A DNA stretch of 41,999 nt from an uncultured Bacteroidota bacterium (lineage in GTDB: Bacteria > Bacteroidota > Bacteroidia > Chitinophagales > Chitinophagaceae), in assembly GCA_903839875.1 (NCBI GenBank), contig CAIMDZ010000053.1, positions 1-41,999 on the forward strand, read 5' to 3'. Shown here in pieces: positions 1 through 41,999 of the stretch. The number at the start of each line of letters is the position of its first letter. Within the stretch, counting starts at the first letter, position 1. Under the pieces are notes generated by a model. That model was not told the DNA's origin. It did not search any database and was given only the letters and a program-made list of their open reading frames with translations. The translations under genes and the position numbers were made by a program.

Positions 1-54
1 ATTGCTACTTTTGTTCATGTTGTATATTAATCTGTGGTAAGACAAATAAACAAC

Positions 55-79
55 AAAGGGGGCATATCGCCCCCTTTTT
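55..79 (+). terminator. Rho-independent terminator of an upstream gene
   Basis: GGGGGC at 58-63 pairs with GCCCCC at 69-74 around a 5-base loop and is followed by a T run. It ends transcription of a gene lying left of the window. It is also why the following gene is placed at the internal ATG at 196 and not at the first in-frame ATG at 34, which would put this hairpin inside the coding region. Confidence 0.85.
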
Positions 80-195
80 ATACGACTAATTTCTCAATAA
101 TTTTCTCGGACAACAGTGAAAAAAAAGTATTAGGGCCTATCAATGCCCGTATTTGGCATGGTAATTGCGGCATACATATTGTTAATAAAATTTGT

Positions 196-864
196 ATGAC
201 TCAAGATACTTTTTTGTCAATTACAAAAGCAATTTTCGCTTTTTTTGTTTGTTTTATGTTGCTGCCTGAAAAGTCTCAGGCACAAATTGAACAAGGGCAA
301 TTTGAAACTTCGGGAAGTATAGGCGCGCTTTCAGGAATCCAAATTGTGCGTGGCGCCGGGCAGGCTTTAGGGGGCGGCAGTGACCGGGTGCCGGAATATG
401 ATAGTTACGGAAGCGCTAATTTTATTATTACCGGTAAATATTTTTTTGGCAGTCGTTGTGCGGTTGGATTATCACTAAGTCTGCAATCAATAAACGGATC
501 CAGTAACAATGATTATACGTTGGCAGTCTCAAGACCAAGCTATTCTTACGACAGAACCTATTTTACTATTTGTCCGGAAATGACTTTTGTTTATGTAAAT
601 AGGCGTTGGTTCAGATTTTATGCGTTGTTTGGAGCAGGTATTGCAACAGTCACTACGAAAATTAGCTATGAACTGGGATACACCGGTTATGATAATAAGA
701 CCAGTGGAATTGATTTCAATGCACAAATCACTCCACTCGGGTTTGGTTTTGGCGGCCAGTTAAAAGGAAATATAGAAATAGGCTTAGGGTATAAAGGTTT
801 ATTAAATGCCGGTATTTCGTACACTTTCGGGAAAAGCCATAACAAAAATCGGGCAAGGGAATGA
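196..864 (+). CDS. Exported outer-membrane beta-barrel protein (OmpW/OprF-like fold class)
   Basis: The 222-residue product starts with a charged end and a hydrophobic stretch (ITKAIFAFFVCFMLL) ending near SQAQ, a typical signal peptide. The mature part alternates short hydrophobic and aromatic strands with Gly-rich turns (ANFIITGKYFFGSRCAVGLSL, WFRFYALFGAGIATV, IEIGLGYKGLLNAGISYTFG), the pattern of small outer-membrane beta-barrels. The last residues do not end in the usual aromatic but in a charged tail. The start at 196 is chosen because the upstream in-frame extension crosses a terminator and lacks signal-peptide character. No specific substrate can be assigned. The barrel class is inference from strand pattern. 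Confidence 0.7.
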   Translation: MTQDTFLSITKAIFAFFVCFMLLPEKSQAQIEQGQFETSGSIGALSGIQIVRGAGQALGGGSDRVPEYDSYGSANFIITGKYFFGSRCAVGLSLSLQSINGSSNNDYTLAVSRPSYSYDRTYFTICPEMTFVYVNRRWFRFYALFGAGIATVTTKISYELGYTGYDNKTSGIDFNAQITPLGFGFGGQLKGNIEIGLGYKGLLNAGISYTFGKSHNKNRARE

Positions 865-874
865 ATTTCGGTCC

Positions 875-1843
875 CTACGCCACCACCCTCAGATACTTCT
901 TCCTGTAATCAAGCGGCGATAACCCGGTAATTTTTTTAAACGTGGTTCGGAAAGCCTTCCCATCAGAATATCCAACGGCATACATAATCTCATTAATGTT
1001 TTCCCTGCCTGATTCAAGACTTTTTTTGGCTGCTTCAATCTTTACGCGCTGCAGGTATTCAACAGGAGTATTGTCTGTGGCTTTCTTAAACCTGCGTTCA
1101 AAATTGCGGCGGCTGATGAGGAATAAACCTGCAAGCTGAGCTACTGAAATTTTCTTGCCTACGTTGTTTTCAATATACTCTTGCGCTTTTTTTATTGGCT
1201 CATCCTCATGTTCTTTTTGCCCGGTGAAGATCATGAAACGGGATTGGTTTTCGCGGTCTATTTCCACCTCCATTAATTTGGAGAGGAAAATCGTTACATC
1301 GCGGCCACAATATTTCTCCACTATGTAAAAAACGAGGTTTAAAAATGAGTAAGCTCCGCCGCTGGTATAAATACCTTGTTCATCGGTGATGATCTTTTCA
1401 GTTAGTAGGTCTACATCGGGAAACATTTTGCGGAATGCATCGGCGGCTATCCAGTGGGTGGTGCATTTTTTACCTTTTATTAAACCAGTTGACGCAAGGA
1501 GGAACGCGCCCACACAAAGACTCGCTACCTCTGCGCCATGTTTATATTGTGTAGCGATCCAGGGAACAAATTCCAGATTTTCGGTAAGACTTTGTGGTTG
1601 TAATGCGGGGATAACAATAAGGTCTGTTTTTTTTACTTCGCTGACCATTAAATCGGGCTTAACCGAAAATAATCCGCCATATAAATTAGTTTCAGCGTCT
1701 ATTCCTACCAGGTGTATATCGAACATAGGTTTCCTGCCCGTTTGTTTGAGGAATTCATTAGCAGAATTAAAAATTTTATAAGGGCCTATTATGCTGCTTA
1801 GTATGGTGTCACCTTGCGGAACAAGGATGGATATGTGTTTCAT
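875..1843 (-). CDS. GlxA-family transcriptional regulator (DJ-1/PfpI-like domain + AraC HTH)
   Basis: The 322-residue product has an N-terminal class I glutamine amidotransferase-like (DJ-1/PfpI) domain, residues ~1-185, with the nucleophile-elbow region VASLCVGAFLLASTG and then TTHWIAADAF. The C-terminal ~100 residues form an AraC-type double helix-turn-helix (VAQLAGLFLISRRNFERRF, then INEIMYAVGYSDGKAFRTTF, ending LSPLDYRKKY). Such proteins are DNA-binding regulators with a sensing domain of unknown ligand. The start MKHISILVP at 1843 is preferred over an in-frame ATG 48 bp upstream because the family begins there and a well-formed promoter lies at 1861-1891. It is divergent from the VOC/DinB pair, which it may regulate. 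Confidence 0.9.
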   Translation of the reverse strand: MKHISILVPQGDTILSSIIGPYKIFNSANEFLKQTGRKPMFDIHLVGIDAETNLYGGLFSVKPDLMVSEVKKTDLIVIPALQPQSLTENLEFVPWIATQYKHGAEVASLCVGAFLLASTGLIKGKKCTTHWIAADAFRKMFPDVDLLTEKIITDEQGIYTSGGAYSFLNLVFYIVEKYCGRDVTIFLSKLMEVEIDRENQSRFMIFTGQKEHEDEPIKKAQEYIENNVGKKISVAQLAGLFLISRRNFERRFKKATDNTPVEYLQRVKIEAAKKSLESGRENINEIMYAVGYSDGKAFRTTFKKITGLSPLDYRKKYLRVVA

Positions 1844-1860
1844 AATTCTATGATTTGCGA

Positions 1861-1891
1861 CAAAGCTACCACAATATATTGGCGCAATCAA
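1861..1891 (-). promoter_or_regulatory. Bacteroidota-type promoter of the GlxA-like gene
   Basis: On the minus strand a TTG (complement of 1889-1891) is followed after 20 bases by TAGCTTTG (complement of 1861-1868). This matches the known Bacteroidota -33 TTTG / -7 TAnnTTTG arrangement. The -7 box lies 17 bases before the chosen ATG. Confidence 0.6.
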
Positions 1892-1939
1892 CCCCTGAGA
1901 TTGGCGTATTTACACACCGTCTGTGTCGTTTATTGACAG

Positions 1940-1947
1940 TATGTTTG
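1940..1947 (+). promoter_or_regulatory. -7 box upstream of the VOC gene
   Basis: TATGTTTG fits TAnnTTTG. It lies 47 bases before the ATG at 1995, giving a leader of about 40 bases, and falls inside the in-frame upstream extension of that gene, which supports the later start. No convincing -33 box is seen. Confidence 0.4.
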
Positions 1948-1994
1948 CTCCTGAAATCAAAACCACATTTTTAAACCACTTAATACAAAAAACT

Positions 1995-2378
1995 ATGGAC
2001 GGCAATGTAAACATCATCAACTGGTTTGAAGTATCTGTAAGCGATATGGCCAGGGCAAAAAAATTTTATGAAACCATTTTTTCAATCACTTTGAACGAAA
2101 TGGAAATGATGGGAATGAAGATGGCTTTTTTTCCGGCAGAGAATATGAACGGAAAAATTTCCGGCGCCCTTGTACAGGGACCTATGCATAAGCCAGGCGC
2201 TGATGGCGCTAAGCTTTATTTCAATGGTAATCCTGACCTTGATGCAGCTCTTGGTAAAGTAGAAGCGGCCGGTGGTAAGATTACCATGCCTAAAACAAAA
2301 ATCAATGACCAGGTAGGCTACATGGCATTCTTTATTGACACGGAAGGTAATGGAGTTGCGATGCACTCAAGCAACTAA
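1995..2378 (+). CDS. VOC (glyoxalase/bleomycin-resistance) superfamily protein
   Basis: The 127-residue product has the opening NIINWFEVSVSDMARAKKFYETIF and the closing GYMAFFIDTEGNGVAMHSS of single-domain VOC proteins: paired beta-alpha-beta-beta-beta modules that bind a metal or small molecule. The domain occurs in glyoxalases, dioxygenases and resistance proteins, so the reaction cannot be named. The start at 1995 is chosen because homologous domains begin about six residues before INWFEV and a -7 box lies upstream. The next gene follows 51 bases later in the same direction, so the two are probably cotranscribed. Confidence 0.85.
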   Translation: MDGNVNIINWFEVSVSDMARAKKFYETIFSITLNEMEMMGMKMAFFPAENMNGKISGALVQGPMHKPGADGAKLYFNGNPDLDAALGKVEAAGGKITMPKTKINDQVGYMAFFIDTEGNGVAMHSSN

Positions 2379-2429
2379 TGTCTATAACAAACAATTTTAT
2401 TTTACTATTCAAATTCAAAAACTATTATC

Positions 2430-2918
2430 ATGGCATCTTCAGCAGCAGCGCTTAAAGCGCAATTCGATTTGCATACCCGCCTTTACAATAATGCACTGAC
2501 AGGAGTTTCAGACGCCGAGTCTCACAGCCGTAACAATGACCACGTCAATCATATGAAATGGATAGCAGGGCACCTGCTCAATACGAGGTTAGATCTGCTC
2601 ACCAAAATGACTGGCGGGCAACCCGATACCACATATGGTGCGCAGTTCGGCCGTGGAAATTCACTCGACCCGAATGCAACCTATCCGCCATTGGAAGAGC
2701 TGACAGCAAAATGGAGCAATTCAGCTGATGCTATCAGTGAAGGAATTGGGCATATTCCCGAGGAAGTTCTGGATTCAAAAGCTCCGGCACAGACCCCTAT
2801 CGCGGATGAATCTTTCCGCGGTATGTTATCATTTCTTATTTCTCATGAAGCCTATCATGTCGGGCAATTGGGATTGTTAAGGAAGTTGATTGGCAAAGAG
2901 GCAATGTCGTATAGCTAG
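2430..2918 (+). CDS. DinB-superfamily protein
   Basis: The 162-residue product has DinB four-helix-bundle features: a helical N-terminus, the segment HVNHMKWIAGHLLNTR, and near the end SHEAYHVGQLGLLRKLIG. The conserved histidines of those two segments are those that bind a divalent metal in DinB/YfiT-type proteins. The family includes thiol-dependent transferases; the substrate here is unknown. Probably cotranscribed with the VOC gene, a pairing that suggests a detoxification role (inference). A bidirectional terminator follows. Confidence 0.85.
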   Translation: MASSAAALKAQFDLHTRLYNNALTGVSDAESHSRNNDHVNHMKWIAGHLLNTRLDLLTKMTGGQPDTTYGAQFGRGNSLDPNATYPPLEELTAKWSNSADAISEGIGHIPEEVLDSKAPAQTPIADESFRGMLSFLISHEAYHVGQLGLLRKLIGKEAMSYS

Positions 2919-2974
2919 CAGAAAAACAAATCGTAATTCGAAGATGTTTTTAGCGTAGAATTTTACAATTAATA

Positions 2975-3008
2975 AAAAAAAGAGGCGCTGTTTCCAGTGC
3001 CTCTTTTT
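2975..3008. terminator. Bidirectional terminator between convergent genes
   Basis: AGAGGCGCTG (2981-2990) pairs with CAGTGCCTCT (2995-3004) with one G-T pair and a 4-base loop. An A run precedes it and a T run follows, so it can act on both strands. It separates the DinB gene from the convergent repeat protein gene. Confidence 0.85.
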
Positions 3009-3031
3009 AAAAATTTAAACACTTAGTCTGC

Positions 3032-6000
3032 TTATTGTGTTATAACAATATGCAGTACTATTTTCTCAGTATCTGACTTCAGACTCACCAGGTACATGCC
3101 ATTGGCTACTGTGCTATTCAGTTTTATTAATTCGTTAATGACGCCTTTAAGAGCAGTTACTTTACTGCTGTATATTACTTGTCCAACCACATTGGTTATT
3201 TCTAGAGTTAACTCCTGGTCTTCATTACTAATCAATGAACCCCTGATGGTGAAGGTACCTGTATTAGGATTTGGCATTACGGAAATATTGCCTGTTCCGG
3301 TTGTGGTAACAATCACATTATTTTGCGACTGACGAAATCCTGTTGCCGTAGTAGCTATAGTGTGCGTGTCGAAGCAACCTGTAGTTAGTGTGTAAGTGAT
3401 TACGGTCGTTCCCAAGGCGACACCGGTAACAACGCCGGAGGTTGTGCCGACTGTTGCGTACGAAGGCATGCTGCTGGCCCATGTGCCGCCACTTATTGAC
3501 CCGGTCAATGTTATGGATGCTCCGGGGGCTACTGTATAAATGGTGCCCGATATAGCGGGGGGTGGATCTATACCTACAGTGGCGCTGCCTGCCATTGTAC
3601 TGATGCAACCGTTATTTGCAGTTACCGTATAAATTCCGGTTGCTGTTTGTAAACCAAAGTCAAGTAAGTAACCTATTCCTGCTACAGGGCTGCCAACAGG
3701 TGACCCACCAAGGTATAGCTGGTAATTTACACCAACAGCCGATCCGGTTAGCCCGACATGAACCCCTGCCCCGCCGCTGCAATATCCGCCGCCACCGGTA
3801 ACGCTTACAATTGCCGGAGAGGTGATTAAGGAAATAGTTACAGGACCAGACATATTATTTGTACAGGTTGTGGCAGTATCCATTGCAACTACAGAATAGA
3901 TGCCCGGCACAGTTTGTATTCCGAAGCTGATTGAAGCGCCCGTTCCGTTTACCGGGCTTCCTATTGCAGTAACGCCCCTGTATAACTGGTAAGTGATTCC
4001 GGCATCAGATGCAACAAGCCCAACCGGGACGCCAGGACTTCCTGAGCAATAGCTGCCGCCACCGGTAATCGTGTAAACATTTGGCAAAAGAATTATTGTT
4101 ATTGTAACACTGCCCGTCATGTTATTGGTGCAACCACCTGTACCGGTGGTACCAACTACCGTATAGGTTCCTGCAGTTGTGAACGGGCCATAGCTGATAG
4201 CAGCGCCTGTTCCTGCCATAGGGACTCCAACAGGAGTGCCACTATTAAACAATTGGTAATTCACACCAACCTGAGAGCCGGATAAATAAACCGGCATACC
4301 TATACTACCTGAACAATACCCGCCACCGCCTGTAACTGTATAAGCCGTTGGTGTTGAAATAACAGAAACGCTGACGGTACCCGTCATATTGTTTACACAA
4401 CCTGTTGTTGCGCTTGTTGCAATAACGGTATAAGAACCTGCCGTAGTTTGCAATCCGAAAGATATTGCCGATCCTGTTCCTGTTACCGGGCTGCCAATAG
4501 ATGTTCCGCCTCTATTGAGCTGGTAAGTAACCCCTGTTTGAGAATTTGACAGACCTATATATACACCAGTACCTCCAACGCAATATGCGCCACCACCGGT
4601 TACCGTGTAGGCGGCAGGAAGAGGGTTGGTGGCAATTGTTACACTTCCTGTCATATTACTTACACACCATGTACCCCATGCAATCGCAATGGCAGTATAC
4701 GTGCTGGCTGTTGTAAACGAGCCAAAATCTAATGCTGCGCCTGTACCTGCCATAGGGGAGCTCACACCTGAACCACCCCTGTATAGCTGATAATAAACTC
4801 CGGTATTTGAACCGGTAAGCCCAACATGAGTTCCTGTGCCACCCGTGCAATAACTGCCACCCCCTGTTACCGCAAACGCACCAGGGAGCGGATTAATAGT
4901 AATTGTTACTGAACCCGTCATGGTATTGGTACAGCCGGTAGATGTGTTAGTTGCCACTACCGTGTAAGTTCCTGCAGCGGTCTGCAAGCCAAAACTAATT
5001 CCTGCTCCGGTTCCGGCTATCGGGCTTCCCACGGGTGAGCCTCCGTTATACAACTGGTAAGTAACACCATATATGGAACTGCTTAAACCAACAGGTGCAC
5101 CTGTTCCTCCTGCACAATATCCGCCGCCACCGGTAACTGTGAATGCCGTAGGCAAGGAGTTAATAGAAACATAAACAGTGCCTGCCATGCTGTTTACACA
5201 ACCTGTAGTTGTGTTGGTAGCCACGACTCCATAGCTTCCTGTTGTTGTCTGTAAGCCAAAATCAAGAGATGAACCGGTTCCTGATATGGGGCTTCCTACT
5301 GCTACCGCTCCCCGGTATAATTGATAATTAACACCAATCGCAGAATTGGGCAAACCTACATGTACCCCTGTACCACCGGAACAATAACTACCACCACCTG
5401 TTACAGTATATGCAGCAGGTAATGGATTGGCGCTGATTGTTGCGCTGCCTGTCATATTATTTGTACATCCTGTAGAGCCACCCATAACGGCTACAACTGT
5501 GTAAGTGCCTGCAACCGTTTGCAAAGGAAAGTTTATCGGTACCCCGGTGCCTGGAATAATTGCTCCGGCAACAGGAAGTCCACCACGATAAAGCTTGTAA
5601 GAAGTGCCGGTATCAGAACTGCTGACACCAATAATAACCCCACTTCCTCCTGAGCAATAACTCCCGCCACCTGTAACATTGTAGACGTTAGGTAAAGGAT
5701 ACGTGGCAACTGTTTCGCTCCCAGACATATTGCTGGAACACCCTGTTGTAGCATTTGTTGCAGTGGCTGTATAAGTGCCTGTAACTGTCTGCAATCCGAA
5801 GTTAAGAGCATAGCCAATGCCGGCAACAGGGCTGCCAACAGGTGAACCGGCGCGGTATAGTTGATAGTTAATGCCTATTGCAGAACCGGTAATGCCGATA
5901 TTAACACCTGTACCACCGGGGCAATAGCCACCGCCTCCTGTCATCGCAACTATTGCGGGAGGAGTGCTGCCGGGTGGACAAGGTGGGATAAGCATTTGAA

Positions 6001-6556
6001 ACGCAACAACATTGGATCCGGAAATACTTTGTATTTTAATGCTGGTAACAGGCCCGGGTATGTCAATTTGAGAATTGGGAAAACCACCGATATCGCCTGA
6101 ATTTGTCAGGTTTCCCCCGGATATCACATTAATGGTCATATCACCACACTGCACATTAGTTCCGGTAATATTACTGCTTGTTAAAGCATATGGTGAACCA
6201 TTAACAGTAAAATGGGCCGTAGTCAATGAACCACCCATACTGTTGATAAAGGGTATTCTGACTGATGATAATGGTGTAGAAAAAGTGAAAGTATAGGAAC
6301 CGCCCGCAAATTCCTGGAAATGAGATGTAATTGTACAAGTGCTTGCGTAAGTAACACTGCCGCTACTGGTTGTACTAACGCTGATACCGGAGTAGGTAGC
6401 GGTACCTGAAGTATTTGTGACCGGTACGTATGTCTGTGATTTACATGGCAGACTAAATAAATATATGCCTGTAAGGAGGATTGTACTTTTCAGAAGAATC
6501 CTTTCAATTCCCTTGTTTGCACATAGCAATGCTGCACGTAATGTTCTGTTTTTCAT
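3032..6556 (-). CDS. Giant T9SS surface protein with 9 tandem GGGxYC repeats (paralog A)
   Basis: The 1174-residue protein has, in order: a signal peptide (hydrophobic ILLTGIYLFSLPC near residues 25-40); a ~160-residue N-terminal beta-rich domain; nine tandem repeats of about 88 residues (~201-996), each opening with TGGGxYC and containing YQLY, a GTG turn, FGLQT and a second Cys in TTGC; a Big_2-like bacterial Ig domain (TVAPGASITLTGSISGGTW); and a T9SS type A sorting domain (VMPNPNTGTFTIRG to the end). It should be exported by the T9SS and anchored at the cell surface. The two cysteines per repeat could form an internal disulfide. An adhesin role is inference from architecture. It is a paralog of the next gene upstream and has its own terminator and leader region. 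Confidence 0.92.
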   Translation of the reverse strand: MKNRTLRAALLCANKGIERILLKSTILLTGIYLFSLPCKSQTYVPVTNTSGTATYSGISVSTTSSGSVTYASTCTITSHFQEFAGGSYTFTFSTPLSSVRIPFINSMGGSLTTAHFTVNGSPYALTSSNITGTNVQCGDMTINVISGGNLTNSGDIGGFPNSQIDIPGPVTSIKIQSISGSNVVAFQMLIPPCPPGSTPPAIVAMTGGGGYCPGGTGVNIGITGSAIGINYQLYRAGSPVGSPVAGIGYALNFGLQTVTGTYTATATNATTGCSSNMSGSETVATYPLPNVYNVTGGGSYCSGGSGVIIGVSSSDTGTSYKLYRGGLPVAGAIIPGTGVPINFPLQTVAGTYTVVAVMGGSTGCTNNMTGSATISANPLPAAYTVTGGGSYCSGGTGVHVGLPNSAIGVNYQLYRGAVAVGSPISGTGSSLDFGLQTTTGSYGVVATNTTTGCVNSMAGTVYVSINSLPTAFTVTGGGGYCAGGTGAPVGLSSSIYGVTYQLYNGGSPVGSPIAGTGAGISFGLQTAAGTYTVVATNTSTGCTNTMTGSVTITINPLPGAFAVTGGGSYCTGGTGTHVGLTGSNTGVYYQLYRGGSGVSSPMAGTGAALDFGSFTTASTYTAIAIAWGTWCVSNMTGSVTIATNPLPAAYTVTGGGAYCVGGTGVYIGLSNSQTGVTYQLNRGGTSIGSPVTGTGSAISFGLQTTAGSYTVIATSATTGCVNNMTGTVSVSVISTPTAYTVTGGGGYCSGSIGMPVYLSGSQVGVNYQLFNSGTPVGVPMAGTGAAISYGPFTTAGTYTVVGTTGTGGCTNNMTGSVTITIILLPNVYTITGGGSYCSGSPGVPVGLVASDAGITYQLYRGVTAIGSPVNGTGASISFGIQTVPGIYSVVAMDTATTCTNNMSGPVTISLITSPAIVSVTGGGGYCSGGAGVHVGLTGSAVGVNYQLYLGGSPVGSPVAGIGYLLDFGLQTATGIYTVTANNGCISTMAGSATVGIDPPPAISGTIYTVAPGASITLTGSISGGTWASSMPSYATVGTTSGVVTGVALGTTVITYTLTTGCFDTHTIATTATGFRQSQNNVIVTTTGTGNISVMPNPNTGTFTIRGSLISNEDQELTLEITNVVGQVIYSSKVTALKGVINELIKLNSTVANGMYLVSLKSDTEKIVLHIVITQ
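3568..5956 (-). repeat. Nine-unit tandem repeat array in paralog A (~265 bp units)
   Basis: Nine in-frame units, each starting TGGGxYC and most closing with an NPLP-like linker. Reading N to C, units A1 and A2 match units B1 and B2 of the neighbouring gene, and A3-A9 match B8-B14. Type-specific features carry the match: the SGSQVGVNYQLFN form is A7/B12, the SDAG form is A8/B13, and the SGSNTGV form with LDFG and FTTA is A5/B10. Confidence 0.9.
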
Positions 6557-6905
6557 ACACTTAAGTTTTGGCTGAGCAAGTAAGTTACTATAGATTGTTG
6601 ATAATAAATAAATTAATTTATGATTGATTTAATAAAGTAGTAATTTATTAACAATTTACACAAAAAATATTTTGATTTGATCATATTGTGAATGCTGGTT
6701 CGTGAAATAGGGAAAAGCCTTGTAGTTATTGTCTTTTCTGCCTAAAAAGCGGGTGGCTATTTTTTAAACTTAAAAGCATGTATTGTATATGAAGTTGCCA
6801 ATTTGCCGGAATCTAATGAATCAGACCTGTCATGAATGTTTTTCAATAATTCCGGTTTTTTTGTTGGTAGAGGAGGGTGAATGACGCAGTAAATAAATAA
6901 AAAAA
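6557..6905. other. AT-rich intergenic leader of paralog A
   Basis: About 350 bases with no credible reading frame. It is strongly AT-rich next to the start of paralog A and shares the short string AATTGTTAA with the leader of paralog B, so it presumably holds the promoter. No box could be assigned confidently. Confidence 0.5.
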
Positions 6906-6928
6906 GGTGGCTCAGATACTGAGCCACC
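6898..6928 (-). terminator. Terminator of paralog B
   Basis: GGTGGCTCAG (6906-6915) and CTGAGCCACC (6919-6928) form a perfect 10-bp stem with a 3-base loop. On the minus strand it is followed by a long T-rich run. It lies 24 bases past the stop codon of the 1717-residue gene. Confidence 0.9.
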
Positions 6929-6952
6929 CCGAAATATAGATTCTTTATTCGC

Positions 6953-9900
6953 TTATTGTTCTACAACAATATGCACTACCTTATTTTCAGTAGCCGACCT
7001 AAGACTCAGTAAATACATGCCATTTGCAATTGTACTATTAAGTTGAACGGTCTCGTTAATGTCACCACTGAGGGCAGTTATTTTATTTGAATAAACTAAC
7101 TGACCAGCCATATTAGTTATCTCCAGCATCAACTCCCGGTCTTCATTGCTGCTCAACGATCCCTTGATGGTAAATGTACCATGATTAGGATTTGGCGCCA
7201 CAGAAATATTACTTATTCCGGTTGTGGTAACAATTCCATTATTATCAGGAGGTGTTTCGCGGTGGCCCGTTGCTGTTACCATAACAGTCTGAGAGCCTAA
7301 GCAACCGGTTGTAAGCGTATAATATATAATAACAGTACCTAACGAAACCCCATTTACTATTCCTGTGGTTGCACCGACACTAGCTATTGCAGTTGAACTG
7401 CTGCTCCATGTACCGCCGCCAATAGAACCTGTCAGGGTTATAGAAGCCCCCGGTGCAACTGTGTAGATGGAACCAGTGACTGTAGGGTTAGGATTAACGG
7501 CTATTGTGGCGCTGCCGGTCATATTTACCGTACAGCCGGTGCCTGAAGCAGTTGCAACTACTGTATAAGTCCCTGCTCCGGTAAATAAACCAAAATCCAA
7601 CGGGCTGCCCGTACCTGAAACTGCGCTGCCAACAGGTGTTCCGCTTAAATAAAGCTTGTAGCTGATGCCGCTGTTAGAGCCGCTCAAACCCACATGAACA
7701 CCCCATGTGCCTGCGCAATAACTTCCGCCCCCGGTAACGGTATAGACAGTAGGTAAAGCATAGACATAGACAGTAGCGCTGCCTGACATTGTGCTGATAC
7801 AACCGTTGCTGGCCGTAGCGGTATAGGTTCCTGCAGTTGTTTGTAAACCAAAATCAAGTGCAGACCCGGCACCGGCTACCGGGCTACCCACTGCTGATCC
7901 GCCTCTATATAGCTGGTAACTAACCCCAACAGCAGATGCATTTAAACCAACATGAACTCCCGAACCGCCGCTGCAATAACCGCCGCCGCCGGTTACAGTT
8001 ACAATTGCAGGTGCTGATGTTACAGATATAGTTACCGTACCGCTCATGGTCCTCGTACAGCCGGTAGTTGGGTTAATGGCAATTACAGAATAGGTGCCAG
8101 CTGTAGTTTGTGATCCGAAGCTGATTACAGTGCCAGTTCCGCTTACAAGGCTTCCTACCGCTGTAGTACCCCTGTATAATTGGTAATTGATCCCTGCATC
8201 TGAAGTGGTAAGCCCGATCGCAATACCTGATCCGCCGGAACAATAGCTGCCACCACCGGTTATGGTATAAGCGTTAGGTAGTGGATTTACAATAATGGTA
8301 ACACTGCCGGTCATATTATTGGTGCAACCACCGGCAGCAGAAGTTCCAACAACGGTATAGGTACCGGCAGTTGTGAATAAGCCGTAGCTGATAGCAGCGC
8401 CGGTTCCTGCAACGGGAATGCCAACCGCAGATCCGCCGTTAAATAACTGGTAATTTACACCAACCTGTGAACCGGATAAATAAACCGGCATCCCTGTGCC
8501 ACCTGCGCAATAACCACCGCCACCGGTAACTGTATATGCAGCAGGTGTTGAAATCACAGATACACTAACAGTACCTGTCATCGTGCTGACACAACCCGTT
8601 GTTGCATCTGTTGCAAGAACGCTATAGGTACCCGCAGTAGTCTGCAATCCGAAAGTAATACCTGTCCCTGTTCCCGCTACCGGGCTGCCTGTAGCAGTAC
8701 TACTCCTGTAGAGCTGGTAATTTACACCTGACTGAGAACCCGCAAGGCTTACACTAACACCGGTGCCACCTGTGCAATATGCACCTCCGCCTGTTACTGT
8801 GAAAGCTGTTGGTAATGGATTGATACTGATGGTTGTAGTTCCTGACATATTATTGACACATAATGATCCGGAAGTAGTGGCTATTACCGTGTAGGCGCCT
8901 GCTGTAGTAAATACGCCGAAGTCAAGTGCCGAACCTGTTCCTGCCATTGGACTACCAACACCTGATGTGCCACGGTAAAGCTGGTATAAAACCCCTGTAT
9001 TTGAGCCGCTGAGGCCAACATGAAGCCCTGTGCCACCAGCGCAATACCCGCCGCTGCCGGTCATGGTATATACTGTAGGCAATGGATTAATGTAAACGGT
9101 GGCTGAGCCAGCCATTGTATTGGTACAACCGGTTGTGGTATTTGTTGCTACTACCGTGTACGTGCCGGGTGTAGTCTGCAACCCGAAGCTAAGGCCGGCT
9201 CCGGTTCCTGATAAGGGGCTGCCTGCCGGTGACCCGCCATTAAACAGCTGGTAAGAAATTCCATAAACAGAACCAGCCAATCCAACCAGGGCGCCGGTCC
9301 CACCAACACAATAACCACCACCACCGGTAACGGTCAACGCTACAGGTAGTGAATTGATCGAAACAGATACCGTCCCTGTCATATTGCTTACGCACGCAGT
9401 TGTTGCATTGGTAGCTACCACACTATAAGTTCCTGAAGTAGTTTGTAATCCAAAATCAAGTGCTGATCCTGTTCCTGCCATTGCACTGCCAACGGCAACG
9501 GTTCCCCTGTACAATTGGTAATTTACACCAACTGCAGAACCGGCAAGACCAACATGAACGCCTGTGCTACCTGAGCAATAACTGCCTCCGCCTGTTACTG
9601 TATACTGAGCAGGCAAAGGATTGATGGCAACTGTGACGCTGCCTGCCATATTGCTTACACAGCCGGTGATAGTTCCGTTTGTTGCAACCACTGTATAAAC
9701 ACCTGCCGCCGTGCGCAAACCGAAGCTAATGGCAGATCCTGTGCCCGCAACCAGTGCCCCGACAACCGGCGAACCGCCTAAGTATAGCTGGTAGTTTACG
9801 AGCAGATCGGAACCGCTGAGGCCTACTATCACTCCTGAGCCTCCTGCGCAATAACTACCGCCTCCTGTAACTGTATAAACCACTGGTAAAGAATAAATAT

Positions 9901-12106
9901 AAACAGTCTCACTCCCAATCATATTGGAGGCGCAACCTGTCGCAGGGTCAGTGGCTGTGGCGGTATAAATGCCGGTTGTTGTCTGGTAACCAAAGTCAAT
10001 AGCTGCTCCGGTTCCGGTTACGGCACTGCCAACCGGTGAACCACCCAGGAATAATTGATATAAGACCCCTGTAGCTGATGCCGCTAATCCGATATGAACA
10101 CCGGGACTACCAACACAATACCCCCCACCACCGGTCATAGGAATAGCTGCCGGAAGCGATGAGACAGTTACTGTTGCACTGCCGGTCATGTTAGAACTGC
10201 ATCCGGTTGCCGGGTTATAGGCGAAAACAGTATAGGTGCCTCCTATTGTCTGAAGACCAAAACTGATGGCGCCACCTGTGCCGCCTGCCGGGCCACCTAC
10301 TATTGTAGTAGTTCCCCTGTAGAGCTGGTACAACACACCAACATCAGAACTGCTGAGCCCAACAGCAATACCACCCCCTCCTCCAGCGCAGAAAAGGCCA
10401 CCACCAGTTACCGAATAAACATTAGGCAACGGATTTATGGTAACAGTTACACTCCCGCTCATATTGTTTACACAACCCGTTGTCGCATTTGTGCCCACTA
10501 CTGTATAGATTCCTAATCCTGTTTGTAATCCAAAGCTGAGTGCGGCGCCAGTACCTCCCACCGGGCTGCCTAAGGGCGAACCTGCAAAATAAAGCTGGTA
10601 ATTAATGCCATATGTAGAAGCGCTGAGGCCAACCGCCGCGCCGGATCCGCCGGCACAGTAACCGCCCCCTCCTGTAACTCCAAACACCATTGGCAAAGGA
10701 TTTATTCCGACAGTGGCGCTGCCAATCATATTTTGAACACATGAAGTGGTGGCGTTTGTTGCAACGCAGGTGTATGTGCCCGGGGCCATTTTAAGACCAA
10801 AATCAAGCGGTGATCCTGTTCCGGCAACGGGGCTGCCGGTAGCAGTGCCGCCAAGGAATAACTGGTAGTTGACGCCTATAGTGGAATTACTGAGCCCTAC
10901 ATGTACTCCGGTACCGCCAAAACAAAAGGTACCGCCACCTGTAATTGTATATGCTGTTGGTAAAGGATTGATGCTAATAGTAACACTGCCGGTCATATTA
11001 TTGGTGCAGGTAGTAAATCCACCCATCTGGGCTACAACTGTATAAACCCCTGCAAGTGTTTGCAATCCGAAACTGATGGGACCGCCTGTTCCAGGCACAA
11101 TCATTCCTGCTACCGGTAATCCGCCCCTGTATAATTTATAATTAACCCCTAAATCAGTACTGCTCATGCCTACTGCCACGCCAGTTCCTCCGGTGCAATA
11201 ACTTCCACCACCCGTGACTGTATAAACATTAGGTAAAGGATAAATAGTTACAGTTTCGCTGCCAGACATGTTGCTGACACATCCTGTTATAGCATTGGTT
11301 GCAGTTGCCGTGTAAGTGCCGGCTGTGGTCTGCAAACCAAAACTAAGTGCTGCGCCAATTCCTGCAACCGGACTGCCCACTGGTGATCCTGCAAGATAAA
11401 GCTGGTAATTAATGCCCACCGCTGAGCCCACGAGGCCAACATTAACTCCCGACCCGCCGGAGCAATAACCACCACCGCCGCTCATCGCAATTATCGCAGG
11501 GTGGGGGCTACCCGGTGGGCATACAGGTATTGGATTAAACGCCATCTGGAAGACAATTAAATTGCTTCCACCGGTGTGTTGTATCGTAATACTGGTTATT
11601 GGACCGGGAATATCAACCTGGCTGTTAGGCGTTCCGGTAAGGTCTCCTGCATTAGTCAGATTTCCGCCCGAAATTACGTTCAGCGTAAAATCGCTGCAAA
11701 TGCTGGCGCCGGCGCTGATGTTGGCTCCCGTTATTGTGTAGGGAGAACCGTTGACTATAAAATGCCCCGTGGTGAGCGTATTGACAGCCGGGCCATTCAT
11801 GTACTGCATCTGCAATGCAGATACGGGCGATGAAAATGTAAACGTATAAGATGATCCCGGGTTTAACCAGAAAAAATTGGCAGATGTACAAGTGCCAGCA
11901 TAGGACACAGATCCTGAGCTGGTTGTAGTTACACTCACACTCCCATATGCTGTTGTGCCGGACGAATTGGTTACCTGTGTGTATTGCGCAAAACCTTGCA
12001 GGCCAATTAAAATTAAACTCAAAAACAGAATTGATTTGCCAGGAAAAGATTTTTTCTGTCCTTCGCGGCTTAATAGCTTACTAAAGAGTAAAATTCGCTG
12101 TTTCAT
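6953..12106 (-). CDS. Giant T9SS surface protein with 15 tandem GGGxYC repeats (paralog B)
   Basis: The 1717-residue protein starts at MKQRILLFSKLL; the ATG 54 bp upstream adds no signal character. A signal peptide (SILFLSLILIGLQGFAQ) is followed by a ~160-residue N-terminal domain like that of paralog A, fifteen ~89-residue repeats (~204-1540) opening TGGGxYC, a Big_2-like Ig domain (VAPGASITLTGSIGGGTW) and a T9SS type A domain (VAPNPNHGTFTIKG). Expected location is the cell surface. The N- and C-terminal domains are close matches to paralog A, so the pair arose by gene duplication followed by repeat gain or loss. Repeat 5 has a one-residue insertion (GGGGGI), and repeat 10 has GSGG in place of GGG. 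Confidence 0.92.
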   Translation of the reverse strand: MKQRILLFSKLLSREGQKKSFPGKSILFLSLILIGLQGFAQYTQVTNSSGTTAYGSVSVTTTSSGSVSYAGTCTSANFFWLNPGSSYTFTFSSPVSALQMQYMNGPAVNTLTTGHFIVNGSPYTITGANISAGASICSDFTLNVISGGNLTNAGDLTGTPNSQVDIPGPITSITIQHTGGSNLIVFQMAFNPIPVCPPGSPHPAIIAMSGGGGYCSGGSGVNVGLVGSAVGINYQLYLAGSPVGSPVAGIGAALSFGLQTTAGTYTATATNAITGCVSNMSGSETVTIYPLPNVYTVTGGGSYCTGGTGVAVGMSSTDLGVNYKLYRGGLPVAGMIVPGTGGPISFGLQTLAGVYTVVAQMGGFTTCTNNMTGSVTISINPLPTAYTITGGGTFCFGGTGVHVGLSNSTIGVNYQLFLGGTATGSPVAGTGSPLDFGLKMAPGTYTCVATNATTSCVQNMIGSATVGINPLPMVFGVTGGGGYCAGGSGAAVGLSASTYGINYQLYFAGSPLGSPVGGTGAALSFGLQTGLGIYTVVGTNATTGCVNNMSGSVTVTINPLPNVYSVTGGGLFCAGGGGGIAVGLSSSDVGVLYQLYRGTTTIVGGPAGGTGGAISFGLQTIGGTYTVFAYNPATGCSSNMTGSATVTVSSLPAAIPMTGGGGYCVGSPGVHIGLAASATGVLYQLFLGGSPVGSAVTGTGAAIDFGYQTTTGIYTATATDPATGCASNMIGSETVYIYSLPVVYTVTGGGSYCAGGSGVIVGLSGSDLLVNYQLYLGGSPVVGALVAGTGSAISFGLRTAAGVYTVVATNGTITGCVSNMAGSVTVAINPLPAQYTVTGGGSYCSGSTGVHVGLAGSAVGVNYQLYRGTVAVGSAMAGTGSALDFGLQTTSGTYSVVATNATTACVSNMTGTVSVSINSLPVALTVTGGGGYCVGGTGALVGLAGSVYGISYQLFNGGSPAGSPLSGTGAGLSFGLQTTPGTYTVVATNTTTGCTNTMAGSATVYINPLPTVYTMTGSGGYCAGGTGLHVGLSGSNTGVLYQLYRGTSGVGSPMAGTGSALDFGVFTTAGAYTVIATTSGSLCVNNMSGTTTISINPLPTAFTVTGGGAYCTGGTGVSVSLAGSQSGVNYQLYRSSTATGSPVAGTGTGITFGLQTTAGTYSVLATDATTGCVSTMTGTVSVSVISTPAAYTVTGGGGYCAGGTGMPVYLSGSQVGVNYQLFNGGSAVGIPVAGTGAAISYGLFTTAGTYTVVGTSAAGGCTNNMTGSVTIIVNPLPNAYTITGGGSYCSGGSGIAIGLTTSDAGINYQLYRGTTAVGSLVSGTGTVISFGSQTTAGTYSVIAINPTTGCTRTMSGTVTISVTSAPAIVTVTGGGGYCSGGSGVHVGLNASAVGVSYQLYRGGSAVGSPVAGAGSALDFGLQTTAGTYTATASNGCISTMSGSATVYVYALPTVYTVTGGGSYCAGTWGVHVGLSGSNSGISYKLYLSGTPVGSAVSGTGSPLDFGLFTGAGTYTVVATASGTGCTVNMTGSATIAVNPNPTVTGSIYTVAPGASITLTGSIGGGTWSSSSTAIASVGATTGIVNGVSLGTVIIYYTLTTGCLGSQTVMVTATGHRETPPDNNGIVTTTGISNISVAPNPNHGTFTIKGSLSSNEDRELMLEITNMAGQLVYSNKITALSGDINETVQLNSTIANGMYLLSLRSATENKVVHIVVEQ
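7487..11497 (-). repeat. Fifteen-unit tandem repeat array in paralog B with five-unit super-period
   Basis: Fifteen ~267-bp units. Units B6-B9 resemble B1-B4 more than their neighbours: B1/B6 share AxxMxGGGGYC and the GSETV linker; B2/B7 share the SxxDL form with an inserted V-A or V-G after the LYxGG segment; B3/B8 share HVGL with LDFG; B4/B9 share the YGI form with LSFG. B10 and B15 share SGSN with LDFG. The super-period of five units is about 1.33 kb. Confidence 0.8.
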
Positions 12107-12322
12107 ATTCGTCACGTTTTGATTGAATCCGAAAAATAGTAAAGATTTCGGGGAAATCATATGCTTCTTAAAAATAATGTTAACAATTTATTAAAACATT
12201 AGGTGTGAATATGTAGTAATTGGAATTAAATTAAGTTATTTAATCGTAAATGAACTATACAAATAACAAAATACAATAAATATAACTGCCCCGAAAAATA
12301 CTCATAATAGCAGCATATTAAT

Positions 12323-13009
12323 TTATCGCCTGAAATAAGAAATAATCAATAATAATAACAGGTAATAGACAATAAATTGGATGATACTCAGGAATAGATT
12401 CTTTTTCCAGTCAGGGCTAAGGATCATACCAAAAAAAATTCCTGCAACAAACCCGGTAAGATGACCTAAGTAAGAAGTATGGGAACTTCCAATTATAGTG
12501 CTATTATTATCCCTGATAAATCCCCCGATATTTAATAAAAGGAAGGTAAAACCTGCTACTCCGACAGGCATTGGCAATAAATTCAATAATAAAGAAAATC
12601 GCCATGGATCAAATAACATAAGTGTGGCAAGAATACAACTAATGGCTCCTGATGCTCCGAGGCTTGGTTCATTATGTGGATAGTAAAAGACGCTTATAAA
12701 CATACTTATTGCTCCGCCTGCTAAAAAAATAACCAGCAATAAAAAAGAGCCTGTCCTGTTTTCGATCGCTCTTCCAAAGAGAAACAGGAATAACATATTA
12801 CCCAATAAATGGCCTGCACTTGCATGCATGAATAAAGCAGTAAAAACACTCCACCACTTACCATTAACGAAGATATTATCATAGCTGCAGGTTAATGAAT
12901 AATCCTTTTGTTTGGTTAGGTAAACAATACAGCAAACAAGTATCAATAACAGAGTGGCCTGCATTTGCCGGAAGAAGCTTTTTTTTTCAGTGGAAGGAAC
13001 TGTATTCAT
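12323..13009 (-). CDS. Rhomboid-family intramembrane serine protease
   Basis: The 228-residue product has about six hydrophobic membrane segments and the rhomboid signature residues: HASAGHLLGNMLFLFLFG (HxxxN in helix 2), the catalytic serine in SLGASGAISC, and the catalytic histidine in YLGHLTGFVAG. Rhomboids cleave single-pass membrane proteins inside the inner membrane; no substrate can be inferred. A MITE-like element ends only 34 bases upstream of the start codon, so the promoter may lie in or beyond it. This is a compact form without the N-terminal extension of the second rhomboid at 30714-31751. Confidence 0.9.
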   Translation of the reverse strand: MNTVPSTEKKSFFRQMQATLLLILVCCIVYLTKQKDYSLTCSYDNIFVNGKWWSVFTALFMHASAGHLLGNMLFLFLFGRAIENRTGSFLLLVIFLAGGAISMFISVFYYPHNEPSLGASGAISCILATLMLFDPWRFSLLLNLLPMPVGVAGFTFLLLNIGGFIRDNNSTIIGSSHTSYLGHLTGFVAGIFFGMILSPDWKKNLFLSIIQFIVYYLLLLLIISYFRR

Positions 13010-13042
13010 TTCAAATTACAAGTATAAATAAATATCCCCTTA

Positions 13043-13225
13043 GTGAAGATGTCAAAATAAATCCTTCGAAGTTGGGTAGTTGTTTTTCTTTTATGCGAGG
13101 CGAAAAATCTGCGAATAGCAAGCTATTTATCCCGATAGCTATCGGGATTGCAACGAAGCAGAAATGGAAAAGAACATTCAAACCTGCCTGCCGGCAGGCA
13201 GTAGGATTTATTTTGTCATCTTCAC
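13043..13225. mobile_element. MITE-like palindromic element, copy 1 (183 bp)
   Basis: The ends are inverted repeats: GTGAAGATGTCAAAATAAAT (from 13043) against the complement of the sequence ending at 13225, differing at about 2 of 25 positions. The element is flanked on both sides by TTA (13040-13042 and 13226-13228), a target duplication. Inside are two smaller hairpins: AATAGC/GCTATT (13114-13127) and the perfect palindrome CCCGATAGCTATCGGG (13131-13146), plus a GCCTGCCGGCAGGC-type palindrome near 13180-13200. Related to copies at 29915-30071 and 41904 onward. It has no coding capacity, so it would be mobilised in trans. It lies between the SGNH gene and the rhomboid. Confidence 0.75.
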
Positions 13226-13264
13226 TTATCTTCAAGTTGGCATTCCCCTTGAAAATTGTGCAAG

Positions 13265-14638
13265 CTACCATTTGAAAAACTTATCCCTAAATACTACCTG
13301 CCCGTTTTCTGCAAGTGAAATGAAGAAAACCCCATTGGGCAATTCTGAAAGGTCTGTTTCCTGTTTTTGTTGATGACAGGTTGTGGAATGATAAACCACC
13401 CTGCCAATACTATTATAAATGACCAGGTCATAAGAATGTGATAAAAAGGAAGGGCTGCTGATACTCAAGGCTCCGTGGGAAGGGTTTGGCGCAATTGTAA
13501 ATTCATCAGAGGCTGGTTGCTGATGAATTATCCCGGTTGGATAGATAGTTACTACAGAATGTAGCGTATCGCTCTTGCCGCAATTAATAGCTGCCAGAAA
13601 TACATCGTATGTGCCGGCTGAACTGTAATGATGTGCAGGGCTGTTAACCACTGAATACTGGCCATCACCAAAACTCCAGAAGTAAGAAGCAGCGTTAACA
13701 GATGAATTAGTAAACGTCACATTGTTTCCTGTTCCGGCAGAAGAAGTAAAAAGGGCGGCTGGATCATATTTTCCGATGTGCCATTTAGCCATGCTGTCAT
13801 AAACAACATGCCTTACGGCTGTTCTGATGTTGGCAGCATCTGCCGATGGGAGTGTGAAATCGTAGGAAATCAGCATCGGGTCTTTTTTAAAAATGGCTGT
13901 ATAGAAACAACAGGCTGCTGCATAAGTACCGGCTTCGGTCGGGTGGCTCTCATCTGCCTGGTATAATTCAATGGCAGGGTAGTGGTCCCTTATATATCGC
14001 CGAACAGCGCCAACAGGCGAAACTACACTGTTGTTGCTATCCGCCATCATCATATACCTTAGGTATAACAGGCTGTCCATCCCGGTATAGGTGCAAACCG
14101 GCGGCCACGTCGGGCAGTTCATTGTATCTCCGTTCTTACGGCCCCATGTCATATAAAACATAGTTTTACCACAGGAATTCTCTGCATGAATCAAACTGTC
14201 CAGGTACCTGGCATATGGAAACACTTCGGTATCTACTTCAGCAAAAGAAAAGGAAGGCAACTGGCTTTGTTCCTGCAAAACAACATAGTCCCAGGTGCCT
14301 GTGGCTATCTTGCTTAAAGTTGTACTGTTTTGTATATGCATTTCAAGCGTGTAACCGCCTATAGCATTAGCGTCATAAACCAAAGTGTCACAGGCTGATG
14401 CTGCAACATTAGCCGTTATCAGCGGAAGATTATTTACATAGGTATAGCTGTTGCCAATAAAAAGCACGTTGTATTTATGATTGTTAACCGGTTGGGCGGA
14501 GGCTGTAAAACATGAGGATATGAAAAACGCCAGGAGTAATACTGTTTGTATAGCAGCAATGGAAAATTGTTGTGAAATAAAATATAAAAGGGGCGTTTTA
14601 ATAAATCGTAACCGGCAGCAGTTTGGGTTATTGCTCAT
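13265..14638 (-). CDS. Secreted SGNH-hydrolase-like protein with PKD and T9SS sorting domains
   Basis: The 457-residue product has a signal segment (TVLLLAFFISSCFTASAQ, to ~residue 49). An SGNH/GDSL-like domain (~54-290) follows, with block I IGNSYT (likely nucleophile Ser), the Gly of NAIGGYTLEMH and the terminal DESHPT (Asp-x-x-His pair). Next come a PKD domain (~300-375; YFWSFGDGQYS and HHYSSAGTYDVFLAA) and a T9SS type A domain (IAPNPSHGALSI to the C-terminus). It is expected to be an extracellular or surface-held esterase or deacylase acting on a glycan or ester; the substrate is not determinable. The N-terminus is long (~30 residues before the hydrophobic core), so a later start is possible, but no better ATG precedes the core. 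Confidence 0.85.
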   Translation of the reverse strand: MSNNPNCCRLRFIKTPLLYFISQQFSIAAIQTVLLLAFFISSCFTASAQPVNNHKYNVLFIGNSYTYVNNLPLITANVAASACDTLVYDANAIGGYTLEMHIQNSTTLSKIATGTWDYVVLQEQSQLPSFSFAEVDTEVFPYARYLDSLIHAENSCGKTMFYMTWGRKNGDTMNCPTWPPVCTYTGMDSLLYLRYMMMADSNNSVVSPVGAVRRYIRDHYPAIELYQADESHPTEAGTYAAACCFYTAIFKKDPMLISYDFTLPSADAANIRTAVRHVVYDSMAKWHIGKYDPAALFTSSAGTGNNVTFTNSSVNAASYFWSFGDGQYSVVNSPAHHYSSAGTYDVFLAAINCGKSDTLHSVVTIYPTGIIHQQPASDEFTIAPNPSHGALSISSPSFLSHSYDLVIYNSIGRVVYHSTTCHQQKQETDLSELPNGVFFISLAENGQVVFRDKFFKW

Positions 14639-14686
14639 GAGTGGAAATTAAACGCAAAGGTAAACACAGAAACTAAATATTTGCGC

Positions 14687-14766
14687 AAAATATTGCACGC
14701 AAAGTACCTAAGTTTAAAGCTGGTAAGGACTTTGTAACAAAGATGGGTAAGGCAGGTAAGAAATAG
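14687..14766 (+). pseudogene. C-terminal remnant of an HU-type DNA-binding protein gene
   Basis: The plus-strand frame ending at the TAG at 14764-14766 reads ARKVPKFKAGKDFV and then a Lys/Gly-rich tail. This matches the C-terminal signature of HU proteins (pkFkaGk). The frame is blocked by a stop upstream, and nothing like the HU N-terminus or arm (RNPxTG) is intact, although a degraded RKGKHRN-like string precedes the stop. It is too short to function and is interpreted as a leftover of a gene lost when the flanks were rearranged next to the tRNA. Confidence 0.55.
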
Positions 14767-14939
14767 TGCATCACAGTAATTGTTTCTTGCTTTCCTTAAG
14801 AGAGAAATGTGAACTTTTGGCGGAAATCTTAATAAAAAATCCTGCCTTTCTTGCCTCAACCAAAATATTCAATTGTTTAAACCATAAAACGAAAAACACT
14901 TGAAAGCCGCTGCTGTTAAGTGTTTCAGTTTATCATCAG

Positions 14940-15011
14940 TGGCCTCGCCAGGAATCGAACCTGGATCTGGAGCTTCGGAAACTCTTATACTATCCATTGT
15001 ACTACGAGGCC
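14940..15011 (-). tRNA. tRNA-Arg (anticodon CCG)
   Basis: The reverse strand gives a 72-nt cloverleaf. The 7-bp acceptor is GGCCTCG/CGAGGCC with discriminator A. The D stem is GTAC/GTAT with loop AATGGATA. The anticodon loop is TTCCGAA, so the anticodon is CCG (Arg, codon CGG). The T arm is CCAGG-TTCGATT-CCTGG. CCA is not encoded. The anticodon stem has weak ends (an A-C mismatch and a T-G pair). The 5' half (nt 1-31 plus one flanking base) is duplicated 5.1 kb away at 20105-20136, so the gene is the attachment site of an integrated element whose DNA now forms its 5' flank and probably its promoter. Confidence 0.93.
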
Positions 15012-15012
15012 A
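14981..15012. repeat. Attachment-site repeat, left (within tRNA-Arg)
   Basis: The 32 bp are identical to 20105-20136. They cover tRNA nucleotides 1-31 and one base 5' of the gene. Identity stops at 14980 (A, against T in the right copy) and at 15013 (A, against T). Confidence 0.9.
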
Positions 15013-15052
15013 ACTTAATTAATTAGTAATCAATCAGTTGTAATTTTTAATC

Positions 15053-15105
15053 GTCCCCCACTTTTATAAATTTTACAGAAATGTCCCCCACTTGTACCCC
15101 ACATT
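15053..15105. promoter_or_regulatory. Putative integrase arm-type sites, left end
   Basis: Three related direct motifs: GTCCCCCACTTTT at 15053-15065, TGTCCCCCACTT at 15082-15093 and GTACCCCACATT at 15094-15105. The same motif recurs near the other end at 20001-20025. They lie 40-95 bases from the core repeat and directly before the integrase gene -7 box, so binding there could also repress that gene (inference). Confidence 0.55.
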
Positions 15106-15108
15106 TTG

Positions 15109-15116
15109 TATGTTTG
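15109..15116 (+). promoter_or_regulatory. -7 box of the integrase-like gene
   Basis: TATGTTTG fits the Bacteroidota -7 consensus TAnnTTTG and lies 24 bases before the ATG at 15141. It abuts the last arm-like motif. No clear -33 box is seen. Confidence 0.45.
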
Positions 15117-15140
15117 CTATAAATAAAATCGCTAAAATTC

Positions 15141-16079
15141 ATGAATAGCCAAACATACATTACCTGCTATAAAAAAAGTGCTGCGGATACTATCGGTTAT
15201 TTGTTTTTACAGAGCAAAGGTAGAAAAAATAGGAAGAAGAAAGCATTAGGCATCGCTATTAAATATAGCCACTTTAAAAACTACTGGAATGAAAAAGACC
15301 AGCGGTTTAGAAGTGGCATGGAACATTATAAGTTACTCAATGAGAAAATTGAAAAAGCATTTGAGGAAAACACAAAAGAAACCGGTGAAATAAAAGAAAC
15401 CATCAAAATCGTTAAGCAATCGTTCTTATCATACTGGGATAGGCAGATAGAGTTAATACCGAACCAGGGTTCAAAAGGAAAGCATGTCGTAGTAAAAAAG
15501 AAGTTAGAAACATACTTGCAATCAATAAAAAAACCCGATATAAACTTTGCTGACCTTACCCCAGAATTTATTGCGGATTTGCATTATCAATTCAAGACAG
15601 ATAGGGCATTAACGACCAGCAGCGTTAATAGTTACATGAAACTAATTAACAATGTCGTTAAAATTAGAACGAATATATTTACTCTAAACGAACTAAAAAA
15701 ACATATCAGGCGAAGTGTAAAGGATTATATAAAAAGACGAAACGAGCAAGAGTATTATGAAGGCAAAGAAAACGAAACAATTAACTACATAACATTTTTT
15801 GAAACTACAAAGGATTTTTTTAATTCGCAGCACACAAACAAAATTGTTGATACTAATTTCTACGCTGGCATTCATTTTCATTTATTTATTACTGGTGTTA
15901 ATGAGAATTACATTAATGAACTTAAATACCTTATAGAGCATCAAAAAAACAAAATAGGGTGTATATCAAAAATCAACAGCGTAAAAGCAGAGAAATTAGA
16001 TTTTGATTTTAAGACTTATCACGTTAAGCAAATGATGTTCGGATATAGCCCGCAATTGATTTTAAAGAACTACTTATAG
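15141..16079 (+). CDS. Tyrosine-integrase relative lacking catalytic residues
   Basis: The 312-residue product has an N-terminal arm-binding-like region (~1-85; SHFKNYWNEKDQRFRSG then LLNEKIEKAFEE, as in Bacteroidota integrases). A core-binding SAM-like domain (~105-200) follows, with INFADLTPEFIADLHYQF and SSVNSYMKLINNVVKI. After that, HFHLFITGVNENYINELKYL aligns in style with the FLFSxYxRGMNFxDxAxLK block of active integrases, but the catalytic Arg position is Thr. The protein ends about 60 residues later, without the H-x-x-R and Tyr motifs. Active relatives are about 400 residues long. It may be a decayed integrase or a DNA-binding accessory factor. No frame of the following 270 bases restores the missing half. 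Confidence 0.75.
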   Translation: MNSQTYITCYKKSAADTIGYLFLQSKGRKNRKKKALGIAIKYSHFKNYWNEKDQRFRSGMEHYKLLNEKIEKAFEENTKETGEIKETIKIVKQSFLSYWDRQIELIPNQGSKGKHVVVKKKLETYLQSIKKPDINFADLTPEFIADLHYQFKTDRALTTSSVNSYMKLINNVVKIRTNIFTLNELKKHIRRSVKDYIKRRNEQEYYEGKENETINYITFFETTKDFFNSQHTNKIVDTNFYAGIHFHLFITGVNENYINELKYLIEHQKNKIGCISKINSVKAEKLDFDFKTYHVKQMMFGYSPQLILKNYL

Positions 16080-16350
16080 CAGTTCAAAATTAAGCCCGTT
16101 TAACTTGTTGCTATACTTCGTGTCAGTTTGCCCGCAAATAAGCCCAAAGGGTGTCAGGAATAGCAAGAAATACGCTTGTCGGGAGTTCGTTCAGGTGATT
16201 ATCAATTATCGGAACTGAAAACAATTTACTTGCCGTGATATACCCTATAAACAGCGGTCATATTTATATGTGAAAAATACCGAAATAAATACTGATTTTC
16301 CTTTGCCGATTGAGAATTTATCCGTCCATTAGCCATCTAAAATAAATTGT

Positions 16351-16620
16351 ATGACTAAAAAGACAGAGGTAAAAAAGGTGGCTATTGTAGCACCAATGAA
16401 AATTGAAATGATAAACATTTTCAAAACCACATACGGCTATTGGAGGCACTGGGTTAAGTACATCCTGAAAGATGGTGGGGTTCTTAAATTTCGTTTCGTT
16501 AAAGACGCTGAAAGTTATAATGGCAAAATAGCAATTGCCAAACCAGAAGTAGAAAAAGCAAAGAAGGTCCTTGCTGACTACAAAACTAAAAACCCTGATA
16601 CGGTTGAAATGTGGCGGTAG
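16351..16620 (+). CDS. Small basic protein of unknown function
   Basis: The 89-residue, lysine-rich product (MTKKTEVKKVAIVAPMKIEM start) has a predicted strand-helix mix and a YGYWRHWVKYILKDGG segment. It has no signal peptide or membrane segment, and I recognise no family. It lies inside the integrated element, ends at a bidirectional terminator and converges with the GIY-YIG gene. The 270 bases before it contain no gene. Confidence 0.6.
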   Translation: MTKKTEVKKVAIVAPMKIEMINIFKTTYGYWRHWVKYILKDGGVLKFRFVKDAESYNGKIAIAKPEVEKAKKVLADYKTKNPDTVEMWR

Positions 16621-16642
16621 TTCACATGCTTCCCATTAAATG

Positions 16643-16673
16643 AAAAGCCATCTCTAAACGGAAATGGCTTTTT
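16643..16673. terminator. Bidirectional terminator
   Basis: AAAAGCCAT (16643-16651) pairs with ATGGCTTTT (16664-16672), flanked by A and T runs. It sits between the convergent 89-residue gene and the GIY-YIG gene. Confidence 0.75.
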
Positions 16674-16676
16674 ATT

Positions 16677-17546
16677 TTACAAGGAAGACGATTGAATAAA
16701 CTCTCTTAATTTTTTACTGATTTCTGTTACAGCAAGATTTTTTACTTCATAAATTCTTTTGCCATTTTCCATTATGTAAACATATGCAGTATTCACAAAC
16801 TCACGTTTTGAGGCTTCGGCGGTTTTACCTCTCCTTTTTAAAAAGTCTAACCAATTTGCTTCCATCTCATCACCTAAACCTATTTCACAACGACCGTATT
16901 TGCATTCAAAACTAATTACTCTCCCATCAGGCGATTTACCGCCCATTATTTTGGTTGCATTTAAGTCGCTAAAAATATCCGAATCCACAGATTGGATTAA
17001 TTGCATAATATGCATTTCCGTTTGCCGCTTTGTGTCTTTAATCTCATCTTCCCTTGTGGTTCGTGGGACAGAGTTAATTACATCTCTCAACTCTGGATAT
17101 TTACCAACGGCAAATTCTATACTTATTTTTCCTTTATCTATTTCATCAAGGGTCCGTAGTTTGGTTCGTGAAATTTTATTGTACTCATTTAGTCCACCAT
17201 CTAATAAATTCGTTAATGGCCCATAAGGTACTAACACACTATTTCCGTCAAGCACCACATACCCTTTTAAGTAACTCCTACCTATTCTATCAATCAGTAT
17301 TTCTTCTAAAAAGAAAGCAGCCTCTTCATTGACGTTGCGTATGTAGTAAATAATTTTCACTTCATTATTTGCGTCTAAAATTTCTTGTATTTTATCTATC
17401 TTACTATCGTTTCCTTGTCCGATTATTTTTTTCTCTTTTAAATGTTGCTCCGCCCTATTCCCTTTCCCTTTTCCGATATAAAAAACTTCTTTTGTTGTAG
17501 GATTGATTAAGCCATACACATAGTATTCATTTGAGTTAATATCCAT
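16677..17546 (-). CDS. GIY-YIG nuclease-domain protein (COG3680/LEM-3-like type)
   Basis: The 289-residue product starts with a GIY-YIG catalytic domain: YYVYGLINP (residues ~8-16), VFYIGKGKGNRAEQH (~21-35, with the conserved Arg and His) and, after ~55 residues, the acidic NEEAAFFLEEILIDRIG that supplies the metal-binding Glu. The GKGxGxR form resembles the stand-alone COG3680/LEM-3 group more than UvrC or homing enzymes (from memory). The C-terminal ~190 residues (basic KDTKRQTEMHIMQLI, then FECKYGRCEIGLGDEMEANW and a terminal helix) are of unknown fold and could select the target. It is expected to cut or nick nucleic acid. It is transcribed head-to-head with the 110-residue gene from overlapping promoters. 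A role in defence or element maintenance is inference. Confidence 0.8.
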   Translation of the reverse strand: MDINSNEYYVYGLINPTTKEVFYIGKGKGNRAEQHLKEKKIIGQGNDSKIDKIQEILDANNEVKIIYYIRNVNEEAAFFLEEILIDRIGRSYLKGYVVLDGNSVLVPYGPLTNLLDGGLNEYNKISRTKLRTLDEIDKGKISIEFAVGKYPELRDVINSVPRTTREDEIKDTKRQTEMHIMQLIQSVDSDIFSDLNATKIMGGKSPDGRVISFECKYGRCEIGLGDEMEANWLDFLKRRGKTAEASKREFVNTAYVYIMENGKRIYEVKNLAVTEISKKLREFIQSSSL

Positions 17547-17604
17547 TGCCAGTTTTTGAAGTGATTTATTTGGTTGTATACTTTACTTTTTTATTTTGAA
17601 TTAC

Positions 17605-17621
17605 CAAAGTTAATACCTTTG
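17605..17621. promoter_or_regulatory. Back-to-back promoters of the GIY-YIG gene and the 110-aa gene
   Basis: TAACTTTG on the minus strand (complement of 17605-17612) and TACCTTTG on the plus strand (17614-17621) both fit TAnnTTTG and are separated by one base, forming an imperfect palindrome. The plus box lies four bases before the ATG at 17626, so that transcript would be nearly leaderless. The minus box lies 58 bases from the GIY-YIG ATG. Two polymerases could not occupy both at once. Confidence 0.5.
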
Positions 17622-17625
17622 CATA

Positions 17626-17958
17626 ATGGAGCAGTATGAAATTAATGATTTTAACGAACACCTAATAAAAGACTTATCAGGAAAGAAAATTCAGTTGTAT
17701 CACTTCGTTGTTGAACCCTATCCCCCACACGAATTTATAGTAACTCTTGCCAAATGGCTTAAAGGGGTAACAATTATTCCGCACGATAAACTACCCATAA
17801 CGGCTATTCCTACTCATAATACCCCTGAGGGTAATCTTAACTGGTGTCCGGTTACAACTATTGAACCAGATAGAGACCTATACATTAAAATAGAAAAGCC
17901 AGATTATATTACGCAAACTAAACTCCCAATGAAAATTTTGTATAAGATTATTGAATAG
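17626..17958 (+). CDS. 110-aa protein of unknown function, partner of the GIY-YIG gene
   Basis: The 110-residue soluble protein (MEQYEINDFNEHLIKDLSGK start) is rich in Pro, Tyr and His in its middle (VVEPYPPHEF, IIPHDKLPITAIPTHN). It has no signal peptide, membrane segment or recognised motif. It is divergent from the nuclease gene with only 79 bases between start codons and a shared palindromic promoter, and has its own terminator. The layout would suit a regulator or immunity partner, but nothing in the protein itself proves this. Confidence 0.6.
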   Translation: MEQYEINDFNEHLIKDLSGKKIQLYHFVVEPYPPHEFIVTLAKWLKGVTIIPHDKLPITAIPTHNTPEGNLNWCPVTTIEPDRDLYIKIEKPDYITQTKLPMKILYKIIE

Positions 17959-18001
17959 CAAGTTTTTTTTAGTTTTTTCAGTTTCTTATATTAACTGAAT
18001 T

Positions 18002-18033
18002 AAAGAACCATAGCATTTTGCCATGGTTCTTTT
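18002..18033. terminator. Bidirectional terminator
   Basis: AAAGAACCAT (18002-18011) pairs with ATGGTTCTTT (18023-18032), with a T run after it and A residues before. It sits between the 110-aa gene and the convergent recombinase gene. Confidence 0.8.
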
Positions 18034-18062
18034 CATTTCTTTAACAATCAATTCAATTTCTT

Positions 18063-18677
18063 TTAGTTCATTTGAGGATTTAACCCGTACTTCTTAATCT
18101 TTGTAATTGTATTGATATGTATGCCTGTTATTTTTGAAATTTCCACAGCCTTATATCCTTTCTTTAAATAATCTAATGCTTTCCTGTTTTTTTCTTTTGA
18201 TAAGAAAGTCAATATATCCTCTTTGCTCCCTTCCTGCCTACCCTTATAAACACCTTTCAATTTTGCAATTTTAATCCCTTCAATCTGGCGCTCTTTTGAT
18301 TGTGTCCGCTCCATTTCGCTTACAATACCTAAAATGCTAATCATCATTTTAGAAATCGGATTTTCTTTTCCGTCAGGGCCCAGCGTGGTAAGTCCTTGTG
18401 AAACGAAATTTATTGAAATCTGCTTTTCATTAAAGAAATGAATAGTATTTATTATATCACGCAGATTGCGCCCCAACCTGTCTATCTGCCAAACTGATAA
18501 TGAAGTCAATATACCTTCATTAACATACTTCAAAATCTCTTTGCCACCCGTTCTATCAAAAAATGGAATAGCCCCAGAGCATTTATCTTCAATAACCAAA
18601 TCGTATTCTTTTTCGGAAACACGTTGCCTATCAGTTTTTTGGTCTATTGACGAACAGCGAACATACAACACTTTCAT
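18063..18677 (-). CDS. Serine recombinase (resolvase/invertase family)
   Basis: The 204-residue product has the small serine recombinase layout. The N-terminal catalytic domain has YVRCSSIDQ (nucleophile Ser9 or Ser10), WQIDRLGRNLRDII (conserved DRLGRN arginines), the helix-E region SEMERTQSKERQIEGIKIAK, and GVYKGR at the hinge. A C-terminal helix-turn-helix (GYKAVEISKITGIHINTITKIKK) binds DNA. Members cut and rejoin DNA at short sites through a 5' phosphoserine link. Here it could resolve or invert element DNA or replace the inactive tyrosine integrase. The Val/Cys change in the RVS motif (RCS) does not touch known catalytic residues. Confidence 0.9.
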   Translation of the reverse strand: MKVLYVRCSSIDQKTDRQRVSEKEYDLVIEDKCSGAIPFFDRTGGKEILKYVNEGILTSLSVWQIDRLGRNLRDIINTIHFFNEKQISINFVSQGLTTLGPDGKENPISKMMISILGIVSEMERTQSKERQIEGIKIAKLKGVYKGRQEGSKEDILTFLSKEKNRKALDYLKKGYKAVEISKITGIHINTITKIKKYGLNPQMN

Positions 18678-18756
18678 AATTCACAATTTTAAGTTAGTTG
18701 CTAATATACCCTAAAAATATGAATAAAGAACCGCTCCACCAAGGAAAAACAGAAAA

Positions 18757-18789
18757 ATAGCCGAAATTATTTTTCACAATTTCGGCTAT
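18757..18789 (-). terminator. Terminator of the 100-aa gene
   Basis: ATAGCCGAAATT (18757-18768) and AATTTCGGCTAT (18778-18789) form a perfect 12-bp stem. On the minus strand the stem is followed directly by a T run. It lies 60 bases past the stop of the gene at 18851-19153. Confidence 0.8.
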
Positions 18790-18850
18790 ACTCCTAAAAC
18801 ATGAATTGGTAAGTGATTTAAAGTTGAGAGAGAAATAAAATTTAGGTAAT

Positions 18851-19153
18851 TTAGAAAGTCATTGGTTCATCAGTCCAATAATTACCTTCCTTAATAATAT
18901 CCCTGTATTGTTTATGCATTGGGCCAAAGACAATTCTATCTGCAATCGCAAATCGCTCCGAGTTATTTGAGATTAACGATAGGGCAATGTCTTCAAATTT
19001 TTCAGCATTACTTGTAACATATCGGATAGACATCATTTCTCTATCATCCATATTAAACACATCAACTGGTTCGCCACATACAGGGTATTTTATTATTAAT
19101 GTTCCAACTGGCATAGCGGTTAATTGTCCGTTTGTTCTTATTTTGTGCCACAT
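18851..19153 (-). CDS. Small protein of unknown function
   Basis: The 100-residue soluble protein opens MWHKIRTNGQLTAMPVGTLI and contains a single Cys-containing YPVCGEPVDVFNMDD segment. The Pro/Gly-spaced strands in the first 45 residues suggest a small beta barrel; the last third is helical. No family is recognised. It is carried in the integrated element, upstream of the serine recombinase on the same strand but separated from it by a strong terminator, so it is a separate transcription unit. Confidence 0.6.
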   Translation of the reverse strand: MWHKIRTNGQLTAMPVGTLIIKYPVCGEPVDVFNMDDREMMSIRYVTSNAEKFEDIALSLISNNSERFAIADRIVFGPMHKQYRDIIKEGNYWTDEPMTF

Positions 19154-19272
19154 ACTATTATTTTTATGTAAATGTAATTAACTTGTGTAAATGAAAGTAG
19201 TTGCTTAAAGGATAATTTGGTTTTGAACTCTAAAACATAAATAGATAGGCGCAAGTATAAATTAATAGCAAT

Positions 19273-19863
19273 ATGTGGACTTGTATTATTATCGGACTTC
19301 TCGTTTTAGTAGTTATTGGTTTTTTTCAAGCAGCGAAGAAAACAAGCAAATCAAAGCATGAGAAAGAAAAAGAACTTTCAGACAAATATAATCTTGACGA
19401 GTCCAACGAACTATTTTCTGCAAAGTATTTAGGAGGGCACCCCTCAATAAATAATAATGGGGACTTACGAGTATTTCATAAGAACAATCAACTAGTATTG
19501 GTTTCTTTTTTTACAGAGCTAGTTTCAGATGATAAAGTAGGTCAATATGACAAGTATGATTTTTATATTTGTGGCAGTATTGATTTTGCTTCAATTAAGG
19601 AAGTGACCTTGGAAGACCAGTCAACAATTGAAAATAGAATAACAGTCGGTCGGATGTTGTTAGTTGGGCCATTGGCGTTTGCATGGAAGAAAAAAGAAAA
19701 AATAGAGAGTGCATATCTCATCTTGGATTGGAACGATGGGACTTTTAATCACAAGACACTTTTTGAATTTACAGGGAGTAGTTCTATGCAGAAGGCAAAT
19801 ACAGCACGGAATAAATTAATTAATACCGTTAAGAAATCTGAAATAATACGAGATACTCAATAA
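19273..19863 (+). CDS. Membrane-anchored protein, possible bacterial PH-like domain
   Basis: The 196-residue product starts with one membrane segment (CIIIGLLVLVVIGFF, residues 4-18). A Lys/Glu-rich linker and a soluble ~150-residue domain follow. The part ISFASIKEV-like / RITVGRMLLVGPLAFAWKKK / YLILDWNDG has the strand pattern of bacterial PH-like domains, ending in a C-terminal helix (residues ~168-190). The PH-like call is inference from pattern, not a confirmed match. The topology predicts a short periplasmic N-terminus with the domain in the cytoplasm. Last gene of the element; its role is unknown. Confidence 0.6.
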   Translation: MWTCIIIGLLVLVVIGFFQAAKKTSKSKHEKEKELSDKYNLDESNELFSAKYLGGHPSINNNGDLRVFHKNNQLVLVSFFTELVSDDKVGQYDKYDFYICGSIDFASIKEVTLEDQSTIENRITVGRMLLVGPLAFAWKKKEKIESAYLILDWNDGTFNHKTLFEFTGSSSMQKANTARNKLINTVKKSEIIRDTQ

Positions 19864-20000
19864 TTAACCATGGTGGAATTATTATAGGCTTCTACTTAAA
19901 CATTTATTTAGCCTACGATTATTTTATTTTATGGTTGTTTTTCGGTAACTTTGAATAAGCAGAAAAAAGACATAAACAGAATAAGTTTATTAGTCTAAAA

Positions 20001-20025
20001 TGTCCCCCACTTATCCCCCACTTTT
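20001..20025. promoter_or_regulatory. Putative integrase arm-type sites, right end
   Basis: TGTCCCCCACTT at 20001-20012 and ATCCCCCACTTTT at 20013-20025 are direct repeats of the motif near the left end, about 80-105 bases inside the right attachment repeat. Same strand orientation as the left-end set. Confidence 0.55.
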
Positions 20026-20104
20026 ACATATAGTGTAGTTCACGGGATAATAAAAAATTGAAAATCAATCACTTGGAGATGTACGTCTATGTAGCGTCTT
20101 AGTT

Positions 20105-20136
20105 ACTCTTATACTATCCATTGTACTACGAGGCCA
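20105..20136. repeat. Attachment-site repeat, right (tRNA-Arg 5' half copy)
   Basis: The 32 bp are identical to 14981-15012. No tRNA 3' half follows, so this is the orphaned 5' half of the original tRNA gene (or the copy brought by the element, depending on the crossover). Confidence 0.9.
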
Positions 20137-20164
20137 TCAATGGCTGCAAAGTTAATGTTTAATT

Positions 20165-20229
20165 GGAAACTCTTAAAACTATCCCCGTCCGAACGGTGTC
20201 CAACCGGGCGGGCATTGTACAACGAGGCC
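20165..20229 (-). pseudogene. Second, degenerate tRNA-Arg 5' half with a 28-bp insert
   Basis: The complement reads GGCCTCG (20229-20223), TTGTACAATG, then a 28-bp insert (20185-20212), then GGATAGT, a T-rich stretch and AAGAGTTTCC (to 20165). Without the insert it matches tRNA-Arg nucleotides 1 to about 35, ending inside the anticodon loop, with a few substitutions and one extra T. The insert sits in the D loop. It has no 3' half and cannot make a tRNA. It suggests an earlier integration at the same target. Confidence 0.7.
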
Positions 20230-20420
20230 GTTATATTGAAGATATGCAAAAGTAATTACTTAACTTCACTTCACTTCGATAGCATCAGTTAATGATTTTC
20301 CTGCCAGATGTGCAAAAAATAGTTATAGACCCCATGCCGGAGAACCGGAGATTGAAATAATTTTTCGCCTTTACTAACTTCGTTTTCCTTTTTTACAATA
20401 AAAAACGCATATTGTAGCGT

Positions 20421-22355
20421 ATGCCGGGAAAAGTAAACAAACCACTTGCAATTGCACCATCTGCAAAAAGTGTAAAAAACGGTGTGGTAAAAAATATGAA
20501 GCCTGGGTTGCCTTCATGGGCGCCACTGGTTATAGTTGCGTTTACAGCATTGCTATATGCGCATACACTACAAAACAATTTTACAGTACTTGATGATGAT
20601 GCCTATATCCTCAATAATCCTTTTTTAAAGAACTTCTCCTTAAAGGGCATTGTTGCTATTTTAAGCTCATTTTATTCAGGCAATTATCACCCGCTTACTA
20701 CACTATCCTGGTTTATTGAGTACAACCTGTTTGAGGCAAACCCGCTTCCATTTCACTTAGTCAATGTACTGCTGCATCTCGTTAATACTTGGCTTGTCTA
20801 TAAGCTGGCAGAGCGGCTAAGCGGAAGCAACATTACAGCCGCGGTTACATCTCTGCTGTTTGCCATACACCCCATGCATGTAGAATCTGTGGCGTGGGTA
20901 TCGGAGCGCAAGGATGTGCTTTATGCTTTATTTTACCTGCTGACATTGCTGCATTATTTACGTTACATGGCATCAGGTTTTAGAAAAAAGAACTATTGGT
21001 TTTGCCTTGTTCTTTTTATTGCTTCTTTATTGTCCAAGTCGGCAGCAGTTACCTTACCTGTATTGATGCTGGTAGTTGACTATTACAAGGGAAGAAAAGT
21101 TGACGCCCGCACCCTCGCTGAAAAAATTCCTTTTTTCCTGTTGTCATTGCTGTTTGGCGTACTGGCCATTTTGTCGCAAAGAGCTGCGGGGACATTAAGC
21201 ATTTCGCTGTTGTCTTATGGCATTATCAATGGTTCAGTCCTATTCCTTTCCGGTATTGCCTTTTATATTGCATGGCTTATTGTGCCGGCTAAGCTGGCCA
21301 TTATGCACTGCTATCCTGCTGTGCATAATGGTATGTTGCCTGTTATATACTATTTGTCAGTTCCGTTATTGGTTTGTCTTGCATGGCTTTGTTTTCGCCG
21401 CACAGCATACCGCAGGGAGCTGCTTTTCGGCGTTTCATTTTTCCTGGTTACCATTTCCGTAATGCTGCAGATCATCTCTGCAGGCCTTGCGCTTACGGCA
21501 GAAAGGTACAGCTATATACCGTCCATTGGCCTGTTTTATATTGCCGGTCAGTGTATTACTTACTTCTCAGCAACGCGCAGGAGAACAATAACTATCGCGC
21601 TGTCTGCAGCAGTAATGGCCGCTTTTTTATTTGTTACTTACAACAGGATCGGTGTATGGAAAGATGACGGCTTGCTTTTTAATGATGTTATCGAAAAATA
21701 TCCCGATGTTTATTATGGTTACTGGCTCCGCGGCAATATGGAAAAGAAACTCGGTGACCTGCAACCCGCACTTGCCGACTATACTGAATGTATAAAACTG
21801 AACCCGCAATATTACGATGCGGTATTCAACAGGGCAAACACATACGATGCCACAGGCAATCTGCAGGAGGCGCTGGCTGACTATAACAAGGCTATAGAAC
21901 TTAAACCCGGTTATGCCGATGCGTATAACAACAGGGGCTGGTTATTGTTCAGGATGGGAGATACGGTAAATGCTATGACCAACTACAACAAAGCTATCGC
22001 CACCGACCCGTTGATGGAACAAGCTTATAACAACAGGGGATGGGCTTACCAGGTCGCAGGTAATAGGAAGGCTGCAATGGATAATTACAGCAAGGCCATT
22101 GAACTGAACCCCTCATTTATTCTGCCTTACCAGAACAGGGCGAATATAAAAGCAAATTCGGGAGACCTTTCCGGTGCGGCTGCAGATTACAGCACCATCA
22201 TAAAGATCAATCCGGAAGATAAATTTGCTTACTATTATCGCGGCATTATACGCTATGATCTTAAAGATATACATGCCGCTTGTGAGGACTGGAAAATGGC
22301 TCAGCAGCTTGGGAATAATGATGCTGCAACAATGATCGGCCAATACTGCCATTAG
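20421..22355 (+). CDS. TMTC-like GT-C membrane protein with C-terminal TPR repeats
   Basis: The 644-residue product has about ten membrane helices in residues ~32-415 and then about six TPR units (~425-640). The first luminal or periplasmic loop carries the acidic motif VLDDDAYILNNP, and the next regions carry NYHPLTTLSWFIEY and HPMHVESVAWVSERKDVL. All are hallmarks of TMTC-like (DUF1736) GT-C proteins. In eukaryotes TMTC enzymes transfer mannose from a lipid carrier to protein Ser/Thr; bacterial members are uncharacterised but plausibly O-glycosylate exported proteins. The TPR units (for example YTECIKLNPQYYDAVFNRAN) would face the periplasm and hold the acceptor. The start at 20421 gives a Lys-rich cytoplasmic lead of ~30 residues. 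Confidence 0.85.
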   Translation: MPGKVNKPLAIAPSAKSVKNGVVKNMKPGLPSWAPLVIVAFTALLYAHTLQNNFTVLDDDAYILNNPFLKNFSLKGIVAILSSFYSGNYHPLTTLSWFIEYNLFEANPLPFHLVNVLLHLVNTWLVYKLAERLSGSNITAAVTSLLFAIHPMHVESVAWVSERKDVLYALFYLLTLLHYLRYMASGFRKKNYWFCLVLFIASLLSKSAAVTLPVLMLVVDYYKGRKVDARTLAEKIPFFLLSLLFGVLAILSQRAAGTLSISLLSYGIINGSVLFLSGIAFYIAWLIVPAKLAIMHCYPAVHNGMLPVIYYLSVPLLVCLAWLCFRRTAYRRELLFGVSFFLVTISVMLQIISAGLALTAERYSYIPSIGLFYIAGQCITYFSATRRRTITIALSAAVMAAFLFVTYNRIGVWKDDGLLFNDVIEKYPDVYYGYWLRGNMEKKLGDLQPALADYTECIKLNPQYYDAVFNRANTYDATGNLQEALADYNKAIELKPGYADAYNNRGWLLFRMGDTVNAMTNYNKAIATDPLMEQAYNNRGWAYQVAGNRKAAMDNYSKAIELNPSFILPYQNRANIKANSGDLSGAAADYSTIIKINPEDKFAYYYRGIIRYDLKDIHAACEDWKMAQQLGNNDAATMIGQYCH

Positions 22356-22391
22356 CTGGTATAGCTGTGTGCAATGATCTATTTGCCGGGT

Positions 22392-22696
22392 TTATTCTTC
22401 CTTTCTGAATTTTTCCTTTGGATTTCTGCTGGTATGGAATATGGCAGCAATGTGGATAAGCTTTCTGCGTGGAAAAAATTCGTACACAATAACATACGGA
22501 AATTTTTCAACGCCGGCTTGTCTGTATGTGCCACGTAACCTGCTGTAGTATCCCGGATTTTCACAGATATCTGCAATCTGTCTGTCAATAACATCCAGAA
22601 ACTTTTCGCCAAGGCCGTCACGTTATTTTCATACCATTCATACCCATTGGCATACTCGTCAATTGCCTGTGAATGTAACTTGTACGGGAAAGCCAT
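22392..22696 (-). pseudogene. ParE/RelE-type toxin gene with a one-base frameshift
   Basis: The frame from the ATG at 22696 reads MAFPYKLHSQAIDEYANGY and on to NNVT, then leaves the family pattern. Restoring one base near 22613-22619 gives a continuous 101-residue product with a full ParE/RelE signature: LGEKFLDVIDRQIADI, then NPGYYSRLRGTYRQAGVEKF, PYVIVYEFFPRRKLIHIAAI and FHTSRNP, ending at the TAA at 22392-22394. As written, the gene codes a 105-residue protein without these motifs (stop at 22379). The ATG overlaps the antitoxin stop (TAATG). It is either inactive or a sequencing error. Confidence 0.8.
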
Positions 22697-22929
22697 TATT
22701 GCTTACTTTTTTCTTTGAATCTTTCCCTCGCTATTTTCCTGGCTTCCTCAAGCGTGTACATTTTCGCACTGCCATCAAGGAATGATTTGGTTCTGCGTTC
22801 CAATTCCTTGTAAGTCTCATCATCAATCACACACGCTACTGGTTCAATTTTATTTTCAACGAAAGTATATACGGCCTTTACGTCCTTTTCATCAGCCGTC
22901 TGTAGGTATTCAGTTATTTTCTTTCTCAT
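22696..22929 (-). CDS. Antitoxin of a ParE/RelE-type module
   Basis: The 77-residue acidic product (MRKKITEYLQTADEKDVKAV start) has helices and the C-terminal LDGSAKMYTLEEARKIARERF. This is the form of the short addiction-module antitoxins that pair with ParE/RelE toxins in Bacteroidota. An ATG 15 bp upstream is possible; the later one is chosen because KKITEYLQ is the usual beginning. It overlaps the toxin ATG by one base, so the two are translationally coupled. Because the toxin is frameshifted, the antitoxin may now be free of selection or may protect against a related toxin elsewhere. Confidence 0.8.
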   Translation of the reverse strand: MRKKITEYLQTADEKDVKAVYTFVENKIEPVACVIDDETYKELERRTKSFLDGSAKMYTLEEARKIARERFKEKSKQ

Positions 22930-22960
22930 TGCAATCACCGTCATAACTACACTGTTTTTA

Positions 22961-22968
22961 CAAATTTA
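22961..22968 (-). promoter_or_regulatory. -7 box of the toxin-antitoxin operon
   Basis: The complement reads TAAATTTG, matching TAnnTTTG, 31 bases before the antitoxin ATG. It sits in the gap after the ABC gene, so the module has its own promoter. Confidence 0.45.
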
Positions 22969-22994
22969 AGCAATATTTTGAAGATATAAAAATG

Positions 22995-23615
22995 TCATTT
23001 ATACTTTTCAATCTCTATCCGCTCCTTGCAAAAGAAGTACTCCCGCTCATCATTTGATGCTACTATTACCAGTCTGTCCTTGCTATATTCTTCTATCCAG
23101 TTGCGGTATTGTTCTACACCTTGCTGGTCAAGGTTGGTGCAGGGTTCATCAAGCAGCAAAACCGGCGTATCAGAGAAAATAGCCTGTGCCAGCTTCACCC
23201 GTTGCTTCATCCCTGATGAGTAATCACCAATAGGTTTTTCTGCCGCGTCTTTTAACCGGCACAGTTCAATTATTTTGTCAACTGACAGGCCGGGTAGCGG
23301 ATGTTTAAATGAAAAATGAAAATCAAAAAATTCCCTCAGGGTCAGTTCTTCCACCAATTCCATACCGGGGGCGCTAAAACTGATGTTGCTGAATACATCA
23401 GCAGCTATTATCTGGGTGCCATCCTTATTATGAAAATTGATTTTCCCTTGCGAAGGCGCCTGCATACCGGCAAGTATTCTCAGTAAGGTTGATTTGCCAC
23501 TGCCGTTTAGCCCCAGCAATGCATAGGCTCCCGGCGAGGAAAAAGAATAATTAATATCCTTAAATATCCAGTACCGCTGAAAACGCTTGCTGATATGTTC
23601 AAGGGATATGTTCAT
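22995..23615 (-). CDS. ABC transporter ATP-binding protein (short, single domain)
   Basis: The 206-residue product has Walker A GLNGSGKST (~34-42), the signature YSSGMKQRVKLAQAIF, Walker B VLLLDEP and a D-loop Thr-Asn-Leu-Asp. The Q-loop region lies around FSAPGMELVEELT, and the H-loop position is Ser-Asn-Asp-Glu (SNDERE) without the usual His. The length is like CcmA-type single ATPases. No permease is adjacent. It lies downstream of lpxA on the same strand, an arrangement common in Bacteroidota, so it may serve an envelope lipid or small transporter (inference). The missing switch His suggests altered hydrolysis or a need for a partner subunit. Confidence 0.9.
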   Translation of the reverse strand: MNISLEHISKRFQRYWIFKDINYSFSSPGAYALLGLNGSGKSTLLRILAGMQAPSQGKINFHNKDGTQIIAADVFSNISFSAPGMELVEELTLREFFDFHFSFKHPLPGLSVDKIIELCRLKDAAEKPIGDYSSGMKQRVKLAQAIFSDTPVLLLDEPCTNLDQQGVEQYRNWIEEYSKDRLVIVASNDEREYFFCKERIEIEKYK

Positions 23616-23654
23616 AACGTCAAATGTAGAATAATGCAGGTAATAAAGATATAT

Positions 23655-24659
23655 TCATTCCCCATAAAATAATTCCTGCCGTTCTATTGCCGACTGATTA
23701 CCATAAGGGTAATCCCCAAAGCGGTGAATAATTTCATATTCATTAAAATCGAAAAACTGAATATAGGCCCATGTATCAGACTGGTTTTTGTTCAGATATA
23801 CCAGGATCACTTTCAGGAGCTTGGCTCTTTTTTCATCATAAAGGTCATTAGGTATTTCAGATGTTTTGGATGCGCCATATTCCATTTGTGTCGCAGCCCG
23901 CCACTTCCTCCATGCTTCAAATAAGAAGGGCGAGTAAGAATTTTTATTGATGATCCTTTTCAGATAATACAGTCCAATAGAATCGGCTCCATTAATATTT
24001 ATTGAATCTCTGAATCTTTTCTTCAGTAGCAGATCAGATAAATAAAGTAGTGCGGCGTCATTATTTAAATTTTCTTTATCGCTCAATACAACCTGGTAAG
24101 CCGCCATTACTTTATTATTAGCCAATAGTTGATCTGCTTTGTCTTGTTGAGGAAATTTTATATTATAAGCATCCTCCCTAACTTTACTCATTCCTTCAGA
24201 ATCAATTTTCATATATGCCTCCATCCCGAAATAAGTAATTAGTGTGTCAAGATGCAACTTTAATTTTGGCTGGTATATTTCATCGCTTCTTTTAAACTGG
24301 CTACTCTGTGGTCCGTACTTATATAGGTTATCAAAGCATTGAATGATGATATCGAGGAGTCCGGTTATTTTATTTTTATTGGCAGCATACCTGGGTTCCA
24401 CCTTTGATGATTGTACCTTCTTTTTTAATTTCTTTTCTTCTTCAACGCATTGGGCAACTAATTTTCTGTCCGCTTTCCAGCCTTCAGATCCTAGTGCAAA
24501 ATATAAGGCAACGATCTCTTCATTTCGCTGAATAGCCCGCTCGAATTCAAAAAACCGGACGATTGAATTACTATTGGCAAGAAATTTCGAAGAATTTATT
24601 TGCTGTGAATAGCCTGAAAGGGCAGCAAATAATAAAATAAATAAAATAATTCTGCCCAT
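23655..24659 (-). CDS. Exported protein of unknown function
   Basis: The 334-residue product opens with a signal peptide (MGRIILFILLFAALSGYSQQ, cleavage near residue 18-20). The mature part is mainly helical and rich in Lys, Asp, Tyr and Asn, with stretches such as KLHLDTLITYFGMEAYMKID and AAYQVVLSDKENLNNDAALLYLSDLL that recall tetratricopeptide-like helix pairs but give no clear repeat. No lipobox Cys and no sorting domain are present, so it is probably periplasmic. It lies between lpxA and the ABC gene on the same strand. Function unknown. Confidence 0.75.
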   Translation of the reverse strand: MGRIILFILLFAALSGYSQQINSSKFLANSNSIVRFFEFERAIQRNEEIVALYFALGSEGWKADRKLVAQCVEEEKKLKKKVQSSKVEPRYAANKNKITGLLDIIIQCFDNLYKYGPQSSQFKRSDEIYQPKLKLHLDTLITYFGMEAYMKIDSEGMSKVREDAYNIKFPQQDKADQLLANNKVMAAYQVVLSDKENLNNDAALLYLSDLLLKKRFRDSININGADSIGLYYLKRIINKNSYSPFLFEAWRKWRAATQMEYGASKTSEIPNDLYDEKRAKLLKVILVYLNKNQSDTWAYIQFFDFNEYEIIHRFGDYPYGNQSAIERQELFYGE

Positions 24660-24754
24660 TATTGCTTATTTGAAAATTATTTGACGCCGACCGACAGCCA
24701 AACAATTCTACAGTTCACCCACCGCCCACTGCAAACTGCCCACTGAAAAACTAC

Positions 24755-25558
24755 CTACGTCAGGTCCTCCCCGTTGTGACGACGAACATAACCTTTCATA
24801 ATACCCCTTCCAGTTTCGCGCACAAAAGAAATGATCTCGTCACGCTCATCTGAAACCGGTATTTCGGTTTCAATGATATTCAGCGCTTTTGAAACATTGT
24901 ATCCCCGTACAAAAAGTATCCTGTAAATATCGAGTATGTGATTGATCTTTTCAATCGAGTAACCCCTGCGCTTAAGGCCTATTGAGTTTACCCCAACGTA
25001 GGAAAGCGGTTCGCGTGCGGCCTTCACATAAGGTGGTATATCTTTTCTGACCAGGGAACCTCCGGTTACGAATGCATAAGAACCTATGCGCACAAATTGC
25101 TGGATAGCTGTAAGCCCTGCCAGCACCACGCAATCACCTACTACAATATGGCCCGCAAGGGTAGTGTTGTTGGAAAAAATGCAATGATTGCCAATCTCAC
25201 AATCATGAGCAATGTGTGTATAAGCCATTATCAGGCAGTTGTTGCCTATTTTGGTCATATTTCTGTCCACGGTTCCCCTGTTTATGGTTACACACTCCCT
25301 AATGGTGGTATTGTCACCTATGATGCAGATGGTATCTTCTCCTTTAAATTTGAGGTCCTGAGGTATAGCTGAGATAACAGAGCTTGGAAATATGCGGCAG
25401 TTCTTTCCAATCCGGGCGCCTTCCATTACGGTTACGTTCGATCCTATCCACGTACCTTCTCCTATCTCCACATTCCTGTGGATGGTAGTAAACGGATCAA
25501 TTTTTACATTAGGTCCTATTTTAGTGTCCGGGTGGACATATGTCAGCGGATGGATCAT
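24755..25558 (-). CDS. lpxA: UDP-N-acetylglucosamine acyltransferase
   Basis: The 267-residue product is a left-handed beta-helix of hexapeptide repeats ((I/V/L)GxxxxI units such as VEIGEGTWIGSNV and IGNNCLIMAYTHIAHDCEIG). It includes the catalytic-His region AYTHIAHDC, the family motif FVRIGSYAFVTGGS, and the helical C-terminus GLKRRGYSIEKINHI. It transfers the 3-hydroxyacyl chain from ACP to the 3-OH of UDP-GlcNAc, the first step of lipid A synthesis, in the cytoplasm. Length is normal. Its ATG overlaps the lpxC/fabZ stop by 4 bases, showing translational coupling. Last gene of the overlapping lpx block. Confidence 0.96.
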   Translation of the reverse strand: MIHPLTYVHPDTKIGPNVKIDPFTTIHRNVEIGEGTWIGSNVTVMEGARIGKNCRIFPSSVISAIPQDLKFKGEDTICIIGDNTTIRECVTINRGTVDRNMTKIGNNCLIMAYTHIAHDCEIGNHCIFSNNTTLAGHIVVGDCVVLAGLTAIQQFVRIGSYAFVTGGSLVRKDIPPYVKAAREPLSYVGVNSIGLKRRGYSIEKINHILDIYRILFVRGYNVSKALNIIETEIPVSDERDEIISFVRETGRGIMKGYVRRHNGEDLT

Positions 25559-27021
25559 TTTTTGTCTTTTCTTACGATTTGCGCTACCAATTCTGCTTCG
25601 GTAGCAAGTTTATTGCCTACATATGCAGCAGCCCTCATTTCGCAGATGCCGCGGCGGATGGGGTTAATTAATTCCAGTTTCAATATCAGCGTATCGCCGG
25701 GGCGTACCAGTTGCTTAAATTTTACTTTGTCTATTTTCAGGAAATAAGTATCATAATTTTCCGGGTCTGGTATGTTGTTCAGTGCCAGGATACCGCCGGT
25801 TTGTGCCAGGGCTTCTATTTGTAATACCCCGGGCATTACGGGGTTATTCGGGAAATGGCCCTGAAAAAATTGTTCATTAAAGGTCACATTTTTTACCCCT
25901 ACTACATGGTTGTCGCTCAGTTCAATGATCTTATCTACAAACAGGAATGGGTACTTGTGCGGCAATATTTTTGTAATACGATTAATGTCGTATATGGCCT
26001 GCTGAGTCGGATCGTAGTGTGGTATATCAGACAGGTGTTTGTTCTTTTTGATATACTGCTTTATTTTTTTTGCAAACTCCACATTCGATGCATGTCCAGG
26101 CCTGCTGGCTATGATGTGCGCTTTAATGGAATGCCCCACCAGAGCCAGATCGCCAACTACGTCCAGCAGTTTATGCCTTGCTGGCTCGTTGGTAAATCGT
26201 AGTTGTATATTGTTTAATATACCTTCCTGCTTTACTTCTATTTTTTCTTTGTTGAAAACTTTTGCCAGCCTGTCCAGTTCTTCCTGGCTCACCACTTTAT
26301 CCACTACTACAATCGCATTGCTCAGGTCGCCGCCCTTTATCAGGTTGTTATCCAGCAGGTATTCCAGTTCATGCAGGAAACAAAATGTACGGCACGGGCC
26401 AATCTCTTCCCTGAATTCAGCGATATTTTTCAGGGAAGCATGCTGCGTTCCCAGTACCGGAGAATTAAAATCAATCAGGGCGGTTATCATGTACTCAGTG
26501 GCGGGTATCGCCAGCATATCCACATTCTTCACCGGATCGTAAAAATGTATGTTACTGTCTATGCTATATACAATTCGTTTTGCCTCCTGTTCCTGTACAC
26601 CAACACTTTCTATGGCCTCTATGAACAATTTAGAGCTGCCATCCAGAATAGGCACTTCCGGTCCGTCAAGTTCTATCAGCGCATTATCTATACCCATGCC
26701 CACCATAGCTGCCATGGTGTGCTCAACAGTATTTACCCTTGCGCCATTATACTCTATGGTAGTGCCACGGGAGGTGTCAACCACAAAATCGCAATCAGCT
26801 TTTACAATTGGTTTATCAGGCAAGTCAATTCGTTGAAAGCGAATGCAATAACCGGGGTTTGCCGGCTTTATGGTCATTGTCACTGTTTGGCCTGTATGTA
26901 ATCCTACACCGTTCAGCGTCACCGGTTCTTTTACTGTCTGCTGGTTTTGACTGTTATTTGTTGAATGCAACTTATCAGTTTTTGTCCTGTTTTCTGAAAT
27001 AGTTAAAATATCACCGTTCAC
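25555..27021 (-). CDS. lpxC/fabZ: Fused LpxC deacetylase / FabZ dehydratase
   Basis: The 488-residue bifunctional enzyme. The LpxC part (~32-335) has the opening VTLNGVGLHTGQTVTM, the zinc His in NTVEHTMAAM (~98-103), LDGPEVPILDGSS, and HKLLDVVGDLALVG with the other zinc ligands. The FabZ part (~345-488) has LPHKYPFLFVDKI (catalytic His) and GHFPNNPVMPGVLQIEALAQ (catalytic Glu). LpxC removes acetate from UDP-3-O-acyl-GlcNAc, the committed lipid A step. FabZ dehydrates 3-hydroxyacyl-ACP, the LpxA/LpxD donor, so the fusion joins supply and use. The fusion is typical of Bacteroidota. The ~30-residue Ser/Thr/Asn/Gln-rich N-terminus may be an over-long start, but it overlaps lpxD by 4 bases (ATGA). 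Confidence 0.96.
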   Translation of the reverse strand: MNGDILTISENRTKTDKLHSTNNSQNQQTVKEPVTLNGVGLHTGQTVTMTIKPANPGYCIRFQRIDLPDKPIVKADCDFVVDTSRGTTIEYNGARVNTVEHTMAAMVGMGIDNALIELDGPEVPILDGSSKLFIEAIESVGVQEQEAKRIVYSIDSNIHFYDPVKNVDMLAIPATEYMITALIDFNSPVLGTQHASLKNIAEFREEIGPCRTFCFLHELEYLLDNNLIKGGDLSNAIVVVDKVVSQEELDRLAKVFNKEKIEVKQEGILNNIQLRFTNEPARHKLLDVVGDLALVGHSIKAHIIASRPGHASNVEFAKKIKQYIKKNKHLSDIPHYDPTQQAIYDINRITKILPHKYPFLFVDKIIELSDNHVVGVKNVTFNEQFFQGHFPNNPVMPGVLQIEALAQTGGILALNNIPDPENYDTYFLKIDKVKFKQLVRPGDTLILKLELINPIRRGICEMRAAAYVGNKLATEAELVAQIVRKDKK

Positions 27022-28091
27022 TTTTTGTATTCCAGGTTTTGAGTACTTAATAATGCGGTTAATTCCTGAACAGTTTCCTCCAGTTTTTGAAGACGCTGCT
27101 GTAATTCCGGCAAATTTCTGAAAATTGCCTGACTTTTTAATGAACTTTTATATTCAAACGCAGGACTACCGTTCAATGTAGTATTAATACTAACCACCGA
27201 TTTTGACAACCCGCTTTGGGCATTGATCTTGGTACCATCTGCTATATGTATGTGGCCAACCATGCCCACCTGCCCGCCTATCATGCAATTCCTGCCTATT
27301 TTGGTAGTGCCTGATATTCCGGTCTGGGCAGCAATTACCGTGTTTTCACCTATTTCCACATTGTGGGCCACCTGTATCAGGTTGTCTAATTTCACGCCCT
27401 TTCCTATGATAGTAGAACCCATTGTAGCACGGTCAATGGTGGTATTGGCCCCTATTTCCACATCATCTTCAATGATCACATTGCCTATCTGGGGTATTTT
27501 TTTGTAAGTTCCATCGGAAAGTGGTGCGAAACCAAAGCCGTCGCCTCCAATAATGCTTCCTGAATGGATCACTACCCTGCAGCCCAGTTTACACTCATCA
27601 TATATTTTTACCCCCGAATATATCTTTGAGTTTGCTCCAAGGGTCACATTATTACCGATATAGCAACCCGGATATATCTTAACGCCATCACCTATCACTA
27701 CATGCTCTCCTATATAGGCAAAGGCCCCAACATATACATCCTTCCCTAAAGAAGCAGTGGGAGATACATAGGATGGATGCTCAATGCCAGACTTGCTGCT
27801 GCCGGAAATGATCTCATTGTATTTCTCGAGCAAATGAGCAAAACTGCTGTAGGCATCCTGCACTTTTATCAGTGTGGGCTTTACCGGTTTTGTTATCTCA
27901 AGTGATTCATTTACAAGTATTACCGAAGCATTTGAAAAATATAAATATTCTTCATACTTCGAATTAGAGATAAAGCACAGGGAACCCTCCTCCGCCTCTT
28001 CGATCTTTGCTACGCTGCTAACCCTTGCGTCCGGGTCGCCTTCCAGTTTCCCTTGTAACAAAGTAGCTATTTGCTGTGCTGTAAATTGCAT
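27018..28091 (-). CDS. lpxD: UDP-3-O-(3-hydroxyacyl)glucosamine N-acyltransferase
   Basis: The 357-residue product has the N-terminal uridine-binding domain (FTAQQIATLLQGKLEGDPDA, SSVAKIEEAEEGSLCFISN), a hexapeptide beta-helix with IHSGSIIGGDGFGFAP and the catalytic-His segment QVAHNVEIGENTVIAAQ, and a C-terminal helix (FRNLPELQQRLQKLEETVQ). It adds the second 3-hydroxyacyl chain to the 2-amino group made by LpxC. The length is slightly above that of the enterobacterial enzyme, as usual in this phylum. It is first of the three lpx genes, starts 49 bases after the HD gene and overlaps lpxC/fabZ by 4 bases. Confidence 0.96.
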   Translation of the reverse strand: MQFTAQQIATLLQGKLEGDPDARVSSVAKIEEAEEGSLCFISNSKYEEYLYFSNASVILVNESLEITKPVKPTLIKVQDAYSSFAHLLEKYNEIISGSSKSGIEHPSYVSPTASLGKDVYVGAFAYIGEHVVIGDGVKIYPGCYIGNNVTLGANSKIYSGVKIYDECKLGCRVVIHSGSIIGGDGFGFAPLSDGTYKKIPQIGNVIIEDDVEIGANTTIDRATMGSTIIGKGVKLDNLIQVAHNVEIGENTVIAAQTGISGTTKIGRNCMIGGQVGMVGHIHIADGTKINAQSGLSKSVVSINTTLNGSPAFEYKSSLKSQAIFRNLPELQQRLQKLEETVQELTALLSTQNLEYKK

Positions 28092-28140
28092 CCGTCTTCA
28101 GTTTCAGTATCCAATATTAATTTACAAATAATTTTTCAGC

Positions 28141-29412
28141 TCAGAAGGTCAGTTCCTCAAGGGCGGAATTTGGCGTAATAAAGCAAATGTAGTTTTTATG
28201 TACGGCTCTGGCAAGTGTTTGATTAACTAATGAATCATCTATTTCTGTAATGTTTTTAATAATTCCGCTTTTGGTCTCAATTTTTATCAGTTCGTCATTT
28301 ATATTATAGGTGCTGTTGGATGTAATTCCGGAAAATGCAAAATAGGGCACTTCCTCATCTGTTAATCCCAATAAAGACTTTGCCTGTTCCTTTTTATCCC
28401 CCAAAATCCCTGCCAGATTTTCAGAACTGAGCACTACTTTGTATAATTTTCTTAAAATCAGCATTTTACTGAGTTTGGATAATACTTTATCTTCATGCGT
28501 TTGCCATACTTTAATGGAAACCATCACATCATTATCATCCAGTTCACAAAATTTTATTAAATGTTCAGGGTCCTTAATAAAATCATCCTCGGTTAGATGC
28601 CTTTTAAGGAAATAGTTTAATGCAGGGCTTGCAAATAGTTCAATTCCCTGCCTCACAAGCTCTTTTGCACGTTTAAAAATATTGATCAGCAGCATTTCAG
28701 CGCCAAGAACCGTCTTGTGCAGGTATACCTGCCAGTACATCAGCCGGCGTGCTATAATGAATTTCTCCACTGAATGGACTCCTTTCTCCTCCACCATCAG
28801 CTCATTATTGCGCACAGTAAGCATTTGCAATATCCGGTCATAACCAATCACCCCTTCCGAAACACCGGTATAAAAGCTGTCCCGGTTCAGGTAATCCATT
28901 CTGTCCACATCCAGTTGGCTGCTCACCAGTTGGTGCAGGTACCTGGCTCCATCTCCCTTGGAGAGGGCGGGGGGAGAGGCCGAATGGTCGAAAACATCTA
29001 TTGCTTTTTCCAGCATACCGCCAAACTCAGTATCCATGCGCCGCATGATGATGCGTGACAATGTTTCGTGCGAGATACCCACCAGTTCCTCCTCCAAGGA
29101 ATGAGAAAAAGGCGCATGACCCACATCATGCAGTAAAGCAGCCAATCGTGCCGCCAGGCATTCATCCTTGCCTGGAATGATCCCCTTGGCCTTAAGTTCA
29201 TCCAACGCCTTGCCCATCAGGTGGCATGCACCCAATGAATGCGCAAAACGTGTATGCACCGCACCCGGATAAACCAGTTGCGCCAGCCCCATCTGCTTTA
29301 TATTCCGCAGCCTTTGAAACCATGGGTGGTCAATAACCCGCACCAGCTCCGGCTCCGGAAACCGGATAAAGCCATAAACCGGGTCGTTAACAATCTTTAC
29401 TTTTATACTCAT
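28141..29412 (-). CDS. HD-domain phosphohydrolase (dGTPase/SAMHD1-like group)
   Basis: The 423-residue product has the HD metal site: HTRFAHSLGACHL (first His), ALLHDVGHAPFSHSLE (His-Asp pair) and, later, SQLDVDRMDYLNRDS (distal Asp). This is the YdhJ/dGTPase-like arrangement, and such proteins hydrolyse dNTPs or other nucleotides. It heads the lpx block on the same strand, as often seen in Bacteroidota, though no direct link to lipid A is established. Oddity: twelve residues just before the distal Asp segment (ASPPALSKGDGA) come from a 36-bp G/C-rich near-palindromic sequence at 28945-28980 that looks like an in-frame repeat insertion. Confidence 0.88.
   Translation of the reverse strand: MSIKVKIVNDPVYGFIRFPEPELVRVIDHPWFQRLRNIKQMGLAQLVYPGAVHTRFAHSLGACHLMGKALDELKAKGIIPGKDECLAARLAALLHDVGHAPFSHSLEEELVGISHETLSRIIMRRMDTEFGGMLEKAIDVFDHSASPPALSKGDGARYLHQLVSSQLDVDRMDYLNRDSFYTGVSEGVIGYDRILQMLTVRNNELMVEEKGVHSVEKFIIARRLMYWQVYLHKTVLGAEMLLINIFKRAKELVRQGIELFASPALNYFLKRHLTEDDFIKDPEHLIKFCELDDNDVMVSIKVWQTHEDKVLSKLSKMLILRKLYKVVLSSENLAGILGDKKEQAKSLLGLTDEEVPYFAFSGITSNSTYNINDELIKIETKSGIIKNITEIDDSLVNQTLARAVHKNYICFITPNSALEELTF
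28945..28980. repeat. 36-bp G/C-rich repeat-like insertion inside the HD gene
   Basis: Thirty-six bases (12 codons) with a run of CTCCC/GGGAG type, including CTCCCTTGGAGAG and a run of six G. They differ sharply from the surrounding coding DNA and resemble palindromic intergenic repeats rather than gene sequence. They keep the frame and lack stops, so the peptide is translated. Relatives of the protein usually run directly from the preceding helix into RYLHQLVSSQ (from memory). Confidence 0.55.
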
Positions 29413-29536
29413 TATCGCGGTGTAAATTACTTGAAAATTATTTGTTCAGGAAGGAAATTGAGTTGGTGGATAATTAGATAGCATTTTCCCATAGGTGATA
29501 TAGCCCTATTGCATTTTGACCCTAAATCGTATATTG

Positions 29537-29811
29537 CTAATAATGGCCTTTTAAAGAAAGAATAATAATTCTGTTATTGCTCACTTCCTAAATCATGCTG
29601 TGTTCTTTATTAATTCTTCTCGACCATGTTCCGGTCAATTCATATCTTAATGGCTCCGGCTTTCCCAAACCCTCAAAAGGAGTAACTACCGCGGATTCAA
29701 TGAGTTTCGATATTTTTTGCCTGATCGCCGCGTTCCGCTTTTTTCCCAAAAGTCGAGATACGCTTTTGCTTTATAGGTTTTTAGTATCAACAGTAGATAT
29801 TTTTCCTTCAT
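29537..29811 (-). pseudogene. Decayed YoeB/Txe-type toxin gene
   Basis: The minus strand from the ATG at 29811 reads KAKAYLDFWEKSG. After restoring one base near 29735 it continues NAAIRQKISKLIES, then TPFEGLGKPEPLRYELTG and TWSRRINKEH. An in-frame TAG at 29588-29590 replaces the Tyr of the usual EHRxxY, after which EVSNNRIIILSLKGHY completes the family C-terminus to the TAG at 29537-29539. The Arg of EHR is Ser. The repaired length of 91 residues is normal for YoeB, a ribosome-dependent mRNA endonuclease. One frameshift, one nonsense change and one lost active-site-region Arg show that it is dead. Confidence 0.8.
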
Positions 29812-30124
29812 TTACCTGCTTCCGGCTTTCCAGTATTTTTTTACAAATTCAGAATCATATCCCTTATCCTTCTTCGAAATATTATCTACATTCAAAACTT
29901 TTAAAACTGCCTTAGGAACGTTGACGAAATAATTCCTACGATATGGCGCAGATATTTTTCTTTTTTTCAAGGCGTAAAATCTGCGAATACCACGGTATTT
30001 AAAGACTTTTACAACGCCGAAAAAATGGAAAAGAACAAGTCAGATTATAGGAATTATTTCGTCATCGTTCCTTAACAGCTTTCATTTGTTCACTATTTTC
30101 AGGTTTAACCAACAATATTTCCAT
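29812..30124 (-). pseudogene. Antitoxin gene of the YoeB-type module, split by a MITE-like element
   Basis: From the ATG at 30124 the minus strand reads MEILLVKPENSEQMKAVK. The element at 29915-30071 and its TTA duplicate interrupt it, after which the same frame resumes AVLKVLNVDN and then KGYDSEFVKK. Removing 160 bases restores one continuous frame, ending at a TAA that abuts the toxin ATG (50 residues). Adding one A in the A run at 29836-29842 would instead give a longer end (KILESRKQVNEGKIS) that looks more like such antitoxins, stopping at 29771. A possible -7 box TAATTTTG lies at 30143-30150 (complement). Confidence 0.75.
29915..30071. mobile_element. MITE-like palindromic element, copy 2 (157 bp), inserted in an antitoxin gene
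   Basis: The left end GGAACGTTGACGAAATAATT and the right end are inverted repeats matching at about 24 of 26 positions. TTA flanks both sides (29912-29914; 30072-30074); the terminal C makes a 4-base CTTA duplication equally possible. Joining the flanks gives ACTGCCTTAACAGC, which restores an open antitoxin frame. The internal hairpin AATACC/GGTATT (29986-29999) corresponds to AATAGC/GCTATT of copy 1. The outer interior also pairs (GGCGTAAAA with TTTTACAACGCC). No coding capacity. Confidence 0.8.
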
Positions 30125-30150
30125 TTCAAAAGAATTTCAATCCAAAATTA

Positions 30151-30700
30151 ATGAAAATTGAAGCCATTGCAAAAAACGAAATGTTATATGATTAAGGCAT
30201 GGGAAAGTAAAGCTATATACAGGCGTATTATCAATCGCACCTGGTTTAAGTTTTCAAAACTTAAATCCCCCCCCAAAAAAGGTCTCCGACCGGCAATCCA
30301 TATTCCACCGCCAAATCAGGGTCTGCGTAACACAACTCCACTCATGGTAAGTATTTGCCGAACCACAAGGAGTCAATAGCTTAAAATCAGCGACCGCCGA
30401 TTTCAGGCAGGATGATCGACTCGGACTCCGATGTCCCGGCAGGTCTTTTTAACCGTCATAGCTTTAGCGACGGCTCGTTTAAACAGAGCCTGGGTGCGGG
30501 CAAAGGACCTGCAGGATTAGGAAACTGAAGCCCGTTATGAAATGGGTTGTAACTTGTGCAAAACATAGAAGGCAGTACTCGGATAACCATTGGGTCCCGC
30601 AGAATAAGCGGAGTCCGGCGGCGCAGACGGGATATCAATTGTCCGGATTAGGAAAAAGTACCAGTAGAATAAAGGCATGGTATACCCCTACCTTTACATA
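30151..30700. other. Unassigned intergenic stretch with a GC-rich part
   Basis: About 550 bases without a credible gene. The part from ~30280 to 30640 is clearly richer in G/C than its surroundings and contains a C run (30268-30276), the hairpin CCGTC/GACGG near 30452-30475, and short open frames on both strands that I cannot match to any family. A 54-residue plus-strand frame (MKWVVTCAKHRRQYSDNHW start) is open but unsupported. It could be a decayed gene or transposon remnant, or an unrecognised structured RNA. Confidence 0.4.
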
Positions 30701-30713
30701 AATTCTATAAGTG

Positions 30714-31751
30714 ATGAATGCTGTGACGCCGGAGTATGTTGAAGAAGTGCAGGTTTATGACCTTGAACCTGTGCAATACCTTGCAATTGCACAACCGGCC
30801 GTTGCGCAACTGCATTGGACGCTGCTATCGCTGAACGAAAATTCACTGCAGTGCCACACACCGGTTACCGACTTTGTGCATGGCGAGGTAATAACCATAA
30901 CCGTGGAACGGAACATGGCCACCTTCCGATGCAGACCTATAAATGACTACTGCCAGGATGAGGCGCAAAGCAGCATCAATGCGGTTCGTTACAAACAGGC
31001 TATGGCCATAATGCATGAAGCACAGGAAAAAGCCAATCGCAACATGCACCCTATGCATCGCGAAAAATATGGCGCAATCTTCCCGTCCAAAAGTTACATT
31101 GTAACTCCGCTTTTAGTCTATGCAAATGTGCTGGTATACTTAGCTATGATAATTGCCGGCATATCGCCACTCACACCTAACTCCCAGAGCCTGTTTGAGT
31201 GGGGAGGCAACTTCAGGGCGGCTGTAACCGCCGGTGAATGGTGGCGGTTGCTCAGCTATATGTTTTTACATGCCGGGGCATTGCACATCCTGATGAATAC
31301 GTTTGCACTGCTGTACATTGGTATGTTCCTGGAGCCGCTTATGGGCCGGTTCCGGTTTGCATCGGCCTATGTGCTTACGGGGGTTTGCGCGGGGCTTATG
31401 AGCATTGTGATGCATGCCAACAGCGTGGGGGTGGGCGCATCGGGGGCTATATTCGGCTTGTATGGTATTTTCTTGTCGGTACTTACCACCAGCCATATAG
31501 AGCGTACGATGAGAAAGACAATGATCAGGAGCATACTGTTCTTTGTGGTGTATAACCTGATGGCGGGCCTCCAGGGCAATATTGACAATGCGGCGCACAT
31601 TGGAGGGTTGATCAGCGGGTTCGTTATGGGATACGTTTATTATCCCGGCATAGCCGCAAAGGCAACAATTGGGAAGCAGGTGGTTACAACGGCTATTATT
31701 GCTATTGTGGTGACATTTATAGTCCTGGTTATACCGAAGTTTTTGTTGTGA
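30714..31751 (+). CDS. Rhomboid-family protein with N-terminal extension
   Basis: The 345-residue product has a soluble ~130-residue N-terminal part (EEVQVYDLEPVQYLAIAQP; DFVHGEVITITVERNMATF) and then a six-helix rhomboid domain. The domain has FLHAGALHILMNTFALLYIG (HxxxN), the catalytic Ser in GVGASGAIFGLYG and the catalytic His in DNAAHIGGLISGFVMG. The N-terminal part is of the kind seen in many Bacteroidota rhomboids and may regulate access. ATG at 30714 is preferred over the overlapping GTG at 30711. A possible -7 box TACCTTTA lies at 30689-30696. It probably cleaves membrane proteins; the substrate is unknown. Confidence 0.9.
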   Translation: MNAVTPEYVEEVQVYDLEPVQYLAIAQPAVAQLHWTLLSLNENSLQCHTPVTDFVHGEVITITVERNMATFRCRPINDYCQDEAQSSINAVRYKQAMAIMHEAQEKANRNMHPMHREKYGAIFPSKSYIVTPLLVYANVLVYLAMIIAGISPLTPNSQSLFEWGGNFRAAVTAGEWWRLLSYMFLHAGALHILMNTFALLYIGMFLEPLMGRFRFASAYVLTGVCAGLMSIVMHANSVGVGASGAIFGLYGIFLSVLTTSHIERTMRKTMIRSILFFVVYNLMAGLQGNIDNAAHIGGLISGFVMGYVYYPGIAAKATIGKQVVTTAIIAIVVTFIVLVIPKFLL

Positions 31752-31926
31752 CGGAATGATGGTTTTCTCAAGAGATACACCCCTAACCCCTATTTGACCT
31801 TTCCGCCTTCGGCAAAGCTTCGCTCGTTCTCTTCGTTCACCCTTCAAAAAAGGGAAGGATTTTGGGAAGTGTTCTGCAGAGCTCATTTTGCAACCCTGTG
31901 CAAGTCAGGAATACCATTTTCCTTGC

Positions 31927-31934
31927 TATCTTTG
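31927..31934 (+). promoter_or_regulatory. -7 box of the exported protein gene
   Basis: TATCTTTG fits TAnnTTTG exactly and lies 15 bases before the ATG at 31950, so the transcript would have a very short leader. It supports the start at 31950 over the in-frame upstream ATG at 31794. Confidence 0.5.
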
Positions 31935-31949
31935 ATAAAATCAAAATCT

Positions 31950-32579
31950 ATGAGCAAACTACTTTTACTATTCCTGCTATCAATTGGTATAAACAGCCAT
32001 GCACAAGTGAAACTGGAAGAGGTGGTGAAACCCGGTACCAGACTGATCTACAGCGTAAAGAGCGATCAGGGCGATTATGATTTTATAGTGACCATAAGAG
32101 ACCTGAAGGGAACTTCTTTCGATTGGGAGATGACCGCCCCGGCAAGTATAAAAGGTACCATCAAACACACACCAAAGGCACTGGCAGGCGCTTTTAAAAT
32201 GTATAACTTCTTCCAGGCGGAAACTAAAACGCTCGACGATGCGACGCTGAGCGTATGGATCAGCCAGAAACTATTCAATGAGTTTGCAAAGGGTAAGGAT
32301 GCCATGAAAGTATGTATGAACAACCCCAACGACGAACCTGCGCTGATGAAGCAAGTTGTAGATGGCGACCTTACTGTAAAAGTAGATGGTAACGCCACAA
32401 TTATCCATGACAGGTTTGTGAAGCCCGCACGCAAAGCAAAAGACAAGTGGATCATAGACCCAACGATTGACGACTACTTCACTTATTACAATTCAGCTGC
32501 ATTCCCAATTATATGCAGGATGCACACAAATTTTACACTTACGCTGAAGGAGGTGAAAACCCTAAATCCCTCCCGATGA
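31950..32579 (+). CDS. Exported protein of unknown function
   Basis: The 209-residue product begins with a signal peptide (MSKLLLLFLLSIGINSHAQ). The mature part starts VKLEEVVKPGTRLIYSVKSD and has alternating strands (YDFIVTIRDLKGTSFDWEM), a charged DAMKVCMN segment and the end YYNSAAFPIICRMHTNFTLTLKEV, suggesting a single beta-sandwich or lipocalin-like fold. The function is not recognised. The in-frame extension to 31794 is rejected because it lacks signal character, contains repeat-like DNA and precedes the -7 box. Confidence 0.75.
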   Translation: MSKLLLLFLLSIGINSHAQVKLEEVVKPGTRLIYSVKSDQGDYDFIVTIRDLKGTSFDWEMTAPASIKGTIKHTPKALAGAFKMYNFFQAETKTLDDATLSVWISQKLFNEFAKGKDAMKVCMNNPNDEPALMKQVVDGDLTVKVDGNATIIHDRFVKPARKAKDKWIIDPTIDDYFTYYNSAAFPIICRMHTNFTLTLKEVKTLNPSR

Positions 32580-32689
32580 AAAACAGGGACCTTGTTCCTG
32601 GACTTCACAGGAGAATATAGGTTCAGCTTCAGTACATAAATGGGGGGCAATGCAGGAAGAAATGCAGGGAATGTGATTGAATCACATGC

Positions 32690-33625
32690 TCACCTGAAGA
32701 TCATGTTTTTCATTTTCCATAACAGGGATTCATTCTTGTGCAATACGAGGTACAGTGCTCTGCTGCCGCTAAAGCTGCGGAAGAAACGTTCTACGCCCTC
32801 ATCCATACTGCCCTCCAGGTCGAAGGTTTTGTGGCCGCGTTTTTTGGCTTCCTTCATAGCTACCCACAACAGCAGCGACATAGCCTTGTAGCTGCCGGCC
32901 TCAGGGTTTTGTCCGCCCATGAAGTAGTAGCTGCAGTTGCCGTCCCACACCTGCCATACTATAGCCTGAATGGTATCTCCATCTTTTGCTACCCAAAGGG
33001 CTGCTGCATCATTGGCTTTGCAGGCATCCATTATGCGGGTCAGGTCGTGAAGGGTATAAGGCAGGAGTTTGCCTTTTCTTTCAAGTGTATGCTGCTGAAA
33101 TTTGTACAGATCCGGTAGGTCACCGGCATTTTCGGTTACTGTAAGTTCTTTTTCTGCCTGTCGGATGTTTCGGCGGCGGGTGTCTTTCATATTAGCCAGC
33201 AATGTCTCTTCCGTTTCGCCCAGATCCATCAGGAAGGTCTGCTGCACTGCGGTACTTAGTTTGTATTTTTTAAACAGCCCAACCTGCTTTATCCCAGGTT
33301 CTATGGCCAGGTGCCACACCTTCACATCAGGTAGTTGCTTCATCAGCTCCGCAATAGTCTCATGCTCAAAACCGTCCTGCTTGCGCTCCTTAATATCCTC
33401 GGGATAAAACACATGGGGGCCAAGGTAAGGCGTCAGTATCGGCGACCGTAATATGCTTACACCAAGTTTGTTTTCCATGGGGTATGCCCACACGCCCGCC
33501 ACATGCTCGCCCTTCATAGCAATAGCCACATCCCATGCTTCACAGACGGAATCGAGCCACCATGGCTGCATGAACAGAGGTATGCCTTTTCGTTCAGCAC
33601 ATATGTTTTTGTAAAGTTCCTTCAT
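32690..33625 (-). CDS. GNAT/FemAB-like acyltransferase
   Basis: The 311-residue product has the BioF2-like/FemAB-type double-GNAT layout. The N-terminal half has FMQPWWLDSVCEAWDVAIAM and LTPYLGPHVF. The centre has the basic KDTRRRNIRQAEKELTV typical of FemAB-like enzymes. The C-terminal half has AALWVAKDGDTIQAIVWQVW, YYFMGGQNPEAGSYKAMSLL and FDLEGSMDEGVERFFRSFSG, the acceptor and aminoacyl/acyl-CoA groove. FemAB proteins add amino acids to peptidoglycan or other cell-surface amines; the substrate here is unknown. Cytoplasmic, no signal. Its 5' flank is a zone of inverted simple repeats. Confidence 0.85.
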   Translation of the reverse strand: MKELYKNICAERKGIPLFMQPWWLDSVCEAWDVAIAMKGEHVAGVWAYPMENKLGVSILRSPILTPYLGPHVFYPEDIKERKQDGFEHETIAELMKQLPDVKVWHLAIEPGIKQVGLFKKYKLSTAVQQTFLMDLGETEETLLANMKDTRRRNIRQAEKELTVTENAGDLPDLYKFQQHTLERKGKLLPYTLHDLTRIMDACKANDAAALWVAKDGDTIQAIVWQVWDGNCSYYFMGGQNPEAGSYKAMSLLLWVAMKEAKKRGHKTFDLEGSMDEGVERFFRSFSGSRALYLVLHKNESLLWKMKNMIFR

Positions 33626-33629
33626 CTGT

Positions 33630-34022
33630 TAGTTGGCAGTTTACTGTTGGCAGTTGGCAGTTTACCCATGTTGTTTTCAGTTAGCAGTTTTTCAGTTGGC
33701 AGTTTACAGTTTACAGTTTAAGTTCCCCGTTTATAGTTGAGACATGTTGTTTTTTTTCAGGTAACAGTTTGCTCATGTTGTTCTGTCTGCAGTTTGCTAT
33801 TGGCTGTTAATTGATGTTCATTAGTTTGCAATTTACAAAATTCAGCAACGGTGTAAACTGTCAACTGCAAACGCAGCTAACTTTTTTTTCTGTAACATTT
33901 TTCCGGTTCCCATGTTATATTATTTTTTAGATTAGTGATTTAATGGCTAACTATTCTTCAACTACAAACTATAAGCAATTGCCAACTGAGCACAACTGCA
34001 AATTGGCAACTGAAAACTGCCA
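33630..34022. repeat. Intergenic zone of degenerate CAGTTTGC/GCAGTTGGCAGTT repeats in inverted order
   Basis: About 400 bases without a gene. From 33630 to ~33800 the strand repeats GGCAGTTTAC, GTTGGCAGT and CAGTTTACAGTTTA. From ~33860 to 34022 the complement occurs (AACTGTCAACTGCAAA, GCCAACTGAG, TTGGCAACTGAAAACTGCC). The two halves can pair imperfectly over ~100 bases with an AT-rich centre. A short version lies at 24700-24750. It is probably a slippage-generated spacer and could also act as a terminator or roadblock between the two minus-strand genes. Confidence 0.6.
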
Positions 34023-34024
34023 AC

Positions 34025-35287
34025 TTATTTAAACTGCAGCACCTTTGCCGGCTGTATCCTGCGAATATACAATGCGGGCAGCCACATACAAAATATGCAC
34101 AGCGCCAGCGTTGTTACATCCACCAGCGCCACCTGCCACCAGATTACTTTTACAGGTACGTACTTCATATAGTATGTTTCTTCCGGAAGAGTTATAAAGC
34201 CATACTTCAACTGCAGCCGGCACAGGCCCAATGCAAGTATATTGCCCAGTAATATGCCTGCCGCGCCTATCAGCCCTGCTATACTCAGGAAGATGTTGCG
34301 TGTGCCCTCAAAGGGCATCCCCAGCGCCTTCAGCAGGCCTATCATTCTTGCCCGGTCCACCATCAGTATCACCAGCACCGCGCCCATGTTGATGATGGCC
34401 ACAATAGCCATTATCACCAGCAATATGGTACTGTTGATGCCTGTCAGCTCCAGCCAGTCGAAAATGCCGGCATAGTTCTCACGTGTGGTATAGGCCTCCA
34501 GTGGCGCCTGAATCAGGTTGTAGTGAATGTAATTGGCCACTGTATCGGCATAGCCAGGGTCGGTGAGGTCTACCTGGTAGCCATTTATGCTGTCGGCAGT
34601 CCAGTTGTTAATGCGCTGGAGCATGCGCAGATCACAGATGCCATATATCTTGTCCACCTCCTCCATGCCGCTATGAAATAGCCCGCTAACCTTCACCCGC
34701 CTTATTCTTGGAATACCCTCCTCCACAAAGTTCAGTTGCACAGTATCGCCTATGTTCACATTCAGCCTGTCAGCTGTAGTTTTCGATAGTAGTATCTGCT
34801 TCGCGTAAGTGCTGTCGCTGTAGTCAATAGCCTTGCCACTGGTGGTAATGCCGCTCAGGAAACGGTAATTTTTATCAACACCCTTTAGCTGCAGTCCCTC
34901 CATGCCGCCATGCGCCTGCACGATTACCGGTCGCACCGCAAACGGGTTCACCCCTGTCACATGCGGTATCTGCCGCATTGAGTCCACCAGCCGGGGATTG
35001 TAATAAATGGGCTCTGCAAAAGTCAGGGCGTTCGACTTCGTTTCATCAAACGGAATCACATGCACATGCCCCATAAAGCTGTACAGCTTCTCGCTTACCG
35101 AATACTTAAAACCCGTGATAATAGCCATCGCTACTATCATCACCATCACACTAAGGGCCGTAGCCACAATAGCCAGCTTAATGATGAACGAAGAGAAAGC
35201 CCCCTTCTGCTTCACCAGGTACCGCCGTGCTATGAAAAATGAAAGGTTCAAATTTGGGGTTGTGTTGTAGGGGTAAAAGTAGAACAT
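34025..35287 (-). CDS. FtsX/LolC-LolE-type ABC transporter permease
   Basis: The 420-residue product has a first membrane helix near residues 35-60 (LAIVATALSVMVMIVAMAII), a large periplasmic MacB-PCD-like domain (~65-270), and three further helices (~275-400), ending AFYIRRIQP-like AKVLQFK. The N-terminal LSFFIARRYLVKQKGAFSSF and the TGVNPFAVRPVIVQ region are as in lipoprotein-release permeases of Bacteroidota. With an ATPase it extracts lipoproteins from, or acts mechanically at, the inner membrane. No ATPase gene is adjacent. The topology (1+3 helices) and length (~400) fit the family. Confidence 0.9.
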   Translation of the reverse strand: MFYFYPYNTTPNLNLSFFIARRYLVKQKGAFSSFIIKLAIVATALSVMVMIVAMAIITGFKYSVSEKLYSFMGHVHVIPFDETKSNALTFAEPIYYNPRLVDSMRQIPHVTGVNPFAVRPVIVQAHGGMEGLQLKGVDKNYRFLSGITTSGKAIDYSDSTYAKQILLSKTTADRLNVNIGDTVQLNFVEEGIPRIRRVKVSGLFHSGMEEVDKIYGICDLRMLQRINNWTADSINGYQVDLTDPGYADTVANYIHYNLIQAPLEAYTTRENYAGIFDWLELTGINSTILLVIMAIVAIINMGAVLVILMVDRARMIGLLKALGMPFEGTRNIFLSIAGLIGAAGILLGNILALGLCRLQLKYGFITLPEETYYMKYVPVKVIWWQVALVDVTTLALCIFCMWLPALYIRRIQPAKVLQFK

Positions 35288-35628
35288 TTAGTTCCTTTTT
35301 TGTTATTCTGAGATGTGTAATACTGATCAGACTTCAAAATCCGGCACGAAGGGTTCACGCTAAAGCAGTCGCAAAGAATCGTAAAGGCCCTGCTATGCCT
35401 GCCGGCATATCCATCAACTCCACAAAATAAACTCCCGGTTACTAATATATTTAAACGACCTTTCATTAATTAAGTGAAGATGACAAGGATAATTGCCTGG
35501 AATTTTTCGCAAATCACGTTTACCTGTCTGCACAGAAAAAAGTAGGGTCGCGCAGGTTTGATGCCTTCCCGGCCCGGTTTTATTGTCTGATTGGTATCAC
35601 CTGCATTTAGCAATGTATATGTCAAAAT
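35288..35628. other. Intergenic region without recognisable gene
   Basis: About 340 bases. It contains the palindrome ATGCCTGCCGGCAT near 35395 and, at ~35473, AGTGAAGATGACAA, identical to the inner end of MITE copy 1 but without a matching second arm. Short open frames on both strands show no family features. Confidence 0.45.
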
Positions 35629-36009
35629 ATGAAGAATAAAATAGAAATAAGGAAGTCGGGAATAAAGGACGCAGGCAGGGGAGTTTTTGCTACAGCGGAT
35701 ATTAATAAAGGAGCAATTATTGAGATTTGCCCAATTCTGATACTGGGAATTAAAGACTTTGTGCATCTTGAAAAGACCATGCTGATTCATTATTTGTATG
35801 AGTATACGGGGGATAGTACTTTGCTTGCATTAGGTTATGGGTCGTTATACAATCACCATAACAAGCCTAATGCAAAATATGAACTGGTAGAATATGAAGG
35901 CATGCAGGAACAGGATCGCGAGCTGTATATAACCGCTACCCAACCCATATCAAAGGGGGAAGAAATATTTATCAACTATGGGAACGACTACAAACCGGGT
36001 GGCAGGTAG
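35629..36009 (+). CDS. SET-domain protein (protein lysine methyltransferase-like)
   Basis: The 126-residue product is a minimal SET domain. It has GRGVFATADINKGAIIEICP at the N-terminus (S-adenosylmethionine-binding GxG), the NH motif in SLYNHHNKPNAKYELV, and GEEIFINYGNDY at the end (pseudoknot with the catalytic Tyr). SET domains methylate protein lysines with S-adenosylmethionine; small bacterial members are poorly characterised. There is no pre- or post-SET zinc cluster. It stands alone between two minus-strand genes. Confidence 0.88.
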   Translation: MKNKIEIRKSGIKDAGRGVFATADINKGAIIEICPILILGIKDFVHLEKTMLIHYLYEYTGDSTLLALGYGSLYNHHNKPNAKYELVEYEGMQEQDRELYITATQPISKGEEIFINYGNDYKPGGR

Positions 36010-36128
36010 TTTTCAAAAAATATCTGTAAACCGGCAGGAAAAGTTCTGTTAAAAAATGTCGCTATTTTCAAGACGATAAACCTTTATTAAACGAATGAAG
36101 CCGATGGCTTATTCACAAGCGAAGTCCC

Positions 36129-37007
36129 TTATATATTTTGGGTTAACAGTTGCATCAGCGACTGTATCTCATCCGCCTTCTCATCTTCCCTTTTATAGCG
36201 GTAGCAGAGGCACAGTTCTTCCATCATTTTGTATATGATACGCTTGTTATTAAGCGGGGTGAAGTAAAGGTCGCGGTCGGAAGCATTGATCTTGCGGAGG
36301 TACTGGTCTACGTCCTTCTGAGTGTATATCATGCCGTTTAACGGATCAATGTAGAACTGCACCTGCTGTATGCCTTTATTGCCCGGATTGAGGAAGCTGT
36401 GAAGCGTATCTATATAGGCGAAGATAAACTGGCGGGGCACATCTACCGCGAAAATGGGTATATCCAGTATCTCGCTTAGCGCCAGGAACAGAATGCCGAT
36501 GCTGTAGGAATTGCCTTGCTTGCTCTCCAGCGCCTGGTTGATGAAAAAGTGTTTTGGTTCGCGCTCAGTGAGCTCGTGGCCATGGAGTTTGTAATAATTG
36601 TAGAGTATGCTGTTGAACACATTCACCTGCTCCAGAGGGGTGAGGTAGTTATTCAATTCCAGCCATATGTTACGCTTTACCTGGTCGAATTGAGTGAGTA
36701 TAGCCGGCACGTTGAGATCCGGGAACTGAAATTTGGCAATAAGAATAGCGCCACGCAGCAGTTCGGGATGATCAGACCGGCTCCACTCCAGGAAGTCCTG
36801 CTGCAGATCGTGAAAGTGCACACGGTGAATGAGTAATTCTATACGCTCCTGTACGTTTTCATCAATGGTGGTCTCCCAAAGCTGTTCCAGTTTTGGGATA
36901 ATCTCCTTACCATAATTGATCAGTTTATCGGCAACGGTGTCATATACCTCGTCGTCGGGGTCGTCTATCAATCTTAAGAGGGCCGTTATCTCTTTGCTGG
37001 TATTCAT
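36129..37007 (-). CDS. SirB1-like transglutaminase-fold protein, catalytic Cys replaced
   Basis: The 292-residue product has an N-terminal helical region (~1-95; LLRLIDDPDDEVYDTVADKL, HEAT-like) and then a Transglut_core2/SirB1 domain. This has IWLELNNYLTPLEQVNVFNS, KQGNSYSIGILFLALSEIL and DVPRQFIFAYID. In transglutaminase-fold enzymes the GNC position is Cys and a His follows in the PxHF region; here they read Ser (GNSYS) and Gln (PRQF). So it is probably non-catalytic, as is known for several SirB1 relatives. The C-terminus is helical (YKMMEELCLCYRYKRED). The role is unknown; protein-protein interaction is likely. Confidence 0.85.
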   Translation of the reverse strand: MNTSKEITALLRLIDDPDDEVYDTVADKLINYGKEIIPKLEQLWETTIDENVQERIELLIHRVHFHDLQQDFLEWSRSDHPELLRGAILIAKFQFPDLNVPAILTQFDQVKRNIWLELNNYLTPLEQVNVFNSILYNYYKLHGHELTEREPKHFFINQALESKQGNSYSIGILFLALSEILDIPIFAVDVPRQFIFAYIDTLHSFLNPGNKGIQQVQFYIDPLNGMIYTQKDVDQYLRKINASDRDLYFTPLNNKRIIYKMMEELCLCYRYKREDEKADEIQSLMQLLTQNI

Positions 37008-37013
37008 TTTTTA

Positions 37014-37046
37014 GTCTAAAGTCGTTAGTCTAAAGTCTAAAGCGAG
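37014..37046. repeat. Short TAGTCTAAAG repeats
   Basis: Two full copies and a partial copy of TAGTCTAAAGTC-like units lie upstream of the SirB1-like gene. They form simple slippage-type DNA, like the CAGTTTGC zone elsewhere in the window. The rest of the 250-base gap before topA shows small palindromes (CCGCCGCGGCGG near 37141, ATCCACggtgGTGGAT near 37220) but no gene. Confidence 0.5.
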
Positions 37047-37260
37047 TTTGGTTTATTAAGTCAAAAGTAAAAAGCTAAAAGTTGTTGCGGGTCTGCCTCA
37101 ACGCGCTTCTCAATAATGATTCGCGAATTACGCGGCAGCTTCCGCCGCGGCGGATCAGGGGTTCCTCGCACTTTCTTTACAGAAAGGTACGAAAAAAACA
37201 AAACATGGCAAAGCCGAAATATCCACGGTGGTGGATAAGTAAGATGAAGCGGGAATTATC

Positions 37261-39612
37261 CTATTTCTTCTTTCTGCCTTTGGCTACTTTCTTCGGCGGG
37301 TTTGCTTTCACATCTTCTATAATGGCTTTCACATCCTCTATGGTCAGCGCTGCTGCTGTTTCGGCTTTCTCTTTTGGTATTTTGTAGTTACGTAATCCCT
37401 GCTTGATGTAGGGTCCGTAAGGGCCTTTGAGTATACGGATCTTTTCTTTTTCAAAGACCTTGATCTCGCTCTCCAGTTTCGACTGCCTTTTTTCTGCAAT
37501 AAGCGGTGTTATCTCAGCCAATTCTACTGTATAAGGGTCCATATCCTTCTTCAGTGAGTAGAACGCGCTGTCATGCTGTGCATATGGTCCGAAGCGGCCA
37601 ATGTTGACCACCACATCGCTGTCTTCGAACTGGCCAAGGTTCCTGGGCAGGCGGAAGAGTTCCATAGCTTCTTCCAGTGTTATGGTCTCAATGCTCTGGT
37701 TGGTGCGGAGTTTTGCAAAGCGGGGTTTTTCCGCTCCTTCGTCAGTAGATGTTACTCCTATCTGTACCATTGGTCCGAAGCGGCCCAGACGCGCTGTAAC
37801 TGGCTTGCCGCTTACAGGGTCTGTGCCCAGTTCGCGCTCGCCATGTGCCCGGCTTGCAGTCTCAATGGTATGTTCCACGATCTCGTGGAAAGGAAGATAA
37901 AAGTCGTCTATCATTTTGTGCCACTCCTGCCTGCCTTCGGCAATGTGGTCAAATTCAGCTTCGATCTTTGCGGTAAAATCATAGTCCATCACCTTGGTGA
38001 AGTGCTCGCGCAGGAAATCGTTGACAACCATACCAAGATCGGTAGGGAATAGTTTATTCTTTTCAGCCCCGAAGTTTTCGGAGGAGGTAATAGTTGAAAT
38101 TTTATCCTGTTGCAGTGTAAGTACCTGGAAGTTGCGCTTCACGCCGTCTTTATCGCGTTTCTCCACGTAGCCCCTTGCCTGTATGATGCTGATGGTAGGC
38201 GCATAAGTGGACGGACGGCCAATACCCAGCTCTTCCAGCTTCTTCACAAGCGATGCTTCCGTGTAGCGGGGCGCTGGCCTTGAAAAGCGCTCAGTGGCTA
38301 TCATGCGCTGCAGTTCGGGCTTTTGTCCGGTTACCAGCGGTGGCAGCATACCTGCGTTCTCGTCATCTTCCTCGTCATCATCATGACCTTCACTATATAC
38401 CTTCAGGAAGCCATCGAAGCGAAGTACTTCGCCTGTGGCGGTCAGCGGGTCAGGCTGGGTGGAGATGTCAATTTTGGCAATGGTACGCTCCAGTATAGCA
38501 TCGGCCATCTGGCATGCCATGGTGCGCTTCCATATCAGGTCGTAGAGCCTTGTGGTATCGGCGTCACCGGCAGAGGTAGCGTTCATATCAGTAGGCCTGA
38601 TGGCTTCATGTGCTTCCTGTGCCGACTCGTTCTTGTTTTTAAAAGCGCGCTGCTGGTGGTATTGCTCGCCGAACTGGGATATGATGGCCGCACGCGATGC
38701 ATCAATAGCTGTTTCAGACAGGTTCACAGAATCAGTACGCATGTAGGTGATGTGCCCGTTCTCATATAGCTTTTGCGCCAGCAGCATGGTTTTTGATACG
38801 GAGTAACCAAGTTTACGGCTGGCTTCCTGCTGCAGCGTAGAGGTAGTAAACGGTGCTGACGGCGATTTTTTGCCGGGCTTCACCTGCACGTCTTTCACGG
38901 TGTAGGATGCGCCCTTGCATTTTTCCAGGTAGGCTGCTGCGCCATTCCCGTCTTTTATTTTATCAGGACCATCGGCCTTGAAGGTTACGTTCTTACCATT
39001 AATATCAGGTGCACTGAACAGCGCCTCTACTTTAAAACTACTGTTAACACTGAAACGCGTGATATCCCTTTCGCGTTCTACCAGTATGCGCACCGCTACC
39101 GACTGCACACGGCCGGCAGATAGGTTATTGCGCATGCTCATTTTGCGCCACAGCACCGGGCTCAGTTCGAAACCTACTATGCGGTCCAGTATCCTGCGCG
39201 CCTGCTGGGCGTTCACGAGGTCCATATTCACAAACCTCGGATTTTTTACCGCGGCCTGTATTGCCCCCTTGGTGATCTCATGGAAAACGATACGTTTGGT
39301 TTTATACGGATCAAGGTCGAGAACTTCACACAAGTGCCATGATATGGCTTCACCCTCACGGTCCTCATCCGTTGCCAGCCACACATCATCCGATTTCTTT
39401 GCCAGCGACCTCAGTTCCTTAACTACCTTCTGTTTATCTTCGGATATTACATACGTAGGGGTGTAACCATTCTTGATATCAATACCCATGTCTTCTTTCA
39501 CCAGATCCCGTATGTGCCCATAGCACGATTTCACTTCAAAATCACTTCCCAGTATCTTTTCTATGGTCTTCGCCTTGGCAGGCGACTCCACTATCAATAA
39601 ATGTTTTGCCAT
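37261..39612 (-). CDS. topA: DNA topoisomerase I
   Basis: The 783-residue type IA topoisomerase has the TOPRIM opening LLIVESPAKAKTIEKILG with the catalytic Glu, the metal site DEDREGEAISWHL, the active-site Tyr in HITYMRTDSVNL, and RPSTYAPTISIIQARGYVEK in the later core. The C-terminal ~190 residues hold two or three topoisomerase C-terminal repeat units (GRFGPMVQIG, NIGRFGPYAQHD, ILKGPYGPYIKQG) without Cys4 zinc fingers. A basic end (KKVAKGRKKK) follows. It relaxes negative supercoils by cutting one strand and passing the other. Single gene, normal length for Bacteroidota. Confidence 0.97.
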   Translation of the reverse strand: MAKHLLIVESPAKAKTIEKILGSDFEVKSCYGHIRDLVKEDMGIDIKNGYTPTYVISEDKQKVVKELRSLAKKSDDVWLATDEDREGEAISWHLCEVLDLDPYKTKRIVFHEITKGAIQAAVKNPRFVNMDLVNAQQARRILDRIVGFELSPVLWRKMSMRNNLSAGRVQSVAVRILVERERDITRFSVNSSFKVEALFSAPDINGKNVTFKADGPDKIKDGNGAAAYLEKCKGASYTVKDVQVKPGKKSPSAPFTTSTLQQEASRKLGYSVSKTMLLAQKLYENGHITYMRTDSVNLSETAIDASRAAIISQFGEQYHQQRAFKNKNESAQEAHEAIRPTDMNATSAGDADTTRLYDLIWKRTMACQMADAILERTIAKIDISTQPDPLTATGEVLRFDGFLKVYSEGHDDDEEDDENAGMLPPLVTGQKPELQRMIATERFSRPAPRYTEASLVKKLEELGIGRPSTYAPTISIIQARGYVEKRDKDGVKRNFQVLTLQQDKISTITSSENFGAEKNKLFPTDLGMVVNDFLREHFTKVMDYDFTAKIEAEFDHIAEGRQEWHKMIDDFYLPFHEIVEHTIETASRAHGERELGTDPVSGKPVTARLGRFGPMVQIGVTSTDEGAEKPRFAKLRTNQSIETITLEEAMELFRLPRNLGQFEDSDVVVNIGRFGPYAQHDSAFYSLKKDMDPYTVELAEITPLIAEKRQSKLESEIKVFEKEKIRILKGPYGPYIKQGLRNYKIPKEKAETAAALTIEDVKAIIEDVKANPPKKVAKGRKKK

Positions 39613-39683
39613 TCTTAATTTTAATTTTTTTGGCTATATCTTACGCTAAGCGTGTGCAATAATAGAATATTGTTTCCAAAAAG

Positions 39684-39722
39684 AAAAAAGAGGCTTTCCC
39701 CAAACGTTGAGAAAACCTCTTT
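39684..39722 (-). terminator. Terminator between the T9SS remnant and topA
   Basis: AAAGAGG (39688-39694) pairs with CCTCTTT (39716-39722), with partial pairing inside. On the minus strand it is followed by a T-rich run. It lies just past the stop of the T9SS tail remnant, and was presumably its terminator. Confidence 0.65.
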
Positions 39723-39741
39723 ATGATACAATTATTTATAA

Positions 39742-39844
39742 TTAGTGGGCTGTAATTACCTTGCCTGTGCACCGTTCTTCTTTTATCTGTACATTATATA
39801 TATACATGCCGTCCGGAAAAAAATGGGTGGCAAATTTGCCACCC
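39742..39844 (-). pseudogene. Remnant of a T9SS sorting-domain tail
   Basis: The minus-strand frame ending at the TAA at 39742-39744 reads FPDGMYIYNVQIKEERCTGK and then VITAH. This is the last ~30 residues of a T9SS type A domain (compare LANGVYLYSIEF and GRIVVAH at the end of the gene at 39869-41815). There is no room for the rest of a protein: the upstream end is the terminator hairpin of that gene. It is interpreted as a leftover of a deleted gene or a partial 3'-end duplication. Confidence 0.7.
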
Positions 39845-39847
39845 ATT
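39817..39847 (-). terminator. Terminator of the T9SS adhesin-like gene
   Basis: AATGGGTGGCAAA (39822-39834) and TTTGCCACCCATT (39835-39847) form a perfect 26-bp palindrome followed by seven T on the minus strand, 22 bases past the stop at 39869. It overlaps the coding sequence of the tail remnant. Confidence 0.85.
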
Positions 39848-39868
39848 AAAAACTATCAAAAGACCTGA

Positions 39869-41815
39869 TTAATGCGCCACAACAATACGCCCTGTGGTAT
39901 GCTGACCGTTAAACTCAATTGAGTAAAGGTACACGCCATTGGCGAGTGACGTAGTAACGAAAGCCGCCTTAGCTGGTTTGCCTGCTTTATTATCAATGTA
40001 TTGGGTACTGATAACCTGTCCCATAACATTTGATAAGGTAGCGGTAACGGTACCATCTTCCATTAAAGTGAATGGAACAGCAACCGAAGTATTTGCAGGG
40101 TTTGGATATGCCTTGCCGATAAAGTTATTGCCGGAAATATTGGTTATGCCTGTACGGTTCTGAACAACGCCGAAATTCAAATTGATAAATGGCGTATTAT
40201 CATTTCCATAAGGTAAATGACCTTGTCCGAATTCCTGGCTTGAGCTGCCGTCATTGTTTGACGTATCCTGCAGCCCCGTGTAGCCTGTAATGGCGTATGG
40301 TGCGGGGTTGTCGCCTTCCAGAACAGTAACGGTATCTGTGTTGCTGCTGCCTTTTACAACCGCTGCATAGTTGGTACCACCGGCTAATATAATTTTTCCG
40401 CCTATTGTTACTTCATCAACCATAAACGTTGCATAATTAATAGTGGAGGAGGTGCTGATTTCTCCCGAAACAAGGGCTCTGAATTGAGTGAGGCCGTCAT
40501 ATACCCAGTTTGTTCCGTCAAAATGATAAATCTGTACACCAACTACCTGTCCGGCTTTTGAAGCCTGCCCAAATGCCACAGACACTGACGTAAGGGTATC
40601 AGATTGGCCGTTTGGCACTATAAATTGTGTGGCAGGGCTGAAGGAATAAGCTGATGAACCGGGTCTGTGCACATAGCCGGAACTGGTAGCAACGGAGCCG
40701 GGTGTGTTTTCACTCAAGGCAGAGTCCGTGACATTGTAGTAAGTAGTATCAAAGTTATTTGCCGTTACCGCATCAGCGGCAGGGTTTACATTGAATGGAA
40801 CCATGTACGATCCGATTGTGTTAGAAAAATAGTAAGCCGGAGAACCGTTGGAAAAATCCGCGAGTGAGTCGTATGCATTTACAGGTGCATTTACGGGAAC
40901 GGTAGCGTTGTATACATTAGCAGCTCCCTTGAATATTTTTGCATTAACTGATACTGCAGGAAAAGCTGTATGGCCATAATTAACTACATAGGTAACAGGT
41001 ACCACAGTATCCATCATTTTAGCAGGCATAGTGCCAAAAGAGTATTGGCTGCCGCTGCCACCGGGAAAATAAAGAATCGAGGGTTTACGCAGTGCAATAT
41101 CCACTGAATCCATAGTTGACAAAGTCATATCGTCTATCATCCAGGAATAGGCGCCCTGATCCGGGCCCCAGGTAACAAAGCGGATGTAAACCGATGCCTG
41201 GCCACCTGCAGCCGCACTGATATTGATGTGCACGTTCTCAGGGTTGGCTGAATAGGTATTGGTCGTCAGCTCATTGTTGGTAACCACCGGGAAACTTGAA
41301 TAGGTGGTAAAAGCAGGGTTGGTGCTCACCCATACATAGCAGGAGTCCTCGAATTTCCGGTAATAATCCTGGAAATTAAGGCGAACAAAAGGTTGGGTAG
41401 CACAGTTATAGGATGGAGACTGAAGCCAGCCAGCCGGGGCACAGGAACATGCCGCACCTATGGAATCAGAATCGAATATCATCCATCCGTTTGAGGCGGA
41501 TGAAGATGCCATTGCACCCATGGTGTAGGTAGATGTGGACGCATGATTGGTCCATTTCCAGGTGCCGCCGGTGAAGCTGCCTGCGGTCCAGCCCGCCGGT
41601 AAAACGCCGGGTGAGCCTGTGCCGAAATCTTCGGTTACAAAAGCAGTGGTGGTGGTTTTAGCTCCTGAATGGTGAGCAGGAGGCGCCGCATGTGCCTGAG
41701 CGCTCACAAAAGGCGCCTTTTCTGAATGGCTGAGACCTGCATTATTCTTAATATACTGACCATTTGCCGAAAAAACGATCAATCCTCCTGTAATTAGTAA
41801 AAGTGTTCTTTTCAT
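39869..41815 (-). CDS. Secreted T9SS protein with choice-of-anchor J-like domain
   Basis: The 648-residue product has a signal peptide (MKRTLLLITGGLIVFSANGQ). A cleaved-adhesin/choice-of-anchor J-like jelly roll (~58-235) follows, with TEDFGTGSPGVLPAGWTAGS, FVRLNFQDYYRKF and YSWMIDDMTLST. Next come a CARDB-like beta domain (~240-370; VTYVVNYGHTAFPAVSVNAK) and further beta structure with a GYVHRPGSSAYSFSP segment. It ends with a T9SS type A sorting domain (KAYPNPANTSVAVPFTLMED to VVAH). It should be secreted or surface-attached; a ligand-binding or adhesive role is inference. A -7 box TAACTTTG (complement of 41848-41855) lies 32 bases before the ATG. Confidence 0.9.
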   Translation of the reverse strand: MKRTLLLITGGLIVFSANGQYIKNNAGLSHSEKAPFVSAQAHAAPPAHHSGAKTTTTAFVTEDFGTGSPGVLPAGWTAGSFTGGTWKWTNHASTSTYTMGAMASSSASNGWMIFDSDSIGAACSCAPAGWLQSPSYNCATQPFVRLNFQDYYRKFEDSCYVWVSTNPAFTTYSSFPVVTNNELTTNTYSANPENVHINISAAAGGQASVYIRFVTWGPDQGAYSWMIDDMTLSTMDSVDIALRKPSILYFPGGSGSQYSFGTMPAKMMDTVVPVTYVVNYGHTAFPAVSVNAKIFKGAANVYNATVPVNAPVNAYDSLADFSNGSPAYYFSNTIGSYMVPFNVNPAADAVTANNFDTTYYNVTDSALSENTPGSVATSSGYVHRPGSSAYSFSPATQFIVPNGQSDTLTSVSVAFGQASKAGQVVGVQIYHFDGTNWVYDGLTQFRALVSGEISTSSTINYATFMVDEVTIGGKIILAGGTNYAAVVKGSSNTDTVTVLEGDNPAPYAITGYTGLQDTSNNDGSSSQEFGQGHLPYGNDNTPFINLNFGVVQNRTGITNISGNNFIGKAYPNPANTSVAVPFTLMEDGTVTATLSNVMGQVISTQYIDNKAGKPAKAAFVTTSLANGVYLYSIEFNGQHTTGRIVVAH

Positions 41816-41903
41816 GCTACTTCTTTTTTAAATGAATTTATTTTGTGCAAAGTTAATTAGTTATTATTTCTTTATTGTGACAAAAATCATACCAAATTGT
41901 TTA

Positions 41904-41999
41904 GGGCTTGTCAGGAAATAAGTTGTGCAATAGTGGCGCAGTTATTTTTCTTTTTTTCATCCCGATAGCTATCGGGATACAACGCAGAAAAAATGGAAA
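41904..41999. mobile_element. MITE-like palindromic element, copy 3 (cut by window end)
   Basis: It is preceded by TTA (41901-41903). The interior matches copy 2 closely (GGCGCAGTTATTTTTC against GGCGCAGATATTTTTC, then TTTTTTTCA) and carries the CCCGATAGCTATCGGG palindrome of copy 1 at 41961-41976, followed by ACAACGC and AAAAAATGGAAA as in copy 2. The right arm lies outside the window, so the target duplication cannot be checked. It sits ~90 bases upstream of the T9SS gene. Confidence 0.7.

Follow-up and report, generated by a model that had tools for sequence, protein, structure and literature searches.

The window analysed here, a stretch of 41,999 bases, carries a single tRNA gene called by ARAGORN, an intact tRNA-Arg(CCG). 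Nucleotides 1-31 of this tRNA and one flanking base recur as a direct repeat of 32 nt (14981-15012 and 20105-20136, 100% identical), and the repeat search together with ARAGORN thus confirmed the perfect 32-bp repeat of tRNA nucleotides 1-31 put forward in the original prediction. At ≤3 mismatches, the repeat was found at 2 places in the 41,999 bases (0/100 shuffles). A search of the same genome recovered the full tRNA-Arg(CCG) once, at the left junction, plus one half copy, the third match being a tRNA-Arg(CCT) with 83% identity. The unit 15013-20136 (5,124 bp) is located on the 5' side of the tRNA, and the two 32-bp copies would act as att cores. An island of the 3' type was rejected, given the position of the repeat upstream of the tRNA and its correspondence to nucleotides 1-31. 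The features of the locus are the following:

14939..15011, minus strand: tRNA-Arg(CCG), intact, at the element's left junction (ARAGORN; Rfam tRNA, 61.4 bits)
14981..15012, minus strand: left 32-bp repeat copy, tRNA nt 1-31 plus one flanking base, putative attL core (repeat search)
15028..15036, plus strand: AATCAATCA motif close to the left core
15054..15063, plus strand: TCCCCCACTT, putative arm-type site, left copy 1
15084..15093, plus strand: TCCCCCACTT, putative arm-type site, left copy 2
15109..15116, plus strand: TATGTTTG, probable -7 box of the integrase gene, directed away from the tRNA
15141..16079, plus strand: broken integrase gene, starting 129 bp from the tRNA 5' end
16351..16620, plus strand: 89-aa protein; relatives are encoded on the C149, C49 and C178 stretches of this genome
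16677..17546, minus strand: GIY-YIG nuclease-like protein, 289 aa, the first ~90 aa matching PADLOC PD-T4-3
17626..17958, plus strand: 110-aa protein without family match
18063..18677, minus strand: serine resolvase/invertase, 204 aa
18851..19153, minus strand: 100-aa protein without family match
19273..19863, plus strand: 196-aa protein with a hydrophobic N-terminus; family matches weak, below cut-off
20003..20012, plus strand: TCCCCCACTT, putative arm-type site, right copy 1
20014..20023, plus strand: TCCCCCACTT, putative arm-type site, right copy 2
20063..20071, plus strand: AATCAATCA motif close to the right core
20105..20136, minus strand: right 32-bp repeat copy, displaced tRNA-Arg(CCG) 5' half without the 3' half, putative attR core (repeat search)
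20146..20154, minus strand: TAACTTTGC, presumed usual -7 box, now adjoining the displaced half ~5 kb from the tRNA

A third, degenerate copy of the tRNA 5' half occupies 20165-20229 and is split by a 29-nt GC-rich hairpin (20184-20212). This hairpin was considered as a part of the element and rejected: it is an interspersed sequence, mostly distant from tRNAs, with 33 matches in 11 of 35 same-genus genomes (one strict pattern).

The four occurrences of TCCCCCACTT in the window all lie near the two ends of the element, a number reached in 0/100 shuffles, and the GC content per kilobase bin is 0.32-0.36 in the five bins of 15001-20000 versus 0.33-0.52 in the 36 others. The first ~174 aa of the integrase ORF (no match in an NCBIfam search) correspond to the N-terminal and SAM-like part of a tyrosine integrase, and from aa 183 on the ORF matches the end of another element gene, the catalytic domain being absent; on its sequence, the ORF is a deletion fusion that joined the N-terminal part to the end of that other gene. 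Searches with the element DNA gave no match among plasmids and one 38-bp match only among phages, and none of the 7 element proteins had a Pfam match to phage structural genes, or to the relaxase and conjugation genes that would mark an ICE or IME. The element would thus not classify as a prophage, for which phage structural genes or phage similarity are expected. No sequence closely related to the element over its full extent was found: besides the element itself, 8 genomes of the genus (its own included) gave only pieces. The element might be composite, an old remnant having later acquired the serine resolvase or the GIY-YIG gene; a similar resolvase stretch on contig C175 (72% over 629 bp) and the fused integrase ORF are compatible with this history, which we nevertheless find somewhat improbable and which would alter the past of the cargo only, not the integration.

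The same genome contains a related 16.5-kb element on contig C149, which shares the footprint but occupies tRNA-Arg(CCT), and whose integrase is intact: a 544-aa ORF with SAM_5 and Phage_integrase domains, to which the N-terminus of the window integrase is 54% identical over 177 aa. The C149 integrase adjoins the tRNA-Arg(CCT), and a half copy 16.5 kb away matches nt 1-31 at 97%. When the C149 integrase was searched in 35 same-genus genomes (E ≤ 1e-10), 10 matches were obtained. Five of these, those at E ≤ 1e-49, all adjoin a tRNA-Arg gene, half or broken copy (a tRNA-Arg gene for the two in G000, a displaced half in G008 and G029, a broken tRNA-Arg in G001); the remaining five share 23-29% identity, and the site comparison covers the best five only. 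This integrase had no match in phage records or viral contigs, and relatives at E ≤ 1e-25 among 396 genomes of the order were confined to one genome, its own. In all nine right-end half copies compared, the match ends after nt 31. G032 was rejected as an element remnant, its integrase remnant being unsupported (E 0.27 and 0.90). Insertion into the 5' half is an uncommon but known way of integrating, and it recurs in related genomes.

We then compared the locus in relatives. In the window, 7,982 bp separate the tRNA from an upstream gene for an ABC-transporter-type ATPase (22995-23615, assigned by eye from the sequence). Among 40 stretches examined, this neighbour is present in 19: in 14, all of them same-genus, its distance to the tRNA is 29-108 bp, and in the other five 206-3,632 bp. 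The tRNA-Arg(CCG) site is thus free of the element in relatives, although none of them shows the exact empty site of G000; G017 comes nearest, with a homologue of 20165-20262 (79.6%) that begins 112 bp upstream of the tRNA. The close neighbour in the 14 same-genus loci, with the displacement of the usual -7 box, supports the insertion on the 5' side that had been predicted. The prediction needs correcting on one point, which also counts against the insertion model: 2,858 bp (2.9 kb) of other DNA separate the right repeat from the gene that neighbours the tRNA in relatives.

The identity over nt 1-31, the arm repeats at the ends, the nearby integrase gene, the element-free relatives and the relative at tRNA-Arg(CCT) together indicate that 15013-20136 is very probably an integrative element damaged by deletion, from a tyrosine-integrase family whose target for recombination is the 5' half of tRNA-Arg genes. 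The crossover would fall within about tRNA nt 21-31, and the element would thereby have given the tRNA its 5' half and upstream flank, with the original host 5' half and -7 box shifted to the far end of the element.

What does this imply for expression of the tRNA? The -7 box of Bacteroidota is TAnnTTTG. It occurs within 60 nt of the tRNA at 24 of the 25 same-genus sites for which no abutting element was shown, and at 0/3 element-abutted sites, of which G000 and G008 are firm and G005 has 46 visible nt only (34/46 identical); the fourth box-less site, G032, was not counted as element-abutted. At the left end of the window element we detected neither a TAnnTTTG directed at the tRNA nor a recognisable consensus promoter, and its best match to the -7 box is far lower than at all other sites. 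These data support the view that the element has cut off tRNA-Arg(CCG) from its usual promoter motif. Of the proposal that the element end supplies both flank and promoter, the upstream flank is supported, whereas no promoter for the tRNA was recognised in the left end. We lean towards a non-consensus promoter within the element as the source of the tRNA transcript. Read-through from the side of the minus-strand GIY-YIG gene or from elsewhere would be the other way to express the tRNA; it draws on this box-less left end and on the location of 16677-17546 on the tRNA's strand, but would have to cross ~1.7 kb on the strand opposite to the integrase ORF, and we consider it possible but the less probable course. 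The idea that host dependence stabilises the element is weak: joining the window flanks yields an intact tRNA beside its own -7 box, and no cost is therefore expected from precise excision. For the window copy, which on present reading cannot excise by itself, the simpler reason for being stuck is that its integrase has lost the catalytic part.

A tandem duplication of the tRNA region, without integrase action, could also displace a tRNA half, as partial tRNA copies surround small cassettes in G017, G002, G019, G015, G011 and G032 and the window itself has such a copy (20165-20229), but this origin is very improbable here, as the cassette copies have other breakpoints, whereas nt 31 is the last tRNA position in each of the 9 half copies that border an element right end, and the window element encloses an integrase gene between ends with the same arm-type repeat.

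Within the integrative-element reading, relatives differ in their tRNA content. A tRNA-Arg(CCT) lies beside the element right end in G001, G027, G008 and G029; the window element has no spare tRNA. On contig C310 of G001, the tRNA at the junction is broken, with a match of about 11 nt to the host half; ARAGORN finds no tRNA as the sequence stands and one after the flanks are joined. Both the broken host copy and a TAnnTTTG box before the spare tRNA are seen in G001 alone. In the window, by contrast with the absence of a functional junction tRNA that characterises tRNA-dependent integration, the tRNA is intact. A joint reading, which we offer tentatively and hold to be rather unlikely, is that a Bacteroidota lineage of 5'-half elements severs tRNA-Arg genes from their own promoters and pays in two ways. 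In the first (window, C149), the 5' half would be rebuilt and the tRNA driven from the end of the element; in the second (G001, perhaps G027, G008 and G029), a whole spare tRNA-Arg(CCT) would be carried at the far end while the host copy decays, which would mirror tRNA-dependent lysogeny but outside known phages.

Integration into the 5' half is the rare case where element DNA instead of host DNA flanks the promoter side of the tRNA. Since the same tRNA occurs with and without the element in one genus, the cost of promoter loss and its repair become measurable. Among the papers listed by our literature searches, none dealt with this Bacteroidota element family, which is not proof that none exists. 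The mode itself is known: the Islander study reports it for 159 of 3,919 islands (PMC4383910), and Zhao and Williams 2002, as cited in PMC6563490, described tRNA-gene islands with a 5' tDNA fragment. As the Islander study describes its 5'-fragment islands (PMC4383910), they share with our element a tRNA gene and a displaced 5' fragment in the same orientation, an island between them and the tyrosine integrase family. By the rules of that study, the window element has an intact tDNA with a cognate same-orientation 5' fragment upstream and, at 5,124 bp, falls within 2-200 kb; of the tyrosine integrase required inside, it has the N-terminal and SAM-like part only, the C149 relative having the full domain set. 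In contrast to the islands as described there (PMC4383910), ours belong to a Bacteroidota family that uses two tRNA-Arg isoacceptors with one footprint, displacement of the -7 box is compared with relatives, and the catalytic domain is missing from the window copy. A thaumarchaeal tRNA-Ser harbours CalSub-E1 (PMC6563490), which according to its description likewise recombines with the 5'-distal portion of its target tRNA gene, but it is archaeal and uses another tRNA, and the likeness drawn here is one of description. Lastly, tRNA-dependent lysogeny has been shown in mycobacteriophages, at the tRNA 3' half (PMC10865867). From what that report describes, our relatives resemble it in the tRNA-Arg(CCT) near the element end and the broken junction tRNA of G001, and differ in the use of the 5' half, in that no phage similarity was found and in the window element, which lacks a spare tRNA; if these relatives do swap the host tRNA for their own, the tRNA dependence of mobile elements extends beyond those phages.

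The original observation that nucleotides 1-31 of tRNA-Arg(CCG) are repeated was borne out: together with one further base, they have a second exact copy at 20105-20136. With up to three mismatches the repeat occurs at two places in the window and at none in 100 shuffles. When used as query against its own genome (G000), the tRNA matched three places: its own gene, the half copy and, at 83%, tRNA-Arg(CCT) on another contig, C149. Joining the window flanks in silico restored tRNA-Arg(CCG). The two copies are separated by 5,092 bases, and the region from the tRNA (left end) to the displaced half (right end) comprises the following features:

14939-15011, minus strand: tRNA-Arg(CCG)
15141-16079: first element gene, beginning 129 bp from the tRNA and directed away from it
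gene at 16351: cargo, conserved protein of 89 aa
cargo: GIY-YIG protein, PADLOC PD-T4-3 match covering the first ~90 aa
cargo: serine resolvase
cargo: three proteins without a family

GC content per kilobase is 0.32-0.36 inside the element versus 0.33-0.52 in the remaining 36 window bins. The sequence TCCCCCACTT is present in two copies near the left end and two near the right end and is absent elsewhere in the window; AATCAATCA lies at 15028 and at 20063.

In Flavobacterium psychrophilum, TAnnTTTG serves the main sigma factor as its -7 box (PMC9723704). We compared 31 tRNA-Arg(CCG) rows, leaving out locus L006 (9 nt visible). The box lies within 60 nt of the tRNA in 25 of the remaining 30 (24 genomes of the genus plus G035, which belongs to the same family); the five rows without it are G036 (another genus), G000, G005, G008 and G032. 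In G000 and G008 the tRNA adjoins an element left end; in G005, 34 of the 46 visible nt are identical to the window left end; an integrase remnant was sought in G032 and none was confirmed. Fisher p was 4.2e-5 in the initial scoring (25/25 vs 0/4), 3.4e-4 for 24/24 vs 0/3, 0.003 against the two firm sites alone and, with G032 as a plain box-less site (24/25 vs 0/3), 4/3276 = 0.0012 (by hand), values that are only descriptive because the groups were defined after the sequences had been seen. At tRNA-Arg(CCT) the box is present in 20/26 other rows vs 0/1 element-abutted, and the rule is therefore looser there. The displaced half in the window has TAACTTTGC at 20146-20154. In the G025 element remnant (L034) the ~60 bases upstream of the intact tRNA recur upstream of the displaced half, and this tRNA looks as if it had recovered its own promoter.

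A homologue of the upstream neighbour gene (22995-23615, an ABC-transporter-type ATPase by eye) was searched in 40 stretches and found in 19. In 14 of these the distance to the tRNA is 29-108 bp, and in five it is larger: 206 (G017), 665 (G001), 1,207 (G013), 2,093 (G025) and 3,632 bp (G029). In the window the distance is 7,982 bp, 5,124 bp being the element and 2,858 bp other DNA that holds, by eye, a tRNA fragment with a hairpin, a gene with TPR repeats and a toxin-antitoxin-like pair. The expectation that empty sites carry the chromosomal DNA found beyond the right end directly upstream of the tRNA held in part: the neighbour gene is close in the 14 loci, and among the fetched loci DNA like 20165-20262 lies near the tRNA only in G017 (79.6%, 112 bp). 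The toxin-antitoxin-like pair (22379-22960, by eye) adjoins the ATPase gene, and PADLOC gave no match on 22379-22696; similar pairs sit between tRNA and ATPase gene in G001 and G025.

Related elements were found in G000 itself and in relatives; the named relatives are metagenome bins, presumably of lake type. In G000 the C149 element extends over 16.5 kb, from a half copy (97% over nucleotides 1-31) to tRNA-Arg(CCT). In G008 a left end is located at tRNA-Arg(CCG) and a right end on a separate contig; G025 shows a right end alone, 84.7% identical to that of the window. All nine half copies that have an element right end cease to match after nucleotide 31. Searching 35 same-genus genomes with the integrase (E <= 1e-10) yielded 10 matches in 6 genomes; the five strongest lie at tRNA-Arg genes or halves and the other five are weak (23-29%). 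In G008 and G029 the integrase adjoins a displaced half that is itself preceded by another right end, forming a tandem pair.

A SAM-like domain is the sole Pfam domain seen in the window integrase ORF (15141-16079). Over the first ~174 aa its product shares 54% identity with a 544-aa ORF on C149 carrying SAM_5 and Phage_integrase domains; from aa 183 it matches a separate 171-aa protein on contig C49 (72% identity across 128 aa), which stands close to a homologue of the gene at 16351. The window integrase is thus broken: its two parts match different proteins, so a deletion has fused two genes in frame, with loss of the catalytic part.

A diverged tRNA-Arg(CCT) adjoins a right end in G001, G027, G008 and G029, and may be read as a spare. 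The left-end tRNA of G001 is broken, ARAGORN detecting none as is and one once the flanks are joined. However, the G001 genome carries 6% contamination, its two ends come from separate contigs, decay of the broken tRNA may be a later event, and the TAnnTTTG box precedes the spare in G001 alone. Another tRNA-Arg(CCT) 3' half was sought in G008, G029 and G027 and none was found (no match whatever in G027). In G020 (L144), a 34-nt tRNA-Arg(CCT) 5' half is followed after 20 bp by a diverged tRNA-Arg(CCT), an arrangement in which both would be transcribed from the usual promoter.

GC-rich hairpins of the CCCGCCCG...CGGACGGG type were observed in non-functional tRNA-Arg copies, in the D-loop or beside the anticodon stem, with two in the G011 copy. 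One pattern gave 33 interspersed matches in 11/35 same-genus genomes, mostly away from tRNAs. In L036, L142, L139 and L110, GIY-YIG-like genes of ~80-90 aa (by eye) are flanked by an intact tRNA-Arg on one side and a partial copy on the other, and some of these genes start or stop within tRNA sequence. Large serine recombinase genes enter tRNA-Arg genes or copies at the 3' half, antisense, on the opposite side from the 5' elements. The loci are:

hairpin-bearing copies: window 20165-20229; L036 (G017); L142 (G002); L110 (G011); L139 (G032)
large serine recombinases: L138 17288-18895; L109; L120; L048 1003-2622; L036 8946-10580 (oriented)

Islander gives tyrosine integrases as the only kind known to target tRNA genes (PMC4383910), and tallies 3,760 islands bearing a 3' fragment against 159 bearing a 5' one (PMC4383910). 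Recombination at the 5' side is considerably less frequent according to PMC6563490, which cites Zhao and Williams 2002, and tRNA-dependent lysogeny is described in PMC10865867. Among the papers listed by our literature search, none was seen to describe this Bacteroidota element family; as 5'-fragment islands are already in the literature, the insertion of the element is of a known kind.
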